This document shows positions 1-64,000 of a DNA stretch of 64,000 bases, one piece after another; positions within the stretch are counted from its first letter, which is position 1, and each line of letters opens with the position of its first letter. The notes beneath the pieces were generated by a model. It made no database searches. It was not told the origin of the DNA and worked only from the letters and a program-made list of their open reading frames with translations. Position numbers and translations under genes: made by a program. This DNA comes from Thiobacillus denitrificans DSM 12475 (GTDB lineage Bacteria > Pseudomonadota > Gammaproteobacteria > Burkholderiales > Thiobacillaceae), in assembly GCF_000376425.1 (NCBI RefSeq), contig NZ_AQWL01000009.1, positions 83,293-147,292 on the forward strand. The letters are read 5' to 3'.

Positions 1-106
1 CATAGCCCAGAGGAAACTCGACCAGCGTCAGCACCTGGCGTGTTTTCCGGTCGATCACCTTGTAGGTCAGTTCGACATATTTGTTGGCTTCGACGATGGC
101 TTTCAT
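1..106 (-). CDS. FKBP-type peptidyl-prolyl isomerase (N-terminus only)
   Basis: The first 35 residues of a minus-strand gene cut by the window edge. It starts at an ATG at 106 and reads MKAIVEANKYVELTYKVID, ending in VEFPLGY at the edge. A beta-strand of this kind followed by a P-L-x-Y segment is typical of the start of FKBP/SlyD-like prolyl isomerases, where the next residues are usually V-H-G. It lies 15 bases downstream of the small unknown gene at 122-511 on the same strand, so it may be the last part of the aprMBA transcript. The family call rests on 35 residues only. Confidence 0.55.
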   Translation of the reverse strand, partial: MKAIVEANKYVELTYKVIDRKTRQVLTLVEFPLGY

Positions 107-121
107 GGATGTCCTGAAGTT

Positions 122-511
122 TCAGAAAATGGAGGCGGCAAAGATGCGTACCTCGCCCTGTTCATAGCCCAGCACCAGACGCCCGAGCCATTCACCTTCC
201 TTCTTCGTGCTGCGGACCCGGTACAGCACCGTGACATGCCGGCCTCTCCGGATGATGCCCAGGTAATCCCATTCCGGGTGCAGGCTTCGGGTCAGTTCGC
301 TGTTGGCGAACTGTTTGCCGAGTTCGATCTCATTCAGACCGAGCAGCAGGTCGTAGGAAAACTTGCGGATGAATTTTCCGTACTGCCCCTGGTTGGAGTA
401 TTTAATCAGGTCGCGCCACATAGGGTGGGCAAGCTCCAGAATCGCCTCGTCGCTGTGTTCGATGATGTTCATGGAGGTCTGGGGGGTGGCCTGAACGACA
501 GAAGTGGTCAT
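122..511 (-). CDS. Conserved hypothetical protein downstream of aprMBA
   Basis: 129 residues starting MTTSVVQATPQ. The ATG at 511 was chosen because AAGGAA sits about seven bases upstream; the open frame runs further up, but into aprA. No signal peptide or membrane segment is visible. The protein is acidic and amphipathic, with helices around MWRDLIKYSNQGQYGKFIRKF and a strand-rich C-terminus (HVTVLYRVRSTKKEGEW, RLVLGYEQGEVRIFA). There is no cysteine pair or recognisable motif, and I do not recognise the family. It follows aprA by about 100 bases on the same strand and is probably co-transcribed, which suggests a role linked to the APS reductase; that is inference from position only. Confidence 0.7.
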   Translation of the reverse strand: MTTSVVQATPQTSMNIIEHSDEAILELAHPMWRDLIKYSNQGQYGKFIRKFSYDLLLGLNEIELGKQFANSELTRSLHPEWDYLGIIRRGRHVTVLYRVRSTKKEGEWLGRLVLGYEQGEVRIFAASIF

Positions 512-609
512 GGGCAATTCCTTGTAGGGTCGCGAAAAAACCTGCGCAGGAACGTGCGGGTTTTCAGGGAAGATAGCGGCGGCCAGCAGGCTGGTGTCGC
601 GGCCGCGGT

Positions 610-2478
610 TTACTCGTCCTTGCCGACCAGGTGGTAGCACGGGGCTTTTTCCATGGTGTATTCGCCGGTCGCGGGATCGCGACGCGATACGGTGAGGACA
701 TGCCAGTTTGCATCGTCGAGCTTCATCGCATCCCCCCGATAGTAGTAACCCGGCCAGCGGGTTTCCTTGCGGAACAGGGTGTGTTGCATGACCGCCTCAG
801 AGGTGAGGTGGCGATGCTTCAGCTCCCAGGCGCGCAGCAGTTCGTGGATGTCCTCGGCGGCAATTTTCTCAAGGTCCTCTTCCATGATCTTGAGTTTTTT
901 CAGGCCGATTTGCAGCAGCTTGTCGTTGGTCATGTAGTTGACCGTCGCCCCTGCGCAGTACTCGTCCATCAGCTTCTGCAGACGGTCGAGGCCCTGCCGG
1001 GGATTGATGTAGTTCGGGTTGACGCTACCCGCCGTGATTTCGTTGCGGTTGACCTTGTAATGCTCCATCGGCTTGAAGATTTCTTCACCGCGGCGCCGGA
1101 TCTGCGTATCAGAAACCTGGATGCCCTCGGCCTTGCCGTCGTCGATGTATTTGCACGCAGCCTTGGCGGCCAGACGGCCTTCGGTAAACGAGCCCGACGA
1201 GAACGCGTGCGGCGTGCCGCCGACGGCATCGCCCGCGCCGAATAGACCCTCGACCGTGGTCATGCGGTTGTAGCCCCAGTAGTACTCCGGAGGGGAAATA
1301 TCCTCGGGGCCTGAACACCAGGCGCCGCAACCGGTCGCGTGCGAGCCCATCACATACGGCTCGGAGGTGGTCAGTTCCGGGTTTTCATACTTCGGATTGA
1401 CATCGGTCGCCGCCCACAGCACGGCCTGGCCCACGGTCATGCCAAGAAAGTTATGCCAGCCGATCTCCTCCAGATGCGGATCCTGGAAGGCCTCCATCGT
1501 CACCATGTGGATAGGACCGCGACCGGCGTTCACCTCGGAAATGAATGCGTGGTTGCGCAGACAGGTCGGAATAGGCTTGTGGGACAGATGCTGCCCCTCG
1601 GTATCCAGATATTCCTTGCCGACCATTTCAGTCAGCGCGGGGAACCACTTCGACTCGTACTCTTCGCCATTACAGTTCTGCGTGTAGGTCTTGAGGTGCA
1701 GGAAGTAAGCTCCCACCGGACCGTAACCATCCTTGAATCGCGCCAGTACGATACGGTTTTCCATCTGGGTCATTTTTGCGCCCGCCTGGATCATCAGGCC
1801 ATAGGCCGAGCCCGACGACCACGGGGCATACCAGACGCGGCCCGCACCTTCACCCACTGAGCGCGGCTTGAAGATGTTGGAGGCTCCGCCCGCGCCGACG
1901 ATCACCGTCCTGGATTTGAAGACGTGGTAATCCCCGGTGCGGACGTTAAAGCCGACCGCCCCGGCCACGCGATTCTCCTTGGCGTCATCCATCAGCAGAT
2001 GGGTGATGCAGATCCGGTTAAAGACCTTGTCGGCGGATTTCTTGGCCGCCTCGGCGACGATCGGCTTGTAGGATTCGCCGTGAATCATGATCTGCCAACG
2101 CCCCTCGCGCTGATAGTGGCCGGTCTTGGGGTCGCGCATGATCGGCAGGCCCCACTCTTCGAACTGGTGAACGGCGGAGTCGACGTGACGCGCCATATCG
2201 AACAGCAAGTCTTCGCGCACCATCCCCATCAGGTCCATCCGCGCGTAACGGACGTGATCTTCAGGCTTGTTCTCGCCCCAACGCGTGCCCATGTAACAGT
2301 TGATCGCATAGAGGCCCTGGGCCACTGCGCCCGAACGGTCCATGTTGGCCTTTTCGGCAATGACGATCTTCTTGTCCTGCCCCCAGTAGCGCGCTTCCCA
2401 CGCAGCACCCGTGCCGCCCAGGCCCGCGCCTACGACAAGGATGTCGATGTTGTCTTCGACAATGGTCTTGTAAGCCAT
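610..2478 (-). CDS. aprA: Dissimilatory APS reductase alpha subunit, lineage-I type
   Basis: 622 residues. The FAD-carrying subunit of APS reductase; in sulfur oxidisers it is thought to run in reverse, joining sulfite to AMP to give APS and passing two electrons to AprB. The FAD-binding segment VGAGLGGTGAAWEAR is at residues 16-30. Family landmarks are DRSGAVAQGLYAIN, GAGGASNIFKPRSVGEGAGR, ENRIVLARFKDGYGPVGA and GDAVGGTPHAFSSGSFTEGR. It is shorter than the second AprA in this window (673) and differs throughout, for example GSHATGCGAWCSG against GSHSGCCGIWVSG. Its ATG overlaps the aprB stop by one base (TGATG), implying translational coupling. Gene order aprM-aprB-aprA marks Apr lineage I, as in Allochromatium. 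Confidence 0.95.
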   Translation of the reverse strand: MAYKTIVEDNIDILVVGAGLGGTGAAWEARYWGQDKKIVIAEKANMDRSGAVAQGLYAINCYMGTRWGENKPEDHVRYARMDLMGMVREDLLFDMARHVDSAVHQFEEWGLPIMRDPKTGHYQREGRWQIMIHGESYKPIVAEAAKKSADKVFNRICITHLLMDDAKENRVAGAVGFNVRTGDYHVFKSRTVIVGAGGASNIFKPRSVGEGAGRVWYAPWSSGSAYGLMIQAGAKMTQMENRIVLARFKDGYGPVGAYFLHLKTYTQNCNGEEYESKWFPALTEMVGKEYLDTEGQHLSHKPIPTCLRNHAFISEVNAGRGPIHMVTMEAFQDPHLEEIGWHNFLGMTVGQAVLWAATDVNPKYENPELTTSEPYVMGSHATGCGAWCSGPEDISPPEYYWGYNRMTTVEGLFGAGDAVGGTPHAFSSGSFTEGRLAAKAACKYIDDGKAEGIQVSDTQIRRRGEEIFKPMEHYKVNRNEITAGSVNPNYINPRQGLDRLQKLMDEYCAGATVNYMTNDKLLQIGLKKLKIMEEDLEKIAAEDIHELLRAWELKHRHLTSEAVMQHTLFRKETRWPGYYYRGDAMKLDDANWHVLTVSRRDPATGEYTMEKAPCYHLVGKDE

Positions 2479-2960
2479 CAGTAGTACACCCCTTCCTTCA
2501 TCACGAGGCGGTTCGATTCCAGCGTATGCAGATCGCCTTCGTCCATGCGAATGTATTTGGGCTCGTTGAACAACAACTGGCTATCACGCATCGCCTGGCT
2601 GGGCGCGGGCACAGCGGAGAGTTGCGGGATGTGTTTGCCCCAGGGCTTGGTCGTGATCGGCGCCAGCAGCTCCATGTCCTTTTCGCCGTTGCGGAACTTG
2701 ATGCGCCAGGCAATGACGCCTTTTTCCTCGTCGCGACGGACGCGTACCGAGTGGCCCAGCGGGGCGAAGTCGGCGTAACCGCGTACATCGATCGCATCAT
2801 GCGGACAGGCCTTGACGCACGAGTAGCACTCCCAGCACATGTTCGGCTCGATGTTGTAGGCGCGCCGCGTGACTTTATCGATGTGCATGATGTCCGACGG
2901 ACAGATGTCGACGCAGTGTCCGCAGCCATCGCAGCGTGTCATGTACACAAAGGTAGGCAT
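2478..2960 (-). CDS. aprB: APS reductase beta subunit (two 4Fe-4S), lineage-I type
   Basis: 160 residues. The iron-sulfur subunit that takes electrons from the FAD of AprA. Two ferredoxin-type clusters are visible: C10, C13, C16, C20 (CDGCGHCVDICP) and C42, C45, C48, C52 (CWECYSCVKACP). The first has the compact CxxCxxCxxxCP spacing, unlike the second AprB of this window, which has a longer loop. The C-terminal tail (about residues 100-160) is the part that wraps around AprA in known structures. It sits between aprM (36 bases upstream) and aprA (one-base overlap). There is no signal peptide, so it is cytoplasmic. Confidence 0.95.
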   Translation of the reverse strand: MPTFVYMTRCDGCGHCVDICPSDIMHIDKVTRRAYNIEPNMCWECYSCVKACPHDAIDVRGYADFAPLGHSVRVRRDEEKGVIAWRIKFRNGEKDMELLAPITTKPWGKHIPQLSAVPAPSQAMRDSQLLFNEPKYIRMDEGDLHTLESNRLVMKEGVYY

Positions 2961-2996
2961 GGTGTACCTCTCGATTCTGCTGGATTGGTAGGGCCA

Positions 2997-3845
2997 TTAA
3001 AAATGGCTGGGCGCTTCACGCTTGATGCCCAGTCCCATATTGGGCGGATGGGCCCCCAGGTAGGCCGGGACATCAGGAAACCTCGCCTGCACTTCAGGAT
3101 CCGACGGATCGTAGATGGCGGGCATGTTTTCCCTCGAACCATCCGCCTTGATGACGCGCTTCTGGAAAGCGGCCGCGGGCTTGAAGAACATGTGCGCGAA
3201 TTTGGACCAATACACCGAGCCGAAGAGCAGCGTGCTGAAGGCGACGAACAATATGAAGAACAGCATGTTCAGCGTGCCGAGTCCCATGGTGAAAGACCAG
3301 AGCAGCGCGAAGGTGGCCATGCCAAGCAGGCCGATGATGAAAAGGTCTCCGCGCCCGTTCAACCGATACCACTTGACGCCCTCGGAGGCGACGTCGACAC
3401 GGATACTGAACCAGAACCAGTACCCCCCCAGGCACAGCATGACCGCGCCCAGGTGCCACAGCAGCGCCAGGATGGCCGGCGCCGAATCTTCCAGGGTCGG
3501 ATAGGCAAAGATCAGTATCGCCGTGGTGACGACAAAAATGATGAAGCCGTACATGGTGAAGAGGTGCGAAATGCGGCGCTTCAGATTGGCGAATTCGCCC
3601 GAGGTCAGCACCTCCTTGCCGACGGTCTTCAAGGCCAGTGCGCTTTTTTCGCCCGTACCTAGCGTGCGCGTCGCGTTCTTCCTGGCCTTCCTGGCATTCT
3701 CGAAAAAATACCGGGCACTTTTCTTGTGAAGCATGTCGAGCACCGTCCCGACCACCACCAGAAGGAGCATCAGCACGACGTATGCCTGCATCGCAGCCGG
3801 GGGGATGACCGCGGCGAGTTCGGCGAAGGGGTTGCTAGCGATCAT
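2997..3845 (-). CDS. aprM: AprM, membrane partner of APS reductase
   Basis: 282 residues with five predicted membrane spans at about 19-37, 97-115, 124-146, 167-186 and 192-214, an arrangement resembling the NarI/HdrE/QmoC type of haem-b quinone-reactive subunits. His94 and His131, at or near membrane spans, and His218 just after the last one are possible haem ligands. Known role in the family: AprM replaces Qmo in lineage-I sulfur oxidisers and is proposed to pass electrons from AprBA to the quinone pool. It is the first gene of aprMBA. The start is supported by AGGAGA upstream of the ATG at 3845. The quinone-reducing role is inferred from family and gene order. Confidence 0.85.
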   Translation of the reverse strand: MIASNPFAELAAVIPPAAMQAYVVLMLLLVVVGTVLDMLHKKSARYFFENARKARKNATRTLGTGEKSALALKTVGKEVLTSGEFANLKRRISHLFTMYGFIIFVVTTAILIFAYPTLEDSAPAILALLWHLGAVMLCLGGYWFWFSIRVDVASEGVKWYRLNGRGDLFIIGLLGMATFALLWSFTMGLGTLNMLFFILFVAFSTLLFGSVYWSKFAHMFFKPAAAFQKRVIKADGSRENMPAIYDPSDPEVQARFPDVPAYLGAHPPNMGLGIKREAPSHF

Positions 3846-4210
3846 GGCATCCGGTCTCCTCAGGCCTCAAAAATACGAACACGAGTCCTTCGTATACGAA
3901 ATAGCTAGGCGCCTGGAGATACATATTGAAAACACACTGCCCCGATGCCCCGACTCGCAATTCGCTGTCGCTCCGTGATTTGGCATCCTCGGTCAATCTC
4001 TATGGCGCAACTCAATTCATGCACCATAGGGTAGACAGCTTTATTTTCAAGGGAAATTTACCGGCCGAGAAACGAGCGGAGAATGTCGACGGTTCTCAAT
4101 GCGGAGGTTTCTGTTCGCGTTACCGGGCAACCCTATTATTCACGGCTTCACCTCTGGGTTGCCGGCGCAAGCCCGCGTCTGACAGACGAAACTTACGGCA
4201 ATAGTGCCGG
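3846..4210. other. Intergenic region between recQ and aprM (no gene seen)
   Basis: 365 bases between the 3' end of recQ and the start of aprM, both on the minus strand. It is AT-richer than its surroundings. I see no convincing gene. A weak minus-strand promoter candidate is TTGAAA (4050-4045), 16 bases, then TATGGT (4028-4023). Close to aprM is a run of TACGAA/TTCGTA half-sites, listed separately. No hairpin with a T-run is obvious after recQ. Confidence 0.4.
3874..3900 (-). promoter_or_regulatory. Candidate operator upstream of aprM
   Basis: A perfect 12-bp palindrome, TTCGTATACGAA, at 3889-3900, with a third TACGAA half-site at 3874-3879. The block ends 30-55 bases before the aprM start codon, where an operator or promoter-proximal site would lie. 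The binding protein is unknown; the symmetry is seen, the function inferred. Confidence 0.4.
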
Positions 4211-6010
4211 TTAACCCTCCGCCACCACCCCCAGCACCGCCTCGCCGTAGGCCTCCAGCTTCTTCGTCCCCAGTCCCGATATCTCGCCCAGCTCCGTCAG
4301 CGTGGCGGGACGACGTGCAGCGATCTCGCGCAGGGTGGCGTCGTGCAGGATGACGTAGGCGGGCACGCCTTTCTCGTTGGCGGTTTCGCGGCGCCAGGCG
4401 CGCAGCGAGAGGAACAGCGGATCCTCGTCGTCGTGGACGCCGGTGCCGGAACTGGGGGCGAAGCGCGATTTCCTGCTGCGTGCCGGGCGCGCTTCGATGG
4501 CGCGCAGCATCACGGTTTCCTCGCCCTTCAGCACCGGCCTGGCGGCCTGGGTGAGTTTCAACGCGCCGTAGGCGCTGTGATCGACCTCGAGCAGCCCGCG
4601 CACCACCAGCTGGCGCAGCACGGCGCGCCAAACCTTGTCGGTCTGGCTCGCGCCGATGCCGAACACACTCAGCTGGCTGTGGCCAAAGCGATCGATTTTC
4701 TCGGTGGTCTTGCCGAGCAGCACATCGATGACGTGGCCGGCGCCGAAGCGCTGGCCGGTGCGGTAGACCGTGCTCAACAACTTCTGCGCGGCCTCGGTGC
4801 CATCCCACAGCGTGGGTGGATTGAGGCACACGTCGCAGTTGCCGCACGGCGGGCTGGCCTCGCCGAAGTAGGCGAGCAGCGCGACGCGACGGCAGCTGGC
4901 GGCTTCGGCGAGGCCGACCAGGGCGTCGAGCTTGGCGTGGCCGATACGCTTGTGGCTGTCTTCGGCCTCGCCCTCGTCGATGAAACGGCGCTGCGTCACC
5001 ACATCCTGCAGGCCCCACGCCATCCACGCCTCGGCCGGTTCGCCGTCGCGACCGGCGCGGCCGGTTTCCTGGTAGTAGCCCTCGACCGAGCGCGGCAGGT
5101 CCAGATGCGCGACGAAGCGCACGTCGGGTTTGTCGATGCCCATGCCGAAGGCGAGCGTGGCGACCATGATCACGCCGTCCTCGCGCAGGAATTTTTCCTG
5201 ATGGCGGCGGCGCGTCTCGTTGTCCATGCCGCCGTGGTAGGGCAGCGCGGTGAGGCCGGCCTGCCTGAGCGCGTCGGCGGTTTCCTCGACCTTCTTGCGC
5301 GTGCTGCAGTAGACGATGCCGGCTTCGCCTTTGTGCTCGGCCAGGAAATCCAGCAGCTGGCGGCGCGGCTCGGTCTTTTCGGCAATGCGATAGCGGATGT
5401 TGGGGCGGTCGAAGCTGGCGACGAAGACGCGCGCGGCGCCGAGATCAAGCCGGGTGAGGATTTCGGCGCGCGTCGCGGCATCCGCCGTGGCGGTGAGCGC
5501 GATGCGCGGCACCGCGGGAAAGCGTTCGTGCAGCGCCGACAGGCCGAGGTATTCCGGGCGGAAGTCGTGCCCCCATTGCGACACGCAGTGCGCTTCGTCG
5601 ATGGCGAACAAGGACACGCGGGCCTGTTCGAGCAGGCCCTGGAAGCGCGGCGTCAGCAGCCGTTCCGGCGCGACATACAGGAGCTTGAGCTGCCCGGAGA
5701 CGAATTCGCGTTCGACCTGCGCGGCGGCCGCGCCGTCGAGACTGGAATTCAGAAACGCCGCCGCGATGCCGAGTTCCTGCAGCGCCGCGACCTGGTCCTG
5801 CATCAGCGCGATCAGCGGCGACACCACCACCGCGCAGCCTTCGCGCAACAGCGCCGGAATCTGAAAGCACAGCGATTTGCCGCCGCCGGTGGGCATCAGC
5901 ACCAGCGCATCGCCACCCGCCGTAACGGTATCGACGATGGCCGCCTGCTCGCCGCGAAACGCGGGGTAGCCGAAGACGCGGTTGAGCAGGCTTACAGGAG
6001 TGTCGGACAT
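4211..6010 (-). CDS. recQ: ATP-dependent DNA helicase RecQ
   Basis: 599 residues, normal for full-length RecQ. A 3'-to-5' helicase of recombination and fork repair. The sequence shows Walker A (PTGGGKSLCFQIP, near residue 40), the DEAH box with the RecQ-specific extension (IDEAHCVSQWGHDFRPEYL), motif III (ALTATAD), motif VI (GYYQETGRAGRDG), and a zinc-binding RQC region with cysteines in CRRVALLAYFGEASPPCGNCDVC. A C-terminal HRDC domain (about residues 520-595) carries the sequence TLTELGEISGLGTKKLEAYG. The start ATG at 6010 gives the family N-terminus (SLLNRVFGYPAFRGEQ), but no strong ribosome site precedes it. It is divergent from the toxin-antitoxin pair. Confidence 0.97.
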   Translation of the reverse strand: MSDTPVSLLNRVFGYPAFRGEQAAIVDTVTAGGDALVLMPTGGGKSLCFQIPALLREGCAVVVSPLIALMQDQVAALQELGIAAAFLNSSLDGAAAAQVEREFVSGQLKLLYVAPERLLTPRFQGLLEQARVSLFAIDEAHCVSQWGHDFRPEYLGLSALHERFPAVPRIALTATADAATRAEILTRLDLGAARVFVASFDRPNIRYRIAEKTEPRRQLLDFLAEHKGEAGIVYCSTRKKVEETADALRQAGLTALPYHGGMDNETRRRHQEKFLREDGVIMVATLAFGMGIDKPDVRFVAHLDLPRSVEGYYQETGRAGRDGEPAEAWMAWGLQDVVTQRRFIDEGEAEDSHKRIGHAKLDALVGLAEAASCRRVALLAYFGEASPPCGNCDVCLNPPTLWDGTEAAQKLLSTVYRTGQRFGAGHVIDVLLGKTTEKIDRFGHSQLSVFGIGASQTDKVWRAVLRQLVVRGLLEVDHSAYGALKLTQAARPVLKGEETVMLRAIEARPARSRKSRFAPSSGTGVHDDEDPLFLSLRAWRRETANEKGVPAYVILHDATLREIAARRPATLTELGEISGLGTKKLEAYGEAVLGVVAEG

Positions 6011-6093
6011 GGAAAAACAGACTGGAGGCGGTGTGTCACATTGGCTATAATTGTGTCACGTTTTGCGCTGTTTTTTCCCTCGGGAGGCTGCCC

Positions 6094-6327
6094 ATGAAAA
6101 CCCTGACCATCCGCGAAGCCCGCGAAGGCCTGTCGCACCCCGACCAGATGTTCGCCGATGCCGACGAAGTGCTGGTGGTGAAGCATGGCGAGCCGGTGGC
6201 ACGCATCCTGCCGGTAGAACCGCGCAAGAAGGCGTTTGGCTCGCTGCGACAATTCCTGGAAAGCCAGCCCATGCAGGCCGTGCCCAGCGAGGATCTTCTA
6301 GCAGAAGAGCGCGAGGACCGCGCTTGA
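6094..6327 (+). CDS. Type II antitoxin, Phd/YefM-like
   Basis: 77 residues, starting MKTLTIREAREGLSHPDQ. Phd/YefM-type antitoxins bind their own promoter through the N-terminal part and neutralise the toxin with the C-terminal tail. The segment VLVVKHGEPVARILPVEPR matches the family core (V-x-x-x-G-x-P-V-A). GGGAGG lies seven bases before the ATG at 6094. Its stop TGA shares two bases with the TTG start of the toxin gene, the usual tight coupling. It lies between recQ and lysS, both housekeeping, so it is probably an acquired module. Confidence 0.85.
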   Translation: MKTLTIREAREGLSHPDQMFADADEVLVVKHGEPVARILPVEPRKKAFGSLRQFLESQPMQAVPSEDLLAEEREDRA

Positions 6328-6755
6328 GCGCCTATATCGACACCAGCGCACTGGCCAAATGTTACATCCGCGAACCCCGCTCGCTGGAGGTGCTCGACTG
6401 GGCGGACGCCCAGGATGGCGTGGTGACGAGCCCCCTGACCCTGGTGGAGTTTCGCTGCCTGCTGGCACGCCGGCGCCGGGCCGGCCAGATCGATCTGCTG
6501 CTGGAGCGCGTTGTACTGGCCGAATTCGAACGTGACGTGCACGCACGCACCTGGCGCATCTACCAGGACACCGCCGGCCTCTTCGATGAGGCCCGCCAGC
6601 TGATCGACCTCGTTCCCGAAGTGCCGCTGCGTGCGCTGGACGCGCTGCACCTGGCCTACGCGCGCCATTACGACGCAAAAGTCTTCGCCACTGCCGACAA
6701 GAATCAGGCCGAGGCCGCCCGCGCGCTCGGCCTGCCCCTCACCATTTTTTACTGA
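6324..6755 (+). CDS. vapC: PIN-domain toxin (VapC family)
   Basis: 143 residues starting at a TTG (6324), chosen because it overlaps the antitoxin stop (TTGA) and places the conserved [10 protein letters not shown] at the N-terminus. PIN-domain toxins are Mg-dependent RNases that cut tRNA or rRNA. The four acidic positions are visible: D in [10 protein letters not shown] in LVEFRC, D in LDALHLAYA and D in FATADKNQ. The C-terminus ends with LGLPLTIFY, 22 bases before lysS. The ribonuclease role is from the family; the RNA target cannot be read from sequence. Confidence 0.88.
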
Positions 6756-6776
6756 ACCACTTTTTACTGAACCCAC
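6746..6776. repeat. Short tandem repeat at the vapC/lysS junction
   Basis: TTTTTACTGAACCAC (6746-6760) is followed directly by TTTTTACTGAACCCAC (6761-6776), differing by one inserted C. The first copy encodes the last codons and stop of vapC; the second ends just before the lysS ATG. A small tandem duplication, possibly a scar of the module's insertion. Confidence 0.75.
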
Positions 6777-6777
6777 C

Positions 6778-8303
<1,526 letters not shown>

Positions 8304-8315
8304 ACTGACCTCCCC

Positions 8316-8666
8316 ATGGGGCAATACGCGCTCAAGATCGGCCTGTCCGCGCTGATCCTCGTCGCCATTGCCGAACTGGCCAAGCGCAGCACGTTCTGGG
8401 CAGCGGCGCTGGCGTCCTTGCCGCTGACGTCGCTGCTGGCGTTCGTCTGGCTATATCTCGATACCGGCGACGCGCAGAAGGTGGCCGTACTCGCCGGCGG
8501 CATCTTTTGGCTGGTGCTGCCTTCGCTGCTGCTGTTCGTGCTGCTGCCCATCCTGCTGCGCAGTGGCTGGGGGTTCTGGGCGAGCCTGACCATTTCCAGC
8601 GCCGCCACGGCGCTGGCCTACCTGGGCCTGATCCGGCTGCTGGCTGCGTTCGGAATTCGCCTGTAG
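8316..8666 (+). CDS. Small membrane protein, DUF3147-like
   Basis: 116 residues, almost entirely hydrophobic, with four likely membrane spans (about 5-22, 27-46, 55-78 and 85-112). It begins MGQYALKIGLSALILVAIAELAKRSTFWAAALASLPLTSLLAF, the typical pattern of DUF3147 family inner-membrane proteins of unknown function. It sits 39 bases after lysS and before acnA on the same strand. No catalytic motif is visible, and I cannot assign a function beyond membrane location. Confidence 0.75.
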   Translation: MGQYALKIGLSALILVAIAELAKRSTFWAAALASLPLTSLLAFVWLYLDTGDAQKVAVLAGGIFWLVLPSLLLFVLLPILLRSGWGFWASLTISSAATALAYLGLIRLLAAFGIRL

Positions 8667-8750
8667 CCAACCCCGCCTGCGCACGGCGCGCTTCCGGTAA
8701 AATCCGGCCTATCGCCCGTTTCCAGTCCATTTTTCACGAGTTACCCCATC

Positions 8751-11408
<2,658 letters not shown>

Positions 11409-11524
11409 GCCTTAAGCCTGCGGGTCTGTAGCGCCAGCGGCGCCATGAATGGGTCGCTGGCACGCACGGCCCACCCGGCCCGTGTCGTGCATCCTTACCC
11501 GTTGCTCTTGCGCAGGAGTCGCCC

Positions 11525-11896
11525 ATGAAACGCACTGCACTTTCCGCCGTCTCCATCCTTGCTGCTGTATTGCACACGGGCTGCAGCGATGACCGGCCGC
11601 TGACGTATCAGGCCCGCATCAAACCGATCCTCGATACCCATTGCGTGTCGTGCCATGTACCCGGCAAACCGGGATATGAACAGTCCGGCCTGCGTCTCGA
11701 CAGCTATGACGCGCTGATGAAGGGCGCCAGGCTCAACCCGGTGGTGCGCCCGGGCTCCAGCTTAAGCAGCACCCTGCACCGGGTGGTATCCGGCCAGCTC
11801 GATCCGTCAATCCGCATGCCGCACGGCGGGCCCATACTATCGGAAGAGAACGCACGCTTGATCGGCGCCTGGATCGATCAGGGAGCGAAGTACTGA
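11525..11896 (+). CDS. Mono-haem cytochrome c-type lipoprotein
   Basis: 123 residues. The N-terminus MKRTALSAVSILAAVLHTGC looks like a lipoprotein signal with an imperfect lipobox (HTGC), so the mature protein would be anchored to a membrane in the periplasm. A single haem-c motif CVSCH is at about residues 40-44, in YQARIKPILDTHCVSCH, typical of the Planctomycete-type cytochrome c domain. The C-terminus IRMPHGGPILSEENARLIGAWIDQGAKY contains a Met that may be the distal ligand. AGGAG lies before the ATG. It stands alone between acnA and the sigma-54 regulator. The electron-transfer partner is unknown. Confidence 0.8.
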   Translation: MKRTALSAVSILAAVLHTGCSDDRPLTYQARIKPILDTHCVSCHVPGKPGYEQSGLRLDSYDALMKGARLNPVVRPGSSLSSTLHRVVSGQLDPSIRMPHGGPILSEENARLIGAWIDQGAKY

Positions 11897-11995
11897 CAGA
11901 TCGTCCGGAATTTTCGGGGCGTCCCGTTGTGGCGTCTCACCACAATACGGGACGATTGCCATAGAGGAGCGCGTGACTGATCGGACAAACGTGCA

Positions 11996-13285
11996 TCACC
12001 GGGAGGCCAGTTTCCGGTAGAGCGTTCGCTCGCTGATGTTCAACTGTTCCGCCAGCGACTTGCGGTCGCCACCATGGCGCGCCAGCGCCCATTGCAGATA
12101 ACGCAGTTCGGCTGTTTCCAGCGGCACGATGTCGGCCATGCCGGGCATGCCCGCCGCCTCGTTGTCTCTCAGTTCGGGGGAAAGATGTTCCTCCAGCAGG
12201 ATGTCGCCGTCGGCCATCAGTATCGCGCGTTCGATGATGTTGCGCAGTTCGCGGATATTGCCCGGGTAGTCATAGGCCTGTAGCCGGGCCCGTGCAGGCT
12301 CGCTCAGCGTGTAGGCCCGCCCTGGCGCCAACCGCGTAAGCAGCGTGTCGGCCAGCAGGGTGATGTCGTCACGCCGTTCGCGCAGCGCGGGCAGATGAAT
12401 CGGGAACACGCTCAGCCGGTAATACAGATCCCGACGGAAACTACCCTGCTCGACCATGGCCTTGAGGTCGCAATGGGTGGCGGCGATCAGACGGAAATCG
12501 GCGCGCAGCGTCTCCACGCCCCCGACCCGGCGGAAGGTGCCCGTTTCCAGCAGACGCAGCAGCTTGACCTGCAGGCCGAGCGGAATGTCGCCGATCTCAT
12601 CCAGAAACAGCGTCCCACCCGACGCCGACTCGACCAGGCCGATCTTGCGCTGGCTGGCGCCGGTAAAGGCCCCCTTCTCGTAGCCGAACAGTTCGCTCTC
12701 GAACAGGGTTTCGGTCAGCCCGGAGCATTCCACCACCACGAACGGTCCGTGCTCGCGCCGGCTCTGCTGGTGAATGGCCTGCGCGACCAGTTCCTTGCCG
12801 GTGCCCGATTCGCCAAGTAGCAGGGCAGCCGTACCGGAAGGTGCTACGCGTCGGATCAGTTCGAGCATGCGGTTGAAAGCAGGCGATTTACCGACGAGGC
12901 CGCTTTCGGCAGGAAAGCTGCTGGCTTCGCGCACGGTCAGCATGCGCTCGACGAAATACTCGATCTTTCCCGACGTGCCGACGATCGGCATCAGCTCGAC
13001 GTCGACGTGCTCCTCGCCGCGCGGCGTGTGATGCAGATGCAGCACCCGATGCGGTTCGCCGCTCGCCCGGCTGGCAGCGAGCGGACAGGACTCGCCGCAT
13101 TCGTCACAGGGCCGGTTGTAGCCGTGCGATACCGCATAGCAAAACTGTCCGATCACATTCCGGTCGCCTGCATACACACGGCGATAGGCTCCATTGGCCG
13201 CCAGAATCCGGTAGTCGATCCCCATGACGATCTGCGGGTCAGGCTGGGTTTCAAGAAAGCTGATGAGCTCGTTGGCGGGTGACAT
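11996..13285 (-). CDS. Sigma-54 activator with cysteine-rich PAS sensor
   Basis: 429 residues. PAS-like sensor at 1-120, then an AAA+ domain at about 128-365: Walker A GESGTGKE 158-165, GAFTGA 205-210 (the sigma-54 contact loop), Walker [14 protein letters not shown] and an arginine-finger region ([14 protein letters not shown]). A Fis-type helix-turn-helix closes the C-terminus ([21 protein letters not shown]). The PAS part carries His54 and four cysteines (C49, C60, C63, C67) in [21 protein letters not shown], suggesting thiol, metal or Fe-S sensing. It is transcribed away from cydP; a canonical -24/-12 promoter and two palindromes lie between. Best inference: it activates the cyd-SQR operon in response to a redox or sulfur signal. 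Confidence 0.9.
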
Positions 13286-13301
13286 CGATTTGCAAGCCTT
13301 A

Positions 13302-13347
13302 TGTCATTTATGACAGACAACCCTAGCACTACTTGCCATATATGACA
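13302..13347. promoter_or_regulatory. Two upstream activator palindromes
   Basis: TGTCATTTATGACA (13302-13315, perfect 6-2-6) and TGCCATATATGACA (13334-13347, one mismatch). Their centres are 32 bp apart, about three helical turns, and lie about 92-124 bp upstream of the -24 element, the classic place for sigma-54 enhancer sites. They begin 17 bases from the regulator's start codon, so autoregulation is likely too. Confidence 0.75.
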
Positions 13348-13431
13348 TCCGGTCTTTTCGACATTATTGCCAGTTTTATCTATGCTTTTGAAATCAAATA
13401 AAAATAACGGCAGCTGAATCGTTCAGAGATC

Positions 13432-13446
13432 TGGCACGACACTTGC
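13432..13446 (+). promoter_or_regulatory. Sigma-54 (-24/-12) promoter of the cyd operon
   Basis: TGGCACGACACTTGC matches the consensus TGGCAC-N5-TTGC exactly, with GG and GC correctly spaced. It lies 15 bases before the cydP ATG, so the transcript leader would be very short. The neighbouring divergent gene encodes a sigma-54 activator. Confidence 0.85.
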
Positions 13447-13460
13447 GGGTACGACTCATC

Positions 13461-13676
13461 ATGAAACTCATCTTGCCTGTTTTTCTGCACCATCCTCTGG
13501 CCCGGGAAATCTCGCTCGCCCTCGTCATCAAGCTGTTGGTGATCGCGGCCATTTTTTATGCGTTCTTCGCTGGCCATACACCGAATCCCGACGCCGATGC
13601 CGTCGCCGAACGCATCGCAAGCCCCCATCCACCCACCCAAACTCAACCGTCACTCGGGAGTTCCCATGCTGACTGA
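13461..13676 (+). CDS. cydP: Cytochrome bd small subunit CydP
   Basis: 71 residues, MKLILPVFLHHPLAREISLALVIKLLVIAAIFYAFF then a hydrophilic tail. The P-L-A-R-E-I start followed by one membrane helix (about 17-36) ending in AFF is the signature of CydP, a small protein encoded before cydAB in several proteobacteria. The ATG at 13461 was chosen because the upstream in-frame TTG overlaps the -12 promoter element. Its 3' end overlaps the cydA start by 11 bases. It is the first gene of the sigma-54-controlled operon. Confidence 0.75.
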   Translation: MKLILPVFLHHPLAREISLALVIKLLVIAAIFYAFFAGHTPNPDADAVAERIASPHPPTQTQPSLGSSHAD

Positions 13677-15258
13677 AGAACTCGTCGATCTGTCGCGGTT
13701 GCAATTCGCCGTCACCGCGTTGTATCACTTCCTGTTCGTGCCGCTGACGATCGGTCTGGCGGTGATCCTGGTGGTGATGGAGCTGACCTACGTCATAACC
13801 GATCGTCCAATCTACAAGGACATGGTGCGCTTCTGGGGCAAGTTGTTCGGCATCAACTTCGCGCTCGGGGTGACGACCGGCCTCACGCTGGAATTCCAGT
13901 TCGGCACCAACTGGGCGTACTACTCGCACTATGTTGGCGACATTTTCGGCGCGCCACTGGCGATCGAGGGACTGATGGCGTTCTTTCTCGAATCAACCTT
14001 CATCGGCCTGTTTTTCTTCGGCTGGGACCGCCTCAACAAATGGCAGCACTTCATGGTGACGGTGCTGATGGCGTTCGGCTCCAACCTCTCGGCGCTGTGG
14101 ATCCTGATCGCCAACGGCTGGATGCAGAACCCGCTCGGTTCGGAGTTTTCCTTCGTCACGATGCGAATGGAAATGACGGACTTCTGGGCCATCGTGTTCA
14201 ACCCCGTTGCACAGGCCAAATTCGTTCACACGGTGTCGGCGGGCTATGTCACCGCATCGCTGTTTGTGCTCGGCATTTCCAGCTGGTACCTGCTGAGAGG
14301 CCGCGACCTCGACTTCGCGCGCCGTTCGTTCCGCATCGCCGCCGGCTTCGGCTTCGCCTCGGCCCTGTCGGTGATCGTGCTGGGCGATGAATCCGGCTAT
14401 ACGCTGAGCGAATCCCAACAGGCCAAGATGGCAGCGATGGAAGCGATGTGGGAAACCGAGCCTGCACCCGCCGCGTTCACACTGTTTGCGCTGCCAAACG
14501 AGGCGGCCCAGCGCAATGATTACGAATTGCAGATTCCCTACGTGCTGGGGCTGATCGGCACGCGCTCGACCACCGAGACCCTGCCCGGCATCCGCGAGAT
14601 CAAGGAAAAGAACCGCGAACGCATCGTGGACGGCATCAAGGCGGTGACCGCTTTGGAGCAACTGCGCAGGAATCGCGACGATGCCGCTGCGCTCGCACAG
14701 TTCGAAGCGTACAAGGCCGATCTCGGCTTCGGGCTGCTGCTGAAAAAATACATCGTTGACGTGTCGCAGGCCACACCGGACATGATCCAGCAGGCAGTCG
14801 ACAGCACCATCCCGAGGGTCGCACCGCTGTTCTGGAGTTTCCGCATCATGGTCGCGCTCGGCTTCCTGTTCCTCGCGCTGTTCAGCCTGGCGCTGTTCCA
14901 TTCGATCAAGGGCAATTTCATCGAGAAGAGATGGTTGCTGCGCTGGGCGCTGTGGTTCATCCCGATGCCCTGGATCGCCGCCGAACTCGGCTGGATCGTC
15001 GCCGAATACGGCCGCCAACCCTGGACGATCTATGGTGTATTGCCGACGCATATCTCGGTTTCCAATATTTCCGTCGCGAATGTATACGGCTCGCTCGCGG
15101 GATTTATCGGTTTCTATACCGTGCTGCTCATCGTCGAGATTTATCTGATGAGGAAATACGTACGACTTGGACCTGCCAGCCTCGGCACCGGCAAATACCA
15201 CGGCGAGCAAGCGGCAGGCGGCGCGTTGCCTGTAAACGCACCCGCGAACCGGATCTAG
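13666..15258 (+). CDS. cydA: Cytochrome bd ubiquinol oxidase subunit I
   Basis: 530 residues. Binds haems b558, b595 and d, oxidises quinol and reduces O2. MLTEELVDLSRLQFAVTALYHFLFVPLTIG opens the family; His21 is the likely haem ligand equivalent to His19 of E. coli. The quinol-binding loop is long, as in E. coli CydA rather than short-loop CioA, and is followed by ELGWIVAEYGRQPW. The C-terminus (LMRKYVRLGPASLGTGKYHGEQ) also matches the long-loop class. It starts at the ATG at 13666, with GGGAG upstream, inside the end of cydP. Bd oxidases are typically high-affinity and sulfide-resistant. Confidence 0.96.
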   Translation: MLTEELVDLSRLQFAVTALYHFLFVPLTIGLAVILVVMELTYVITDRPIYKDMVRFWGKLFGINFALGVTTGLTLEFQFGTNWAYYSHYVGDIFGAPLAIEGLMAFFLESTFIGLFFFGWDRLNKWQHFMVTVLMAFGSNLSALWILIANGWMQNPLGSEFSFVTMRMEMTDFWAIVFNPVAQAKFVHTVSAGYVTASLFVLGISSWYLLRGRDLDFARRSFRIAAGFGFASALSVIVLGDESGYTLSESQQAKMAAMEAMWETEPAPAAFTLFALPNEAAQRNDYELQIPYVLGLIGTRSTTETLPGIREIKEKNRERIVDGIKAVTALEQLRRNRDDAAALAQFEAYKADLGFGLLLKKYIVDVSQATPDMIQQAVDSTIPRVAPLFWSFRIMVALGFLFLALFSLALFHSIKGNFIEKRWLLRWALWFIPMPWIAAELGWIVAEYGRQPWTIYGVLPTHISVSNISVANVYGSLAGFIGFYTVLLIVEIYLMRKYVRLGPASLGTGKYHGEQAAGGALPVNAPANRI

Positions 15259-15267
15259 GGAGCGGAC

Positions 15268-16404
15268 ATGGATTACGAAACCCTCAAACTCGTGTGGTGG
15301 TTGCTGGTCGGCGTGCTGCTGATCGGGTTCGCGATCATGGACGGCCACGACATGGGTGTCGGCACCCTGCTGCCTTTCGTCGGCCGAACCGACCTCGAAC
15401 GCCGCGCCGTCATCAATACCGTCGCGGCGCACTGGGAAGGCAACCAGGTCTGGTTCGTCACCGCGGGCGGTGCGCTATTCGCCGCCTGGCCACTGGTTTA
15501 CGCAACGGCGTTCTCGGGTTTTTACTGGGCGATGATGGCGGCATTGTGGGCCTTGTTCTTCCGCCCGGTGGGTTTCACCTACCGTTCCAAGATCCAGAAT
15601 GCAAGCTGGCGCAGCACCTGGGACTGGGGCCTGTTCATCGGTGGCGCTGTGCCGCCGATCATCTTCGGCGTTGCTTTTGGCAACCTGCTCCTCGGCGTGC
15701 CGTTCCACTTCAACGACCTGATGATGTCGACCTACACCGGCAGTTTCTGGGCGCTGCTCAATCCGTTTGCCCTGCTCGCTGGCGTGGTCAGTCTGGGCAT
15801 GCTCACCTTCCACGGCGCAAACTATATGATGATGCGCACCGAAGGGCCCATCTACCGCCGCACCCGTACCGCCAGCCTCATTTTCGGGGTGCTGACCCTC
15901 TTCGCCTTCGCGCTCGCCGGATGGTGGGTCGCGACCAGCATCGACGGCTATGCCATCACCAGTGTCATCGACGGCAACAGCCCGCCCGACCCATTGGCCA
16001 AAACCGTCGTAATTGCCGAAGGTGCATGGATGCTCAACTATAACCACTATCCCTGGACGATATGGGTGCCCATCGTGGCGTTCATCGCACTGGCGGCAGG
16101 AATCCTGTTCGCACGGCTCCACAAGGCGGGGCTGGCATTCTGGTCGTCGTCGACCGCCTGCGCCGGCATCATCGGCACCGCCGGAGTATCGATGTTTCCG
16201 TTCATCATGCCGTCGTCCACCGACCCGCGTTCCAGCCTCACTTTATATGACGCGGTGTCGTCGCATCTCACACTGGGCCTGATGCTGGGTGCCACGGTGA
16301 TTTTTATTCCGCTGATCGTGATCTATACCTCGTGGGCCTACAAGGTGATGTGGGGCAAGGTCACGACCGAATTCATTTCCGCCAACGACAAGTCGGTTTA
16401 CTGA
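15268..16404 (+). CDS. cydB: Cytochrome bd ubiquinol oxidase subunit II
   Basis: 378 residues, the normal length, with about eight or nine membrane helices. The N-terminus MDYETLKLVWWLLVGVLLIGFAIMDGHDMGVG is the family hallmark, followed by HWEGNQVWFVTAGGALFAAWP. It forms the structural half of the bd oxidase dimer with CydA. Nine bases separate it from cydA, with a GGAG before the ATG. It continues into cydX 11 bases downstream. Confidence 0.97.
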   Translation: MDYETLKLVWWLLVGVLLIGFAIMDGHDMGVGTLLPFVGRTDLERRAVINTVAAHWEGNQVWFVTAGGALFAAWPLVYATAFSGFYWAMMAALWALFFRPVGFTYRSKIQNASWRSTWDWGLFIGGAVPPIIFGVAFGNLLLGVPFHFNDLMMSTYTGSFWALLNPFALLAGVVSLGMLTFHGANYMMMRTEGPIYRRTRTASLIFGVLTLFAFALAGWWVATSIDGYAITSVIDGNSPPDPLAKTVVIAEGAWMLNYNHYPWTIWVPIVAFIALAAGILFARLHKAGLAFWSSSTACAGIIGTAGVSMFPFIMPSSTDPRSSLTLYDAVSSHLTLGLMLGATVIFIPLIVIYTSWAYKVMWGKVTTEFISANDKSVY

Positions 16405-16415
16405 AAGGAAGCGCC

Positions 16416-16553
16416 GTGTGGTATTTCGCCTGGATACTCGGAGTCACCATGGCCGTGCTGCTCGCGACGATCAGTGCGATGATGTGTGACGCTAGGGAAT
16501 ACGCGCCCGACGAAGCGCATGATCGGAACACAAACGACACACGGCAAGGCTGA
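16416..16553 (+). CDS. cydX: Cytochrome bd small subunit CydX
   Basis: 45 residues starting at a GTG: MWYFAWILGVTMAVLLATISAM and a short polar tail. MWYFAWILG is identical to the E. coli CydX start, and the single helix is what stabilises the haem site of CydAB. AAAGGAAG lies just before the GTG. Placement 11 bases after cydB completes the bd oxidase gene set. Confidence 0.93.
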   Translation: MWYFAWILGVTMAVLLATISAMMCDAREYAPDEAHDRNTNDTRQG

Positions 16554-16626
16554 TCGTTTACATGATCAAGCACACCCGCATCACGCGGAAAAATCATTGT
16601 TTTGCCTGGATCGCACAGGCGTGTTG

Positions 16627-17787
16627 ATGGAGTCTGCCGTGAATCCACCCCACATTGCCGTTCTCGGATCGGGATTCGCAGCGCTCACCGCCGTGCGTGA
16701 ACTGCGACGGCACCATCGTGACGCACGGATCACGCTCGTCGCGCCCCGGGCCGCGCTGACGTATTACCCGAGCCTGATCTGGGTGCCCGCCGGATTACGA
16801 CGCGGCGCCGATCTCGATATCGACGTGTCACGCTTTCTCGCCGGGCAGAATGTCGAATTCCACGCCGGGCGTGTCAGCGGCCTCGCCGATGGCGGCCGCA
16901 CCGTACTGACCGGGAACGGCAGCATAACGAATGATGCGCTGCTGATCGCCAGCGGCGGCCGCTTCCTCAAGTCCCTGCCCGGCATCGAACATGCCCTGAC
17001 GATCTGCGAAGGCGTGGCTGCCGCCGAATCGATCCGTGAGCGTCTGGAAAAAATGGACCGTGGCACGATCGCCCTCGGCTTCGGCACCAATCCCAGGGAG
17101 CAGGGTGCGATGCGTGGCGGCCCGATGTTCGAACTGCTGTTCGGCATCGACACCCTACTGCGCCGTCAGGGTCGCCGTGATCGCTTCAAGCTGGTGTTCT
17201 TCCACGCAGCGAAAGCGCCGGGCAAGCGCCTCGGCGAGAAGGCAGTCGCCGGCCTGCTGCGCGAAATGCAGAAGCGCGACATCGCGACCCATCTCGGCCA
17301 CAAACCCACGGGCTTCGAGGCCGACCGGGTCAAGACCGAAGGCGGCGACGTGCCCGCCGACCTGATTCTCTTCATGCCCGGCATGAGCGGCCCTGCCTGG
17401 GCAAGCGAGACCGGGCTGCCGCTCTCCGACGGTGGATTTTTCCAGGCCGACGCATACTGCCAGGTCACTAGCGCCGACAAGGTCTACGTGGCCGGCGATT
17501 GCGGCAGCTACCCCGGGCCCGACTGGCTGCCCAAGCAGGCGCACATCGCCGACCTGCAGGCCAAAGCCGCCGCGAAGAATCTGCTGCGGGCGCTGGCGGG
17601 CAAGCCTGCGGTCGCGCGCTTCAAGGTCGAGCTCATCTGCATCGTCGATACGCTCGACCGCGGCATCCTCGTTTACCGCAACGAAAAGCGCGCACTCATG
17701 TTGCCGTCATGCCGCCTGTTTCACTGGGCCAAGCGCTTTTTCGAATGGCAGTATCTGCGCTCCTACCGCCGCACCACACGCACGTGA
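16627..17787 (+). CDS. SQR-like FAD:quinone oxidoreductase
   Basis: 386 residues from ATG 16627; a GTG at 16639 is preceded by GGAG at good spacing and may be the true start. FAD-binding GSGFAALTAVREL near the N-terminus, a second flavin motif VYVAGDCGSYPGPDWLPKQAHIADLQAKAAAKNL, and a C-terminal amphipathic segment (LFHWAKRFFEWQYLRSYR) suited to membrane docking are all typical of the sulfide:quinone reductase/NDH-2 superfamily. Cysteines in ICEGVAA and ELICIVDT could form the sulfide site, but I cannot align them with certainty. It lies between cydX and ybgE and overlaps ybgE by four bases, suggesting that its quinol feeds the bd oxidase. Confidence 0.75.
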   Translation: MESAVNPPHIAVLGSGFAALTAVRELRRHHRDARITLVAPRAALTYYPSLIWVPAGLRRGADLDIDVSRFLAGQNVEFHAGRVSGLADGGRTVLTGNGSITNDALLIASGGRFLKSLPGIEHALTICEGVAAAESIRERLEKMDRGTIALGFGTNPREQGAMRGGPMFELLFGIDTLLRRQGRRDRFKLVFFHAAKAPGKRLGEKAVAGLLREMQKRDIATHLGHKPTGFEADRVKTEGGDVPADLILFMPGMSGPAWASETGLPLSDGGFFQADAYCQVTSADKVYVAGDCGSYPGPDWLPKQAHIADLQAKAAAKNLLRALAGKPAVARFKVELICIVDTLDRGILVYRNEKRALMLPSCRLFHWAKRFFEWQYLRSYRRTTRT

Positions 17788-18071
17788 ACGGCGCATTCAA
17801 CACAGGCTGGGCGCGTGGCGTGTCGCTGGGATCGGCTCTGATGATGATGGTTCTGATCACCGTGTTTCCGCGCGGCCTGACGATCGCCGGCGGCAGCCCG
17901 ATCAACCACGGCATCCTCGCGCTCATCATGTGGGGTCTGTCGGCCGGTTTCGTCCACGGCACAGGCTTCGTCCCGCACAACCCGATGTTGCGCGTGGCGC
18001 TCGGTCCATTGATCGCCTGGCCGTTGATGGGTGTCGGGCTGGCTTTTTATATCCGGTATTTTTTGAGGTGA
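17784..18071 (+). CDS. ybgE: Cyd operon protein YbgE
   Basis: 95 residues from a GTG (17784) that overlaps the previous stop (GTGA). Three membrane helices, with the conserved GFVHGTGFVPHNPMLR segment, corresponding to the V-H-G-[IV]-G-F motif of E. coli YbgE, which is encoded after cydX. It assists the bd oxidase in a way not fully defined. Here it is separated from cydX by the SQR-like gene, an unusual order. Probable end of the operon. Confidence 0.8.
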   Translation: MNGAFNTGWARGVSLGSALMMMVLITVFPRGLTIAGGSPINHGILALIMWGLSAGFVHGTGFVPHNPMLRVALGPLIAWPLMGVGLAFYIRYFLR

Positions 18072-18291
18072 TGCCATGCACGTAACCGCTCCGTCCGGCC
18101 TATCCGGGCCCGGCAACAAGCTGTCGATAATCGGGCCGGCTGACCGGGCGACTCGAAAAACCTGTGAAAGCCCCATTCCACCCATGCAGCACGATGGAAA
18201 CTGGCAATTGCGTACCCTTGTATGATGAATGCGCGCCGCAGGCGCCAGACATCGAATATTTTGATTCCCCCCTCACTGATAAGGAATCCTC

Positions 18292-18864
18292 ATGAAAAAA
18301 TCCCTGATTGTGATCCTGCTGCTCACCGGCTGCGCCACCTATGGCACCCAAACCGCGCAACCCGAGCAGGTCGAAGAAAGTCGCAATGTGGCCAAGTCCC
18401 TGGGCATGCAACTGAGCGCCAAGCTGAAGGCGGAGGTAAGCGCCAACGGGCCTGCATCCGCCGTCGGCGTGTGCAAGGAAATCGCACCTCAAATTGCATC
18501 CGGCTTGTCCAGACAAACCGGTTGGGAAGTAGGCCGCGTCGGCACGCGTGTGCGCAACGCCAGGACGGGTACGCCGGACGCCTGGGAGGCGAAGGCGCTG
18601 GCGAACTTCAGCGAGCGCATGAAACAGGGCGAGAAGCCCGACACGATGGAACTGGCCGAAGTCGTGACCGAACCGTCCGGAAAATATCTGCGCTACGCCA
18701 AGGCCGTCGCCGTGCAGCCCCAATGTCTCACCTGCCACGGCCCGGCCGAATCGATTCCGGCAGGCGTCAAGGCACGCCTGCAGACTGAATATCCGATGGA
18801 CCAGGCCACCGGCTATCAGGCTGGTGAATTGCGCGGCGCCATCGTCGTCAAGCGGCCGCTTTGA
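18292..18864 (+). CDS. Haem-binding lipoprotein, DUF3365 (Tll0287-like)
   Basis: 190 residues. The signal MKKSLIVILLLTGC ends in a good lipobox (LTGC). One haem-c motif CLTCH is near residue 145 in VAVQPQCLTCHGPAESIP, embedded in the DUF3365 pattern (GVCKEIAPQIASGLSRQTGWEVGRVGTRVRNARTGTPDAWE). Such proteins are periplasmic haem sensors or electron carriers. It lies 220 bases after ybgE on the same strand; AAGGA precedes the ATG. It may be a separate unit, but it adds to the respiratory theme. Confidence 0.85.
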   Translation: MKKSLIVILLLTGCATYGTQTAQPEQVEESRNVAKSLGMQLSAKLKAEVSANGPASAVGVCKEIAPQIASGLSRQTGWEVGRVGTRVRNARTGTPDAWEAKALANFSERMKQGEKPDTMELAEVVTEPSGKYLRYAKAVAVQPQCLTCHGPAESIPAGVKARLQTEYPMDQATGYQAGELRGAIVVKRPL

Positions 18865-19137
18865 TTGCTTGCCAGGACAGGCGAGGTGTAGGCCGGCCGG
18901 CATCATCACTGAACCGGCCTGTATCGTGCGAACGGGCTGCGCTCTCGGCTCCGATTGACGAACCCAATCGAATGTGAGGGTGTAATCAATTGGATGTAGT
19001 ATCGGTTACGGCCCAGGCTTAAGACCGTTTGCAATCGCAATTACATCATCCATCCGAAAAAAGGAAATAGGCAGGACTGAAACCACACCCTATCGCACCC
19101 TCCCCAGATCAATGCCCCGGCGCCCAACTTCGAAGCG

Positions 19138-20064
19138 ATGAGTGACCGCGGCATTCCGCGCACCTACCGTCACATGCACGGCTTCGGCAGTCACACTTCC
19201 AGTCTCATCAATGCCAACGGCGAACGCTTCTGGGTCAAGTTTCACTTCAAGTGCATGCAGGGCATCGAGAACCTCACCAATGGCGAGGCCGAATCCATCG
19301 TTGCCAAAGATCGCGAGAGCCACCAGCGCGACCTCTACGAAGCGATCGAACGGGGCGACTTTCCGTGCTGGGAATTCAAGGTGCAGGTCATGCCGGAGAA
19401 GGATGCGGCCATGTATCGCTTCCACCCTTTCGACCTGACCAAGGTCTGGCCGCACGGCGATTATCCGCTCATCGACGTCGGCGTTCTGGAGCTTAACCGC
19501 AGCCCCGAGAACTATTTCGCCGAGGGCGGGCAGGCGGCCTTCAATCCGGCCAACATCGTTCCCGGGATCGGGTTTTCGCCCGACAGAATACTGCAGGGGC
19601 GCCTGTTCTCCTACAGTGATGCGCAGCGTTACCGACTGGGTGTGAACAATGCGCAGATTCCGGTCAACAAGCCGCGTTGCCCGGTTAACAGCCACCACCG
19701 TGACGGCGCGATGCGCGTCGACGGCAACTACGGTAGCACCAAGGCGTATGAACCCAATAGTCTGGAATTGTGGCAGGAAAACCTGGAAGCCAAGGAATCG
19801 CAGTTGGCACTTTCGGGCGAAGCCTACAACTGGAACTACCGCGAGGACGATGACGGCTATTACACCCAGCCCGGTATGCTGTTCCGCCTCATGACGCCGG
19901 CACAGCAGCAGGCCCTGTTCGACAATACCGCGGCCGAACTGGCGAGTGTCGACGATATGGTGAGAAAGCGTCACATCGGCAACTGCATGAAAGCCGATCC
20001 TGCCTATGGCGAAGGCATAGCCAAGGCACGGGGAATAGCGCTGAGCGAAGTGCCCTCGGCATAA
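19138..20064 (+). pseudogene. Catalase KatA remnant lacking the N-terminus
   Basis: 308 residues homologous to the C-terminal two thirds of clade-3 haem catalases (about 480). It begins at [20 protein letters not shown], which in whole catalases is about residue 170. The distal His and Asn that perform catalysis are therefore missing, while the proximal haem Tyr region ([14 protein letters not shown]) and the NADPH/haem core remain. In frame upstream there are only 19 more codons before a TGA at 19078-19080, with no catalase-like sequence. No ribosome site fits the ATG. Best read as a 5'-deleted gene; a peroxidase-like residual role cannot be excluded. Confidence 0.8.
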
Positions 20065-20227
20065 GGGAGATGACACCGGATCGAGCGTAACGGAATGCAG
20101 GCGACGCAAGCGGCCCGATTGTCAAATGCGTCAGGCGGCTGTTATTGATAGCGGCAACCAGCCGGACAGCGGACGGGCTGTGGATCGATTGCATACAGTT
20201 CCAGCAGCCCTGCTCCGGCTGCATCCG

Positions 20228-22435
20228 CTAGAAATTGAACCGCCAATCGAAGAAGGCCGCCACCTCGTCCGGCGGCAAGGGCCTGGCGACGACATAACCC
20301 TGAATCTCGTCGCAGCCGCTCTGCCGCAAAAAGGCCACCTGGCCGGCCTGTTCGACTCCTTCGGCCACCACGCGCAGCTTCAGGGCATGGGCCAGGCGGA
20401 TGATGGCGTTGACGATTTCGGCGTCGTCGCTGTCGGTCACCACATCGCTCACGAAACTCTTGTCGATTTTCAGCGCATCGATCGGCATGCGCTTCAGCTG
20501 GCCGAGGTTGGAATACCCCGTGCCGAAATCGTCGATGTAAACATGCAGCCCACGCTGGCGCAGCGCCTCGAGCATGGCGAAGCTGCGTGCGGGGTTATCC
20601 ATCGCCGCGCTCTCGGTCACTTCCAGCTGCAAATACGCGGGGGGCATTCCGGTTTCCGCCAGGATGGCGTCGATGTCGTCGATCAGCCGCGCATCGGAAA
20701 ACTGCCGCGGCGACAGGTTGACGGCCACCGGCGGCGGGTCGCATCCGGCATCGCGCCAGACGATCCACTGCTCGCACGCCGCCCGCACCACCCAGCGGCC
20801 CAGCGGGATGATAAGGCCGGTTTCCTCGGCCACCGGGATCAACTGTTCGGAGCCGACGCTAAAGCCCGCGCGGGGAAGCCAGCGTACCAGTGCCTCCAGC
20901 CCCACCACCTGGCCGCTGGCAAGATCGACCTTGGGCTGGTAGGCCAGCGCCAGTTCGTTGCGTTCGAGCGCCTGGCGCAAACCGCTTTCCAGCGCCTGCA
21001 ACTGCTGCGCCACCGTGTTCAATTCATCGCTGAAGTACTCGATGCCGCTGCGGCGATGCTTGGCCTGGTACATCGCCAGATCGGCCTGGCGCAGCAGGGT
21101 ATGGGCGTCGAGTCCGTCGTCCGGATATACGCTGATGCCGATGCTGGCGCCGATGACGTAACGCCGCTGCGCGAGCTTGAAGGGCTTGGCCAGTGCCCGG
21201 AGCAGCTTGTGCGCCACCCGGCTGGCCGCCCGCGCGGCCGGCGCATGGGTCAGAATGACGGCGAACTCGTCGCCCCCCAGGCGGGCGACGAAATCATCGG
21301 CACGCAGCTGTTCGTCCAGCCGGTTGGCGACGATACACAGCACCTGATCGCCCACCTCGTGTCCCTGCGAGTCGTTGATGTGCTTGAAGCGGTCGAGGTC
21401 GATGAACAGCAGCGAAACCTGGGATTTTTCACGCTGCGCGCGCGCCAGTGCATGGCCGAGGAAATCCTGGAAATACGAGCGATTGGGCAGGCCGGTGAGC
21501 GGGTCGTGATTGGCCAGCATGTCGAGCCGCAATTCGGAATAGCGGCGCTCGGTCAGGGCGGCCGACACGAACAGGCCGCCCAGTGCCATGGTCGCCATGC
21601 TGACTTGCAGCGCGAATACGTCGCGCGGACTCGCGACGCCGGCGAGGCCGCCGTAGGAGGCAACCGCCACGCCCAGCACGATGAGCGCCGACAGGAAAAT
21701 CGCCAGGCTCGCGCCGGTCACCGAAAACCGCAGCGCGGCCCACAGCACCGCCGGCATCATCACGAACAGGACAATTTCGGCTGGCCGCAAAGGCTCGACG
21801 TACTCCATCATCGCCAGCGTCAGCGCCAGCATGCCGAGCATCAGCACCAGGCCTTCCAGCCGTGCGCCCCTGTTGGTCGGCAATAAATCCCAGCGTGTCG
21901 CCGTCAGCAGCAGCGGCGCAATCAGGTACACCCCCAGCAGATCGCCCAGCCACCATACCCACAAGCCCCGCAATACCGTGTCGACCGGCAGGTGGCCCCA
22001 GAAATAGAGGCTGAGCATGCCCGTCAGTGCGCTCGCCGCGCAGCCCAGCGGGGCGGCCACCAGCGCAAACTTGGCGACGCTGGGCACATAATCGAGGGTG
22101 GTGCTGAAAGGCTGCAGGTAACGCGGCAGATACCCAATGATCCACGCTTCCGCAGCCGCGCCGAGTGCAAAGCGGAATGCCTCGTCCGGCGGCAGAGACA
22201 GGCTGTTGATCGCGAACGACCCCAGTGCGGTCCCCACCACGCCTGCCGCGCCGAAGCGCAGGCTCGCCATGGCGCCAATGCCGGCAGCCAGCCAGACGGC
22301 GGCGACCACGCCAGCAATGTAGGCCGCAAGCTTGAGACTGAGCCAGCCTGCCAGCGCATACGCCAGCGCCGTCAGTCCGGCGATCAGCACAAAGCGCCTG
22401 ACCTCGGCGAAACCCGGCAGCGGCAGGCGAGCCAA
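20228..22435 (-). CDS. Membrane GGDEF-EAL protein with MASE1 sensor
   Basis: 735 residues. A MASE1-type integral sensor (about 1-300, eight or so helices, starting FVLIAGLTALAYALAGWLSLKLA), then a GGDEF domain with intact RLGGDEF, then an EAL domain with GLEALVRW, and the acidic residues in EVTESAAM, YIDDFGTGYSNL and KIDKSFV. Both the cyclic di-GMP synthase and phosphodiesterase signatures look complete, so the net activity is open. The gene ends a minus-strand set FIST - small coiled-coil protein - GGDEF/EAL, suggesting that a shared signal feeds into c-di-GMP. Confidence 0.93.
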   Translation of the reverse strand: MARLPLPGFAEVRRFVLIAGLTALAYALAGWLSLKLAAYIAGVVAAVWLAAGIGAMASLRFGAAGVVGTALGSFAINSLSLPPDEAFRFALGAAAEAWIIGYLPRYLQPFSTTLDYVPSVAKFALVAAPLGCAASALTGMLSLYFWGHLPVDTVLRGLWVWWLGDLLGVYLIAPLLLTATRWDLLPTNRGARLEGLVLMLGMLALTLAMMEYVEPLRPAEIVLFVMMPAVLWAALRFSVTGASLAIFLSALIVLGVAVASYGGLAGVASPRDVFALQVSMATMALGGLFVSAALTERRYSELRLDMLANHDPLTGLPNRSYFQDFLGHALARAQREKSQVSLLFIDLDRFKHINDSQGHEVGDQVLCIVANRLDEQLRADDFVARLGGDEFAVILTHAPAARAASRVAHKLLRALAKPFKLAQRRYVIGASIGISVYPDDGLDAHTLLRQADLAMYQAKHRRSGIEYFSDELNTVAQQLQALESGLRQALERNELALAYQPKVDLASGQVVGLEALVRWLPRAGFSVGSEQLIPVAEETGLIIPLGRWVVRAACEQWIVWRDAGCDPPPVAVNLSPRQFSDARLIDDIDAILAETGMPPAYLQLEVTESAAMDNPARSFAMLEALRQRGLHVYIDDFGTGYSNLGQLKRMPIDALKIDKSFVSDVVTDSDDAEIVNAIIRLAHALKLRVVAEGVEQAGQVAFLRQSGCDEIQGYVVARPLPPDEVAAFFDWRFNF

Positions 22436-22450
22436 GACGCTAAAGCCTGC

Positions 22451-22714
22451 CTACTGCACGGGATCGAGTTCGGCGCGCACCGACTCCAGCGCGTCCTTGA
22501 GGGTTTCCTCGGACAGTCCGTTGAGCTGCTCCGCCAGCATTTCGGCCGCATCGATGGTATCGGCTTCATCGGGCAGGCTGTCGGTATCGAGATTGGCCAC
22601 GAACACCGCCGCCGCCCCCGTCACCTGCAGCAGCTGGCGGCGCTCGTTCATCAGCATTTCGATTTCGTCGCGCAACAGGCGGATTTCGTCTTCTTTCATG
22701 GCGTGCAGGGTCAT
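22451..22714 (-). CDS. Small coiled-coil protein between FIST and GGDEF-EAL genes
   Basis: 87 residues: MTLHAMKEDEIRLLRDEIEMLMNERRQLLQ then a short hydrophobic stretch (VTGAAAVFVANL) and an acidic C-terminus rich in E and D. The first 30 residues have heptad spacing and should form a coiled coil. GGAGA lies before the ATG at 22714. It is 26 bases downstream of the FIST gene and 15 bases upstream of the GGDEF-EAL gene, so all three are probably one operon. I do not recognise the family; an adaptor role is a guess from position. Confidence 0.7.
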   Translation of the reverse strand: MTLHAMKEDEIRLLRDEIEMLMNERRQLLQVTGAAAVFVANLDTDSLPDEADTIDAAEMLAEQLNGLSEETLKDALESVRAELDPVQ

Positions 22715-22740
22715 GCTTGTCTCCGTATTTACTGCCTTGG

Positions 22741-23841
22741 TCAGCCAAACAGAGTTAACACTCCGGTGTAGCCATACAATCGGTTGTGGGAAATTTCACC
22801 GTTGGCAAAGAACCCCACCAGCGGAAAATCACCGAGGGCGTCGCGAATCAGCTCCATTTCCCGATTCGGCGCGCCGAACATGTGCTGGCCGCGCCCCAGG
22901 CAGGAATAATACACGCCACCCCGGATCGGCGAACCCAGCTGCGCCCCGATGGCTTGCAGCATCCGCAGCAGGTCGTCTTCGGCGGTTTGCTGGTCGCGGC
23001 GGCAGAACAGCAACTCATCCCCCGGCTCGACATACTCGCCGATCGCCACCAGATGGTTCTGCGGATCGACGCCGAGAATATTGCGCACCAGATAATCGCC
23101 GGTATCCGATCCACGTACCGGCAGGCCGACGAAGATATAGCCGGCCGCGCGCCGCAGGTCGTGCGCCAGTACTTCGCCGACCTCCTCCTTCATCACGTCC
23201 AGCGCCGGGCGGTTATCGAGGCCGCCGACGACGTTCTTGTTGGCGGCGGTGATGCGGTGGCGCGGCCCCAGCGGCGAAATGCCTTGCGTCAGCCGCGTCG
23301 CCAGCTTCACCCGTTCGCCGAACAACACGCCCGACAGGCCGCCGCTCACCACGCCGTCGCTGATCTGTGCCGTCTCGCCGCGCGAACTCGACAGCCCGCC
23401 GACGACAAAGCTGCCCGACACATGTGCGGAGAGGCCTTCGATCAGTTCCTGAACTTGCGTGTTCGCCGGGTCGCCATGCACCAGCGCGACATACGCATCC
23501 GGTGGCTGCGCCTCGATGTCCTGCAGCGTGCGCACTACCGGCAGCATGCTGAAGTCGGCCGATGCAAATTCACCCAGCATCACCGCCATCGCCGGCTCTT
23601 CCAGATATTCCACACCGGTGGCGCAGATCCCCACGCCCACACTGCCGGTCCAGTGCATCACCCCGGTCGCGCTTTTAAAAAATGCCAGGATTGCAGCGAG
23701 TTCGCCGGCGAAGGCATCCGATACATACAAGAATCCCAGCGTCGCCGTGGAGGGAATTGCGCCCAACTGGCCCATGCAGGTCTGTGCGGCGCGAGTCCAA
23801 TCGGCATCGGCGGCGTGAGCAAATTTGAAAGGGGTATTCAT
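22741..23841 (-). CDS. FIST-domain sensory protein
   Basis: 366 residues, soluble, with a FIST_N domain (about 20-210) and a FIST_C domain (about 215-350; GVYYSCLGRGQHMFG, DFPLVGFFANGEISH are typical). FIST proteins are proposed to bind small ligands such as amino acids and are often encoded beside GGDEF or histidine kinase genes. The ATG at 23841 was chosen over an upstream in-frame ATG because MNTPFKFAHAADADWTRAAQTC matches the family start. First gene of the FIST - coiled-coil - GGDEF/EAL operon. Confidence 0.88.
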   Translation of the reverse strand: MNTPFKFAHAADADWTRAAQTCMGQLGAIPSTATLGFLYVSDAFAGELAAILAFFKSATGVMHWTGSVGVGICATGVEYLEEPAMAVMLGEFASADFSMLPVVRTLQDIEAQPPDAYVALVHGDPANTQVQELIEGLSAHVSGSFVVGGLSSSRGETAQISDGVVSGGLSGVLFGERVKLATRLTQGISPLGPRHRITAANKNVVGGLDNRPALDVMKEEVGEVLAHDLRRAAGYIFVGLPVRGSDTGDYLVRNILGVDPQNHLVAIGEYVEPGDELLFCRRDQQTAEDDLLRMLQAIGAQLGSPIRGGVYYSCLGRGQHMFGAPNREMELIRDALGDFPLVGFFANGEISHNRLYGYTGVLTLFG

Positions 23842-23940
23842 AAGATTAAGATATCGATCAGGAATCCCGTCAGTTCGGCATGTCGGCCATGGATGATGGC
23901 ATTGCGCCCGCCACTGGCGTGGCGGGCGCAATGCCATGCA

Positions 23941-24330
23941 TCAGTAGCCGGTTCTGCTGCTCCGCGGCAATTCGCCCTCGCCAAAGAAATTCCACAATAG
24001 ATGCGCAACCACCTCGGGCGCAATCACGGTGTGCTGATTGTGTGCATCCTGTAGAGCGGTACGCAGCTTTTTACGCAATTCGGGGTCGCCGGTCAGATCG
24101 AAAATGATGTCGACTTTTGCGCCGAGCGTCACCACTTCCATCGCGTCCTTGAATACCGGCACCTTGCTGTGCATGAACCCAAGCGCAACCGGCGACTCCA
24201 GGTCGCGCGACGCGACGGCGACAATGTCGACGTTGACGTGTTCTTCCTGGATTTTTGCCAGAAAATGTTCCGCGAATTTTTCCCCGACATCGCCCAGACC
24301 CAGCAGGGCGACTTTCACGACATGGCTCAT
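23941..24330 (-). CDS. Rossmann-fold NAD(P)-binding protein
   Basis: 129 residues, MSHVVKVALLGLGDVGEKFAEHFL: a GxGxxG dinucleotide motif at residues 11-16, followed by VDIVAVASRD and VDIIFDLTGDPELRKKL, resembling the NAD-binding half of homoserine dehydrogenase-like proteins. No catalytic domain follows, so it is a single-domain protein. GAGGAGA is eight bases before the ATG at 24330; an ATG two codons earlier lies too close to it. The partner and substrate are unknown. It ends 100 bases upstream of the FIST gene and may be part of the same transcript. Confidence 0.75.
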   Translation of the reverse strand: MSHVVKVALLGLGDVGEKFAEHFLAKIQEEHVNVDIVAVASRDLESPVALGFMHSKVPVFKDAMEVVTLGAKVDIIFDLTGDPELRKKLRTALQDAHNQHTVIAPEVVAHLLWNFFGEGELPRSSRTGY

Positions 24331-24576
24331 GAACATCTCTCCTCGTATCAGTTATTGTTGGCAACAGCAGGATCTGTTGCTTTGTCGATCGGGCGGTCCA
24401 GCTCAGCGGGTCGCCCGTCGCGCGTTTGAAACGCATCTGGAGCATACGTATCCCGCCCCTGCCTGTCGATACCATCCTGCCGCCAGCAGTGTGGCGGGAC
24501 GGAACCCGCCCTCGCAGCTTCATGCCCGGCGGGCCCCGCGATATGATGCAGGCTGTCGACTCGCCCCTTTCCCCCC

Positions 24577-25539
24577 ATGCCAGACCCTTCCACGCTCTAC
24601 CCGCCGCTCACGCCCTACGCCAGCGGCATGCTGGAAACGCCCAGCGTCCATCATGTCTACTGGGAAACGTCCGGCAATCCCGCCGGCATCCCGGTATTGT
24701 TCGTGCATGGCGGCCCCGGCTCCGGCACCTCGCCCAACCAGCGGCGGTTCTTCGATCCGGCCCGCTACCGCATCGTCCTGTTCGACCAGCGCGGCTGCGG
24801 GCGCTCGACGCCGCATGGTGAGCTCACCGACAACACCACGCCGCACCTGATCGCCGACATGGAAGCGCTGCGCGTCGAACTCGGCATCGACAGCTGGCTG
24901 GTGTTCGGCGGATCGTGGGGGTCGACCCTGACGCTGGCCTACGCCGAGGCCCATCCGGAACGCTGTCGCGGGCTGGTGCTGCGCGGGATATTCCTGTGCC
25001 GCAAGAGCGAGATCGACTGGTTTCTCAACGGCATCCGCACCTTCTTCCCCGAGGCGCAGCGCAAGTTCGCGGAATTCATCCCCGAAGCAGAGCGCCACGA
25101 TCTGCTCGGTGCCTATTACCGCCGCCTGCTCGATCCGGACCCGGCCGTGCACCAGCCGGCTGCCCATGAGTGGGCCACTTTCGAGGCGTCCTGCTCGACC
25201 CTGCTGCCCAGCCCGGAGCTCGTCGCTGCGTTCGGTCGCGACAAGACCGCGCTTTCGCTTGCAAGGATCGAGGCGCACTATTTCGCGAATGACATTTTCC
25301 TGCCCGGCAACAGCCTGCTCGCCAACGTCGACCGCGTCCGCGCCATTCCCGCCGTCATCGTGCAGGGGCGCTACGATGCCGTCTGCCCGATCGTGTCGGC
25401 CGACGAACTCGCCCGCGCCTGGCCCGAGGCCCGCTATGCGATCGTGGCGGATGCCGGCCACTCGGCCTTCGAGCCGGGCATCTGCCGCGAACTCGTCGCC
25501 GCATGCGACCGTTTTGCCCGGACCGGAGCCTTCGATTGA
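24577..25539 (+). CDS. pip: Proline iminopeptidase
   Basis: 320 residues, full length for the S33 alpha/beta-hydrolase family that removes N-terminal proline. HGGPGSGTSPNQRRFFDP gives the oxyanion motif, GGSWGSTL the nucleophile Ser, GRYDAVCP the catalytic Asp and DAGHSAFEP the catalytic His. FDQRGCGRSTPH is the further family signature. No signal peptide, so cytoplasmic. Its stop overlaps the next gene's ATG (TGATG). Confidence 0.95.
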   Translation: MPDPSTLYPPLTPYASGMLETPSVHHVYWETSGNPAGIPVLFVHGGPGSGTSPNQRRFFDPARYRIVLFDQRGCGRSTPHGELTDNTTPHLIADMEALRVELGIDSWLVFGGSWGSTLTLAYAEAHPERCRGLVLRGIFLCRKSEIDWFLNGIRTFFPEAQRKFAEFIPEAERHDLLGAYYRRLLDPDPAVHQPAAHEWATFEASCSTLLPSPELVAAFGRDKTALSLARIEAHYFANDIFLPGNSLLANVDRVRAIPAVIVQGRYDAVCPIVSADELARAWPEARYAIVADAGHSAFEPGICRELVAACDRFARTGAFD

Positions 25540-26402
25540 TGGCGCTGTCACCTTACGTCTTCGATGCCAGCGCCGAGAACTTCAACCGGCTGGTGCTGGA
25601 AAACTCACACAAGGGTCCGGTGCTGGTGCACTTCTGGACCCCCAAGGCCGGGCCCTGCTTCATTTTGATGCCGCGCCTGGTGAAGCTCGCCGCCGAATAC
25701 GGCGGCAAATTTCTGCTCGTCATGTTGAACGCCGAAGAGCTGCCGGAGCTGGCGCGGCGCTTCAGCGTCAACTCGGTGCCGACGGTGAAGTTCTTCTGGC
25801 GCGGCGAGGTCGCCCATACCATCCACGGCGCCGACCCCGACAGCAGCTTCCGCGCGGTGCTCGACCGCTTCATCGCCGGTGACGCCAACCGTGCCCACGC
25901 GCTGGGCGTGGCGGCCTGGCAGGCGGGCAATAGCCAGCAGGCGCGCATGTTGCTCGCCAACGCGGCGCTGGCCGAGCCTGCCAATCTGACGATCCCGCGC
26001 GACCTCGCCAAGCTGCTGTGGGCCGAGGGCGAAGGCGAACAGGCGTTGAAACTGCTCGACAGCCTGCCGCCCGAGGCACGCGCCGACGCTGTCATTGCGC
26101 CCCTGTACGCGCATTTGAATCTGGCGGAAACCGCCCGCCTGGCGTCGCCGCTGGCCGACCTCGATGCATGCCTCGCCCGCGACGCCGACGACCTCGCCAC
26201 ACGCTATCAACGCGCAGCGGTACGGCTGGCAGGCGACGACTTTTCCGGCGCCATGGCGGACCTGCTGGCCATTGCGCGCACCGACCGCGGCTTTCGCAAC
26301 GATATCGCCCGCACCAGCCTGCTGGCGCTATTCGACCTGCTCGGCAGCGCACATCCGCTGACGCGTCAATATCGCCAGGCCTTGTTCGAATCGCTGCATT
26401 GA
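25539..26402 (+). CDS. CnoX/YbbN-like thioredoxin-TPR protein
   Basis: 287 residues. Thioredoxin-like domain at about 1-115, then TPR-like helical repeats (about 120-285), the layout of the chaperedoxin CnoX (YbbN). The active-site loop reads FWTPKAGPC: the first cysteine of the usual CGPC is Ala37 and only Cys40 is kept, so it cannot do standard dithiol exchange. It may hold clients by a mixed disulfide or act without redox chemistry. The ATG overlaps the pip stop; the following gene overlaps its own stop. Confidence 0.85.
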   Translation: MALSPYVFDASAENFNRLVLENSHKGPVLVHFWTPKAGPCFILMPRLVKLAAEYGGKFLLVMLNAEELPELARRFSVNSVPTVKFFWRGEVAHTIHGADPDSSFRAVLDRFIAGDANRAHALGVAAWQAGNSQQARMLLANAALAEPANLTIPRDLAKLLWAEGEGEQALKLLDSLPPEARADAVIAPLYAHLNLAETARLASPLADLDACLARDADDLATRYQRAAVRLAGDDFSGAMADLLAIARTDRGFRNDIARTSLLALFDLLGSAHPLTRQYRQALFESLH

Positions 26403-27139
26403 ACTTCGATCACCCTGCCTTTGCGCCCTACCAGACGTTGATCGACGCGATGGGACTGGCGCGCGGGCTGACCTCGCTCGATGCACTCAACGCGCTGGCC
26501 GCCGCGCGCGGCACGACGCAGGCGCGCGGGCTGCCGCTGCGCTTTGTCGCCCCCGACGGCCGCCACTCGGCGCGCGACTACGAAACGCATATCCTGCACA
26601 CCGGCCAGGTGCCGACCCGCGCCGACACCTGGCACGACGTGCTGAATGCGCTGGTGTGGCTGCGCTTTCCACGCTTCAAGTCAGCGCTGAACGCGGCCCA
26701 CGGCGAGGCCATCGCGCTGGAGACCGACACCCGGCGCGGGCGCCGGCGCGACGCGCTGACGGTGCTCGACGAATCGGGCGTGTGGGTGATCAGCCGCGAC
26801 CGGATCTTGTCCGGGCAATTGGCCGGGCGTGCATGGCACGCGCTGTTCTGGGAAGCGCGGGCCCGCGTGGAAAGTGACATGGGCTTTGTGGTGGTCGGCC
26901 ATGCGCTGCTGGAAAAGGCGCTGGCGCCTTATCCCTCGATGACCGGAAAATGCCTGACGCTGATCTCGGATTCGCTCGACCCCGATGCTGCCGATACGCT
27001 GGCGGTCGCTGCGCTCGAAACCGTCGACACCCCACGCCAGCTTGCGCCCCTGCCGATACAAGGCATTCCCGGCTGGGATGCAGCCAGCGCAGACGCCGCG
27101 TATTACGCCAACGCGGAAATCTTCCGGCCTGCGCGCTAG
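26399..27139 (+). CDS. DUF3025 family protein
   Basis: 246 residues from a TTG that overlaps the previous stop (TTGA), reading LNFDHPAFAPYQTLIDAMG. The family pattern is clear in LPLRFVAPDGRHSARDYETHILHTGQVPTRADTWHDVLNALVWLRFPRFKSALNAAH. The function of DUF3025 is unknown. No signal peptide or membrane helix. No ATG lies near the natural N-terminus, which supports the TTG. It is probably translationally coupled to the chaperedoxin-like gene and pip, and it converges on the next gene with a four-base overlap. Confidence 0.82.
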   Translation: MNFDHPAFAPYQTLIDAMGLARGLTSLDALNALAAARGTTQARGLPLRFVAPDGRHSARDYETHILHTGQVPTRADTWHDVLNALVWLRFPRFKSALNAAHGEAIALETDTRRGRRRDALTVLDESGVWVISRDRILSGQLAGRAWHALFWEARARVESDMGFVVVGHALLEKALAPYPSMTGKCLTLISDSLDPDAADTLAVAALETVDTPRQLAPLPIQGIPGWDAASADAAYYANAEIFRPAR

Positions 27140-27504
27140 GCTGTCGCGGCCGGCAGTTCGCCGCCGGCGATCCAGGACTGCGCCAGTTCCAGTTCGTCAA
27201 ACAGGCGGATATCCGCCGACATGAACAGGCGATTCACCCACATGCTCCACGCCACCCACTGGTCGCCGGTCAAAATCGCGATGCGGCCGAAATCGTTCTT
27301 GTGCTCGCGCGAGAATTTCAGCTCCTCCCACGCCACGTCGACGCTGTAGGACAGCATGTCGCGCAGGTCGAACAGCAGGTTGACCGTGCCCTGAAACTGG
27401 ATGCCGTAGCACACTGCCTGCTCCAGTTCGCGGTAGTCGCTCAGGGTGAACTGGCCCATCACGGTGACGGCGATCTGGTTGTCCTTGACGTTCAGGTTGA
27501 TCAT
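27136..27504 (-). CDS. SpoIIAA/STAS-like protein
   Basis: 122 residues, MINLNVKDNQIAVTVMGQFTLSDYRELEQAV and a central FQGTVNLLFDLRDMLSYSVDVAWEELKF. The alternating strand-helix pattern matches SpoIIAA-like (STAS-fold) proteins that bind small molecules or act as anti-anti-sigma-type switches. GAGGAG is six bases before the ATG at 27504. There is no conserved Ser of classical anti-anti-sigma factors that I can point to. The partner is unknown. Confidence 0.75.
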   Translation of the reverse strand: MINLNVKDNQIAVTVMGQFTLSDYRELEQAVCYGIQFQGTVNLLFDLRDMLSYSVDVAWEELKFSREHKNDFGRIAILTGDQWVAWSMWVNRLFMSADIRLFDELELAQSWIAGGELPAATA

Positions 27505-27531
27505 GGCGCACTCCTCATGTCCGAGTTCCAA

Positions 27532-28398
27532 CTATAGCGAATCGGGCCGGATTGGGGTTGATGCGCGTACCGCCCACACCCCGGCTGCCGCCACCAGCGC
27601 CATGCCGATCCAGGCCAGCAACGGCAAGCGTTCGCCAAACAGCAGCACGCCGTACAGGGCGGAAAACCCGACTGTCGTGTAGGCCAGCGAGCCGACCGTG
27701 AGCGTGCGGCCGCGATGGTAGGCACGTGTCAGCGCCAGCTGCGCCACCGTGGCGGTGACGCCGATGCCGATCAGCCACGGCCAGTCGCCAGCCTGTGGAA
27801 GGTGGAATCCAGCCACCGCCATCCAGGCTGCGCCGCCCACGGTCGACAACAACGTGAAATAGAACACCACGCGCCATTCGGATTCGCCCAGCCTGCCGAG
27901 TTGCTTGACGTTGACGTAGGCCACCGCCGCCAGCATGCCGGACGTCAGCCCGGCCAGGGCCGGCAACCAGGCCTGCCCCTGAACCTGCGGTTGCAGCAGC
28001 AGCACGATGCCGACAAAGCCCAGCAGCACCGCACCGTTCAAGCCGCGCCCGTGGCGTTCATGCAGCCACCACGCCGACAGCGCGGCAAGGAACAGCGGCG
28101 CGGTGTAGTTGAGGGTGACCGCGGTGGCGAGCGGCAGCCGCGCCAGCGCGTAGAAGAACAGCACCAGCGCGGAAAAGCCGGACAGGCTGCGCCAGAAATG
28201 GGCTTTCAAATGAGGGGTGGCAAGCGGCGCCAGCAGCCGGCGATGGCTGATCGCGATCACGCCCCAGATGGCGAGCAGCCCGAACGCCGAACGATAGAAC
28301 ACCAGTTCGGCCGGGGAAAAGGTGGCGGACGCATGTTTCACCAGCACGCTCATCAGCGCGAACAGCGCCGCCGCCACCAGCATCCAGCTCGACTTCAT
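27532..28398 (-). CDS. EamA/DMT family permease
   Basis: 288 residues with about ten membrane helices in two EamA halves: SSWMLVAAALFALMSVLVKHASATFSPAELVFYRS in the first and LPALAGLTSGMLAAVAYVNVKQLG in the second. The family exports amino acids, nucleotide sugars or other metabolites; the substrate cannot be read here. The ATG at 28398 was chosen, with the upstream frame discarded because it runs through a terminator hairpin. It is transcribed after the Rieske oxygenase, but a terminator separates the two. Confidence 0.85.
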   Translation of the reverse strand: MKSSWMLVAAALFALMSVLVKHASATFSPAELVFYRSAFGLLAIWGVIAISHRRLLAPLATPHLKAHFWRSLSGFSALVLFFYALARLPLATAVTLNYTAPLFLAALSAWWLHERHGRGLNGAVLLGFVGIVLLLQPQVQGQAWLPALAGLTSGMLAAVAYVNVKQLGRLGESEWRVVFYFTLLSTVGGAAWMAVAGFHLPQAGDWPWLIGIGVTATVAQLALTRAYHRGRTLTVGSLAYTTVGFSALYGVLLFGERLPLLAWIGMALVAAAGVWAVRASTPIRPDSL

Positions 28399-28410
28399 TG
28401 CGGCTGGGCG

Positions 28411-28439
28411 AAAAAAACGGGCGGAATACGCCGCCCGTT
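28411..28439 (-). terminator. Rho-independent terminator after the Rieske oxygenase
   Basis: On the minus strand, ACGGGCGG and CCGCCCGT pair as an 8-bp stem with a six-base loop, followed by seven Ts. It lies 20 bases past the stop of the oxygenase gene. Confidence 0.85.
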
Positions 28440-28459
28440 CGCCGAGGTGTTCCACCCGC

Positions 28460-29572
28460 TCATTTCAGATGCGGCTCGATCTCTCGCCGCAGGAAACTGT
28501 GGAAATGCATCATTCCATCCTCCAGCGGCGACTGGTACGGCCCCGTCTCCGAAATGCCCTGCTGGTATAGCGCGCGCCGCCCCTTGTGCATGCGTTCGCA
28601 GATGTCCTCGTCTTCCACCGCGGTTTCGTGATATGCCGCCTGTTCGGCCTCGATGAAGGCGCGCTCGAACAGGACGATGTCCTCGGGATAATAGAACTCG
28701 ACCACGTTGCTGCACGACTCCACCCCGGTCGGCACGATCGACGACACCACCAGCACGTGCGGATACCACTCGACCATCAGGCCCGGATAGTAGGTCAGCC
28801 AGATCGAGCCATGCGCGGGCGCCTTGCCCTGCTGGTAGGCCAGCACCTGTTCGTGCCATTTCTGGTACACCGGCGAGCCCGGCTTGGTCAGCCCGCGATT
28901 CACCCCCACCGTCTGCACCGACCACCAGTCGCCGTATTCCCATTTCAGATCGTCGCAGGTGACGAAGTGACCGAGCCCGGGATGATAGGGCGCGACGTGG
29001 TAGTCCTCCAGGTACACCTCGATGAAGGTTTTCCAGTTGCAGGCGTAATGCGTCACGTCGACGCGGTCGAGCATGAAGCCGGAGAAATCGAGCTCGCGCG
29101 CCGCCTGCATGCCGGCCAGATCGGCCTTCACATCGCGCGCGCCGGCGAACAGCAGGCCCTGCCAGTTCTGCAGGCCGCTGCGATCGAGGTTGAGGCAGGG
29201 ATTGCCGGGAAACGCCGGCGCGCCCATCAGCCGGCCCTGGCTGTCGTAGGTCCAGCGGTGGACCGGGCAGACGATGTTGCCGGACGGCAGCTTGCCGCGC
29301 CCTTGCAGCATCAGCGCCTGGCGATGACGGCATACATTGGACAGCAGCTCGATGCCGGTTCCGCCGTTGACCAGCATCTTCGCGCCGTCGAACAACTCCA
29401 GCGCGTGATAATCGCCCGCTTCGGGCACCATCAAGCGATGGCCCGCATAACCGGGGCCTTGTTTGAACAGATGTTTCAGTTCCAGCGCGTAGACGGCCGG
29501 ATCGAAGTACCAGGAAACCGGCAACTGAGGTGAAATTAGCGACAAGGCGCTGGATTCGGCGAGATCGCTCAT
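28460..29572 (-). CDS. Rieske non-haem iron oxygenase, alpha-subunit type
   Basis: 370 residues. The Rieske 2Fe-2S motif is CRH...CPVH (NVCRHRQALM then NIVCPVHRWTY); the catalytic iron site has the 2-His-1-carboxylate layout, with histidines in EVYLEDYHVAPYHPGLGH. This is the architecture of ring-hydroxylating or GbcA/carnitine-type monooxygenases. The substrate is not evident. No reductase or ferredoxin gene is next to it, so it must use an electron donor encoded elsewhere. It starts MSDLAESSALSLI at 29572. Confidence 0.88.
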   Translation of the reverse strand: MSDLAESSALSLISPQLPVSWYFDPAVYALELKHLFKQGPGYAGHRLMVPEAGDYHALELFDGAKMLVNGGTGIELLSNVCRHRQALMLQGRGKLPSGNIVCPVHRWTYDSQGRLMGAPAFPGNPCLNLDRSGLQNWQGLLFAGARDVKADLAGMQAARELDFSGFMLDRVDVTHYACNWKTFIEVYLEDYHVAPYHPGLGHFVTCDDLKWEYGDWWSVQTVGVNRGLTKPGSPVYQKWHEQVLAYQQGKAPAHGSIWLTYYPGLMVEWYPHVLVVSSIVPTGVESCSNVVEFYYPEDIVLFERAFIEAEQAAYHETAVEDEDICERMHKGRRALYQQGISETGPYQSPLEDGMMHFHSFLRREIEPHLK

Positions 29573-29831
29573 GGCGTACCCTACTCAAAACCAAGCCCCC
29601 TTCCAGTCGGTACCGGAAGCGGCAAGCGTGATCGCGAAACGACCACCATTAAAAACGTATCGGGGCCCAGGCCCTGATGCCCACCGGATTTACGGATGAA
29701 CCCCTGCCTGGACACAATGCCTTACGGCGCAGGGAAAGCGCGAAATTCTAGCATAGGCAGGCATCGCGGGGAGGCGCCTGCGCGCCGAATTTGCTAAAGT
29801 AGCGTCCTTTCTCCGCCGGGTTCGAAATTTC

Positions 29832-30074
29832 ATGGCCAAATCCCGCGCCGCCACGCCCCCCAAAGATTACGAGTCGGCATTGACCGAACTGGAAGCCATC
29901 GTGGGCGAGATGGAATCCGGCCAGCTGCCGCTGGAGGCCTCGCTGACCGCCTACAAGCGCGGCGCCGAACTGCTGCAGTACTGCCGTCAGCAACTGGCCG
30001 CTGCCGAACAGCAAGTGAAGATCCTGGAAAACGGCACCCTGCAGCCCTTCAAGACCGAAGACATCGATGACTGA
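29832..30074 (+). CDS. xseB: Exodeoxyribonuclease VII small subunit
   Basis: 80 residues, two-helix protein with the family pattern YESALTELEAIVGEMESGQLPLEASLTAYKRGAELLQYCRQQLAAAEQQVKIL. Works with XseA in degrading single-stranded DNA. The ATG overlaps nothing upstream; the 3' end overlaps ispA by eight bases. The order xseB-ispA-dxs is the same as in E. coli. Confidence 0.95.
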   Translation: MAKSRAATPPKDYESALTELEAIVGEMESGQLPLEASLTAYKRGAELLQYCRQQLAAAEQQVKILENGTLQPFKTEDIDD

Positions 30075-30954
30075 TTTTGCCGCCTGGACACAGGCATGCC
30101 AGGCACGCATGGAAAGCGTGCTGGCCGAATGGCTCCCCGCCCCCCAGATTGCCCCGCAGCGCCTGCACGAGGCCATGCGCTATGCGGTGCTGGGCGGCGG
30201 CAAGCGAGTACGGCCGCTGCTGGCATTTGCCGCCGGCGAAGTCGCGGGCGCCGATATCGAACGCGTACAGCACGCCGCTGCGGCAGTGGAACTGATTCAC
30301 GCCTATTCGCTGGTGCACGACGACATGCCGGCGATGGACGACGACGCACTGCGGCGCGGCAAGCCCACGGTACATGTCGAATTCGACGAAGCCACCGCCC
30401 TGCTGGTGGGCGACGCGCTGCAGAGTCTGGCGTTCGACATCCTCGCGGCGCAGCCGCTGGCCGACGACGCTGCCGTCCAGCTGAGCATGGTGCGGCTACT
30501 GGCGCAGGCAGCGGGATCCCGCGGCATGGCCGGCGGCCAGGCGATCGATCTGGCCAGCGTGGGCAAGCCGCTCGACCTGACCGAACTCGAATTCATGCAC
30601 ATCCACAAGACCGGCGCGCTGATCCGCGCCTCGGTACTGCTGGGCGCGCAGTGCGGTGTCTTGCCCGACGCGACTGCCGCGGCGCTCGATCATTACGCCA
30701 AATGCATCGGCCTGGCCTTTCAGGTGGTGGACGACGTGCTCGATGCCGAAACCCCCACCGCCACGCTGGGCAAGACCGCCGGCAAGGACGCCGCCAACAA
30801 CAAACCGACCTACGTCAGCCTGCTCGGCGTGACGCGCGCGCGCGAACTGGCGCTGGAACTGCGCGCCGACGCCCGCACTGCGCTGACCCCGCTCGGCGCG
30901 CGCGCCGAGCGGCTGCGCCAGCTGGCCGATTTTGTGGTCGAACGGACGTTTTAA
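30067..30954 (+). CDS. ispA: Farnesyl diphosphate synthase
   Basis: 295 residues. Condenses IPP with DMAPP and GPP to make FPP. The first aspartate-rich motif is [16 protein letters not shown], the second [11 protein letters not shown], with [10 protein letters not shown] near the N-terminus. Two small residues before the first Asp motif fit a short-chain (C15) product. It is translationally coupled to xseB (overlap) and one base before the dxs ATG. It provides FPP for quinone and undecaprenyl synthesis, the former with ispB at 46 kb. Confidence 0.95.
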
Positions 30955-30955
30955 G

Positions 30956-32812
30956 ATGGCCACGCCTTTGCTCGACACCCTCCACACCCCCACCGACCTG
31001 CGCGCCCTGGCACCGGCCGAGTTGCCGCAACTCGCTGCCGAACTGCGCGAATTTCTGGTGCAGTCGGTTTCCCGCACCGGTGGCCACCTGGCATCCAATC
31101 TCGGCACGATTGAACTGACCCTCGCCCTGCATTATGTGTTCGACACCCCGCGCGACCGCATCGTCTGGGACGTCGGCCACCAGACCTATGCCCACAAAAT
31201 CCTGACCGGCCGCCGCTCGGCGATGGCCGGCCTGCGTCGGCCGGGTGGCATCGCCGGGTTTCCGCGCCGCGTAGAAAGCGAGTTCGATGCCTTTGGCGTC
31301 GGCCACTCCAGCACCTCGATTTCGGCGGCGCTCGGCATGGCCGAGGCGTTTCGTCAGCTTGGCTCCAGCCACCGCGCGGTGGCGATCATCGGCGACGGCG
31401 CCATGACCGCCGGCATGGCATTCGAGGCACTCAACAATGCCGGCGCCACCGACCTGCCTCTGCTGGTGGTGCTGAACGACAACGACATGTCGATTTCGCC
31501 CAACGTCGGCGCGCTCAACAACTACCTGGCGCGCATGATGTCCGGCAAGTTCTACGCGGCGGCCCGCCGCGCCGGCGAAAGAGTACTGTCCGTCGCGCCG
31601 CCGATTCGCGAACTCGCCAAGCGCGCCGAGGAACACATGAAGGGCATGGTGACGCCTGGCACCCTGTTCGAGGAATTCGGCTTCAACTACATCGGTCCGA
31701 TCGATGGCCACGATCTCGACGTGCTGCTGGAAACGCTAGGCAACATCAAGCAGCTCAGCGGCCCGCAATTTCTGCATGTGGTCACCCGCAAAGGCAAGGG
31801 CTATGAACCCGCCGAAACCAACCCCTGCCTGTATCACGGCGTGTCGTGCTTCGACCCGGCCGCAGGCGTCGCCGAAAAAACCGGCGGCAAGCCCACCTAC
31901 ACCCAGGTGTTCGGCGACTGGCTGTGCGACATGGCTGTCACCGATACGCGGCTGGTCGGCATCACGCCAGCAATGCGCGAAGGCTCCGGGCTGGTGCGCT
32001 TCTCCGAACAGTTTCCGAAACGCTATTTCGACGTCGGCATCGCTGAACAGCACGCGCTGACTTTCGCCGCCGGGCTGGCCTGCGAGGGGGTGAAGCCGGT
32101 GGTGGCGATTTATTCGACCTTCCTGCAGCGCGCCTACGACCAGCTGATCCATGACGTCGCACTGCAGAACCTGCCGGTGATGCTGGCGATCGACCGCGCC
32201 GGCCTGGTCGGTGCCGACGGCCCCACCCACGCCGGCAGTTTCGACCTCTCCTTCCTGCGCTGCATCCCCAACCTGCTGATCGCCGCGCCATCGGACGAGA
32301 ACGAGTGCCGCCGCCTGTTGACCACCGCCTTCCTGCACGATGGCCCTTCGGCGGTGCGCTATCCGCGCGGCAGCGGCGGCGGCGCCGCGATCGAACCCGG
32401 CCTCGAACCAGTCGAGATCGGCAAGGGCCTGCTGCGTCGGCGCGGCCACGATGTCGCGCTCGTCGCCTTCGGCAGCCTGGTCGCACCCTCGCTACAAGCG
32501 GCCGAAGCGCTCGATGCCAGCGTGGCCGACATGCGCTTCGTGAAACCGCTGGACCTGGACTTGCTACGTGAATTGGCGCACAGCCACCGTCTGCTGGTGA
32601 CACTGGAAGAAAATACGGTGGCGGGCGGCGCCGGCACCGGGGTAGCCGAGGCTCTGGCCGGACTTGGCCTCAGCATGCCGATCCTGCATCTGGGCCTGCC
32701 CGACACTTTTATCGAACATGGCGACCCGGCTGCGATGCTGGCTGGCTGCGGGCTCGACGCGACGGGGATAGTCCATTCCGTACGTCAGCGGATGATCTTA
32801 TTATCCGAGTAG
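30956..32812 (+). CDS. dxs: 1-deoxy-D-xylulose-5-phosphate synthase
   Basis: 618 residues, full length. First enzyme of the MEP isoprenoid pathway: pyruvate plus glyceraldehyde-3-phosphate give DXP with thiamine diphosphate. TPP-binding [34 protein letters not shown], and the transketolase C-terminal domain ([20 protein letters not shown]) are seen. The ATG at 30956 follows the ispA stop by one base. Its stop codon lies in the first of two inverted repeats before folE2. Confidence 0.97.
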
Positions 32813-32856
32813 TTTACTCAACTATTCGGACAGTTTATACTTAGTCTAAACTGTCC
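32805..32856. promoter_or_regulatory. Two abutting inverted repeats before folE2
   Basis: Repeat 1: CCGAGTAGTT (32805-32814), five-base loop, AACTATTCGG (32820-32829), one mismatch, covering the dxs stop. Repeat 2: GGACAGTTTA (32828-32837), nine-base spacer, TAAACTGTCC (32847-32856), perfect. They share two bases. No T-run follows, so an operator or attenuator for folE2 is more likely than a terminator. They end 35 bases before the folE2 ATG. The factor is unknown; Zur is a candidate because folE2 is often zinc-regulated, but the sequence does not match the usual Zur box. Confidence 0.55.
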
Positions 32857-32891
32857 CCAGCCCAAGCTGAAACCAATACAAGGAGCCTGCC

Positions 32892-33701
32892 ATGAACCAG
32901 ATCTGCGAAACCGCCGTTTGCATGCCGGACGTACAAAGTTCGACCGACACGCGGCAAATCGCCATCAACAAGGTCGGCATCAAGAGCATTCGCCACCCGG
33001 TTCGGGTCGCTGACAAGAGCGTCGGCGTCCAGCACACCATCGCCAGCTTCAATATGTACGTGTACCTGCCGCATAACTTCAAGGGTACGCACATGTCGCG
33101 CTTCATTGAAATCCTCAATACACGCGAGCGCGAGATTTCGGTCGAGAATTTCGAGGGCATGTTGCGCCAGATGATCGAACGCCTGGAAGCCGAATCCGGC
33201 TACATCGAAATGACCTTCCCCTACTTCATCAACAAATCCGCGCCCATCTCAGGCGTGCAGAGCCTGCTGGATTACGAAGTCACCTTCATCGGCGCAATAG
33301 AGAACGGCCAATACACCCACACCACTCGCGTGCTGGTGCCGGTGACCTCCCTGTGCCCGTGCTCGAAGAAAATCTCCGATTACGGCGCCCACAACCAGCG
33401 CTCGCACGTCACCGTCACCGCCAGGACCAACGGCTTCCTATGGATCGAAGACCTGGTGCGCAAAGTTGAAGACCAGGCCTCGTGCGAGCTGTTCGGCCTG
33501 CTGAAACGGCCTGACGAGAAATACGTCACCGAACGCGCCTACGACAATCCGAAATTCGTCGAGGACATCGTGCGCGACGTCGCCGCCGCAATGAACGCCG
33601 AACCCATGATCGATGCGTATGTGGTGGAAGCCGAGAACTTCGAATCCATCCACAATCATTCGGCGTACGCATTGATCGAGCGCGACAAGACAAAGCAATA
33701 A
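32892..33701 (+). CDS. folE2: GTP cyclohydrolase FolE2 (type IB)
   Basis: 269 residues. Makes dihydroneopterin triphosphate from GTP for folate (and possibly queuosine) synthesis. The catalytic cysteine motif is [21 protein letters not shown], and Glu in [10 protein letters not shown] lies in the second conserved block. FolE2 can use metals other than zinc and often replaces zinc-dependent FolE. AAGGAG precedes the ATG. A strong hairpin follows at 33722. Confidence 0.95.
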
Positions 33702-33721
33702 TTTCCTGCAGCATCGCAGGA

Positions 33722-33751
33722 GCGGGGCCCGCAACAGTGGGCCCCGCTTCA
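33722..33751 (+). terminator. Rho-independent terminator after folE2
   Basis: GCGGGGCCC (33722-33730) and GGGCCCCGC (33739-33747) form a perfect 9-bp stem with an eight-base loop, followed by TTCATTTT. It lies between the convergent folE2 and protease genes; the T-run serves the plus strand. Confidence 0.75.
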
Positions 33752-33767
33752 TTTTGCCCGCTTGCCG

Positions 33768-34415
33768 TCAATACCGCTGCGTAAGCGTCATCGTCTGCCC
33801 GTCGCGCCGCATTTCCATCCGGTTCAAAAAGCTCATCCCCAAAAGCGGCACGCTCAAACCGGTCTCGACCACCAGACCGTCGACCTGGCTGACAGTAATG
33901 CCGCCGACCTTGACGGTATTGAACTTGACGCGCCAGGCAGGCACCACCCCTGCGGCGGTGCCGACGCCAGTGGCCTGCCCGGCCTTGTAGTCGAGTCCGA
34001 TGCGTCTGGCTTCGGCAGCGCTGATGGCGATGGACGTCGCGCCGGTGTCGACCAGGAAGCTCATCGGATACCCGTTGAGCGAACCGGCCGCGGCAAAGTG
34101 GCCACGGGCATCGGCCGTGAGCGACACGCTCTGGCGCGGGCCAGTCGGCGCGCCGCCTGCAAACGATTGCCCCATACCCAGCGTACGGCGCTTGCCGTCG
34201 ACGTCGAAACTGGCACTACCGGAATCCGCGGCCACCAGTTTCACTCCCTGAACCGTCTGTCCCACACTCAGGGTACGTGGCCTGCCGCCGTCGATGCTGA
34301 CGATGGCCTTGTCCTTGAACAGCCCCGTCACCGAGATGCTGGCTGCCCACGCAGGCATGCAGGAAAGTCCGCCTGCGGCTATCATCATCACGACCGTTTT
34401 TTTATCGAGAGGCAT
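33768..34415 (-). CDS. Periplasmic retropepsin-like aspartic protease
   Basis: 215 residues. A signal peptide (MPLDKKTVVMMIAAGGLSCMPAWAA, cleaved after AWAA) is followed by a family-specific N-terminal part and a C-terminal aspartic-protease-like domain (clan AA, TIGR02281 type) with the active-site motif FLVDTGATSIAIS. Such proteins work as dimers, since one Asp comes from each copy. The second of two adjacent ATGs (34415) is preferred because AGGA lies at better spacing. The start codon region overlaps the start of the divergent glutamine amidotransferase gene. Confidence 0.82.
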   Translation of the reverse strand: MPLDKKTVVMMIAAGGLSCMPAWAASISVTGLFKDKAIVSIDGGRPRTLSVGQTVQGVKLVAADSGSASFDVDGKRRTLGMGQSFAGGAPTGPRQSVSLTADARGHFAAAGSLNGYPMSFLVDTGATSIAISAAEARRIGLDYKAGQATGVGTAAGVVPAWRVKFNTVKVGGITVSQVDGLVVETGLSVPLLGMSFLNRMEMRRDGQTMTLTQRY

Positions 34416-34416
34416 C

Positions 34417-35127
34417 ATGCTTCCTGTTCTGGTTTTCCGTCATTCGCTCACCGAAGGGCCGGGATATTTCACCACGTTTCTGGATCACCACGGCATTCCC
34501 TGGCAGCTGGTTCGCATCGACGCCGGCGACGCCGTGCCCAAAGACCTTAACGGCGCTTCGGGCATCTGCTTGATGGGCGGGCATATGAGCGTCAACGACG
34601 ACCTGCCCTGGATTCCGCCGCTGCTGGCCCTGATCCGCCAGGCGGTCGCATCGGACGTTCCGGTGATTGGTCATTGCCTGGGCGGGCAGCTGATGTCCAA
34701 AGCGCTGGGCGGCACGGTGAGCCGTAACCCGGTCAAGGAGATCGGCTGGGGCGACGTCCGCATCAGCGACGCCGAAGCAGCGCTTCCCTGGCTGGGCGAA
34801 GCCACACAGCCCATGCTGGCGTTTCACTGGCACGGCGACACCTTCAGTCTGCCGCCGGGCGCCACGCGCATTCTCGACAGCGTCTGGTGCGCCAACCAGG
34901 CCTATATCCTGAATGGCCGCCATATCGGTATGCAATGCCACGTCGAAATGACGCCCGAACTGATCGCCAGCTGGTGCGACAGCGGCGGCGCCGAAATCGC
35001 CGCCAGCGACAGTCCCGGCGTACAGTCTCCCGGCGCCATCCAGGCGGACATGGATGCCCGCATCGCCCGCCTGCATCAACTGGCCGACAAAATATATTCC
35101 CGCTGGATTCAAGGGCTTAGAAAATAA
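34417..35127 (+). CDS. Class I glutamine amidotransferase-like protein
   Basis: 236 residues. GATase1 fold with nucleophile elbow VIGHCLGGQLMSKALGG and the catalytic His/Glu of MQCHVEMTPELI, as in GuaA-like stand-alone amidotransferases. FHWHGDTFSLPPGA is the conserved strand after the nucleophile. No synthetase domain is fused and no obvious acceptor gene is adjacent. The ATG at 34417 has GAGAGG upstream; an in-frame extension runs antisense to the protease and is rejected. Confidence 0.85.
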   Translation: MLPVLVFRHSLTEGPGYFTTFLDHHGIPWQLVRIDAGDAVPKDLNGASGICLMGGHMSVNDDLPWIPPLLALIRQAVASDVPVIGHCLGGQLMSKALGGTVSRNPVKEIGWGDVRISDAEAALPWLGEATQPMLAFHWHGDTFSLPPGATRILDSVWCANQAYILNGRHIGMQCHVEMTPELIASWCDSGGAEIAASDSPGVQSPGAIQADMDARIARLHQLADKIYSRWIQGLRK

Positions 35128-35233
35128 TCATGCGGCCGCCCCGAGAAGACGCTGGACAGCCGTATCGCGCAGGGTAGGATAGCCAACGGAGTCATATCCA
35201 GGTTTAAAGATTCATCGTGATAACGGAGGATTT

Positions 35234-35647
35234 ATGCAAAACGTCGACTATGCCAACTTCGATTTCGGCGAACGTCTCAATGGCTTCATCCACGAGGTGA
35301 TGAATTACGGCGGTAGCCCCCGTACCGAAGCCGACCTCACCGAAGGCCAAAAAGTCTTCGTGCGGGCAGTCAAGCGCGAAATGGTCAAATACGCCGACCC
35401 CAACCGTCACGGCTACCCACATAACCTGCTTGAGCAGATGGAGGCTTTCACCCGTACCGTAGGCGATCTGCATAACTCCTATTTCGATTCGGGTATGCGC
35501 AAGATCAGCGACTGTCTGTACAACCGCTGGAAAATGCTCTACGAAGAAACCAAAAAACTGGCTGCAGCCGGTGGCGACACCAAGCCTGCCTGGGTTGACG
35601 TCATCAAGACCGAGCAGACCGACATGCCTGCCTTCTTCGACGCATAA
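35234..35647 (+). CDS. Unknown protein encoded before sat-aprBA
   Basis: 137 residues, MQNVDYANFDFGERLNGFIHEVMNYGG, soluble, mainly helical, with no signal peptide. It is rich in aromatic residues and His (NRHGYPHNLL, DLHNSYFDSG) but has only one Cys (ISDCLYNRW). I do not recognise the family. CGGAGG is seven bases before the ATG. It ends with its own strong terminator, 165 bases before sat, so it is separately transcribed but adjacent to the sulfate-forming genes. A link to sulfur oxidation is inferred from position only. Confidence 0.75.
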   Translation: MQNVDYANFDFGERLNGFIHEVMNYGGSPRTEADLTEGQKVFVRAVKREMVKYADPNRHGYPHNLLEQMEAFTRTVGDLHNSYFDSGMRKISDCLYNRWKMLYEETKKLAAAGGDTKPAWVDVIKTEQTDMPAFFDA

Positions 35648-35663
35648 GCAGTTGTTTCAAAAT

Positions 35664-35692
35664 AAAAAAGCCCGGCCATACCGGGCTTTTTT
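35664..35692 (+). terminator. Rho-independent terminator
   Basis: AAAAAAGCCCGG (35664-35675), loop CCATA, CCGGGCTTTTTT (35681-35692): a perfect 12-bp stem with a T-run, 17 bases after the stop of the unknown gene. Confidence 0.93.
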
Positions 35693-35812
35693 ATGGCCAT
35701 GAGTCAATATCAACCCCGCTTATCCTCAAATAAAAATAAAGCATTATTCAGACATCAGCCCCGGTGCTATGCTGCCCCGACTCAATAACCCCTTCAATTC
35801 TGAGGAGACAGC

Positions 35813-37030
35813 ATGTCCAAACTGGTACGCCCCCACGGTGGCGGCGAACTCAAACCCCTGCTGCTGACGGGCGCCGCACTTGCTGCCGAGCAAGCCCGCG
35901 CTGCCTCGCTGCCCAAGGTCAAGATGACCTCGCGCGAAACCGGCGACCTCATCATGATGGGAATCGGCGGTTTCACCCCGCTCGAAGGCTTCATGACCCA
36001 TGCCGACTGGCAGGGCGTATGCGACGGCTATAAAATGGCCAACGGCCTGTTCTGGCCGATTCCGGTCACCCTCTCCGCCGATGAAGTCACCGCCCAGAAT
36101 ATCGCGGTCGGTGCCGATATCGCACTGGTCGACAGCGAATCCGGCAACATCATGGGCACCATGAAGGTGACCGAGAAATACGCTATCGACAAGGCGCACG
36201 AGTGCATGCAGGTCTACAAGACCACCGATCTCGAGCACCCTGGCGTGAAGATGGTCATGGACCAGGGCCCGGTCAATCTCGCCGGTCCGGTCAAGGTGCT
36301 GTCCACCGGCAGCTTCAAGGAAGAGTACGGCGACCAGTTCATGACCCCCGCCGAAACTCGCGCCGCATTCGAAAAAATGGGCTGGTCCAAGATTGCCGCT
36401 TTCCAGACCCGCAACCCGATGCACCGCTCGCATGAGTATCTGGCCAAGATCGCCATCGAAACCATGGACGGCGTGCTGATCCACTCGCTGCTTGGCGCGC
36501 TGAAGCCGGGCGACATTCCCGCCGAAGTCCGTTCCGAAGCGATCGCCACTCTGATCGACAACTATTTTGCCCCCAACACCGTGATCCAGGCGGGCTACCC
36601 GCTCGACATGCGCTACGCCGGCCCGCGCGAAGCCCTGCTGCATGCGCTGTTTCGCCAGAACTACGGCTGCTCGCACCTGATCGTCGGCCGCGACCACGCC
36701 GGCGTGGGTGATTACTATGGCCCGTTCGACGCGCAGAAGATTTTCGACGAAATCCCCAAGGATGCGCTCGAAACCAAGAACATGAACATCGATTGGACCT
36801 TCTGGTGCAATAAATGCGGTGGCATGGCCTCGCAGCGTACCTGCCCGCATACCAAGGACGACCGCATCCTGCTGTCCGGCACCAAGGTACGTTCGATGCT
36901 GTCCGAAGGCCAGGATCTGCCGGTCGAATTCAGCCGCCCGGAAGTCGCCAAGGTGCTGCAAAAGTATTACGCCGGCCTCTCCGCGGAGCAGAACGTCAAG
37001 GTCGAGTTGAAAGGCCACTCGGCAGCGTAG
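35813..37030 (+). CDS. sat: Dissimilatory ATP sulfurylase
   Basis: 405 residues, the homodimeric type used by sulfur oxidisers and sulfate reducers. In oxidation it converts APS and pyrophosphate to sulfate and ATP. The nucleotide-binding motif [14 protein letters not shown] and [12 protein letters not shown] are present, and the zinc-binding set C-x2-C-x8-C-x-H is seen in [16 protein letters not shown]. The ATG at 35813 has GAGGAG upstream. It is followed after 183 bases by aprB. It completes the sulfite-APS-sulfate route with AprBA. Confidence 0.97.
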
Positions 37031-37213
37031 TTTTTTTCCGGACGGCAGGCATGCCGGATGGAATGGCTCCGATCGTTGCAGCAGTGATCGGGGCAAGCTT
37101 TTAGGACACGAGCCTACCGGAAGCGGATTCGCGAGTCGCCCCGGCCAAGGACGGGTTCAGTTCTAAGCGGACCGCGACGTACGCGGATTGTTAGCTAACT
37201 TTAGGAGACTGTA
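37031..37213 (+). other. Structured leader between sat and aprB
   Basis: 183 non-coding bases holding several inverted repeats: CCGATC (37069-37074) with GATCGG (37086-37091), CCGCG (37172-37176) with CGCGG (37182-37186), and the palindrome GTTAGCTAAC (37190-37199). No T-run hairpin and no sure promoter. It may be a processed or regulatory leader that lets aprBA be expressed at a different level from sat. Confidence 0.4.
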
Positions 37214-37687
37214 ATGCCAACCTATGTTCGTACCGACAAGTGCGACGGTTGCAAGGGTCAGGACAAGACCGCTTGCATGTACATCTGCCCGCACGATCTG
37301 ATGAAACTGGACAAGGACGGTTCGGAAACCGGCCACGCCATGCGTGCGTTCAACCAGGAACCCGAGCAGTGCTGGGAGTGCTATTCCTGCGTGAAGATTT
37401 GCCCGCAGCAAGCCATTGAAGTTCGCCACTACGCCGACGTCGTGCCGCTGGGCGGCATGGTTCAACCGCTGCGTGGTTCCGACTCCATCATGTGGACCAT
37501 CAAGTTCCGTAACGGCGTGTTGAAGCGTTTCAAGTTCCCGATCCGCACCACCCCCGAAGGCTCGATCGATCCCTACGGCAACAAACCCATGCCCAAGATG
37601 GCTGATATCGAGTCCACGGGTTCCTTCACCCGTGACATGATGGGGGGCTACCGTGCCGGCAACCCCGCTGAACTGATTCGCAAGTAA
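37214..37687 (+). CDS. aprB: APS reductase beta subunit, lineage-II type
   Basis: 157 residues. Electron-transfer subunit with two 4Fe-4S clusters: C10, C13, C21, C25 (CDGC, an eight-residue-shifted third Cys, then CMYICP) and C53, C56, C59, C63 (CWECYSCVKICP). The long insertion between the second and third cysteines is the sulfate-reducer/lineage-II pattern and differs from the first AprB of the window. The tail (residues 100-157) likely embraces AprA. AGGAGA precedes the ATG. It lies 18 bases before aprA. Confidence 0.96.
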   Translation: MPTYVRTDKCDGCKGQDKTACMYICPHDLMKLDKDGSETGHAMRAFNQEPEQCWECYSCVKICPQQAIEVRHYADVVPLGGMVQPLRGSDSIMWTIKFRNGVLKRFKFPIRTTPEGSIDPYGNKPMPKMADIESTGSFTRDMMGGYRAGNPAELIRK

Positions 37688-37705
37688 TTTAGAGAGGTAA
37701 ACGAA

Positions 37706-39727
37706 ATGGCTGGAGAATTTGGTAATCCTGAAGTAGTCCAGGAGGAAGTCGACATCCTCCTGATCGGCGGCGGCATGGCTTGCTGCGGCGCCGGTTACGA
37801 AGTCATGCGCTGGGCTGACGCCGCCAAGGCAGAGACCGGCATCGATCTGAAGATCAAGCTGGTCGACAAGGCCGCGATGGACCGTTCCGGTGCCGTGGCA
37901 CAAGGCCTGTCCGCGATCAACACCTATATCGGATCCGAACAGGATCCCGCCGACTACGCCCGCATGGTCTCCAACGACCTGATGGGTATCACGCGTGACG
38001 ACCTCGCCTACGACCTCGGCCGCAACGTGGATGATTCCGTGCACCTGTTCGAGGAATGGGGCCTGCCGATCTGGAAGACCGACGAAAACGGCGAGCGCCA
38101 CGACGGTTCGCAAGGCCTGCCCACGCTGAAGGACGGCGGCAAGCCCGTGCGTTCCGGCAAATGGCAGATCATGATCAACGGCGAATCCTACAAGTGGATC
38201 GTGGCCGAAGCGACCAAGAAGGCGCTCGGCATGGATCGCATCGAAGAGCGCATCTTCATCGTCAAGCTGGTCAACGACAAGAACGACCCCAACCGCATCG
38301 CCGGTGCCGTCGGCTTCTCGACCCGCGACCACAAGGTCGTCGTCTACAAGGCCAAGGCGATCCTGCTGGCCGCCGGTGGCTGCGTGAACATCTTCCGTCC
38401 GCGCTCCGTCGGTGAAGGTACCGGCCGTGCCTGGTACCCGGTGTGGAACGCAGGTTCGACCTACGCGATGGCTGCCGAAGCCGGCGCCGAGCTGACCATG
38501 ATGGAAAACCGCTTCGTGCCCGCCCGCTTCAAGGACGGCTACGGCCCGGTCGGCGCATGGTTCCTGCTGTTCAAGGCCCAGGCCGTCAACGCCTACGGCG
38601 AAGTCTACATGCAGAAGAACAAGGAACTGCTGAACGACTACCCCCCCTACGGTCAGGCTGCCGTGCCGGCTTCGTGCCTGCGTAACCACCTGATGCTGAA
38701 GGAAATGAAGGAAGGCCGCGGTCCCATCTACATGGACACCGTGACCGCCCTCGCCAAGCTGCGCGAGACCCTGACCCCGCGCGAAGTGAAGCACCTCGAA
38801 GCCGAAGCCTGGGAAGACTTCCTCGACATGTGCGTCGGCCAGTGCGGTATCTGGGTGGGCGAAAACATCGAGCCGGAGAAGAAGAACTCCGAACTGATGC
38901 CGACCGAGCCCTACCTGCTTGGCAGCCATTCCGGCTGCTGCGGCATCTGGGTGTCGGGCCCGACCGATATCGGCGCACCGACCGACGAAACGCACGCCGA
39001 TGCGGGCAAGATCCCGGCTCACCTGCCCAAGGGCTGGAACTGGGGCTACCGCTCGATGACCACGGTCAAGGGTCTGTTCACCGCCGGCGACGGCGTGGGC
39101 GCATCCGGCCACAAGTTCTCCTCCGGCTCCCACGCCGAAGGCCGCATGTGCGCCAAGTCCATGGTCAAGTTCTGCATCGACAACAAGGACTGGAAACCCG
39201 AACTCGACACCTCCGTCGAGCAACTGGTGGAAGACATCTACAAGCCGGTGCGCACCTTCCTCGAGCACAAGGACTACACCACGGCGATCGACGTCAACCC
39301 CAACTACATCACACCCAAGATGCTGCAGTTCCGTCTGCAGAAAATCATGGACGAGTATGTTGCCGGTGTCGCGACCTACTACACGACCAACGCCAACATG
39401 CTGGGTGTGGCGGAAGAAAAGCTGAACATGCTGAAGGAAGACGCAGAAAAGATGCGTGCGAAAGACCTGCACGAACTGCTGCGCGCGTGGGAAAACTACC
39501 ATCGCATCCTGACGGCCGAAGCCCACATGAAGCACATCCAGTTCCGCGAAGAAAGCCGTTACCCCGGCTTCTACTACCGCATGGACAAGAACTTTGTCGA
39601 TGAGGAAAACTGGCATTGCTTCGTGAACTCGGTCTACGACAAGAACTCCAAGCAGTGGAACTGCTTCAAGCGCGCCCACGTGGATCTGGTCGACAAGTCC
39701 AAGCTGTTCAAGCCCGCTGCCCACTAA
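37706..39727 (+). CDS. aprA: APS reductase alpha subunit, lineage-II type
   Basis: 673 residues. FAD enzyme interconverting sulfite plus AMP and APS. FAD-binding VDILLIGGGMACCGAGYE near the N-terminus, MDRSGAVAQGLSAINTYIG, AAGGCVNIFRPRSVGEGTGR and GDGVGASGHKFSSGSHAEGR. The length, the extra segments compared with the 622-residue copy and the AprB partner mark the lineage-II (sulfate-reducer-like) enzyme. No qmoABC and no aprM lie beside it here, so the electron acceptor is not evident from context. AGAGAGG precedes the ATG. A strong terminator follows. Confidence 0.97.
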   Translation: MAGEFGNPEVVQEEVDILLIGGGMACCGAGYEVMRWADAAKAETGIDLKIKLVDKAAMDRSGAVAQGLSAINTYIGSEQDPADYARMVSNDLMGITRDDLAYDLGRNVDDSVHLFEEWGLPIWKTDENGERHDGSQGLPTLKDGGKPVRSGKWQIMINGESYKWIVAEATKKALGMDRIEERIFIVKLVNDKNDPNRIAGAVGFSTRDHKVVVYKAKAILLAAGGCVNIFRPRSVGEGTGRAWYPVWNAGSTYAMAAEAGAELTMMENRFVPARFKDGYGPVGAWFLLFKAQAVNAYGEVYMQKNKELLNDYPPYGQAAVPASCLRNHLMLKEMKEGRGPIYMDTVTALAKLRETLTPREVKHLEAEAWEDFLDMCVGQCGIWVGENIEPEKKNSELMPTEPYLLGSHSGCCGIWVSGPTDIGAPTDETHADAGKIPAHLPKGWNWGYRSMTTVKGLFTAGDGVGASGHKFSSGSHAEGRMCAKSMVKFCIDNKDWKPELDTSVEQLVEDIYKPVRTFLEHKDYTTAIDVNPNYITPKMLQFRLQKIMDEYVAGVATYYTTNANMLGVAEEKLNMLKEDAEKMRAKDLHELLRAWENYHRILTAEAHMKHIQFREESRYPGFYYRMDKNFVDEENWHCFVNSVYDKNSKQWNCFKRAHVDLVDKSKLFKPAAH

Positions 39728-39749
39728 TCCATCGGTGACGCAGTAAACT

Positions 39750-39779
39750 CCGGGCGCCTTCTGGGCGCCCGGTTTTTTT
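39750..39779 (+). terminator. Rho-independent terminator after aprA
   Basis: CCGGGCGCC (39750-39758), loop TTCTG, GGCGCCCGG (39764-39772), then seven Ts; 23 bases after the aprA stop. Closes the sat-aprBA unit. Confidence 0.95.
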
Positions 39780-39904
39780 CCGGCAGTAATAACAGCAAGA
39801 CAATCAAGGTTGTTCAGCATCCAGCCGAAAGCGCGTACCCTACGCATTCCCGGCTATATGTTGATGTTTTTGAAGTGAGGGGCAGTGCCCCGAGAGGTCG
39901 CAAA

Positions 39905-40816
39905 ATGAACGAAGCCGAATTTAAAGACTTGATCGAGGATTCCCCTTTCGCGGGCAACCCGGTCAAACCCGCCATGCTGGCTGAAAACGCCAGGCTGCAA
40001 TTCCGCTGCCATCGCAACGTCAAATGCTGGAATGCCTGCTGCAGCAACATCGACATTCCTTTGACGCCCTACGATGTGCTGCGTCTGAAAAAGCGCCTGG
40101 ACATGTCGTCGGGCGAATTCCTCAAGCAGTACTCGGTACCGTTCGAGATGGACAAGGACGGCATGCCCGGCATCAAGCTGAATCCGGTCGAGGGTGGTAC
40201 CGCCTGCCAGTTCATGACACCCGAAGGCTGCGGCGTCTACGAAGACCGCCCTACCGCCTGCCGCTATTACCCGGTGGCGCTGTTGACCATGCGCCGTTCG
40301 GACGAATACGTCGACCGCAGTGCCTACGCGCTGGTGAAGGAGCCCCACTGCCTTGGCCACTTCGAGGACAAGGTCCAGACCATCGAGGAATACCGCCACG
40401 AACAGGGCGTCGACGAGTACGACCAGAAAGCGCACGCGTGGCGCCAGCTGGTGGTCAAGCGCAAATCGGCCGGCCCCGCGATCGGCAAGCCGACCCCGGT
40501 TTCCAACCAGCTCTTCTTCATGGCGAGCTATGACGTCGACCGTTTCCGCGCCTTTGTCATGAGCCCGAGCTTCAACGATACTTATGACATTCCGGTCGAG
40601 ATCATGGCCACCCTGATCGCCGACGACGAGGCCCTGCTCGACTTTGGCATGAACTTCCTGCGCCACGCGCTATTCGGCGAAGAATTTGTCGAGCAGCACC
40701 CGGGGGCGTACGAAAAGCGTCTGGCGCGCAAGCGCGCCCTGGCCGAGCAGGCGAAAGAGACCGAATTCCAGCAAAAGATGGCGCTCGAAGACGACAAGTA
40801 TTCGGGCGAGCACTGA
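39905..40816 (+). CDS. YkgJ-family zinc/iron-chelating protein
   Basis: 303 residues. The N-terminal half has the YkgJ cysteine cluster: FRCHRNVKCWNACCSNIDIPLTPYDVLRLKKRLDM, then GTACQFMTPEGCGVYEDRPTACRYYPVA. The C-terminal half (about 150-303) is helical and charged with no motif I know; it is an extension to the basic family. YkgJ proteins are thought to bind a metal or Fe-S cluster; the function is undefined. The ATG at 39905 was chosen since the upstream residues of the frame look unlike the family. First gene of a plus-strand run continuing into the DUF4124 gene. Confidence 0.88.
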   Translation: MNEAEFKDLIEDSPFAGNPVKPAMLAENARLQFRCHRNVKCWNACCSNIDIPLTPYDVLRLKKRLDMSSGEFLKQYSVPFEMDKDGMPGIKLNPVEGGTACQFMTPEGCGVYEDRPTACRYYPVALLTMRRSDEYVDRSAYALVKEPHCLGHFEDKVQTIEEYRHEQGVDEYDQKAHAWRQLVVKRKSAGPAIGKPTPVSNQLFFMASYDVDRFRAFVMSPSFNDTYDIPVEIMATLIADDEALLDFGMNFLRHALFGEEFVEQHPGAYEKRLARKRALAEQAKETEFQQKMALEDDKYSGEH

Positions 40817-40821
40817 TCCTC

Positions 40822-41295
40822 ATGCGTGTGCTTGCACTGGTCCTGCTCGCGTTGCCGGCCCTGTTCCCCGCAGGCGCATCGGCGCAGCCCACGCTCAACA
40901 AGTGCATCGACGCGCAGGGCAAGGTGACTTATTCCAACCTGCCCTGCCGCAATGCACGGGAAGCGCGCAAAGTGGAGATCGCCCCTGCACCGCTGCCCGA
41001 CCCGGTGCGCGTGCAACCAGCATTACCCATGCCAGCCCCCCCTGCCGCCTCCAAAGCGGCGAACCGCGACGCCGAGCCTGCCATTCACCTTGAAACCCGG
41101 CGTACCCTGAAGGGAAATGCCACCGCCAAACCTGCCTCGGCGCGGCAGTGTGACGCACTGGCCGACAAACTCGGGCGGGTGTTCGACAAAATGGATGCGG
41201 CACGCCGTAAAGGCTACACCCAGGAACAGATGGATGCCTGGAACGCGGAAGTCAAAGAACTCGAACGCAAGAAACAGCAATCCGCCTGCTTCTGA
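40822..41295 (+). CDS. Secreted DUF4124 protein
   Basis: 157 residues. A signal peptide ([21 protein letters not shown]) is followed by a DUF4124 domain ([23 protein letters not shown]), a proline-rich linker (about 60-85) and a helical tail with many Lys and Glu. Two domain cysteines (in KCIDA and LPCRN) can form a disulfide. Periplasmic; function unknown. It lies five bases after the YkgJ gene and 14 bases before cbbQ, so possibly one operon. Confidence 0.85.
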
Positions 41296-41309
41296 AAAAA
41301 CCTTCGGCC

Positions 41310-42122
41310 ATGAACGCACGCACCCTCGACCCCACCCATCGTCTGATCGAAAAAGAGCCCTACTATGAAGCCGTCGGCGATGAAATCCGGCTCTTCGAGG
41401 CCGCCTACCGGCAACATATCCCGATCTTGCTGAAAGGCCCCACCGGCTGCGGCAAGACGCGCTTCATGGAACACATGGCGTGGCGACTCAAAAGGCCGCT
41501 GATCACGGTGTCGTGCCACGATGACCTCACCGCGTCCGACCTGGTCGGCCGCTATCTGGTCAAGGGCGGCGAAACCGTATGGGTCGACGGTCCGCTCACC
41601 CGCGCAGTTCGCTGCGGCGGCATCTGCTATCTGGACGAAATCGTCGAGGCGCGCAAGGACACCATGGTGGTGATCCATCCGCTGGCCGACGATCGCCGCA
41701 CCCTGCCGATGGAAAAACTCGGCCAGATCGTCGAGGCGCCGCCCGAGTTCTGCCTGGCCATTTCCTACAATCCCGGCTATCAGAGCGTGCTGAAGGATCT
41801 GAAGCAGTCAACCCGCCAGCGCTTCGTCGCGCTGGAATTCGACTACCCCTCGGCCGCGCTCGAACGCCGCATCGTCGCTACCGAATCCGGCGTGACCGAA
41901 GCGGTCGCCGACAATCTAGTGCGCTTCGCGCAGATGACGCGCAACCTCAAGGGCAGCGGGCTGGAGGAAGGCGCCTCCACGCGGCTGCTGGTGCATGCCG
42001 GCAAGCTGATCGCCGACGGCATCAGCCCGGTGACGGCATGCAAATCTGCGGTCGCGCAGGCGGTCACCGACGACGCCGACATGCTGAAGGCGATCCAGGA
42101 ACTCTCCTCATCGATTTTTTGA
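41310..42122 (+). CDS. cbbQ: CbbQ-type AAA+ ATPase (NorQ/GpvN family)
   Basis: 270 residues. MoxR-class AAA+ ATPase; with CbbO it forms a RuBisCO activase that removes inhibitory sugar phosphates. Walker [11 protein letters not shown], Walker [16 protein letters not shown], sensor 1 [10 protein letters not shown] and arginine-rich [13 protein letters not shown] are in place. NorQ/NirQ relatives serve nitric oxide reductase, so the substrate call depends on context. No RuBisCO or nor genes lie in the window. It is 20 bases before the vWA partner. Confidence 0.85.
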
Positions 42123-42142
42123 GCTGAAGCAGGCCATCCGAC

Positions 42143-44259
42143 ATGGCACAGCCGCCGCTTTCCGCCGCAGACATGGAGGCCAGCCTCCACGTCTGGCTGG
42201 AAACCGAATTCACCTATTTCAAGGTCGAGCAACTCGCCGCCGAGCTCGAACCGCTGGCACGCGACGAGCAGGACTTCATCCTCGGCTGGATCCGCCGCAT
42301 CGCCTCCACCCACATCACGCTCGCCTGGCAGTTCGGCCGCCGTGCACCGGCGCTGCTGCCGCGCATGGAGCGACGCCTGCTGGAGGCCTGGGCGGTGCAT
42401 GCCTGCGACGTCTACGACCGTACCGGCCTGCAGACCGCGCTCAGGGTGATGGAGCAAGTCGACAGCTTCGATGCAGCGCAGCACCGGAACGATGCGGCCG
42501 GCGCGCTGTTCGACGAGATCGCACCGGTGCTTGGCAATTTCGTCTGCGGCCTCTCCGGACGACGGCTGCGCATCGAGGAAGGCGATGCTGCCTGGACTGA
42601 CGGCGAGCGCATCGTGCTGCCGCCATTGATCGCCGCATTGCCGAATCTGGACGATAACTTCCAGCTCGCCAAGGCCACCGTCGCACTGCTGTGGGCGCAA
42701 ACTCGCTTCGGCACCCTGCGCATCGATTATGCAGGCGTCGCGGCCCACTATGCCGACCCGGAACGCGCGCTCGCCCGTCTTTACGCGCTGGAAACACTGC
42801 GGCTCACCGCGCGCATCGCGCGTGAGCTACCCGGCCTGCACCGCCAGATGCAGCGCCTGCGCGCACAGCTCGACCCTGAACTGCCGCCAGCCTGGCGCCG
42901 TTTCGAGGCTGCATTGGGCTCCGCCCAGTCCACGCTGGACGACAGCCTGGCCCTGCTCGGCGCCGCCTACGACGAAGCCGAATGCCCACAATGGAGCGAT
43001 CAGGGCAGCCTGCGTCCGGAGGCGATTGCCGCCGCCCGCGCCGCCCGAGTGGACAACGAGAAGGCGCGCCTGCGCATCAGGCTGGCCGAGCTGCTGGAAG
43101 AGCACACGACCGCGCAAACCGGCCCGCAGGCAGCGCCCGCAACGCCGCCTGCACTGGATGCCGAGCCGCGTGACGAAAACGGCCGGCTCGACTTCGAGAT
43201 CACCCTCGACGGCGCGCCGCTGGCGCCGCCCGACGATGTCAGACAGCTGCTTGCCTCGGTCTATCTCGACTTCGGCGAGATCCCCCCGGAATACCTCACC
43301 CCGGCGGGCGATGGCGAATACGACCCGACCCGCGTGTTCGACCAGCCCGAGGACCCTGATGCCGTATGGCACGGCACCTATCATGAAAAAGGCGCGGAGC
43401 TGTATCCCGAGTGGGATCACGGCCGTCAGCATTACCGCAAGAACTGGTGCGTGATGCGTGAAAAAACCGTCACCCCGGCGCACGACAGCTTCTATCGCGA
43501 TACGCTCGAAAAATACGCTGGCGTGGTCAAGCACCTGCGCAGGAAATTCGAAGCGCTGCGCGACGAGAACCGCCTCGACAAGCGGCAGACCCAGGGCGAC
43601 GAAATCGATCTCGACGCGCTGATCGAGGCGCTCGCCGATGCGAAAGACGGCCGCGAAATGAGCGATCGCCTGTTCGTGCGCCTGCATCGCGCCGAACGCA
43701 ACATCGCAGTGGCCTTTCTGGTCGACATGAGCGGTTCCACCAAGGGCTGGATCAACGAAGCCGAGCGCGAGGCGCTGATCCTGCTGTGCGAGGCGCTGGA
43801 ACTGCTGGGCGACCGCTATGCGATTTATGGTTTTTCCGGCACCACGCGCAAGCGCTGCGAGCTGTTCCGCATCAAGACTTTCGACGAACACTATGGCGAC
43901 GAAGTGAAGGCGCGCATCTCCGGCATCCGTCCGCAGGAATACACCCGCATGGGCTTCGCACTGCGCCACATGACCCGGCTGCTGAACCAGGTCGAGGCCC
44001 GCACCCGCGTGCTGATGACGCTATCGGACGGCCGCCCGGACGATTATTTCGACGTCTATCGCGGCCAGTACGGCATCGAGGACACGCGCATGGCGCTGCT
44101 GGAAGCCAGCCGCACCGGCATTCACCCCTTCTGCATCACGCTCGACCGCGACGCACGCGACTACCTGCCCCACATGTATGGCACAGCGCGTTACATCATT
44201 CTGGATGACGTGCGACAATTGCCCATCAAGGTCACCGACATTTATCGACGCATCACGAC

Positions 44260-44263
<4 letters not shown>
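42143..44263 (+). CDS. cbbO: CbbO/NorD-type von Willebrand A protein
   Basis: 706 residues. Large helical N-terminal region, then a C-terminal vWA domain (about 520-700) with the MIDAS motif AFLVDMSGSTKGW and further metal-site residues in SGTTRKRCELFRIKTFDE and TLSDGRPDDYFD. It is the adaptor that couples the CbbQ hexamer to its client. Its size (CbbO about 750-780, NorD about 640) is intermediate; the RuBisCO role is preferred because of the organism type. The stop overlaps the next gene's ATG (ATGA). Confidence 0.82.
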
Positions 44264-45683
<1,420 letters not shown>

Positions 45684-45688
45684 TCAAC

Positions 45689-45952
45689 TCAAGCCGCAAC
45701 CGGCTCGATGCGAACCACACGGCGGCGGGCTGCACCCTTGACTTCGAACTTGACCGTGCCGTTCGCCTTGGCGAACAGGGTGTGGTCCTTGCCGATGCCG
45801 ACGTTGTCGCCGGGGTGGAACTGGGTGCCGCGCTGACGCACGATGATGTTGCCCGCCAGAACCAATTCGCCGCCGTAGCGCTTCACGCCCAGACGTTTCG
45901 ATTCCGAATCGCGACCGTTACGCGAACTGCCGCCTGCTTTCTTGTGTGCCAT
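45689..45952 (-). CDS. rpmA: Ribosomal protein bL27
   Basis: 87 residues, [29 protein letters not shown] and then [31 protein letters not shown]: typical L27, whose N-terminal arm reaches the peptidyl-transferase centre. The N-terminus is the short form, with no cleaved leader as in Firmicutes. 12 bases downstream of rplU. Confidence 0.98.
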
Positions 45953-45964
45953 GTCATGTGCTCC

Positions 45965-46276
45965 TTATGCGGTGATGCCACCGATTTGCACTTCGGTGAA
46001 GTACTGGCGATGGCCCTGGCTCTTGCGATAATGCTTGCGGCGGCGCATCTTGAAAATTTTGATTTTGTCGCCACGCGCCTGGTTCAGCACCGTGGCCGTC
46101 ACCGTGGCGCCACGCAGCATGGGGGCGCCCATTTTGATGTCAGCGCCATCGCCCACCATCAGCACCTGATCAAAGGTGATCTCGCTGCCGATCTCGGCTT
46201 CGAGCTTTTCAATTTTAAGTTTGTCACCGGCGCTCACGCGATATTGCTTGCCGCCGGTTTTGATGACTGCGTACAT
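45965..46276 (-). CDS. rplU: Ribosomal protein bL21
   Basis: 103 residues, [50 protein letters not shown], ending [21 protein letters not shown]: the complete L21 family sequence. It binds 23S rRNA in the large subunit. Preceded by a near-consensus sigma-70 promoter. Confidence 0.98.
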
Positions 46277-46315
46277 TGGGGGTCTCCAACCAATACGAAC
46301 CCAGGAAAGCGCAAG

Positions 46316-46344
46316 ATTCTAGCGACGAACAGACAGCGAGTCAA
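46316..46344 (-). promoter_or_regulatory. Sigma-70 promoter of rplU-rpmA
   Basis: On the minus strand TTGACT (46344-46339), 17 bases, TAGAAT (46321-46316): close to TTGACA-17-TATAAT. The start point would fall about 30 bases before the rplU ATG (46276), a short normal leader. Confidence 0.88.
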
Positions 46345-46446
46345 ACGATTTAATCCAGCCGCCGCACTGATTATCTAGCCGCAAGCGATGAAAAACCGCG
46401 CCCGGACTGCTAACATCTGAGGCTTTTCCCTATACAAACCTTTACC

Positions 46447-47415
46447 GTGTCCCTGGAGAGCCTGCAATCCTACCTGACTGACGACATGCGCGCTGTCGAT
46501 CATGTCATCCGCCAAAGCCTGCATTCCGACGTAGCGCTGATCCGCCAGGTCTCGGAATACATCATCAACAGCGGCGGCAAGCGGCTGCGCCCGGCGCTGG
46601 TGCTGCTATCCGCAGGCTGTCTCAATTATCCGGGCCGCGCCCATTACGAGCTTGCCGCGGTGGTCGAGTTCATCCACACCGCCACCCTGCTGCATGACGA
46701 CGTGGTCGACGAATCCGAACTGCGGCGCGGCCGCGAAACCGCCAACGCCCTGTTCGGCAATGCCGCCAGCGTGCTGGTCGGCGACTTCCTCTATACGCGC
46801 GCTTTCCAGATGATGGTGGGGATCGACAACATGGAAGTCATGCGCATCCTGTCCGACGCCACCAACATCATCGCCGAGGGCGAGGTACTGCAACTGCTCA
46901 ACTGCCACGACCCCGACATCGACGAAGAGCACTACCTGCGCGTCATCCGCTACAAGACCGCCAAGCTGTTCGAGGCCGCGAGCCGGCTGGGCGCCGTCAT
47001 CGGTGGCGGCAGCGACGCGGAAAAGGACGCGCTGGCGCGCTACGGCATGCACCTCGGCACCGCGTTCCAGCTGATCGACGACGTGTTGGACTACTCCGGC
47101 GACTTCCTCAAGACCGGCAAGAACATCGGTGACGACCTGGCTGAAGGCAAACCCACCCTGCCGCTGCTGTATGCAATGAAGCACGGCACCCCGGAACAGG
47201 CCGCCAGCATCCGCCAGGCCATCGAACACGGCGGCCTGACCGAATTCCAGAGCGTGCTCGCTGCAATCAAGGATACGCGCGCCCTGCACTACACTCGCGA
47301 AGTCGCGCAGCGGGAAGTCCAGATGGCAAATGATGCAATTTCTGCATTACCGGATTCAAAATCCAAATCAGCTTTGCTACAATTAGCGGCTTTCGCGGTT
47401 GACCGTAGTTTTTGA
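46447..47415 (+). CDS. ispB: Octaprenyl diphosphate synthase
   Basis: 322 residues from a GTG. Long-chain prenyl transferase that makes the ubiquinone side chain. First aspartate motif LLHDDVVDESELRRG, second FQLIDDVLDYSGD; GGKRLRPALVLLS near residue 45. Small residues before the first motif permit a long product. The GTG start gives MSLESLQSYLTDDMRAVD. Divergent from rplU. The quinone made here serves the AprM, SQR-like and bd oxidase reactions. Confidence 0.93.
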   Translation: MSLESLQSYLTDDMRAVDHVIRQSLHSDVALIRQVSEYIINSGGKRLRPALVLLSAGCLNYPGRAHYELAAVVEFIHTATLLHDDVVDESELRRGRETANALFGNAASVLVGDFLYTRAFQMMVGIDNMEVMRILSDATNIIAEGEVLQLLNCHDPDIDEEHYLRVIRYKTAKLFEAASRLGAVIGGGSDAEKDALARYGMHLGTAFQLIDDVLDYSGDFLKTGKNIGDDLAEGKPTLPLLYAMKHGTPEQAASIRQAIEHGGLTEFQSVLAAIKDTRALHYTREVAQREVQMANDAISALPDSKSKSALLQLAAFAVDRSF

Positions 47416-47498
47416 CCGCGTTGAAAGACGTTTCCTTGAACGTTTCCCGGTAGTTCTTCAAGCAAGGGTTCAGCCCATACTGGACCCGCCATCTGCCT

Positions 47499-47576
<78 letters not shown>

Positions 47577-47726
47577 GAATCCTCATTCATGGCAGCCAAT
47601 ACACGACCACTTCTTCTCCGCGTACGATCCGGCTTCGCCATGGCTGCGCCAATCACCACAAAAACCATGCGGATTTCGAAGCGCCCAATGCCGCTAGAAT
47701 GGCGCTTTTTTGCACAGGAGCACACC

Positions 47727-47978
47727 ATGTCCGAACCCATTGTCTACGACCGCAAACCCGCTGAACTCGAACTCGAACCTGGCGAATACTGGTGGTGCTC
47801 GTGCGGCCGCTCGATGACGCAGCCGTTCTGCGACGGTTCGCATGAAGGCAGCGGGATCGAGCCGATGCCGTTCGTCATCAAGGAAAAAACGACGGTATGG
47901 CTGTGCAACTGCAAGCACAGCAAGGACAAGCCGTTTTGCGATGGCGCGCACAACGAACTGTCTGACGACATGTTCTGA
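47727..47978 (+). CDS. Double CDGSH iron-sulfur protein
   Basis: 83 residues with two CDGSH-type 2Fe-2S motifs: CSCGRSMTQPFCDGSH and CNCKHSKDKPFCDGAH, each with three Cys and one His. Such small proteins bind labile 2Fe-2S clusters and act in redox or iron handling. AGGAG precedes the ATG at 47727; the upstream frame is non-coding. It lies 17 bases before the DUF924 gene. Confidence 0.93.
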   Translation: MSEPIVYDRKPAELELEPGEYWWCSCGRSMTQPFCDGSHEGSGIEPMPFVIKEKTTVWLCNCKHSKDKPFCDGAHNELSDDMF

Positions 47979-47995
47979 GCCACATTGAACCCGCC

Positions 47996-48598
47996 ATGAC
48001 AGACGCCTCCGAAAAGGTGCTCGCTTTCTGGTTCGGCGCGCCAGGCAGCGCGACCGCGGTCGCCGAACGGCAAGGCAAGCTGTGGTTCGGCAAATCACCG
48101 GAAAATGATCAGGCGGTCATCGACCGCTTTGCCGCCACGCTGACCGCGGCCACTGCAGGCCACCTCGACCACTGGATAGACACCCCGCGCGGACGACTGG
48201 CGCTGGTGATTGTGCTCGACCAGTTTCCGCACCATATTTATCGCGATCAGCCGCAGGCCTTTGCCACCGATCCGCAATCGCTGGCGCTGAGTCTCGCCGC
48301 GCTGGAATCCGGCGAGTACCGGCAGCTGGCGCCGATCGAGCGGGTGTTTCTCTATCTGCCGCTAGAGCACGCCGAGTCGCTTGCCATGCAGGAGCGGGCC
48401 GTTTCGCTGTATACGCAATTGGCGCACGAGGCGGCGGCAGACGAACGCGCGCTGTTCGACAACTTCCTCGATTACGCGCGCAAGCATCTCGACGTCGTCG
48501 CGCGCTTCGGCCGCTTCCCGCATCGCAATGCGATCCTGGGCCGCCCCTCCACGCCCGACGAGATCGAATTCCTGAAACAGCCCGGCTCGCGTTTTTAG
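47996..48598 (+). CDS. DUF924 family protein
   Basis: 200 residues, all-helical. The DUF924 signature is clear: VLAFWFG at the start, KLWFGKSPENDQAVIDRF, LALVIVLDQFPHHIYRDQPQAFATD and the final FGRFPHRNAILGR. Function unknown; TPR-like fold. Probably co-transcribed with the CDGSH gene. Confidence 0.9.
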   Translation: MTDASEKVLAFWFGAPGSATAVAERQGKLWFGKSPENDQAVIDRFAATLTAATAGHLDHWIDTPRGRLALVIVLDQFPHHIYRDQPQAFATDPQSLALSLAALESGEYRQLAPIERVFLYLPLEHAESLAMQERAVSLYTQLAHEAAADERALFDNFLDYARKHLDVVARFGRFPHRNAILGRPSTPDEIEFLKQPGSRF

Positions 48599-48664
48599 CG
48601 GGAGAGGTAAGAACGCAGCGGTCGGCAGGCGTAAAATGGGCGTTTTTCGCCTTCCGGCTCGTTC

Positions 48665-50740
48665 ATGTCCCGCCAGATCCTTGTCACCTCCGCCCTGCCC
48701 TACGCCAACGGCAGCATCCACCTCGGCCATCTGGTCGAATACATCCAGACCGATATCTGGGTGCGTTTCCAGAAGATGCGCGGCCATGACTGCCGCTACG
48801 TGTGTGCCGACGACACCCACGGCACGGCGATCATGCTGCGCGCGGAAAAAGAAGGCATCACGCCGGAAACGCTGATCGGCCGGGTGTGGGACGAGCATAC
48901 GCGGGACTTCGCCGGCTTCCACATCGGCTTCGATCATTACTACTCGACGCATTCCGAGGAGAACCGCGAACTGGCGTCGGCCATCTATCTGCGCCTGAAG
49001 GAAGCCGGCCTGATCGAAAGCAAGACGATTGCGCAACTGTACGACCCGGTAAAAAACCTGTTCCTGCCGGACCGCTTCATCAAGGGCGAATGCCCGAAGT
49101 GCGGCGCGGCCGACCAGTACGGCGACAACTGCGAAGTGTGTGGCGCCACCTACAACCCGACCGAACTGAAGAACCCGGTGTCGGCGGTGTCGGGCGCCAC
49201 GCCGGTGCACAGGGATTCCGAGCATTACTTCTTCAGGCTCGGCGACTGCGAGGCCTTCCTGCGCGAGTGGACCACCTCGGGCACGCTGCAGTCGGAAGCC
49301 GCCAACAAGATGCAGGAGTGGTTCGCCTCGGGCCTGAACAACTGGGACATCAGCCGCGACGCGCCCTACTTCGGCTTCGAGATCCCCGGCGCGCCCGGCA
49401 AATATTTCTATGTGTGGCTGGATGCGCCGGTTGGCTACATGGCGAGCTTCGCCAAATACGCGGCGGATCACGGCCTCGACTTCGACGCCTGGTGGGGCGC
49501 CGATTCCAAGACCGAACTGGTGCACTTCATCGGCAAGGACATACTGTATTTCCACGCCCTGTTCTGGCCGGCGATGCTGAAATACTCCGGCCATCGCCTG
49601 CCGACGGCGATCTATGCGCACGGCTTTCTGACCGTCAACGGCCAGAAGATGTCCAAATCGCGCGGCACCTTCATCACCGCCGAAAGCTATCTGGCGCAGA
49701 AGCTGAACCCCGAGTGGCTGCGCTACTACTACGCTGCCAAACTCAACGGCAGCATGGAGGACATCGATCTCAACCTGGACGACTTCGTCGCGCGGGTGAA
49801 TTCGGATCTGGTCGGCAAGTTCATCAACATCGCCAGCCGCACCGCCGGCTTCATCCACAAGAACTTCGGCGGCAAGCTCGCCGACGGCGTGGCCAATATC
49901 GAACTCATCGGCGCATTCCAGGCTGCTGCCGATTCAATCGCCGCGCATTACGAGGCGCGCGATTACGCCAAGGCCCTGCGCGAAATCATGGCGCTGGCCG
50001 ACCGCGCCAATCAATACGTGGCCGATGAGAAACCCTGGGAACTCGCCAAGAAACCCGAGGCGGTATATCGCCTGCACGAGGTCTGCACGGTCGCGCTCAA
50101 CTGCTTCCGCCTGCTGACCCTGTACCTGAAACCGGTGCTGCCGAAGCTCGCCGGCGAAGTCGAGGCCTTCCTCGACGTTCCACCGCTGGCCTGGGGCGAC
50201 GCGCAAAGCCTGTTCATCCGACACCGCATCAACCAGTACAAGCACCTGATGACCCGCATCGATCCCCAATCCATCGAAGCCATGGTAGACGCCAACAAGC
50301 TGAATCTCGAACCGACTCCTGCCCCCGCCCCGGTGCGCCATGCCGAAGCACAGGTGCATGCCGCGCAGCCGGCGACCGCCACGCCAGCCTCAGAAATCGT
50401 CAGCATCGACGATTTCGCCAGGATCGACCTGCGCATCGCGCGCATCGCCCATGCTGAACACGTCGAAGGCGCCGACAAGCTGCTGCGGCTGACGCTTGAC
50501 CTCGGCGAGTTCGGCACCCGCCAGGTGTTTGCCGGCATCAAGTCGGCCTATGCGCCGGAAGCGCTGGTCGGACGGCTCACCGTGATGGTCGCCAACCTCG
50601 CGCCACGCAAGATGAAGTTCGGCATGAGCGAAGGTATGGTGCTGGCGGCCTCCTACCCCGAAGGGCACAAAGGCGAGGCGCCCGGCCTGTTCATCCTGTC
50701 GCCCGACAGCGGCGCACAGCCGGGCATGAAAGTGAAGTAA
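48665..50740 (+). CDS. metG: Methionyl-tRNA synthetase
   Basis: 691 residues. Class I synthetase: HIGH-type motif [19 protein letters not shown]-type motif [12 protein letters not shown], a zinc-binding knuckle [17 protein letters not shown], and a C-terminal EMAP-II-like tRNA-binding domain (about 580-691, [34 protein letters not shown]). This is the longer, dimeric form of MetG. The ATG at 48665 starts [16 protein letters not shown]. Confidence 0.98.
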
Positions 50741-50746
50741 ACCGTC

Positions 50747-51016
50747 ATGAAAACGCTGCACCTGCGTATTCATGGCCGCGTGCAGGGCGTAGGGTTCCGC
50801 GAGTCGATGCGGATCGAGGCCGAACGCCTGGGCGTGGCTGGCTGGGTACGCAACGCGCCCGACAGATCGGTCGAAGCGGTGGTTCAAGGCAGTGCCGCAG
50901 CCGTCGACGCGCTGATTCAATGGGCACACAGCGGCCCGCCGTTGGCGCGGGTTGAGCGCATCGAGCGCAGCGAAACGCGCGGCCACTTCAGCGGATTCAA
51001 GATACGGGTCGATTAG
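50747..51016 (+). CDS. acyP: Acylphosphatase
   Basis: 89 residues. Hydrolyses acyl phosphates. The motif [32 protein letters not shown] supplies the phosphate-binding Arg and the Asn; [22 protein letters not shown] completes the fold. Six bases after metG. Confidence 0.94.
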
Positions 51017-51051
51017 CCCGGCGCCAGGATTGCCACCTTGGCCGGACAGGC

Positions 51052-51079
51052 AAAAAAATGCCCGGCTCTGGAGCCGGGC
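51052..51079 (-). terminator. Rho-independent terminator downstream of dnaE
   Basis: GCCCGGCTC and GAGCCGGGC form a stem with a tiny loop; on the minus strand it is followed by seven Ts (complement of 51052-51058). It lies about 145 bases past the dnaE stop and may also limit read-through from acyP. Confidence 0.8.
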
Positions 51080-51222
51080 TGAATATCCACCAAAGGAGGA
51101 GGATTGGAGGAGACAACACTGAAATGCTATTGCAGCGACCTCAGCGTTATTAGAATAATCTAATATAATTCATTGCCTGTCAACCCCCAATGCAAAAAAA
51201 CATCAACCGCGCTGCCCGGCAT

Positions 51223-54200
51223 TCAGTAAATCACGTTCACCGCTTCGGGCTTGAGCCAGCCCTCCAGCGACTCAAGCAGCCGGTCGTCCAGGCGCACCCG
51301 CCAATCCTCGCCCAGGCGCACCCGGCAACACGCGCCAGGATTGCAATAGTCGATCCACACCGGGCACCCCCCCTCCTGCATCTTGTACGGTGCGAGCAAT
51401 TCAGCCAGCTTGCGGCTGCTGCTGCTATTGGATTGGGCCGGATATTGTCCGTTGCACGCCAGCCGCAGGCCTTGGGCAAAGCGGGTGCGGGCGCCGGTCA
51501 GATCGTAGATCCGCTCTGCCGTCACCCGTACGCCACCCGAATAGTCGTCGCGGTTGACCTTGCCTTCGATGATCAGCAGTGAATCGTCTTTCAGCAGATG
51601 CCGGCTCTGCTCGTAAAGCTCGTTGAAGATCACCACCTCAACCTGCGCAGTCGCGTCGTCCAGCAGCAGGATCAGCATCTTGCCGCGCCGCGTCATCTGG
51701 GTGCGCAGCGAGACCACGATGCCGGCCAGCATCACCGGATCGCGTGAGGGCTCCAGGCTGTCGAGCTGTCTTTTGGCGAAGCTGGACACCTCGGCCAGAT
51801 ACGAGGTGAAGGGATGGCCGCTGAAGAAATAGCCGAGCGCGGATTTCTCCTGCAGCAGCTTTTCCTGCTCCGGCCACAACGGCACGTCGATCAGGTCTTC
51901 TCCACCGTCGAGCATTTCGCCGAACAGGCCCACCTGGCCGCCGCTGCGTGCGGTGCGGTCGGCGGTTTCCAGTGCGGCACCGATCGACGCCATCAGGCTG
52001 GCGCGGTGGTCACTGATGCGGTCGAACGCGCCTGCCTTCACCAGTGCTTCGAGCACGCGGCGGTTGAGGTAGCGCTTGTCGACCCGCCGCGCCAGATCGA
52101 ACAGGCCCCGGTAGGGGCCGTTGAGCTCGCGCTCGGCGACGATGGCGCCGATCGCCGCCTCGCCGCTGCCCTTGATCGCACCCAGGCCGTAGCGGATTTC
52201 AGTTGCGGAAACCGGCTCGAAGCGGTAGCCGGACAGATTGATGTCGGGTGGCAGCATCGCCAACCCATTGGCGCGGCAGTCCTCGTAGAACACCCGCACC
52301 TTGTCGGTGTCGGACATTTCCGACGACATCGTCGCCGCCATGAATTCAGCCGGGTAGTAGGCCTTGAGCCAGGCGGTGTGGTACGCCACTAGCGCGTAGG
52401 CCGCCGAGTGCGACTTGTTGAAGCCGTATTCGGCGAACTTCTCCATCAGGTCGAACAGCCGCTCGGCGACCTTGGTATCGGCCCCACGCTTGGCCGCGCC
52501 CTCGAGAAAAATCGTGCGCTGCTGCGCCATTTCCTCGGGCTTCTTCTTGCCCATGGCGCGCCGCAGCATGTCGGCGGCGCCGAGGCTGTAGCCCGCCAGA
52601 ATCTGCGCCACCAGCATCACCTGTTCCTGGTAGACGATGATGCCGTAGGTCGATTTCAGCACCGGCTCGAGGTCGGGATGGAAATACTCAGGCTTCTGCT
52701 TGCCCTGCTTGCGTGCGATGAAGTCGTCCACCATGCCGGAACCGAGCGGCCCCGGCCGGTTCAGCGCCATCAGCGCGATGATGTCCTCGAAGCAGTCGCC
52801 CTTGAGCTTCTTTTCCAGGTCCTTGGCCGAACGCGATTCGGACTGGAACACCGCTGTGGTGTTGCCGGCGGCAAACAGCTTGTACACCGCCGGATCGTCG
52901 AGCGGCAGCTCCTCCAGGCGGAAATCCCTGCGCGCCTCGTGGCGCTGCACGAAGCGCACCGCCTCGGCCAGGATGGTCAACGTGCGTAATCCCAGAAAGT
53001 CGAACTTGACCAGGCCGATCGCCTCGACGTCGTCCTTGTCAAACTGCGACACCATGGCGTCCGAGTTCTCGGCACGGTACAGCGGGCAGAAGTCGGTGAG
53101 CCGACCCGGCGCGATCAGCACCCCGCCCGCGTGCATGCCGACGTTGCGGGTAATGCCCTCGAGCTTTTCCGCCAGCGGCAGCAGCTCGGCGAGCTCCTCC
53201 TCGTTCTTCGCGCGCTCGTCGATCTGCGGTTCCTTCTCGCGCGCTTCGGCCAGGCTGATGCCGAGCTCGTTGGGCACCAGCTTGACGAACTTGTCGACGA
53301 ACAGGTACGGCAGGTCGAGCACGCGGCCGACGTCGCGCAGCACCGCCTTCGCCGCCATCGTGCCGAAGGTGGCGATCTGCGATACCGCCGCGTGGCCGTA
53401 CTTGTCCTTGACGTACTGGATCACGCGGTCGCGCCCGTCCTGGCAGAAGTCGATGTCGAAGTCGGGCATCGACACCCGCTCGGGGTTGAGGAAACGCTCG
53501 AACAGCAGATCGTAGGCGAGCGGATCGAGATCGGTGATGCGCAGGCTGTAGGCGACCAGCGAACCCGCGCCGGAGCCGCGCCCCGGCCCCACCGGCACAC
53601 CGTTGTTCTTGGCCCAGTTGATGAAGTCGGCCACGATGAGGAAGTAGCCGGGAAAGCCCATCTGGATGATCGTGCCGAGCTCGAACTCCAGCCGTTCGGT
53701 GTATTCCGGCAGCCTGGCGGCGCGCTGGGCTGCATCGGGGTAAAGCTGGGCCATGCGCTCATGCAGGCCCTCGATGGAACGCTGCCGCATGTAATCGTCG
53801 AGGCTCATGCCGTCGGGCGTCGGGAAATCGGGCAGCCTGCTCTTGCCGAGTTCCAGCGTGAGGTTGCAGCGCTTGGCGATTTCCACGCTGTTGGCGAGCG
53901 CCTCGGGCAGGTCGGCGAACAGTTCCGCCATCTCGTCCGGCGTCTTGAAATACTGCTCGGCGGTAAACGGCCGCGGGCGGCGCGGGTCGCCCAGCATCAT
54001 GCCTTCGGCGATGCATACGCGCGCCTCGTGCGCCTTGAAATCGTCTGCCGCGATGAACTGGATCGGATGCGTGGCGACTGCCGGCAGATTCAGCGTCGCC
54101 CCGAGGTCGAGCAGGCCGTCGATCAGGCGTTCGGCATGCGGCTGGCCGAAGCGCTGCAGTTCCAGGTAATAGCGGCCGGGAAACAGCGCGGCCCAGGCCT

Positions 54201-54666
54201 CGGCGGCGACACGCGCGGCGTCGGGCTTGTCGTCGAGAATCGCCTGGGCGACGTTGCCGGCGTCGCCGCCCGACAACGCCAGCAGGCCGTCGGTATCGTC
54301 AGCCAGCCAGGCGAGGTCGATTTCGGCACGACCGCGATGGAGGTTGTCCTGGTAGGCCCGGGTAAGCAGTTCGCACAGGCGGCGATAGCCTGCGCGGTGC
54401 TGCGCCAGCAGCAGCAGGCGCGATGGGCGGTTGCGGTCGGCTGCGTTCGTCACCCACACGTCGCAGCCGAAAACCGGCTTGATGCCGGCAGCGCGCGCGG
54501 CACGATAGAACTTCACCCAGCCAAAGGTGTTGGAAAGATCGCTCACTCCGAGTGCAGGCATGGCCGTCTCGCGCGCACGCCCGACCGCCTCGCCGATCCG
54601 CACCAGGCCATCGGTGACGGAATACTCGGTATGCAGGCGAAGATGGATGAAACGCGGATCGGTCAT
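51223..54666 (-). CDS. dnaE: DNA polymerase III alpha subunit
   Basis: 1147 residues, the normal DnaE1 size. Replicative polymerase. N-terminal PHP domain (FIHLRLHTEYSVTDGLVRIGEAV), catalytic acidic residues in PDFDIDFCQDGRDRVIQYVK, palm motif GRGSGAGSLVAYSL, C-terminal helix-hairpin-helix and OB domains (LAGIVVSLRTQMTRRGKMLILLLDDATAQVEVVIF), and a short tail. The start MTDPRFIHLRLHTEYS at 54666. Confidence 0.98.
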   Translation of the reverse strand: MTDPRFIHLRLHTEYSVTDGLVRIGEAVGRARETAMPALGVSDLSNTFGWVKFYRAARAAGIKPVFGCDVWVTNAADRNRPSRLLLLAQHRAGYRRLCELLTRAYQDNLHRGRAEIDLAWLADDTDGLLALSGGDAGNVAQAILDDKPDAARVAAEAWAALFPGRYYLELQRFGQPHAERLIDGLLDLGATLNLPAVATHPIQFIAADDFKAHEARVCIAEGMMLGDPRRPRPFTAEQYFKTPDEMAELFADLPEALANSVEIAKRCNLTLELGKSRLPDFPTPDGMSLDDYMRQRSIEGLHERMAQLYPDAAQRAARLPEYTERLEFELGTIIQMGFPGYFLIVADFINWAKNNGVPVGPGRGSGAGSLVAYSLRITDLDPLAYDLLFERFLNPERVSMPDFDIDFCQDGRDRVIQYVKDKYGHAAVSQIATFGTMAAKAVLRDVGRVLDLPYLFVDKFVKLVPNELGISLAEAREKEPQIDERAKNEEELAELLPLAEKLEGITRNVGMHAGGVLIAPGRLTDFCPLYRAENSDAMVSQFDKDDVEAIGLVKFDFLGLRTLTILAEAVRFVQRHEARRDFRLEELPLDDPAVYKLFAAGNTTAVFQSESRSAKDLEKKLKGDCFEDIIALMALNRPGPLGSGMVDDFIARKQGKQKPEYFHPDLEPVLKSTYGIIVYQEQVMLVAQILAGYSLGAADMLRRAMGKKKPEEMAQQRTIFLEGAAKRGADTKVAERLFDLMEKFAEYGFNKSHSAAYALVAYHTAWLKAYYPAEFMAATMSSEMSDTDKVRVFYEDCRANGLAMLPPDINLSGYRFEPVSATEIRYGLGAIKGSGEAAIGAIVAERELNGPYRGLFDLARRVDKRYLNRRVLEALVKAGAFDRISDHRASLMASIGAALETADRTARSGGQVGLFGEMLDGGEDLIDVPLWPEQEKLLQEKSALGYFFSGHPFTSYLAEVSSFAKRQLDSLEPSRDPVMLAGIVVSLRTQMTRRGKMLILLLDDATAQVEVVIFNELYEQSRHLLKDDSLLIIEGKVNRDDYSGGVRVTAERIYDLTGARTRFAQGLRLACNGQYPAQSNSSSSRKLAELLAPYKMQEGGCPVWIDYCNPGACCRVRLGEDWRVRLDDRLLESLEGWLKPEAVNVIY

Positions 54667-54715
54667 GGGGCGGATACGGGAACGCAGCCCGTTATTTTAA
54701 CGCCGTGGGAAACGG

Positions 54716-54748
54716 CAAAAAAACAAAAGGCAGCCGAAGCTGCCTTTT
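54716..54748 (-). terminator. Rho-independent terminator after efp
   Basis: On the minus strand AAAAGGCAGC, loop TTCG, GCTGCCTTTT, followed by GTTTTTTT. A stable UUCG tetraloop hairpin 20 bases after the efp stop. Confidence 0.93.
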
Positions 54749-54768
54749 CCAGAGCCACGCGCCGGAAC

Positions 54769-55329
54769 TCAGTTGGCGCGACGCTTGAATTCGTTGGTGC
54801 GGGTGTCGATCTCGATCATGTCGCCGATGTCGACGAAAGCCGCGACCGGCAGTTCAAACCCGGTGGGCTTGATGCGCGCGGGCTTCATCACCTTGCCCGA
54901 GGTATCGCCGCGCACGGCCGGCTCGGTGTATTCGACTTCGCGAATGACGGTGGTCGGCATTTCGACCGAAATGGCCTTGCCGTCGTAAAACACCACTTCC
55001 AGCGGCATGCCGTCGTCCAGGTAGTTCAGTGCGTCGCCCAGATTGTCGGCTTCGATCTCGTACTGGTTGTATTCGCTGTCCATGAACACATACAGCGGGT
55101 CGGCGAAATAGGAATAGGTGCATTCCTTGCGATCGAGGGTGACAGTGTCGAACTTGTCGTCGGCGCGGTAGACCGATTCGGTGCCGGCGCCGGTGAGCAG
55201 GTTCTTCAGCTTCATCTTGACGACGGAAGAGTTGCGGCCAGATTTTGAGAATTCGGCCTTTTGCACCACCATCGGGTCCTTACCTATCATCACGACGTTG
55301 CCGGCGCGGAGTTCCTGTGCGATTTTCAT
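54769..55329 (-). CDS. efp: Translation elongation factor P
   Basis: 186 residues. Rescues ribosomes stalled at polyproline. The loop tip reads [10 protein letters not shown] with Arg32 in place of the Lys34 of E. coli, the form that is rhamnosylated by EarP. The rest, [42 protein letters not shown] and the C-terminal OB domain, is standard. The earP gene lies 42 bases upstream on the same strand, confirming the modification route. A terminator follows. Confidence 0.98.
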
Positions 55330-55371
55330 GAATGTGCCTGTTGCGATAGCTGGTAAATTTGAGAAAACTCG

Positions 55372-56517
55372 CTATTTTAACTTATTTTCCACAAAGTCAA
55401 CCAGCGTGTCGGTCAGGCGTCCGGCCGGGGCGAGCCGCTCGGGCCAGGCACGTGCATGGTGCTCGATCGGGTTCTGCTGCGTCCGCCATGCCGCCCAGCA
55501 TTGCGCCATATCCGGCGTATCGGGCTGGCCGTTCCAACGCTGCCACAGTGCCACGACCGCCCGCGTTGCCGCAGCATCCAGCCCCGCCGTGTAACGCGCC
55601 AGCAGCGCATCCAGCTTGGCCCAGTGCGCCGCCCCGGCCTGCGGATAAGCTTGCCAGACCAATGGACGCGCTGCCCACTGTGCCCGCACGCAGGAATCCT
55701 CGCCCCGCACAAAATTGAGGCCACACGCCCATAACAGGCGGTCGTACGTGTCCTGATCCAGAAACGGCAGGATGCGCAGCCGTAAGGCGCCACGCCGGTG
55801 TTCGTCTCCCGCGCGCAGCCCGGAAACCGACAGCCACGTCGTCAATTGCGGAATGACCCGGCCTTCAGGCACGAGGCAGGTGACAGGATGCGTGTCGGCC
55901 GCCCAGGCATCGAGCAGGGCGGGAAGCGCCGGGTTTTCGTAAGCGAACAGCGACACCCGCAATTCCTCAGGCGGCGGCGCATCCAGCCCAAGCTGGCGCC
56001 AGAACGCGGCCGCCCCGGCACAGATAAACGCTGTACGCCGTTCAACCAGATCCGCCTCGGCCAGCAAGCCGCCGGTGCCGGACGTGTAGCCGGGAAAGAA
56101 AAAATATTTGGTCAACGGCAAGCGTGGATGCGGCGACGGCAAGCCATGATGTTCCGCCACCCAGGGTTCGGCACTCAGGTATTCGAGATTGATCCAGACC
56201 GGCGGCGGCGCCTGCACGCTCATCGCGGTCAGATAGGATTCCGGCAAGGCACAGCCAAATGCCTCGATCACCACCTGCGCCGGCCGGACCGCGGCAAACG
56301 GCATGCGCCACGCGCAGACCGCCACGCCCTCGCAGGTTTGCCGATCTGCATCTACCGCGATGGCTGGCCAGATGCGGTGAAACGCATGCAAATCATCCAC
56401 CCACAGCCGCACTGCCAGGCCCTGCTCCGTGGCCAGTCCGCGCGCCAGCCGCCAGGCAATGCCGATGTCGCCATAGTTGTCGACGACGTTGCAGAAGATG
56501 TCCCAGGTGGCGCGCAT
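55372..56517 (-). CDS. earP: EF-P arginine rhamnosyltransferase EarP
   Basis: 381 residues from the ATG at 56517 (a second ATG at 56526 is also possible). Transfers rhamnose from dTDP-rhamnose to Arg32 of EF-P. The N-terminus WDIFCNVVDNYGDIGIAWRLARGLA contains the catalytic Asp and the YGDIG signature; RGEDSCVRAQWAARPLVWQAYPQ holds the conserved sugar-nucleotide site (RGEDS, a key Glu). Glycosyltransferase-B-like fold. earP-efp form an operon. Confidence 0.95.
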   Translation of the reverse strand: MRATWDIFCNVVDNYGDIGIAWRLARGLATEQGLAVRLWVDDLHAFHRIWPAIAVDADRQTCEGVAVCAWRMPFAAVRPAQVVIEAFGCALPESYLTAMSVQAPPPVWINLEYLSAEPWVAEHHGLPSPHPRLPLTKYFFFPGYTSGTGGLLAEADLVERRTAFICAGAAAFWRQLGLDAPPPEELRVSLFAYENPALPALLDAWAADTHPVTCLVPEGRVIPQLTTWLSVSGLRAGDEHRRGALRLRILPFLDQDTYDRLLWACGLNFVRGEDSCVRAQWAARPLVWQAYPQAGAAHWAKLDALLARYTAGLDAAATRAVVALWQRWNGQPDTPDMAQCWAAWRTQQNPIEHHARAWPERLAPAGRLTDTLVDFVENKLK

Positions 56518-56546
56518 GGCACGCATGCTACCGCATCCCCAAACCA

Positions 56547-56572
56547 CGAAGGCCCGGCGCTGCGGGCCTTCG
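56547..56572 (-). terminator. Hairpin after psiF
   Basis: CGAAGGCCCG and CGGGCCTTCG pair perfectly (10 bp) around a six-base loop, seven bases past the psiF stop. There is no long T-run afterward, so termination would be weak. Confidence 0.55.
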
Positions 56573-56578
56573 TTCGGC

Positions 56579-56875
56579 TTACTTGCCGGACAAGCAGGAC
56601 TTCATGAAGGCCTTGCGCGCATCGCCCTTCATTTGTTTGCCGGAGGCCTCGGCGTTGCAATTCTTCATGCGCTGCTGCTGGGTGATCTTTTCGCCGGATT
56701 GCGTTGCGCCGGACAAACAGGATTTCATGAACGCCTTGCGCGCATCGCCGGCGAGGCTTTGCTTGCCCGCTTCGGCGTTGCACGATTTCATCCGCGTCTG
56801 CTGCGCCGTTTCGGCCCATGCGCCTGTGGCCAGCATGGCGCCCGCCATCAGGCCGATCAAGACGGTTTTTTTCAT
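56579..56875 (-). CDS. psiF: PsiF repeat protein
   Basis: 98 residues. A signal peptide (MKKTVLIGLMAGAMLATGAWA) is followed by two PsiF repeats, QQTRMKSCNAEAGKQSLAGDARKAFMKSCLSG and QQQRMKNCNAEASGKQMKGDARKAFMKSCLSG. Each has two cysteines that probably form a disulfide. Periplasmic, function unknown; in E. coli phosphate starvation induces psiF. GGGGGAGG precedes the ATG at 56875. Confidence 0.92.
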   Translation of the reverse strand: MKKTVLIGLMAGAMLATGAWAETAQQTRMKSCNAEAGKQSLAGDARKAFMKSCLSGATQSGEKITQQQRMKNCNAEASGKQMKGDARKAFMKSCLSGK

Positions 56876-57147
56876 CGCCCTCCCCCTTTGGTTGAATGGA
56901 AACCACAGTCTAGCCGAGCCCATTGTTTTTTCTCGGCTTTACACTTGTAAAAACTCATGCACGGTAGTAAAAAGCAAAAAGTTTGGTTTCAAGAACCGTG
57001 CAGGTTTGGCATTACCACAGGGCATCACCGGGTAGCGCGCTTGAATTCAGACCGACGGCAAAAAAAATCACGCCGTCCAGTCATCCGCCAGTGCAATTGT
57101 GCTTATCGCGGTTATGTTGTTCGTGTCACGCCAAGGAGGAAGTTTGA

Positions 57148-57354
57148 ATGGCAACAGGTACTGTCAAATGGTTCAGCGATGCCAAGGGTTTTGGATTCAT
57201 CACCCCCGATGACGGCGGCGAGGATGTGTTCGCACATTTCTCCGCCATCCAGTCCAACGGTTTCAAGACCCTGAAGGAAGGCCAGAAGGTCAGCTTCGAA
57301 GTCAGCCAGGGCCCCAAAGGCAAGCAGGCCTCCAACATCCAGCCGCAAGGCTGA
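57148..57354 (+). CDS. Cold-shock protein, CspA family
   Basis: 68 residues, [38 protein letters not shown]1 (KGFGFI) and RNP2 (VFAHF) RNA-binding motifs are both intact. Single-stranded nucleic acid chaperone. Strong AAGGAGG before the ATG. The upstream 220 bases are AT-rich and hold no gene, consistent with a long, structured 5' leader as in known csp genes. Confidence 0.96.
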
Positions 57355-57365
57355 GTTGTTCGAGC

Positions 57366-57397
57366 CAAAAAAACCCCGCCCAGGCGGGGTTTTTTTT
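57366..57397. terminator. Bidirectional terminator between csp and icd
   Basis: AAACCCCGCC, loop CAG, GGCGGGGTTT with a run of As on one side and eight Ts on the other. It serves both the csp gene (plus) and icd (minus, ending 57409). Confidence 0.93.
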
Positions 57398-57408
57398 GCT
57401 GCGCAGGC

Positions 57409-58650
<1,242 letters not shown>

Positions 58651-58687
58651 GGCTGGATAGTAAGGTGAATGCTCGGGTAACGTTAAA

Positions 58688-59257
58688 ATGGGCGTTTTGC
58701 GAATTGTCTGTAGCGTGGCGCGATTGATCCTGTTCAACAAACCTTACGGCGTGCTGAGCCAGTTCACCCCCGAGGGGCGCTGGCAGGGCCTGCGCGATCA
58801 CCTCAGCGTGCCCGGCGTGTATGCGGCCGGGCGATTGGACGCTGACAGCGAGGGACTGCTGATTTTAACCGATGATGGGCCACTCCAGAGCCGCATCGCC
58901 GATCCGCGCCACAAGCTGCCGAAAACCTACTGGGCGCAGGTCGAGGGCGTGCCGAACGAAGCCGATCTCGAACCCTTGCGCCGTGGAGTCGACCTCGGCG
59001 ATTTCGTCACTCGTCCGGCCGCGCTGCGCCTCATCGACGCACCTGCCGGCCTGTGGCCGCGCACCCCGCCGATCCGCTTTCGCGCCAGCATCCCGACCGC
59101 GTGGATCGAACTCACGATCAACGAAGGCAAAAACCGCCAGGTGCGCCGGATGACGGCGAAGATCGGCTTCCCGACGCTGCGGCTGATCCGTGCCGCCGTC
59201 GGCGAATGGACCCTGGGCGCCTTGCAGCCCGGAGAATGGATGGAACAACATGTCTGA
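58688..59257 (+). CDS. rluE: 23S rRNA pseudouridine synthase RluE-like
   Basis: 189 residues. RsuA/RluE family without an S4 domain; catalytic Asp in [19 protein letters not shown], with [12 protein letters not shown] and [28 protein letters not shown] as further signatures. E. coli RluE modifies U2457. An internal GTG at 58715 ([12 protein letters not shown]) may be the true start. Overlaps nudJ by eight bases. Confidence 0.92.
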
Positions 59258-59699
59258 AACCTGGTTGCCTCACGTCGTCGCCGCCGCCATCGTCGAGCAC
59301 CACGGCACATTCCTGCTGGTGGAGGAACACACGGCCGAAGGCCTGCGCCTGAACCAGCCCGCCGGCCACTGGGAACGCGGCGAAACCCTGCTGGATGCGG
59401 TGCGCCGTGAGGCGCTGGAGGAAACCGCGCATCACGTCGAGCCGCTTGCATTGCTGGGCTGCTACAGCACCTACTATCCGCGCCGCGACATCACCTATCT
59501 GCGCTTTGCCTATGTCTGCGAAGCCGTCGGTTTCGACGCCGGACGCGCGCTCGATGACGGCATCGTGCGCACGCTGTGGCTGACGCCGGCGGAGCTCGCC
59601 GCCCATCCCACCCCGCACCGTAGCCCGCTGGTGATGCGCTGCATCGAGGATTACCTCGCCGGGCGGCGCTTTCCGCTCAACTTCGTGAGCCACGCATGA
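59250..59699 (+). CDS. nudJ: Nudix phosphatase NudJ
   Basis: 149 residues. Nudix box [23 protein letters not shown] (G-x5-E-x7-REAxEE; the box-final Gly is Ala). In E. coli NudJ acts on thiamine pyrophosphate and nucleoside di/triphosphates. It sits between rluE and mnmA, as in E. coli, with overlaps on both sides, so the three are coupled. Confidence 0.9.
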
Positions 59700-60772
59700 G
59701 TACGCGCGTCGTTGTCGGTCTCTCCGGCGGCGTCGATTCCGCCGTTGCCGCCCATCTGCTCAAGCAGCAGGGCTACGACGTGCTCGGCGTCTTCATGAAG
59801 AACTGGAACGACGACGATGGCACCGAACAGTGCACCGCCAGACAAGATTTTTTGGACGTACTCGCGGTCGCCGACGTGCTCGACATCGAGGTCGACCTAG
59901 TCAACTTCGCCGCCGAATACAAGGAACGCGTGTTCAGCTACTTCCTCGCCGAATACCAGGCCGGCCGCACCCCCAACCCCGACGTGCTGTGCAACGCCGA
60001 GATCAAGTTCAAGGCCTTCCTCGACGACGCCATCGCGCGCGGTGCCGAATACATCGCCACCGGCCACTACGCCGGCAAGGGCGCAGACGCTGCCGGTCGC
60101 GCCACGCTGCTGCGCGCGGCCGACAGCAACAAGGACCAGAGCTATTTCCTCTACCGCCTGAGCCAGGCGCAGCTTGCTCCCACCCTGTTTCCGCTGGCGC
60201 AGCTGCCCAAGCCCGAGGTACGCAAGATCGCCGCGCAGATCGGCCTGCCCAACGCCGCCAAGAAGGACAGCACCGGCATCTGCTTCATCGGCGAGCGCAA
60301 CTTCCGCGCATTTCTCGAACGCTATCTGCCGCGCAATCCCGGCGAGATGCAAACGCCCGATGGCCGCGTCGTCGGCCGCCATCAGGGCCTGATGTACTAC
60401 ACCCTGGGCCAGCGCCATGGCCTCGGCATCGGCGGACAGAAGGACAGCAGCACCGAACCGTGGTTCGTCGCCGCCAAGGACATGGCGACCAACACGCTGG
60501 TCGTGGTGCAGGGCCACGACCAGCCGTTGCTCAAGCGCTCGGCGCTCGCTGCCGGCCAGCTCAACTGGATCAGCGGCGTCGCCCCCGACCCCGGCAAGCC
60601 CTACACCGCGAAGACCCGCTACCGCCAGGCCGACGCCGCCTGCCGCATCACCCGGCTCGAGGCCGACACGCTGGAACTCGTCTTCGACGTCCCGCAATGG
60701 GCGGTCACGCCTGGCCAGTCGGTGGTGCTGTACGACGGCGAGGTGTGCCTGGGCGGCGGCATCATCGTCTGA
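59696..60772 (+). CDS. mnmA: tRNA 2-thiouridylase MnmA
   Basis: 358 residues. Adds sulfur to U34 of tRNA-Glu, Lys and Gln. PP-loop [13 protein letters not shown] at the N-terminus, catalytic cysteines in [12 protein letters not shown] and [13 protein letters not shown], and a C-terminal beta-barrel domain. The ATG overlaps the nudJ stop. It takes sulfur from the IscS/TusE relay. Confidence 0.97.
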
Positions 60773-60791
60773 GACAACCACTGCCGGCAAC

Positions 60792-60834
60792 AAAAAACCG
60801 GCCGGCCATTCCGACGGATCGGAATGGCCGGCCG
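60792..60834 (-). terminator. Strong terminator between mnmA and the carbonic anhydrase
   Basis: A perfect 16-bp stem (arms 60799-60814 and 60819-60834) with loop CGGA, followed on the minus strand by six Ts (complement of 60792-60797). Terminates the carbonic anhydrase gene and probably blocks mnmA read-through. Confidence 0.93.
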
Positions 60835-60880
60835 ACTGCGAAGGCCTGCACGTATCGCTACGCAGGGCAAGGCCGGCCGA

Positions 60881-61720
60881 TCACTGAATCGTGGACAACA
60901 GCTTGGGGTTGGTCACCAGCTTGCGCACGCCGTGCGCATGGTCCTCGCCGAACGCATTCTGCTCGCACCACCGGCCGACACTGTTGATATCCACCTTGCT
61001 GCAGTTCGGGCGCACGCTCCAGGTCACCTGCAGCGGCGAGCATGCCTGCTCGGTGTACTTGGGCCCGGTAGTGGATCCCAGGAACTGGACCGGCGTACCG
61101 GTATTCGAGGGAATCGCCTTCGCCTGATGGTAGCCATCGACCAGGCCGCCGCCGTAATCGAGAGTCGTGAAGTCCAGCGCCTTGGGATCGTTCACCACCG
61201 TGAACACCTGAGTTTCGACCCGGAGCGCAGGATTGGCGCAAGACGCAGACAGGCAAGCCCCCAGCCCCTGGCCGGGTTTGACGTCGCACGAGGAATATAC
61301 CCAGTGCACCTCGATGGTGTCGCCCGGCTTGAGCGCACCGTGCTCACCCTTGCAGATCGGCTTTGCTGCAGGCGCCAGTTCGGCCGCGTTCAACTGCTTG
61401 CTCGCGTTGCACAGATAGCCGCTTTCATGACCGTGCCCATCGCCTTCCCCGGCGTAAACGGAGAACGCCGAAGCCTTGTGTTCGGCATTCTTGTGGAAAT
61501 GAATGTTGCACAGGTTCATCTGCCTGTAGTCGGGCGCCATCGTGAAGACGCGCCGGTTCTCGCCCACGCGGCTGTCGATGTCACGCGGTGTCTGTGGACC
61601 GAAGCCCTCGCACGCTTCGCCTTGCACCTCGGCCGCCCATGCGCCCGGAACGGCGAGCCCCAAGGCCAAACCGACACACGCAGCCAGCACGCCGGTATTC
61701 GAACCGTTGATCAGATTCAT
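60881..61720 (-). CDS. Delta-class carbonic anhydrase-like, secreted
   Basis: 279 residues. A signal peptide (cleaved near AWAA at residue 30) is followed by a domain with the probable zinc motif NLCNIHFHKNAEHK, as in the delta class (known from diatoms and some bacteria), and several disulfide cysteines (for example GYLCNASK, YSSCDVK, PNCSKVD). Secreted carbonic anhydrase would supply CO2 or bicarbonate to an autotroph. The class assignment rests on the HFH-x-NAEH pattern and overall likeness; it is the least certain of the metabolic calls. Confidence 0.75.
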   Translation of the reverse strand: MNLINGSNTGVLAACVGLALGLAVPGAWAAEVQGEACEGFGPQTPRDIDSRVGENRRVFTMAPDYRQMNLCNIHFHKNAEHKASAFSVYAGEGDGHGHESGYLCNASKQLNAAELAPAAKPICKGEHGALKPGDTIEVHWVYSSCDVKPGQGLGACLSASCANPALRVETQVFTVVNDPKALDFTTLDYGGGLVDGYHQAKAIPSNTGTPVQFLGSTTGPKYTEQACSPLQVTWSVRPNCSKVDINSVGRWCEQNAFGEDHAHGVRKLVTNPKLLSTIQ

Positions 61721-61942
61721 GATTCATTTCCCTCTGTTGTCAAATGCCGATGAACAACAGTAGATTACCCGCGAGCCTCCAGCCGTTTTGCATGCCGTAC
61801 ATAATTTTCACCATATGGAAAAACAAGAGCCACCACGTGCAAAGCACCCATGATCCATCCCGTCCCGGCGCCCGCAATTGCCTTGCCCGCTGCTAAATGG
61901 CTATGATTCCGGACCTGTCATCCCGGCAGCAGAATTCGCCCC

Positions 61943-63640
61943 ATGAGCCACACACCGACACCCGCCCCCGCCGCCAACTTCATCCGCAACCTCATCGACG
62001 AGCACAATGCCGCCGGAAAATGGGGCGGCCGCGTCGAGACGCGCTTTCCGCCTGAGCCCAACGGCTATCTGCACCTCGGCCACGCCAAGTCGATCTGCCT
62101 CAACTTCGGCCTCGCCCGCGACTACGGCGGCGTCTGCCACCTGCGCTTCGACGACACCAACCCCGAGAAAGAGGAACAGGAATACGTCGACTCCATCGTC
62201 GAGTCGGTGAAATGGCTGGGCTTCGACTGGGGCACGCATCTCTACTACGCGTCAAACTACTTCGACACCATGTACGCCTGCGCCGAACACCTGATCCAGG
62301 CCGGCCACGCCTACGTGGATTCACTTTCCGCCGACGAGATGCGCACCTACCGCGGCACGCTCACTGAAAAAGGCAAGGACAGCCCCTATCGGAATCGTTC
62401 GGTCGAGGAGAACCTCGACCTCTTCCGCAAGATGCGCGCCGGCGAATTCCCCGACGGTGCGCACGTTCTGCGCGCGAAGATCGACATGACCTCGCCCAAC
62501 ATCAACCTGCGCGACCCGGCGATCTACCGCATCAAGCGCGCCACCCACCACAATACCGGCGACACCTGGTGCATCTACCCGATGTATACCTACGCCCACC
62601 CGATCGAGGATGCGATCGAGCACATCACCCACTCGATTTGTACGCTGGAATTCGAGGACCAGCGCCCCTTCTACGACTGGCTGCTCGACAAGCTCGCCAT
62701 TGACGGCTTCTTCACCCGCCCGCTGCCGCAGCAGATCGAATTCGCGCGCCTGAATCTCACCTACGTCGTGCTCTCCAAGCGCAAGCTGATCCAGCTGGTC
62801 GATGAAAAGCACGTCTCCGGTTGGGACGACCCGCGCCTGCCCACGCTGGTCGGCGCGCGCCGCCGCGGCTACACGCCGGAAGGCTTCCGCCGCTTCACCG
62901 ACCAGATCGGCGTGTCGAAATCCGACGGCTGGATCGACTATAGCGTGTTCGAGGCCTGCCAGCGCGACGTGTTGAATGATTCCGCGCTGCGCCGCATCGC
63001 CGTGCTCGACCCGGTCAAGCTCATCATCGACAACTACCCCGAAGGCCAGTCTGAGGACTGCTTCGCCCCCAACCACCCGCAGCAGCCAGAGCTGGGCAAG
63101 CGCGCCATTCCCTTCTCGCGCGAATTGTGGATCGAGCGCGAGGACTTCGAGGAGACCCCGCCCAAGGGCTATTTCCGCTTATTCCCCGGCAACTCGGTGC
63201 GCCTGCGCTACGGCTACGTCGTCAAATGCACTGGCTTTGACCGTGGCGCCGACGGCCGCATCACCGCCGTGCACTGCGAATACCTCCCCGACACCAAGTC
63301 CGGCACCCCCGGCGCCGACTCGGTCAAGGTCAAGGGCAACATCCACTGGGTGAGCGCCGCGCACGCGCACGAAGCCGAAGTACGCCTCTACGACCGGTTG
63401 TTCAAAACCGCGCAACCCGGTACCGAGACCGGCAACTTCCTCGACGACCTCAACACCGATTCGGTGAAGGTCATCCACGCGCAGCTGGAGCCGGCGCTCA
63501 AGGACGCCACGCCCGAGGCTTCGTTCCAGTTCGAGCGGCACGGCTATTTCGTTGCGGATCGCGTCGACACAAAGCCGGGCGCGCCGGTGTTCAACCGGAC
63601 GGTGACGTTGAAGGATTCGTGGGGGAAGGCTGGCAGTTAG
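61943..63640 (+). CDS. glnS: Glutaminyl-tRNA synthetase
   Basis: 565 residues, the normal GlnRS size. HIGH-type motif PNGYLHLGHAKSIC, KMSKS-type motif VVLSKRKLIQLV, and specific segments (RFDDTNPEKEEQEYVDSI, GWDDPRLPTLVGARRRGY). Its presence means the organism charges tRNA-Gln directly. The ATG at 61943 begins MSHTPTPAPAANFIRNLIDEHNA. Last housekeeping gene before the mobile element boundary. Confidence 0.98.
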   Translation: MSHTPTPAPAANFIRNLIDEHNAAGKWGGRVETRFPPEPNGYLHLGHAKSICLNFGLARDYGGVCHLRFDDTNPEKEEQEYVDSIVESVKWLGFDWGTHLYYASNYFDTMYACAEHLIQAGHAYVDSLSADEMRTYRGTLTEKGKDSPYRNRSVEENLDLFRKMRAGEFPDGAHVLRAKIDMTSPNINLRDPAIYRIKRATHHNTGDTWCIYPMYTYAHPIEDAIEHITHSICTLEFEDQRPFYDWLLDKLAIDGFFTRPLPQQIEFARLNLTYVVLSKRKLIQLVDEKHVSGWDDPRLPTLVGARRRGYTPEGFRRFTDQIGVSKSDGWIDYSVFEACQRDVLNDSALRRIAVLDPVKLIIDNYPEGQSEDCFAPNHPQQPELGKRAIPFSRELWIEREDFEETPPKGYFRLFPGNSVRLRYGYVVKCTGFDRGADGRITAVHCEYLPDTKSGTPGADSVKVKGNIHWVSAAHAHEAEVRLYDRLFKTAQPGTETGNFLDDLNTDSVKVIHAQLEPALKDATPEASFQFERHGYFVADRVDTKPGAPVFNRTVTLKDSWGKAGS

Positions 63641-63685
63641 CCAGTCAGTAGCGGTCTGACCGCTTACGTCGAACGGCAACTTCTC

Positions 63686-63713
63686 GGCCTTATGTAAAAC
63701 TTTACATAAGGCC
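63686..63713. repeat. Perfect 28-bp palindrome beside a tyrosine recombinase
   Basis: Arms GGCCTTATGTAAA (63686-63698) and TTTACATAAGGCC (63701-63713), mirror-perfect around AC. It can also be read as 11-bp arms GGCCTTATGTA/TACATAAGGCC around AAACTT, the 11-6-11 geometry of recombinase core sites. Related motifs TTATGCAAAG (63716-63725), TTATGGAAAG (63733-63742) and, inverted, CTTCACATAA (63800-63809) follow. Probable attachment or end site of the element. Confidence 0.7.
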
Positions 63714-63809
63714 GATTATGCAAAGTCGTTGATTATGGAAAGTAGCGAGTCGGAACGCACGCCAATAGCTGATTGGCAGCGGCAGGCGCGAATTCCGTCC
63801 TTCACATAA

Positions 63810-64000
63810 TCACAGGGTCTTTAGGAAGTCGATCAGCGAGTCGGGTGCACGATAGCGCTGCACCTTGACCTCTGGCGCTTGAAGGCGTGCCAAGGCACGG
63901 TCCTTCATGGTCAGGTCGGCCTCGACGTAGTGGTGGGTTGTTAGCGGGCTTTCATGCCCGAGCCAGAGCGCGATTACGCTGATATCGACGCCGGCCTGCA
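63810..64000 (-). CDS. Tyrosine recombinase/integrase (C-terminus only)
   Basis: The last 63 residues of a minus-strand gene cut by the window edge. QAGVDISVIALWLGHESPL followed by TTHHYVEADLTMKDRALARLQ has the conserved LGH and the catalytic Tyr (HHYVE) of the phage-integrase family. The tail RAPDSLIDFLKTL is typical of integrases in plasmid and transposon elements, possibly a recombinase-in-trio type; the rest of the gene lies outside. It points to a mobile element continuing to the right. Confidence 0.85.
   Translation of the reverse strand, partial: QAGVDISVIALWLGHESPLTTHHYVEADLTMKDRALARLQAPEVKVQRYRAPDSLIDFLKTL

Follow-up and report, generated by a model that had tools for sequence, protein, structure and literature searches.

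Heme-copper oxidases are poisoned by sulfide, and bacteria respond by making bd oxidase. The closest described relative of the regulator treated here is FisR of Cupriavidus pinatubonensis JMP134, reportedly described by Li et al. in 2017, in which we take the third sensor cysteine to be C71, a residue seen in the relative from Cupriavidus metallidurans. According to the passages of the published work cited here, C53 and C64 of C. pinatubonensis FisR form a tetrasulfide with sulfane sulfur (PMC8614764), and its reported targets are sulfide-oxidising genes (PMC8614764, PMC9918477, PMC7315123). In Acinetobacter baumannii a FisR that is a divergent sigma-54 activator is described as needed for the pdo1-sqr-tauE operon to respond to sulfide by induction, and cydAB is also reported to be sulfide-induced (PMC7315123). 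For Escherichia coli the sulfide-responsive YgaV was linked to cydAB expression via RNA-seq, in a paper whose cited sections state that it had remained unknown how sulfide induces bd oxidase and propose YgaV for this organism (PMC9774250). In Cupriavidus necator a mutation upstream of cydA2B2 raises expression, for which the authors, in the part cited, predicted a new sigma-70 promoter (PMC10164946). The passages found in the open-access literature do not describe control of cydAB by FisR or by an adjacent sigma-54 activator, and the sections of PMC8148161, PMC12316311, PMC2864759 and PMC5322542 that were retrieved hold no FisR-cydAB link. For the locus described below, the best reading of the sequence, and one we hold to be probable, is a persulfide-responsive, sigma-54-driven induction of a bd-I oxidase.

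A cytochrome bd operon divergent from a FisR-type regulator

Within the window, that is the whole 64-kb stretch of DNA analysed, profile searches bore out the gene content and order given in a preliminary description, namely a regulator on the minus strand divergent from cydP-cydA-cydB-cydX-flavoprotein-ybgE (13461-18071, plus strand).

11996..13285, minus strand: predicted FisR-type sigma-54 activator with PAS-like sensor, AAA+ sigma-54 domain and Fis-type HTH (PF08448, PF00158, PF25601 and PF02954 above cut-offs)
13302..13315: dyad 1, TGTCATTTATGACA, probable activator site, exact TGNCA-N4-TGNCA
13334..13347: dyad 2, TGCCATATATGACA, exact TGNCA-N4-TGNCA, 32 bp from dyad 1
13379..13390: conserved CTATNNNNTTGA-like element between dyads and promoter (from alignment)
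13432..13446, plus strand: -24/-12 sigma-54 promoter, TGGCACGACACTTGC, with no other strict match on the two strands of the window
13461..13676, plus strand: cydP, small oxidase subunit (NF045611, 57.6 bits, cut-off 29.6)
13666..15258, plus strand: cydA, bd-I type subunit I (PF01654, E = 2.4e-175, over cut-off)
15268..16404, plus strand: cydB, subunit II (TIGR00203, 492 bits, cut-off 117)
16416..16553, plus strand: cydX, small subunit (TIGR02106 and PF08173 above cut-offs)
about 16627..17787, plus strand: SQR-like flavoprotein (PF07992 above cut-off; no NCBIfam model reaching its cut-off)
17784..18071, plus strand: ybgE, cyd operon small membrane protein (PF09600, 61.4 bits, cut-off 25.2)
18292..18864, plus strand: Tll0287-like protein with CxxCH motif (PF11845)

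Profile matches for CydA, CydB and CydX together identify a cytochrome bd-I oxidase; the best NCBIfam model for cydA gives 793 bits, below its cut-off of 968, with all NCBIfam models for this protein under theirs, and ybgE reaches 31.9 bits against TIGR02112, below the cut-off of 89.55. The start of cydP lies 14 nt past the -12 element, so that the leader is short or absent, and ybgE overlaps the flavoprotein stop. The genome holds this single cydA match and four COX1-type oxidase genes. An 82%-identical relative of the Tll0287-like protein sits after SQR in a congener (G005), and another Tll0287-like gene is found near a globin gene in a FisR-linked locus (L300).

The regulator translation contains GAFTGA and, with PF00158 and PF02954, has the AAA+ domain and Fis-type HTH of a FisR-type activator; a divergent sigma-54 promoter with upstream sites is likewise found at this locus. 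All residues of the C/H-rich sensor named earlier (C49, H54, C60, C63 and C67) are present. C49, H54, C60 and C67 do not vary across 39 sensors (the window and 38 of the 79 eligible loci of the best 80 among at least 590 confirmed), whereas C63 does and is an extra cysteine of the window's regulator. C49, C60 and C67 are spaced by 11 and 7 residues, as are C53, C64 and C71 of FisR. The likeness to FisR was checked on a Cupriavidus metallidurans CH34 protein, 55% identical to the window's regulator over 98%, with cysteines at 53, 64 and 71, which is divergent from a persulfide-dioxygenase-family gene matching ETHE1, a persulfide dioxygenase (E 3.9e-29), as well as the dioxygenase portion of NF040641. 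By its sequence and its placement in a tree of related activators the regulator is therefore assigned to the FisR type, a specification new with respect to the preliminary description. Of the thiol or metal signal proposed there, the thiol part is favoured by the FisR cysteines and the family match, and metal sensing received no support from the analysis. The curated NorR model scores 283 bits, under its cut-off of 476, and NorR was rejected as an assignment. The target here is cyd and not the sulfide oxidation genes sqr or pdo; that target set describes the reported FisR cases and does not define the protein, as FisR-family relatives have either or both target types.

A search for the same gene order in other genomes, suggested at the outset, found the regulator-cyd pairing again in Thiobacillaceae, Comamonadaceae, Rhodocyclaceae, Zoogloeaceae and Pseudoalteromonas, going by the labels of the records. 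Cultured examples are Hydrogenophaga taeniospiralis and Thiobacillus thioparus DSM 505, whose locus (L260, apparently the same contig as G1053/L228) carries both the dyads and the full -24/-12 core. Within the family, the search took in the neighbourhoods of the 38 genomes with a cydA match other than G1090, G1109 and G1111. The 80 named loci are the best 80 of at least 590 confirmed and therefore no random sample; within these best 80, cydA is on the divergent side in 35 and SQR on the cyd side in 9. To say that bd oxidases are not under sigma-54 thus looks too strong. In several congeners SQR comes after cydABX-ybgE, and the one such SQR that was aligned (G016) has all three SQR cysteines. 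For relatives this bears out the proposal that a single cluster can combine sulfide oxidation with a bd oxidase; that the flavoprotein of the window is an SQR is not supported.

Some related activators face SQR or dioxygenase genes; others face genes for CcoG, a Rieske protein or a globin, and the signal could therefore be broader. It is conceivable, if rather unlikely, that the cyd-branch regulator is a FisR relative by descent that uses the same cysteines for a different signal, for instance NO, oxygen limitation or disulfide stress. Such a change of signal would fit the 19 CcoG-, 9 Rieske- and 4 truncated-globin-facing cases among 137 related activators, the extra C63, and the scatter of cyd-facing regulators over more than one clade, where well supported branches of the 137-sequence tree force at least eight label changes. 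Against it, 137 of 137 distinct full-length relatives retain all three FisR cysteines at unchanged spacing, within the pattern C-x3-SH-x5-C-x6-C, a set found through sensor similarity, with identical copies and regulators under 380 aa removed. Moreover, SQR and dioxygenase genes are recurrent partners, also within cyd clusters. The activators facing them have the same kind of sites as the cyd-facing ones, which favours the sulfane-sulfur reading.

An SQR-like flavoprotein with two of three cysteines

PF07992 and solved relatives place the flavoprotein in the SQR-type fold family; the relatives are 3h8i (1e-19), the SQR 3hyv (2.6e-15) and an NDH-type chain, YjlD (5e-14). The first of these was deposited as 'NADH oxidase' and is presumably an SQR. 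With 3hyv and 3h8i the flavoprotein shares the fold family, two of three cysteines and an alignable C-terminal stretch. It differs at the third SQR cysteine, which we take to correspond to C156 of the Aquifex aeolicus SQR: counting residues from base 16630, C126 and C337 are invariant in a 47-row alignment, as is Arg162 at this third position. The cysteine replaced is one of the two held to form the SQR catalytic pair, so that an SQR with both cysteines is not what is found in any of the 47 aligned members. Against NF049943 the flavoprotein scores 61 bits (cut-off 525), a model of a selenoprotein subtype for which a canonical SQR of the same genome scores only 113.

The preliminary description had the flavoprotein as a working SQR, the transcript alone forming a sulfide-to-oxygen path. 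The SQR-type fold family, FAD motifs, the C-terminal stretch and the two retained cysteines speak for this; the arginine in 47 of 47 members and the presence of two SQR-type genes elsewhere in the genome speak against it and make it improbable. One of these genes has its own FisR-type regulator beside it; an SQR with all three cysteines is faced, in the same genome, by a paralogue of the window's regulator. A canonical SQR is ruled out by the missing cysteine, and the absence of one from this operon counts against the sulfide-linked reading. An NADH dehydrogenase is disfavoured, as no clear second nucleotide-binding motif was seen by eye in the SQR alignment, although the NDH-type chain YjlD is among the solved relatives. 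Nor is the flavoprotein a general cyd partner: only one (G502) of 43 flavoprotein loci, drawn from 45 genomes other than that of the window with two partial matches left out, has cyd within 9 kb. It is on the divergent side of a FisR-type regulator in 15 of the best 80 loci of at least 590 confirmed, 11 of them also with cydA. We infer that the flavoprotein is a membrane-associated enzyme of the SQR superfamily, linked to quinone, that would act on a sulfur compound without the usual SQR cysteine pair. This sets apart a family of flavoproteins to which annotation as SQR would give the wrong name.

Promoter and operator sites upstream of cyd

The consensus -24/-12 promoter claimed for cyd is present at 13432-13446, a little upstream of the interval 13440-13470 first given. 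It has the form TGGCAC-N5-TTGC, with a core that is conserved at the same position in relatives while the spacer varies. Among 32 regulator-cyd regions, 10/10 matches occur in 22 and matches of at least 9/10 in 26 (shuffle means 0.01 and 0.25), which is not due to chance; in one of the 32 (G803) the regulator frame has only about 130 aa and the regulator may therefore be broken or cut. Of 13 control cyd promoters with no regulator seen nearby, one has a 10/10 and two have an at least 9/10 match, where three controls (L245, L247 and L179) have less than 700 bp of upstream DNA, so that absence of a regulator is not established for them. One control (G1104), where about 5 kb showed no regulator, carries the complete motif together with two dyads 22 bp apart, and another (G1079) a 9/10 promoter match. 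Of 50 cyd-facing regions, 44 have a relaxed -24/-12 pattern (shuffle mean 0.66), which was selected after the sequences were inspected, and 6 lack it; the strict promoter falls below 9/10 in 18 of the 50. For CcoG-facing regions the strict promoter reaches at least 9 in 2 of 19 and the relaxed one is found in 17 of 19.

Apart from the two 14-bp dyads, unmentioned before, the window has no exact copy of TGNCA-N4-TGNCA, and their positions are conserved among relatives (19-sequence alignment). Pairs with at most one mismatch per dyad occur in 21 of 32 cyd regions, 9 of 10 sqr regions and none of 13 controls; an exact dyad is missing in 12 of 50 cyd-facing regions. All 16 distinct exact pairs in 3.5 Mb of DNA, mostly chosen around FisR-type genes, are found no further than 300 bp from the start of such a gene. 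Promoter and enhancer footprint, with one rpoN match in this genome, lend support at the level of sequence to the proposed sigma-54 control of cyd.

With consensus strings, no good match to Fnr, IHF, ArcA or NsrR sites was found upstream of cyd; IHF-like matches near the CTATNNNNTTGA-like element have two mismatches. That cyd is transcribed mainly from a sigma-70 promoter under an Fnr-like factor, the sigma-54 site being minor, is most improbable: one weak sigma-70-like match points towards cyd (13358-13386) and the CTATNNNNTTGA-like element is conserved, yet the count of such matches is near chance (2 in the region, 1.2 expected), no Fnr-like site has fewer than 3 mismatches in 10 in the upstream region, and the sigma-54 core has stayed conserved where the DNA has otherwise diverged.

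A possible persulfide switch and its known counterparts

In persulfide-responsive induction of the bd-I oxidase, the regulator would be a FisR-type sigma-54 activator responsive to sulfane sulfur (persulfide or polysulfide) that binds the two dyads about 85-130 bp upstream of the -24/-12 promoter. Modification of its sensor cysteines, a polysulfide switch, would let it activate sigma-54 RNA polymerase and so drive transcription of cydPABX-flavoprotein-ybgE. The cell could thereby add a sulfide-resistant bd-I quinol oxidase under conditions in which its heme-copper oxidases are endangered by sulfide or the products of sulfide oxidation. The FisR-cyd pairing, recurring across bacteria, suggests a direct route from sulfide exposure to switching on a sulfide-resistant respiratory enzyme. 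In several families, cyd promoters that carry a sigma-54 site and fitting operators lie directly beside a member of a sensor family whose sulfane-sulfur mechanism is published, and a direct persulfide-to-oxidase switch is therefore testable. On a wider scale, we see even chances that FisR-type activators and the TGNCA-N4-TGNCA operator head a respiratory regulon of Beta- and Gammaproteobacteria that reroutes electrons on persulfide build-up through lineage-specific mixes of bd oxidase, SQR, persulfide dioxygenase, bc1 Rieske protein, CcoG and globin, with a new two-cysteine family of SQR-like flavoenzymes as partner. The Tll0287-like gene is a possible further member.

Of the known systems, E. 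coli YgaV is alike in being a sulfide-responsive regulator linked to cydAB, and differs from the window's sigma-54 activator in being, in the sections cited, an SqrR/BigR-type repressor (PMC9774250). A. baumannii FisR is alike as a divergent sigma-54 activator in an organism with sulfide-induced cydAB, whereas cydAB is at another locus there and the cited passages give no tie to FisR (PMC7315123). With FisR of C. pinatubonensis JMP134, as far as the cited passages describe it, the window's regulator shares domain order, sensor cysteines with their spacing and a divergent, dyad-bearing promoter region; the former serves sulfide-oxidising genes, whereas the latter is predicted to serve a cytochrome bd operon.

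Layout of the regulator-cyd locus and its flavoprotein

The anatomy, conservation and family placement of the regulator-cyd locus are established, and the gene order of the preliminary description, a sigma-54 activator divergent from cydP-cydA-cydB-cydX-flavoprotein-ybgE, is confirmed in the window:

11996-13285, minus strand, sigma-54 activator gene
13461-18071, plus strand, cydP, cydA, cydB, cydX, SQR-like flavoprotein, ybgE
220 bp past ybgE, Tll0287-like protein

cydP overlaps cydA and the flavoprotein gene overlaps ybgE, the cydA-cydB and cydB-cydX spacings are about 10 bp each, and cydX and the flavoprotein gene are about 73 bp apart. The regulator and every operon gene except cydP score above the Pfam cut-offs; cydP was placed by NCBIfam, the models of which stay below their cut-offs for cydA and ybgE. 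At 3.61 Mb in 38 contigs, the genome shows a single cydA match, four COX1-type oxidase genes and a single rpoN match. A catalase gene (19138-20064, plus strand) reads from Pfam profile position 173 on only and, its frame being devoid of the N-terminal part, looks like a truncated gene adjoining the cyd cluster. Downstream of the regulator gene, 11525-11896 (plus strand) encodes a small c-type cytochrome-like protein (PF07635), an approximately 60% identical relative of which adjoins the corresponding locus in another genome (G009).

How SQR-like is the flavoprotein? The claimed protein is present in the operon and, compared with sulfide:quinone reductases (SQRs) of the same genus, keeps two of the three SQR cysteines, the third being replaced by Arg. 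Among solved structures, the chains closest to it are 3h8i (an entry under the name NADH oxidase), the SQR 3hyv and an NDH-type protein, and C126, C337 and R162-G-G-P (numbering from base 16630) are invariant in 47 aligned family members. Family members turned up in 29 of 398 genomes across the phylum and in 19 of 300 across the order (this genome included in both; two of the 19 are partial), mostly at loci apart from cyd. In the window, the cyd side of the regulator gave neither an SQR nor a globin match. Thiobacillus thioparus DSM 505 and others have cydPABX-ybgE-SQR, three genomes (G005, G016, G1120) have cydPABX-flavoprotein-ybgE-SQR, and at 9 of 137 loci cyd and SQR flank a globin-like match.

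Promoter and upstream sites

The consensus -24/-12 promoter claimed ahead of cyd is present as TGGCACGACACTTGC at 13432-13446, the sole strict match within the window, and its core is kept in relatives. Upstream, at 13302 and 13334, lie the sole exact copies in the window of the dyad TGNCA-N4-TGNCA, a probable activator site. Since this dyad was first spotted in the window, the relatives and not the window are the independent test. When 19 intergenic regions are aligned, 18 from the genus plus that of G502 from the same order, the dyad positions and the -24/-12 core prove to be kept, with diverged DNA between them. The full core occurs in 22 of 32 regulator-cyd regions (shuffle mean 0.01) and a dyad pair at a spacing of 30-34 bp, neither dyad having more than one mismatch, in 21 of 32 (shuffle mean 0.0). 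Among ten regulator-SQR regions, three have the full core, eight at least 9/10 of it and nine the dyad pair; 13 cyd promoters where no regulator was seen gave one full core, two with at least 9/10 and no dyad pair (0/13). Judged from sequence, the window regulator very probably exerts sigma-54 control over cyd.

Between dyads and -24/-12 site, the 19-region alignment also reveals a genus-conserved CTATNNNNTTGA-like element (13379-13390), which on checking against Fnr and IHF gave no clear site of either and may be the regulator's own promoter. The cydP start is 14 nt past the -12 element, leaving almost no leader if transcription starts at the usual distance. Three further genomes (G1044, G1057, G1116; loci L240, L242, L244) keep the regulator-cyd layout with a -12 element one base off TTGC.

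Partner genes across regulator relatives

The same gene order was sought elsewhere. The best 80 named ones of 590 confirmed regulator loci were scored over at most 8 kb of fetched DNA on the divergent side: 35 carry cydA there, nine of them also with SQR and 11 also with the flavoprotein; four have the flavoprotein without cydA, and 41 have none of the three, many facing CcoG, Rieske or a metallo-beta-lactamase (MBL)-fold protein. The nearest of these 80 carry mostly Thiobacillus or Hydrogenophilales labels, T. thioparus DSM 505 among them, and one is a MAG labelled Rhizobium. Around class-level sensor matches 40 loci were fetched; seven of them show a bd-I type cydA divergent from the regulator (G716 and G803 with SQR further along) and ten further ones SQR; at family level, 18 of 31 fetched cyd loci have a divergent regulator. 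In Pseudoalteromonas xiamenensis the regulator is divergent from cydP, cyd genes, cydX and ybgE. At L303, L296, L272 and other Dechloromonas/Azonexus loci a FisR-type regulator with dyad-like sites upstream lies divergent to ccoG, whose product is an assembly factor of a different type of oxidase.

Sorted by the first partner recognised within 2.5 kb, 137 distinct regulators gave cydA in 50 cases, CcoG in 19, SQR in 17, MBL-fold in 11, Rieske in nine, globin in four, persulfide dioxygenase (PDO) in two and none in 25; the Cupriavidus metallidurans gene is tallied under MBL because both probes matched one dioxygenase. In a tree of these regulators (quick search, SH-aLRT support, no bootstrap) the cyd-facing regulators fall outside any single clade of their own. 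The window regulator falls among 20-21 cyd-facing regulators that group together with strong support (SH-aLRT 99-100), nested in a 115-member group (SH-aLRT 100) in which SQR-, PDO- and CcoG-facing regulators also occur. We read this as a conserved sensor whose partner genes are swapped.

Sensor cysteines and likeness to FisR

The proposed C/H sensor residues C49, H54, C60 and C67 are, along with H83 and H85, kept across 39 aligned sensors, and the pattern C-x3-SH-x5-C-x6-C is found in 137/137 distinct relatives. Elsewhere in the genome a paralogue of roughly 45% identity is divergent from a gene for an SQR that keeps all three cysteines typical of SQRs; the sites upstream of this paralogue resemble the dyad less closely. 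Sulfane sulfur is the likely signal for the window regulator, and we infer that the cyd promoter would answer it.

C49, C60 and C67 are spaced as in FisR, a likeness that was checked on the full-length named relative of C. metallidurans CH34 (55% identity over 98%), which has Cys at 53, 64 and 71. The product of the gene divergent from it matches ETHE1 persulfide dioxygenase (4chl) at 3.9e-29 and the dioxygenase portion of NF040641 at 389 bits (the whole-protein cut-off of 625 is for a longer fusion). In FisR of C. pinatubonensis, as PMC8614764 describes, a C53-C64 tetrasulfide forms.
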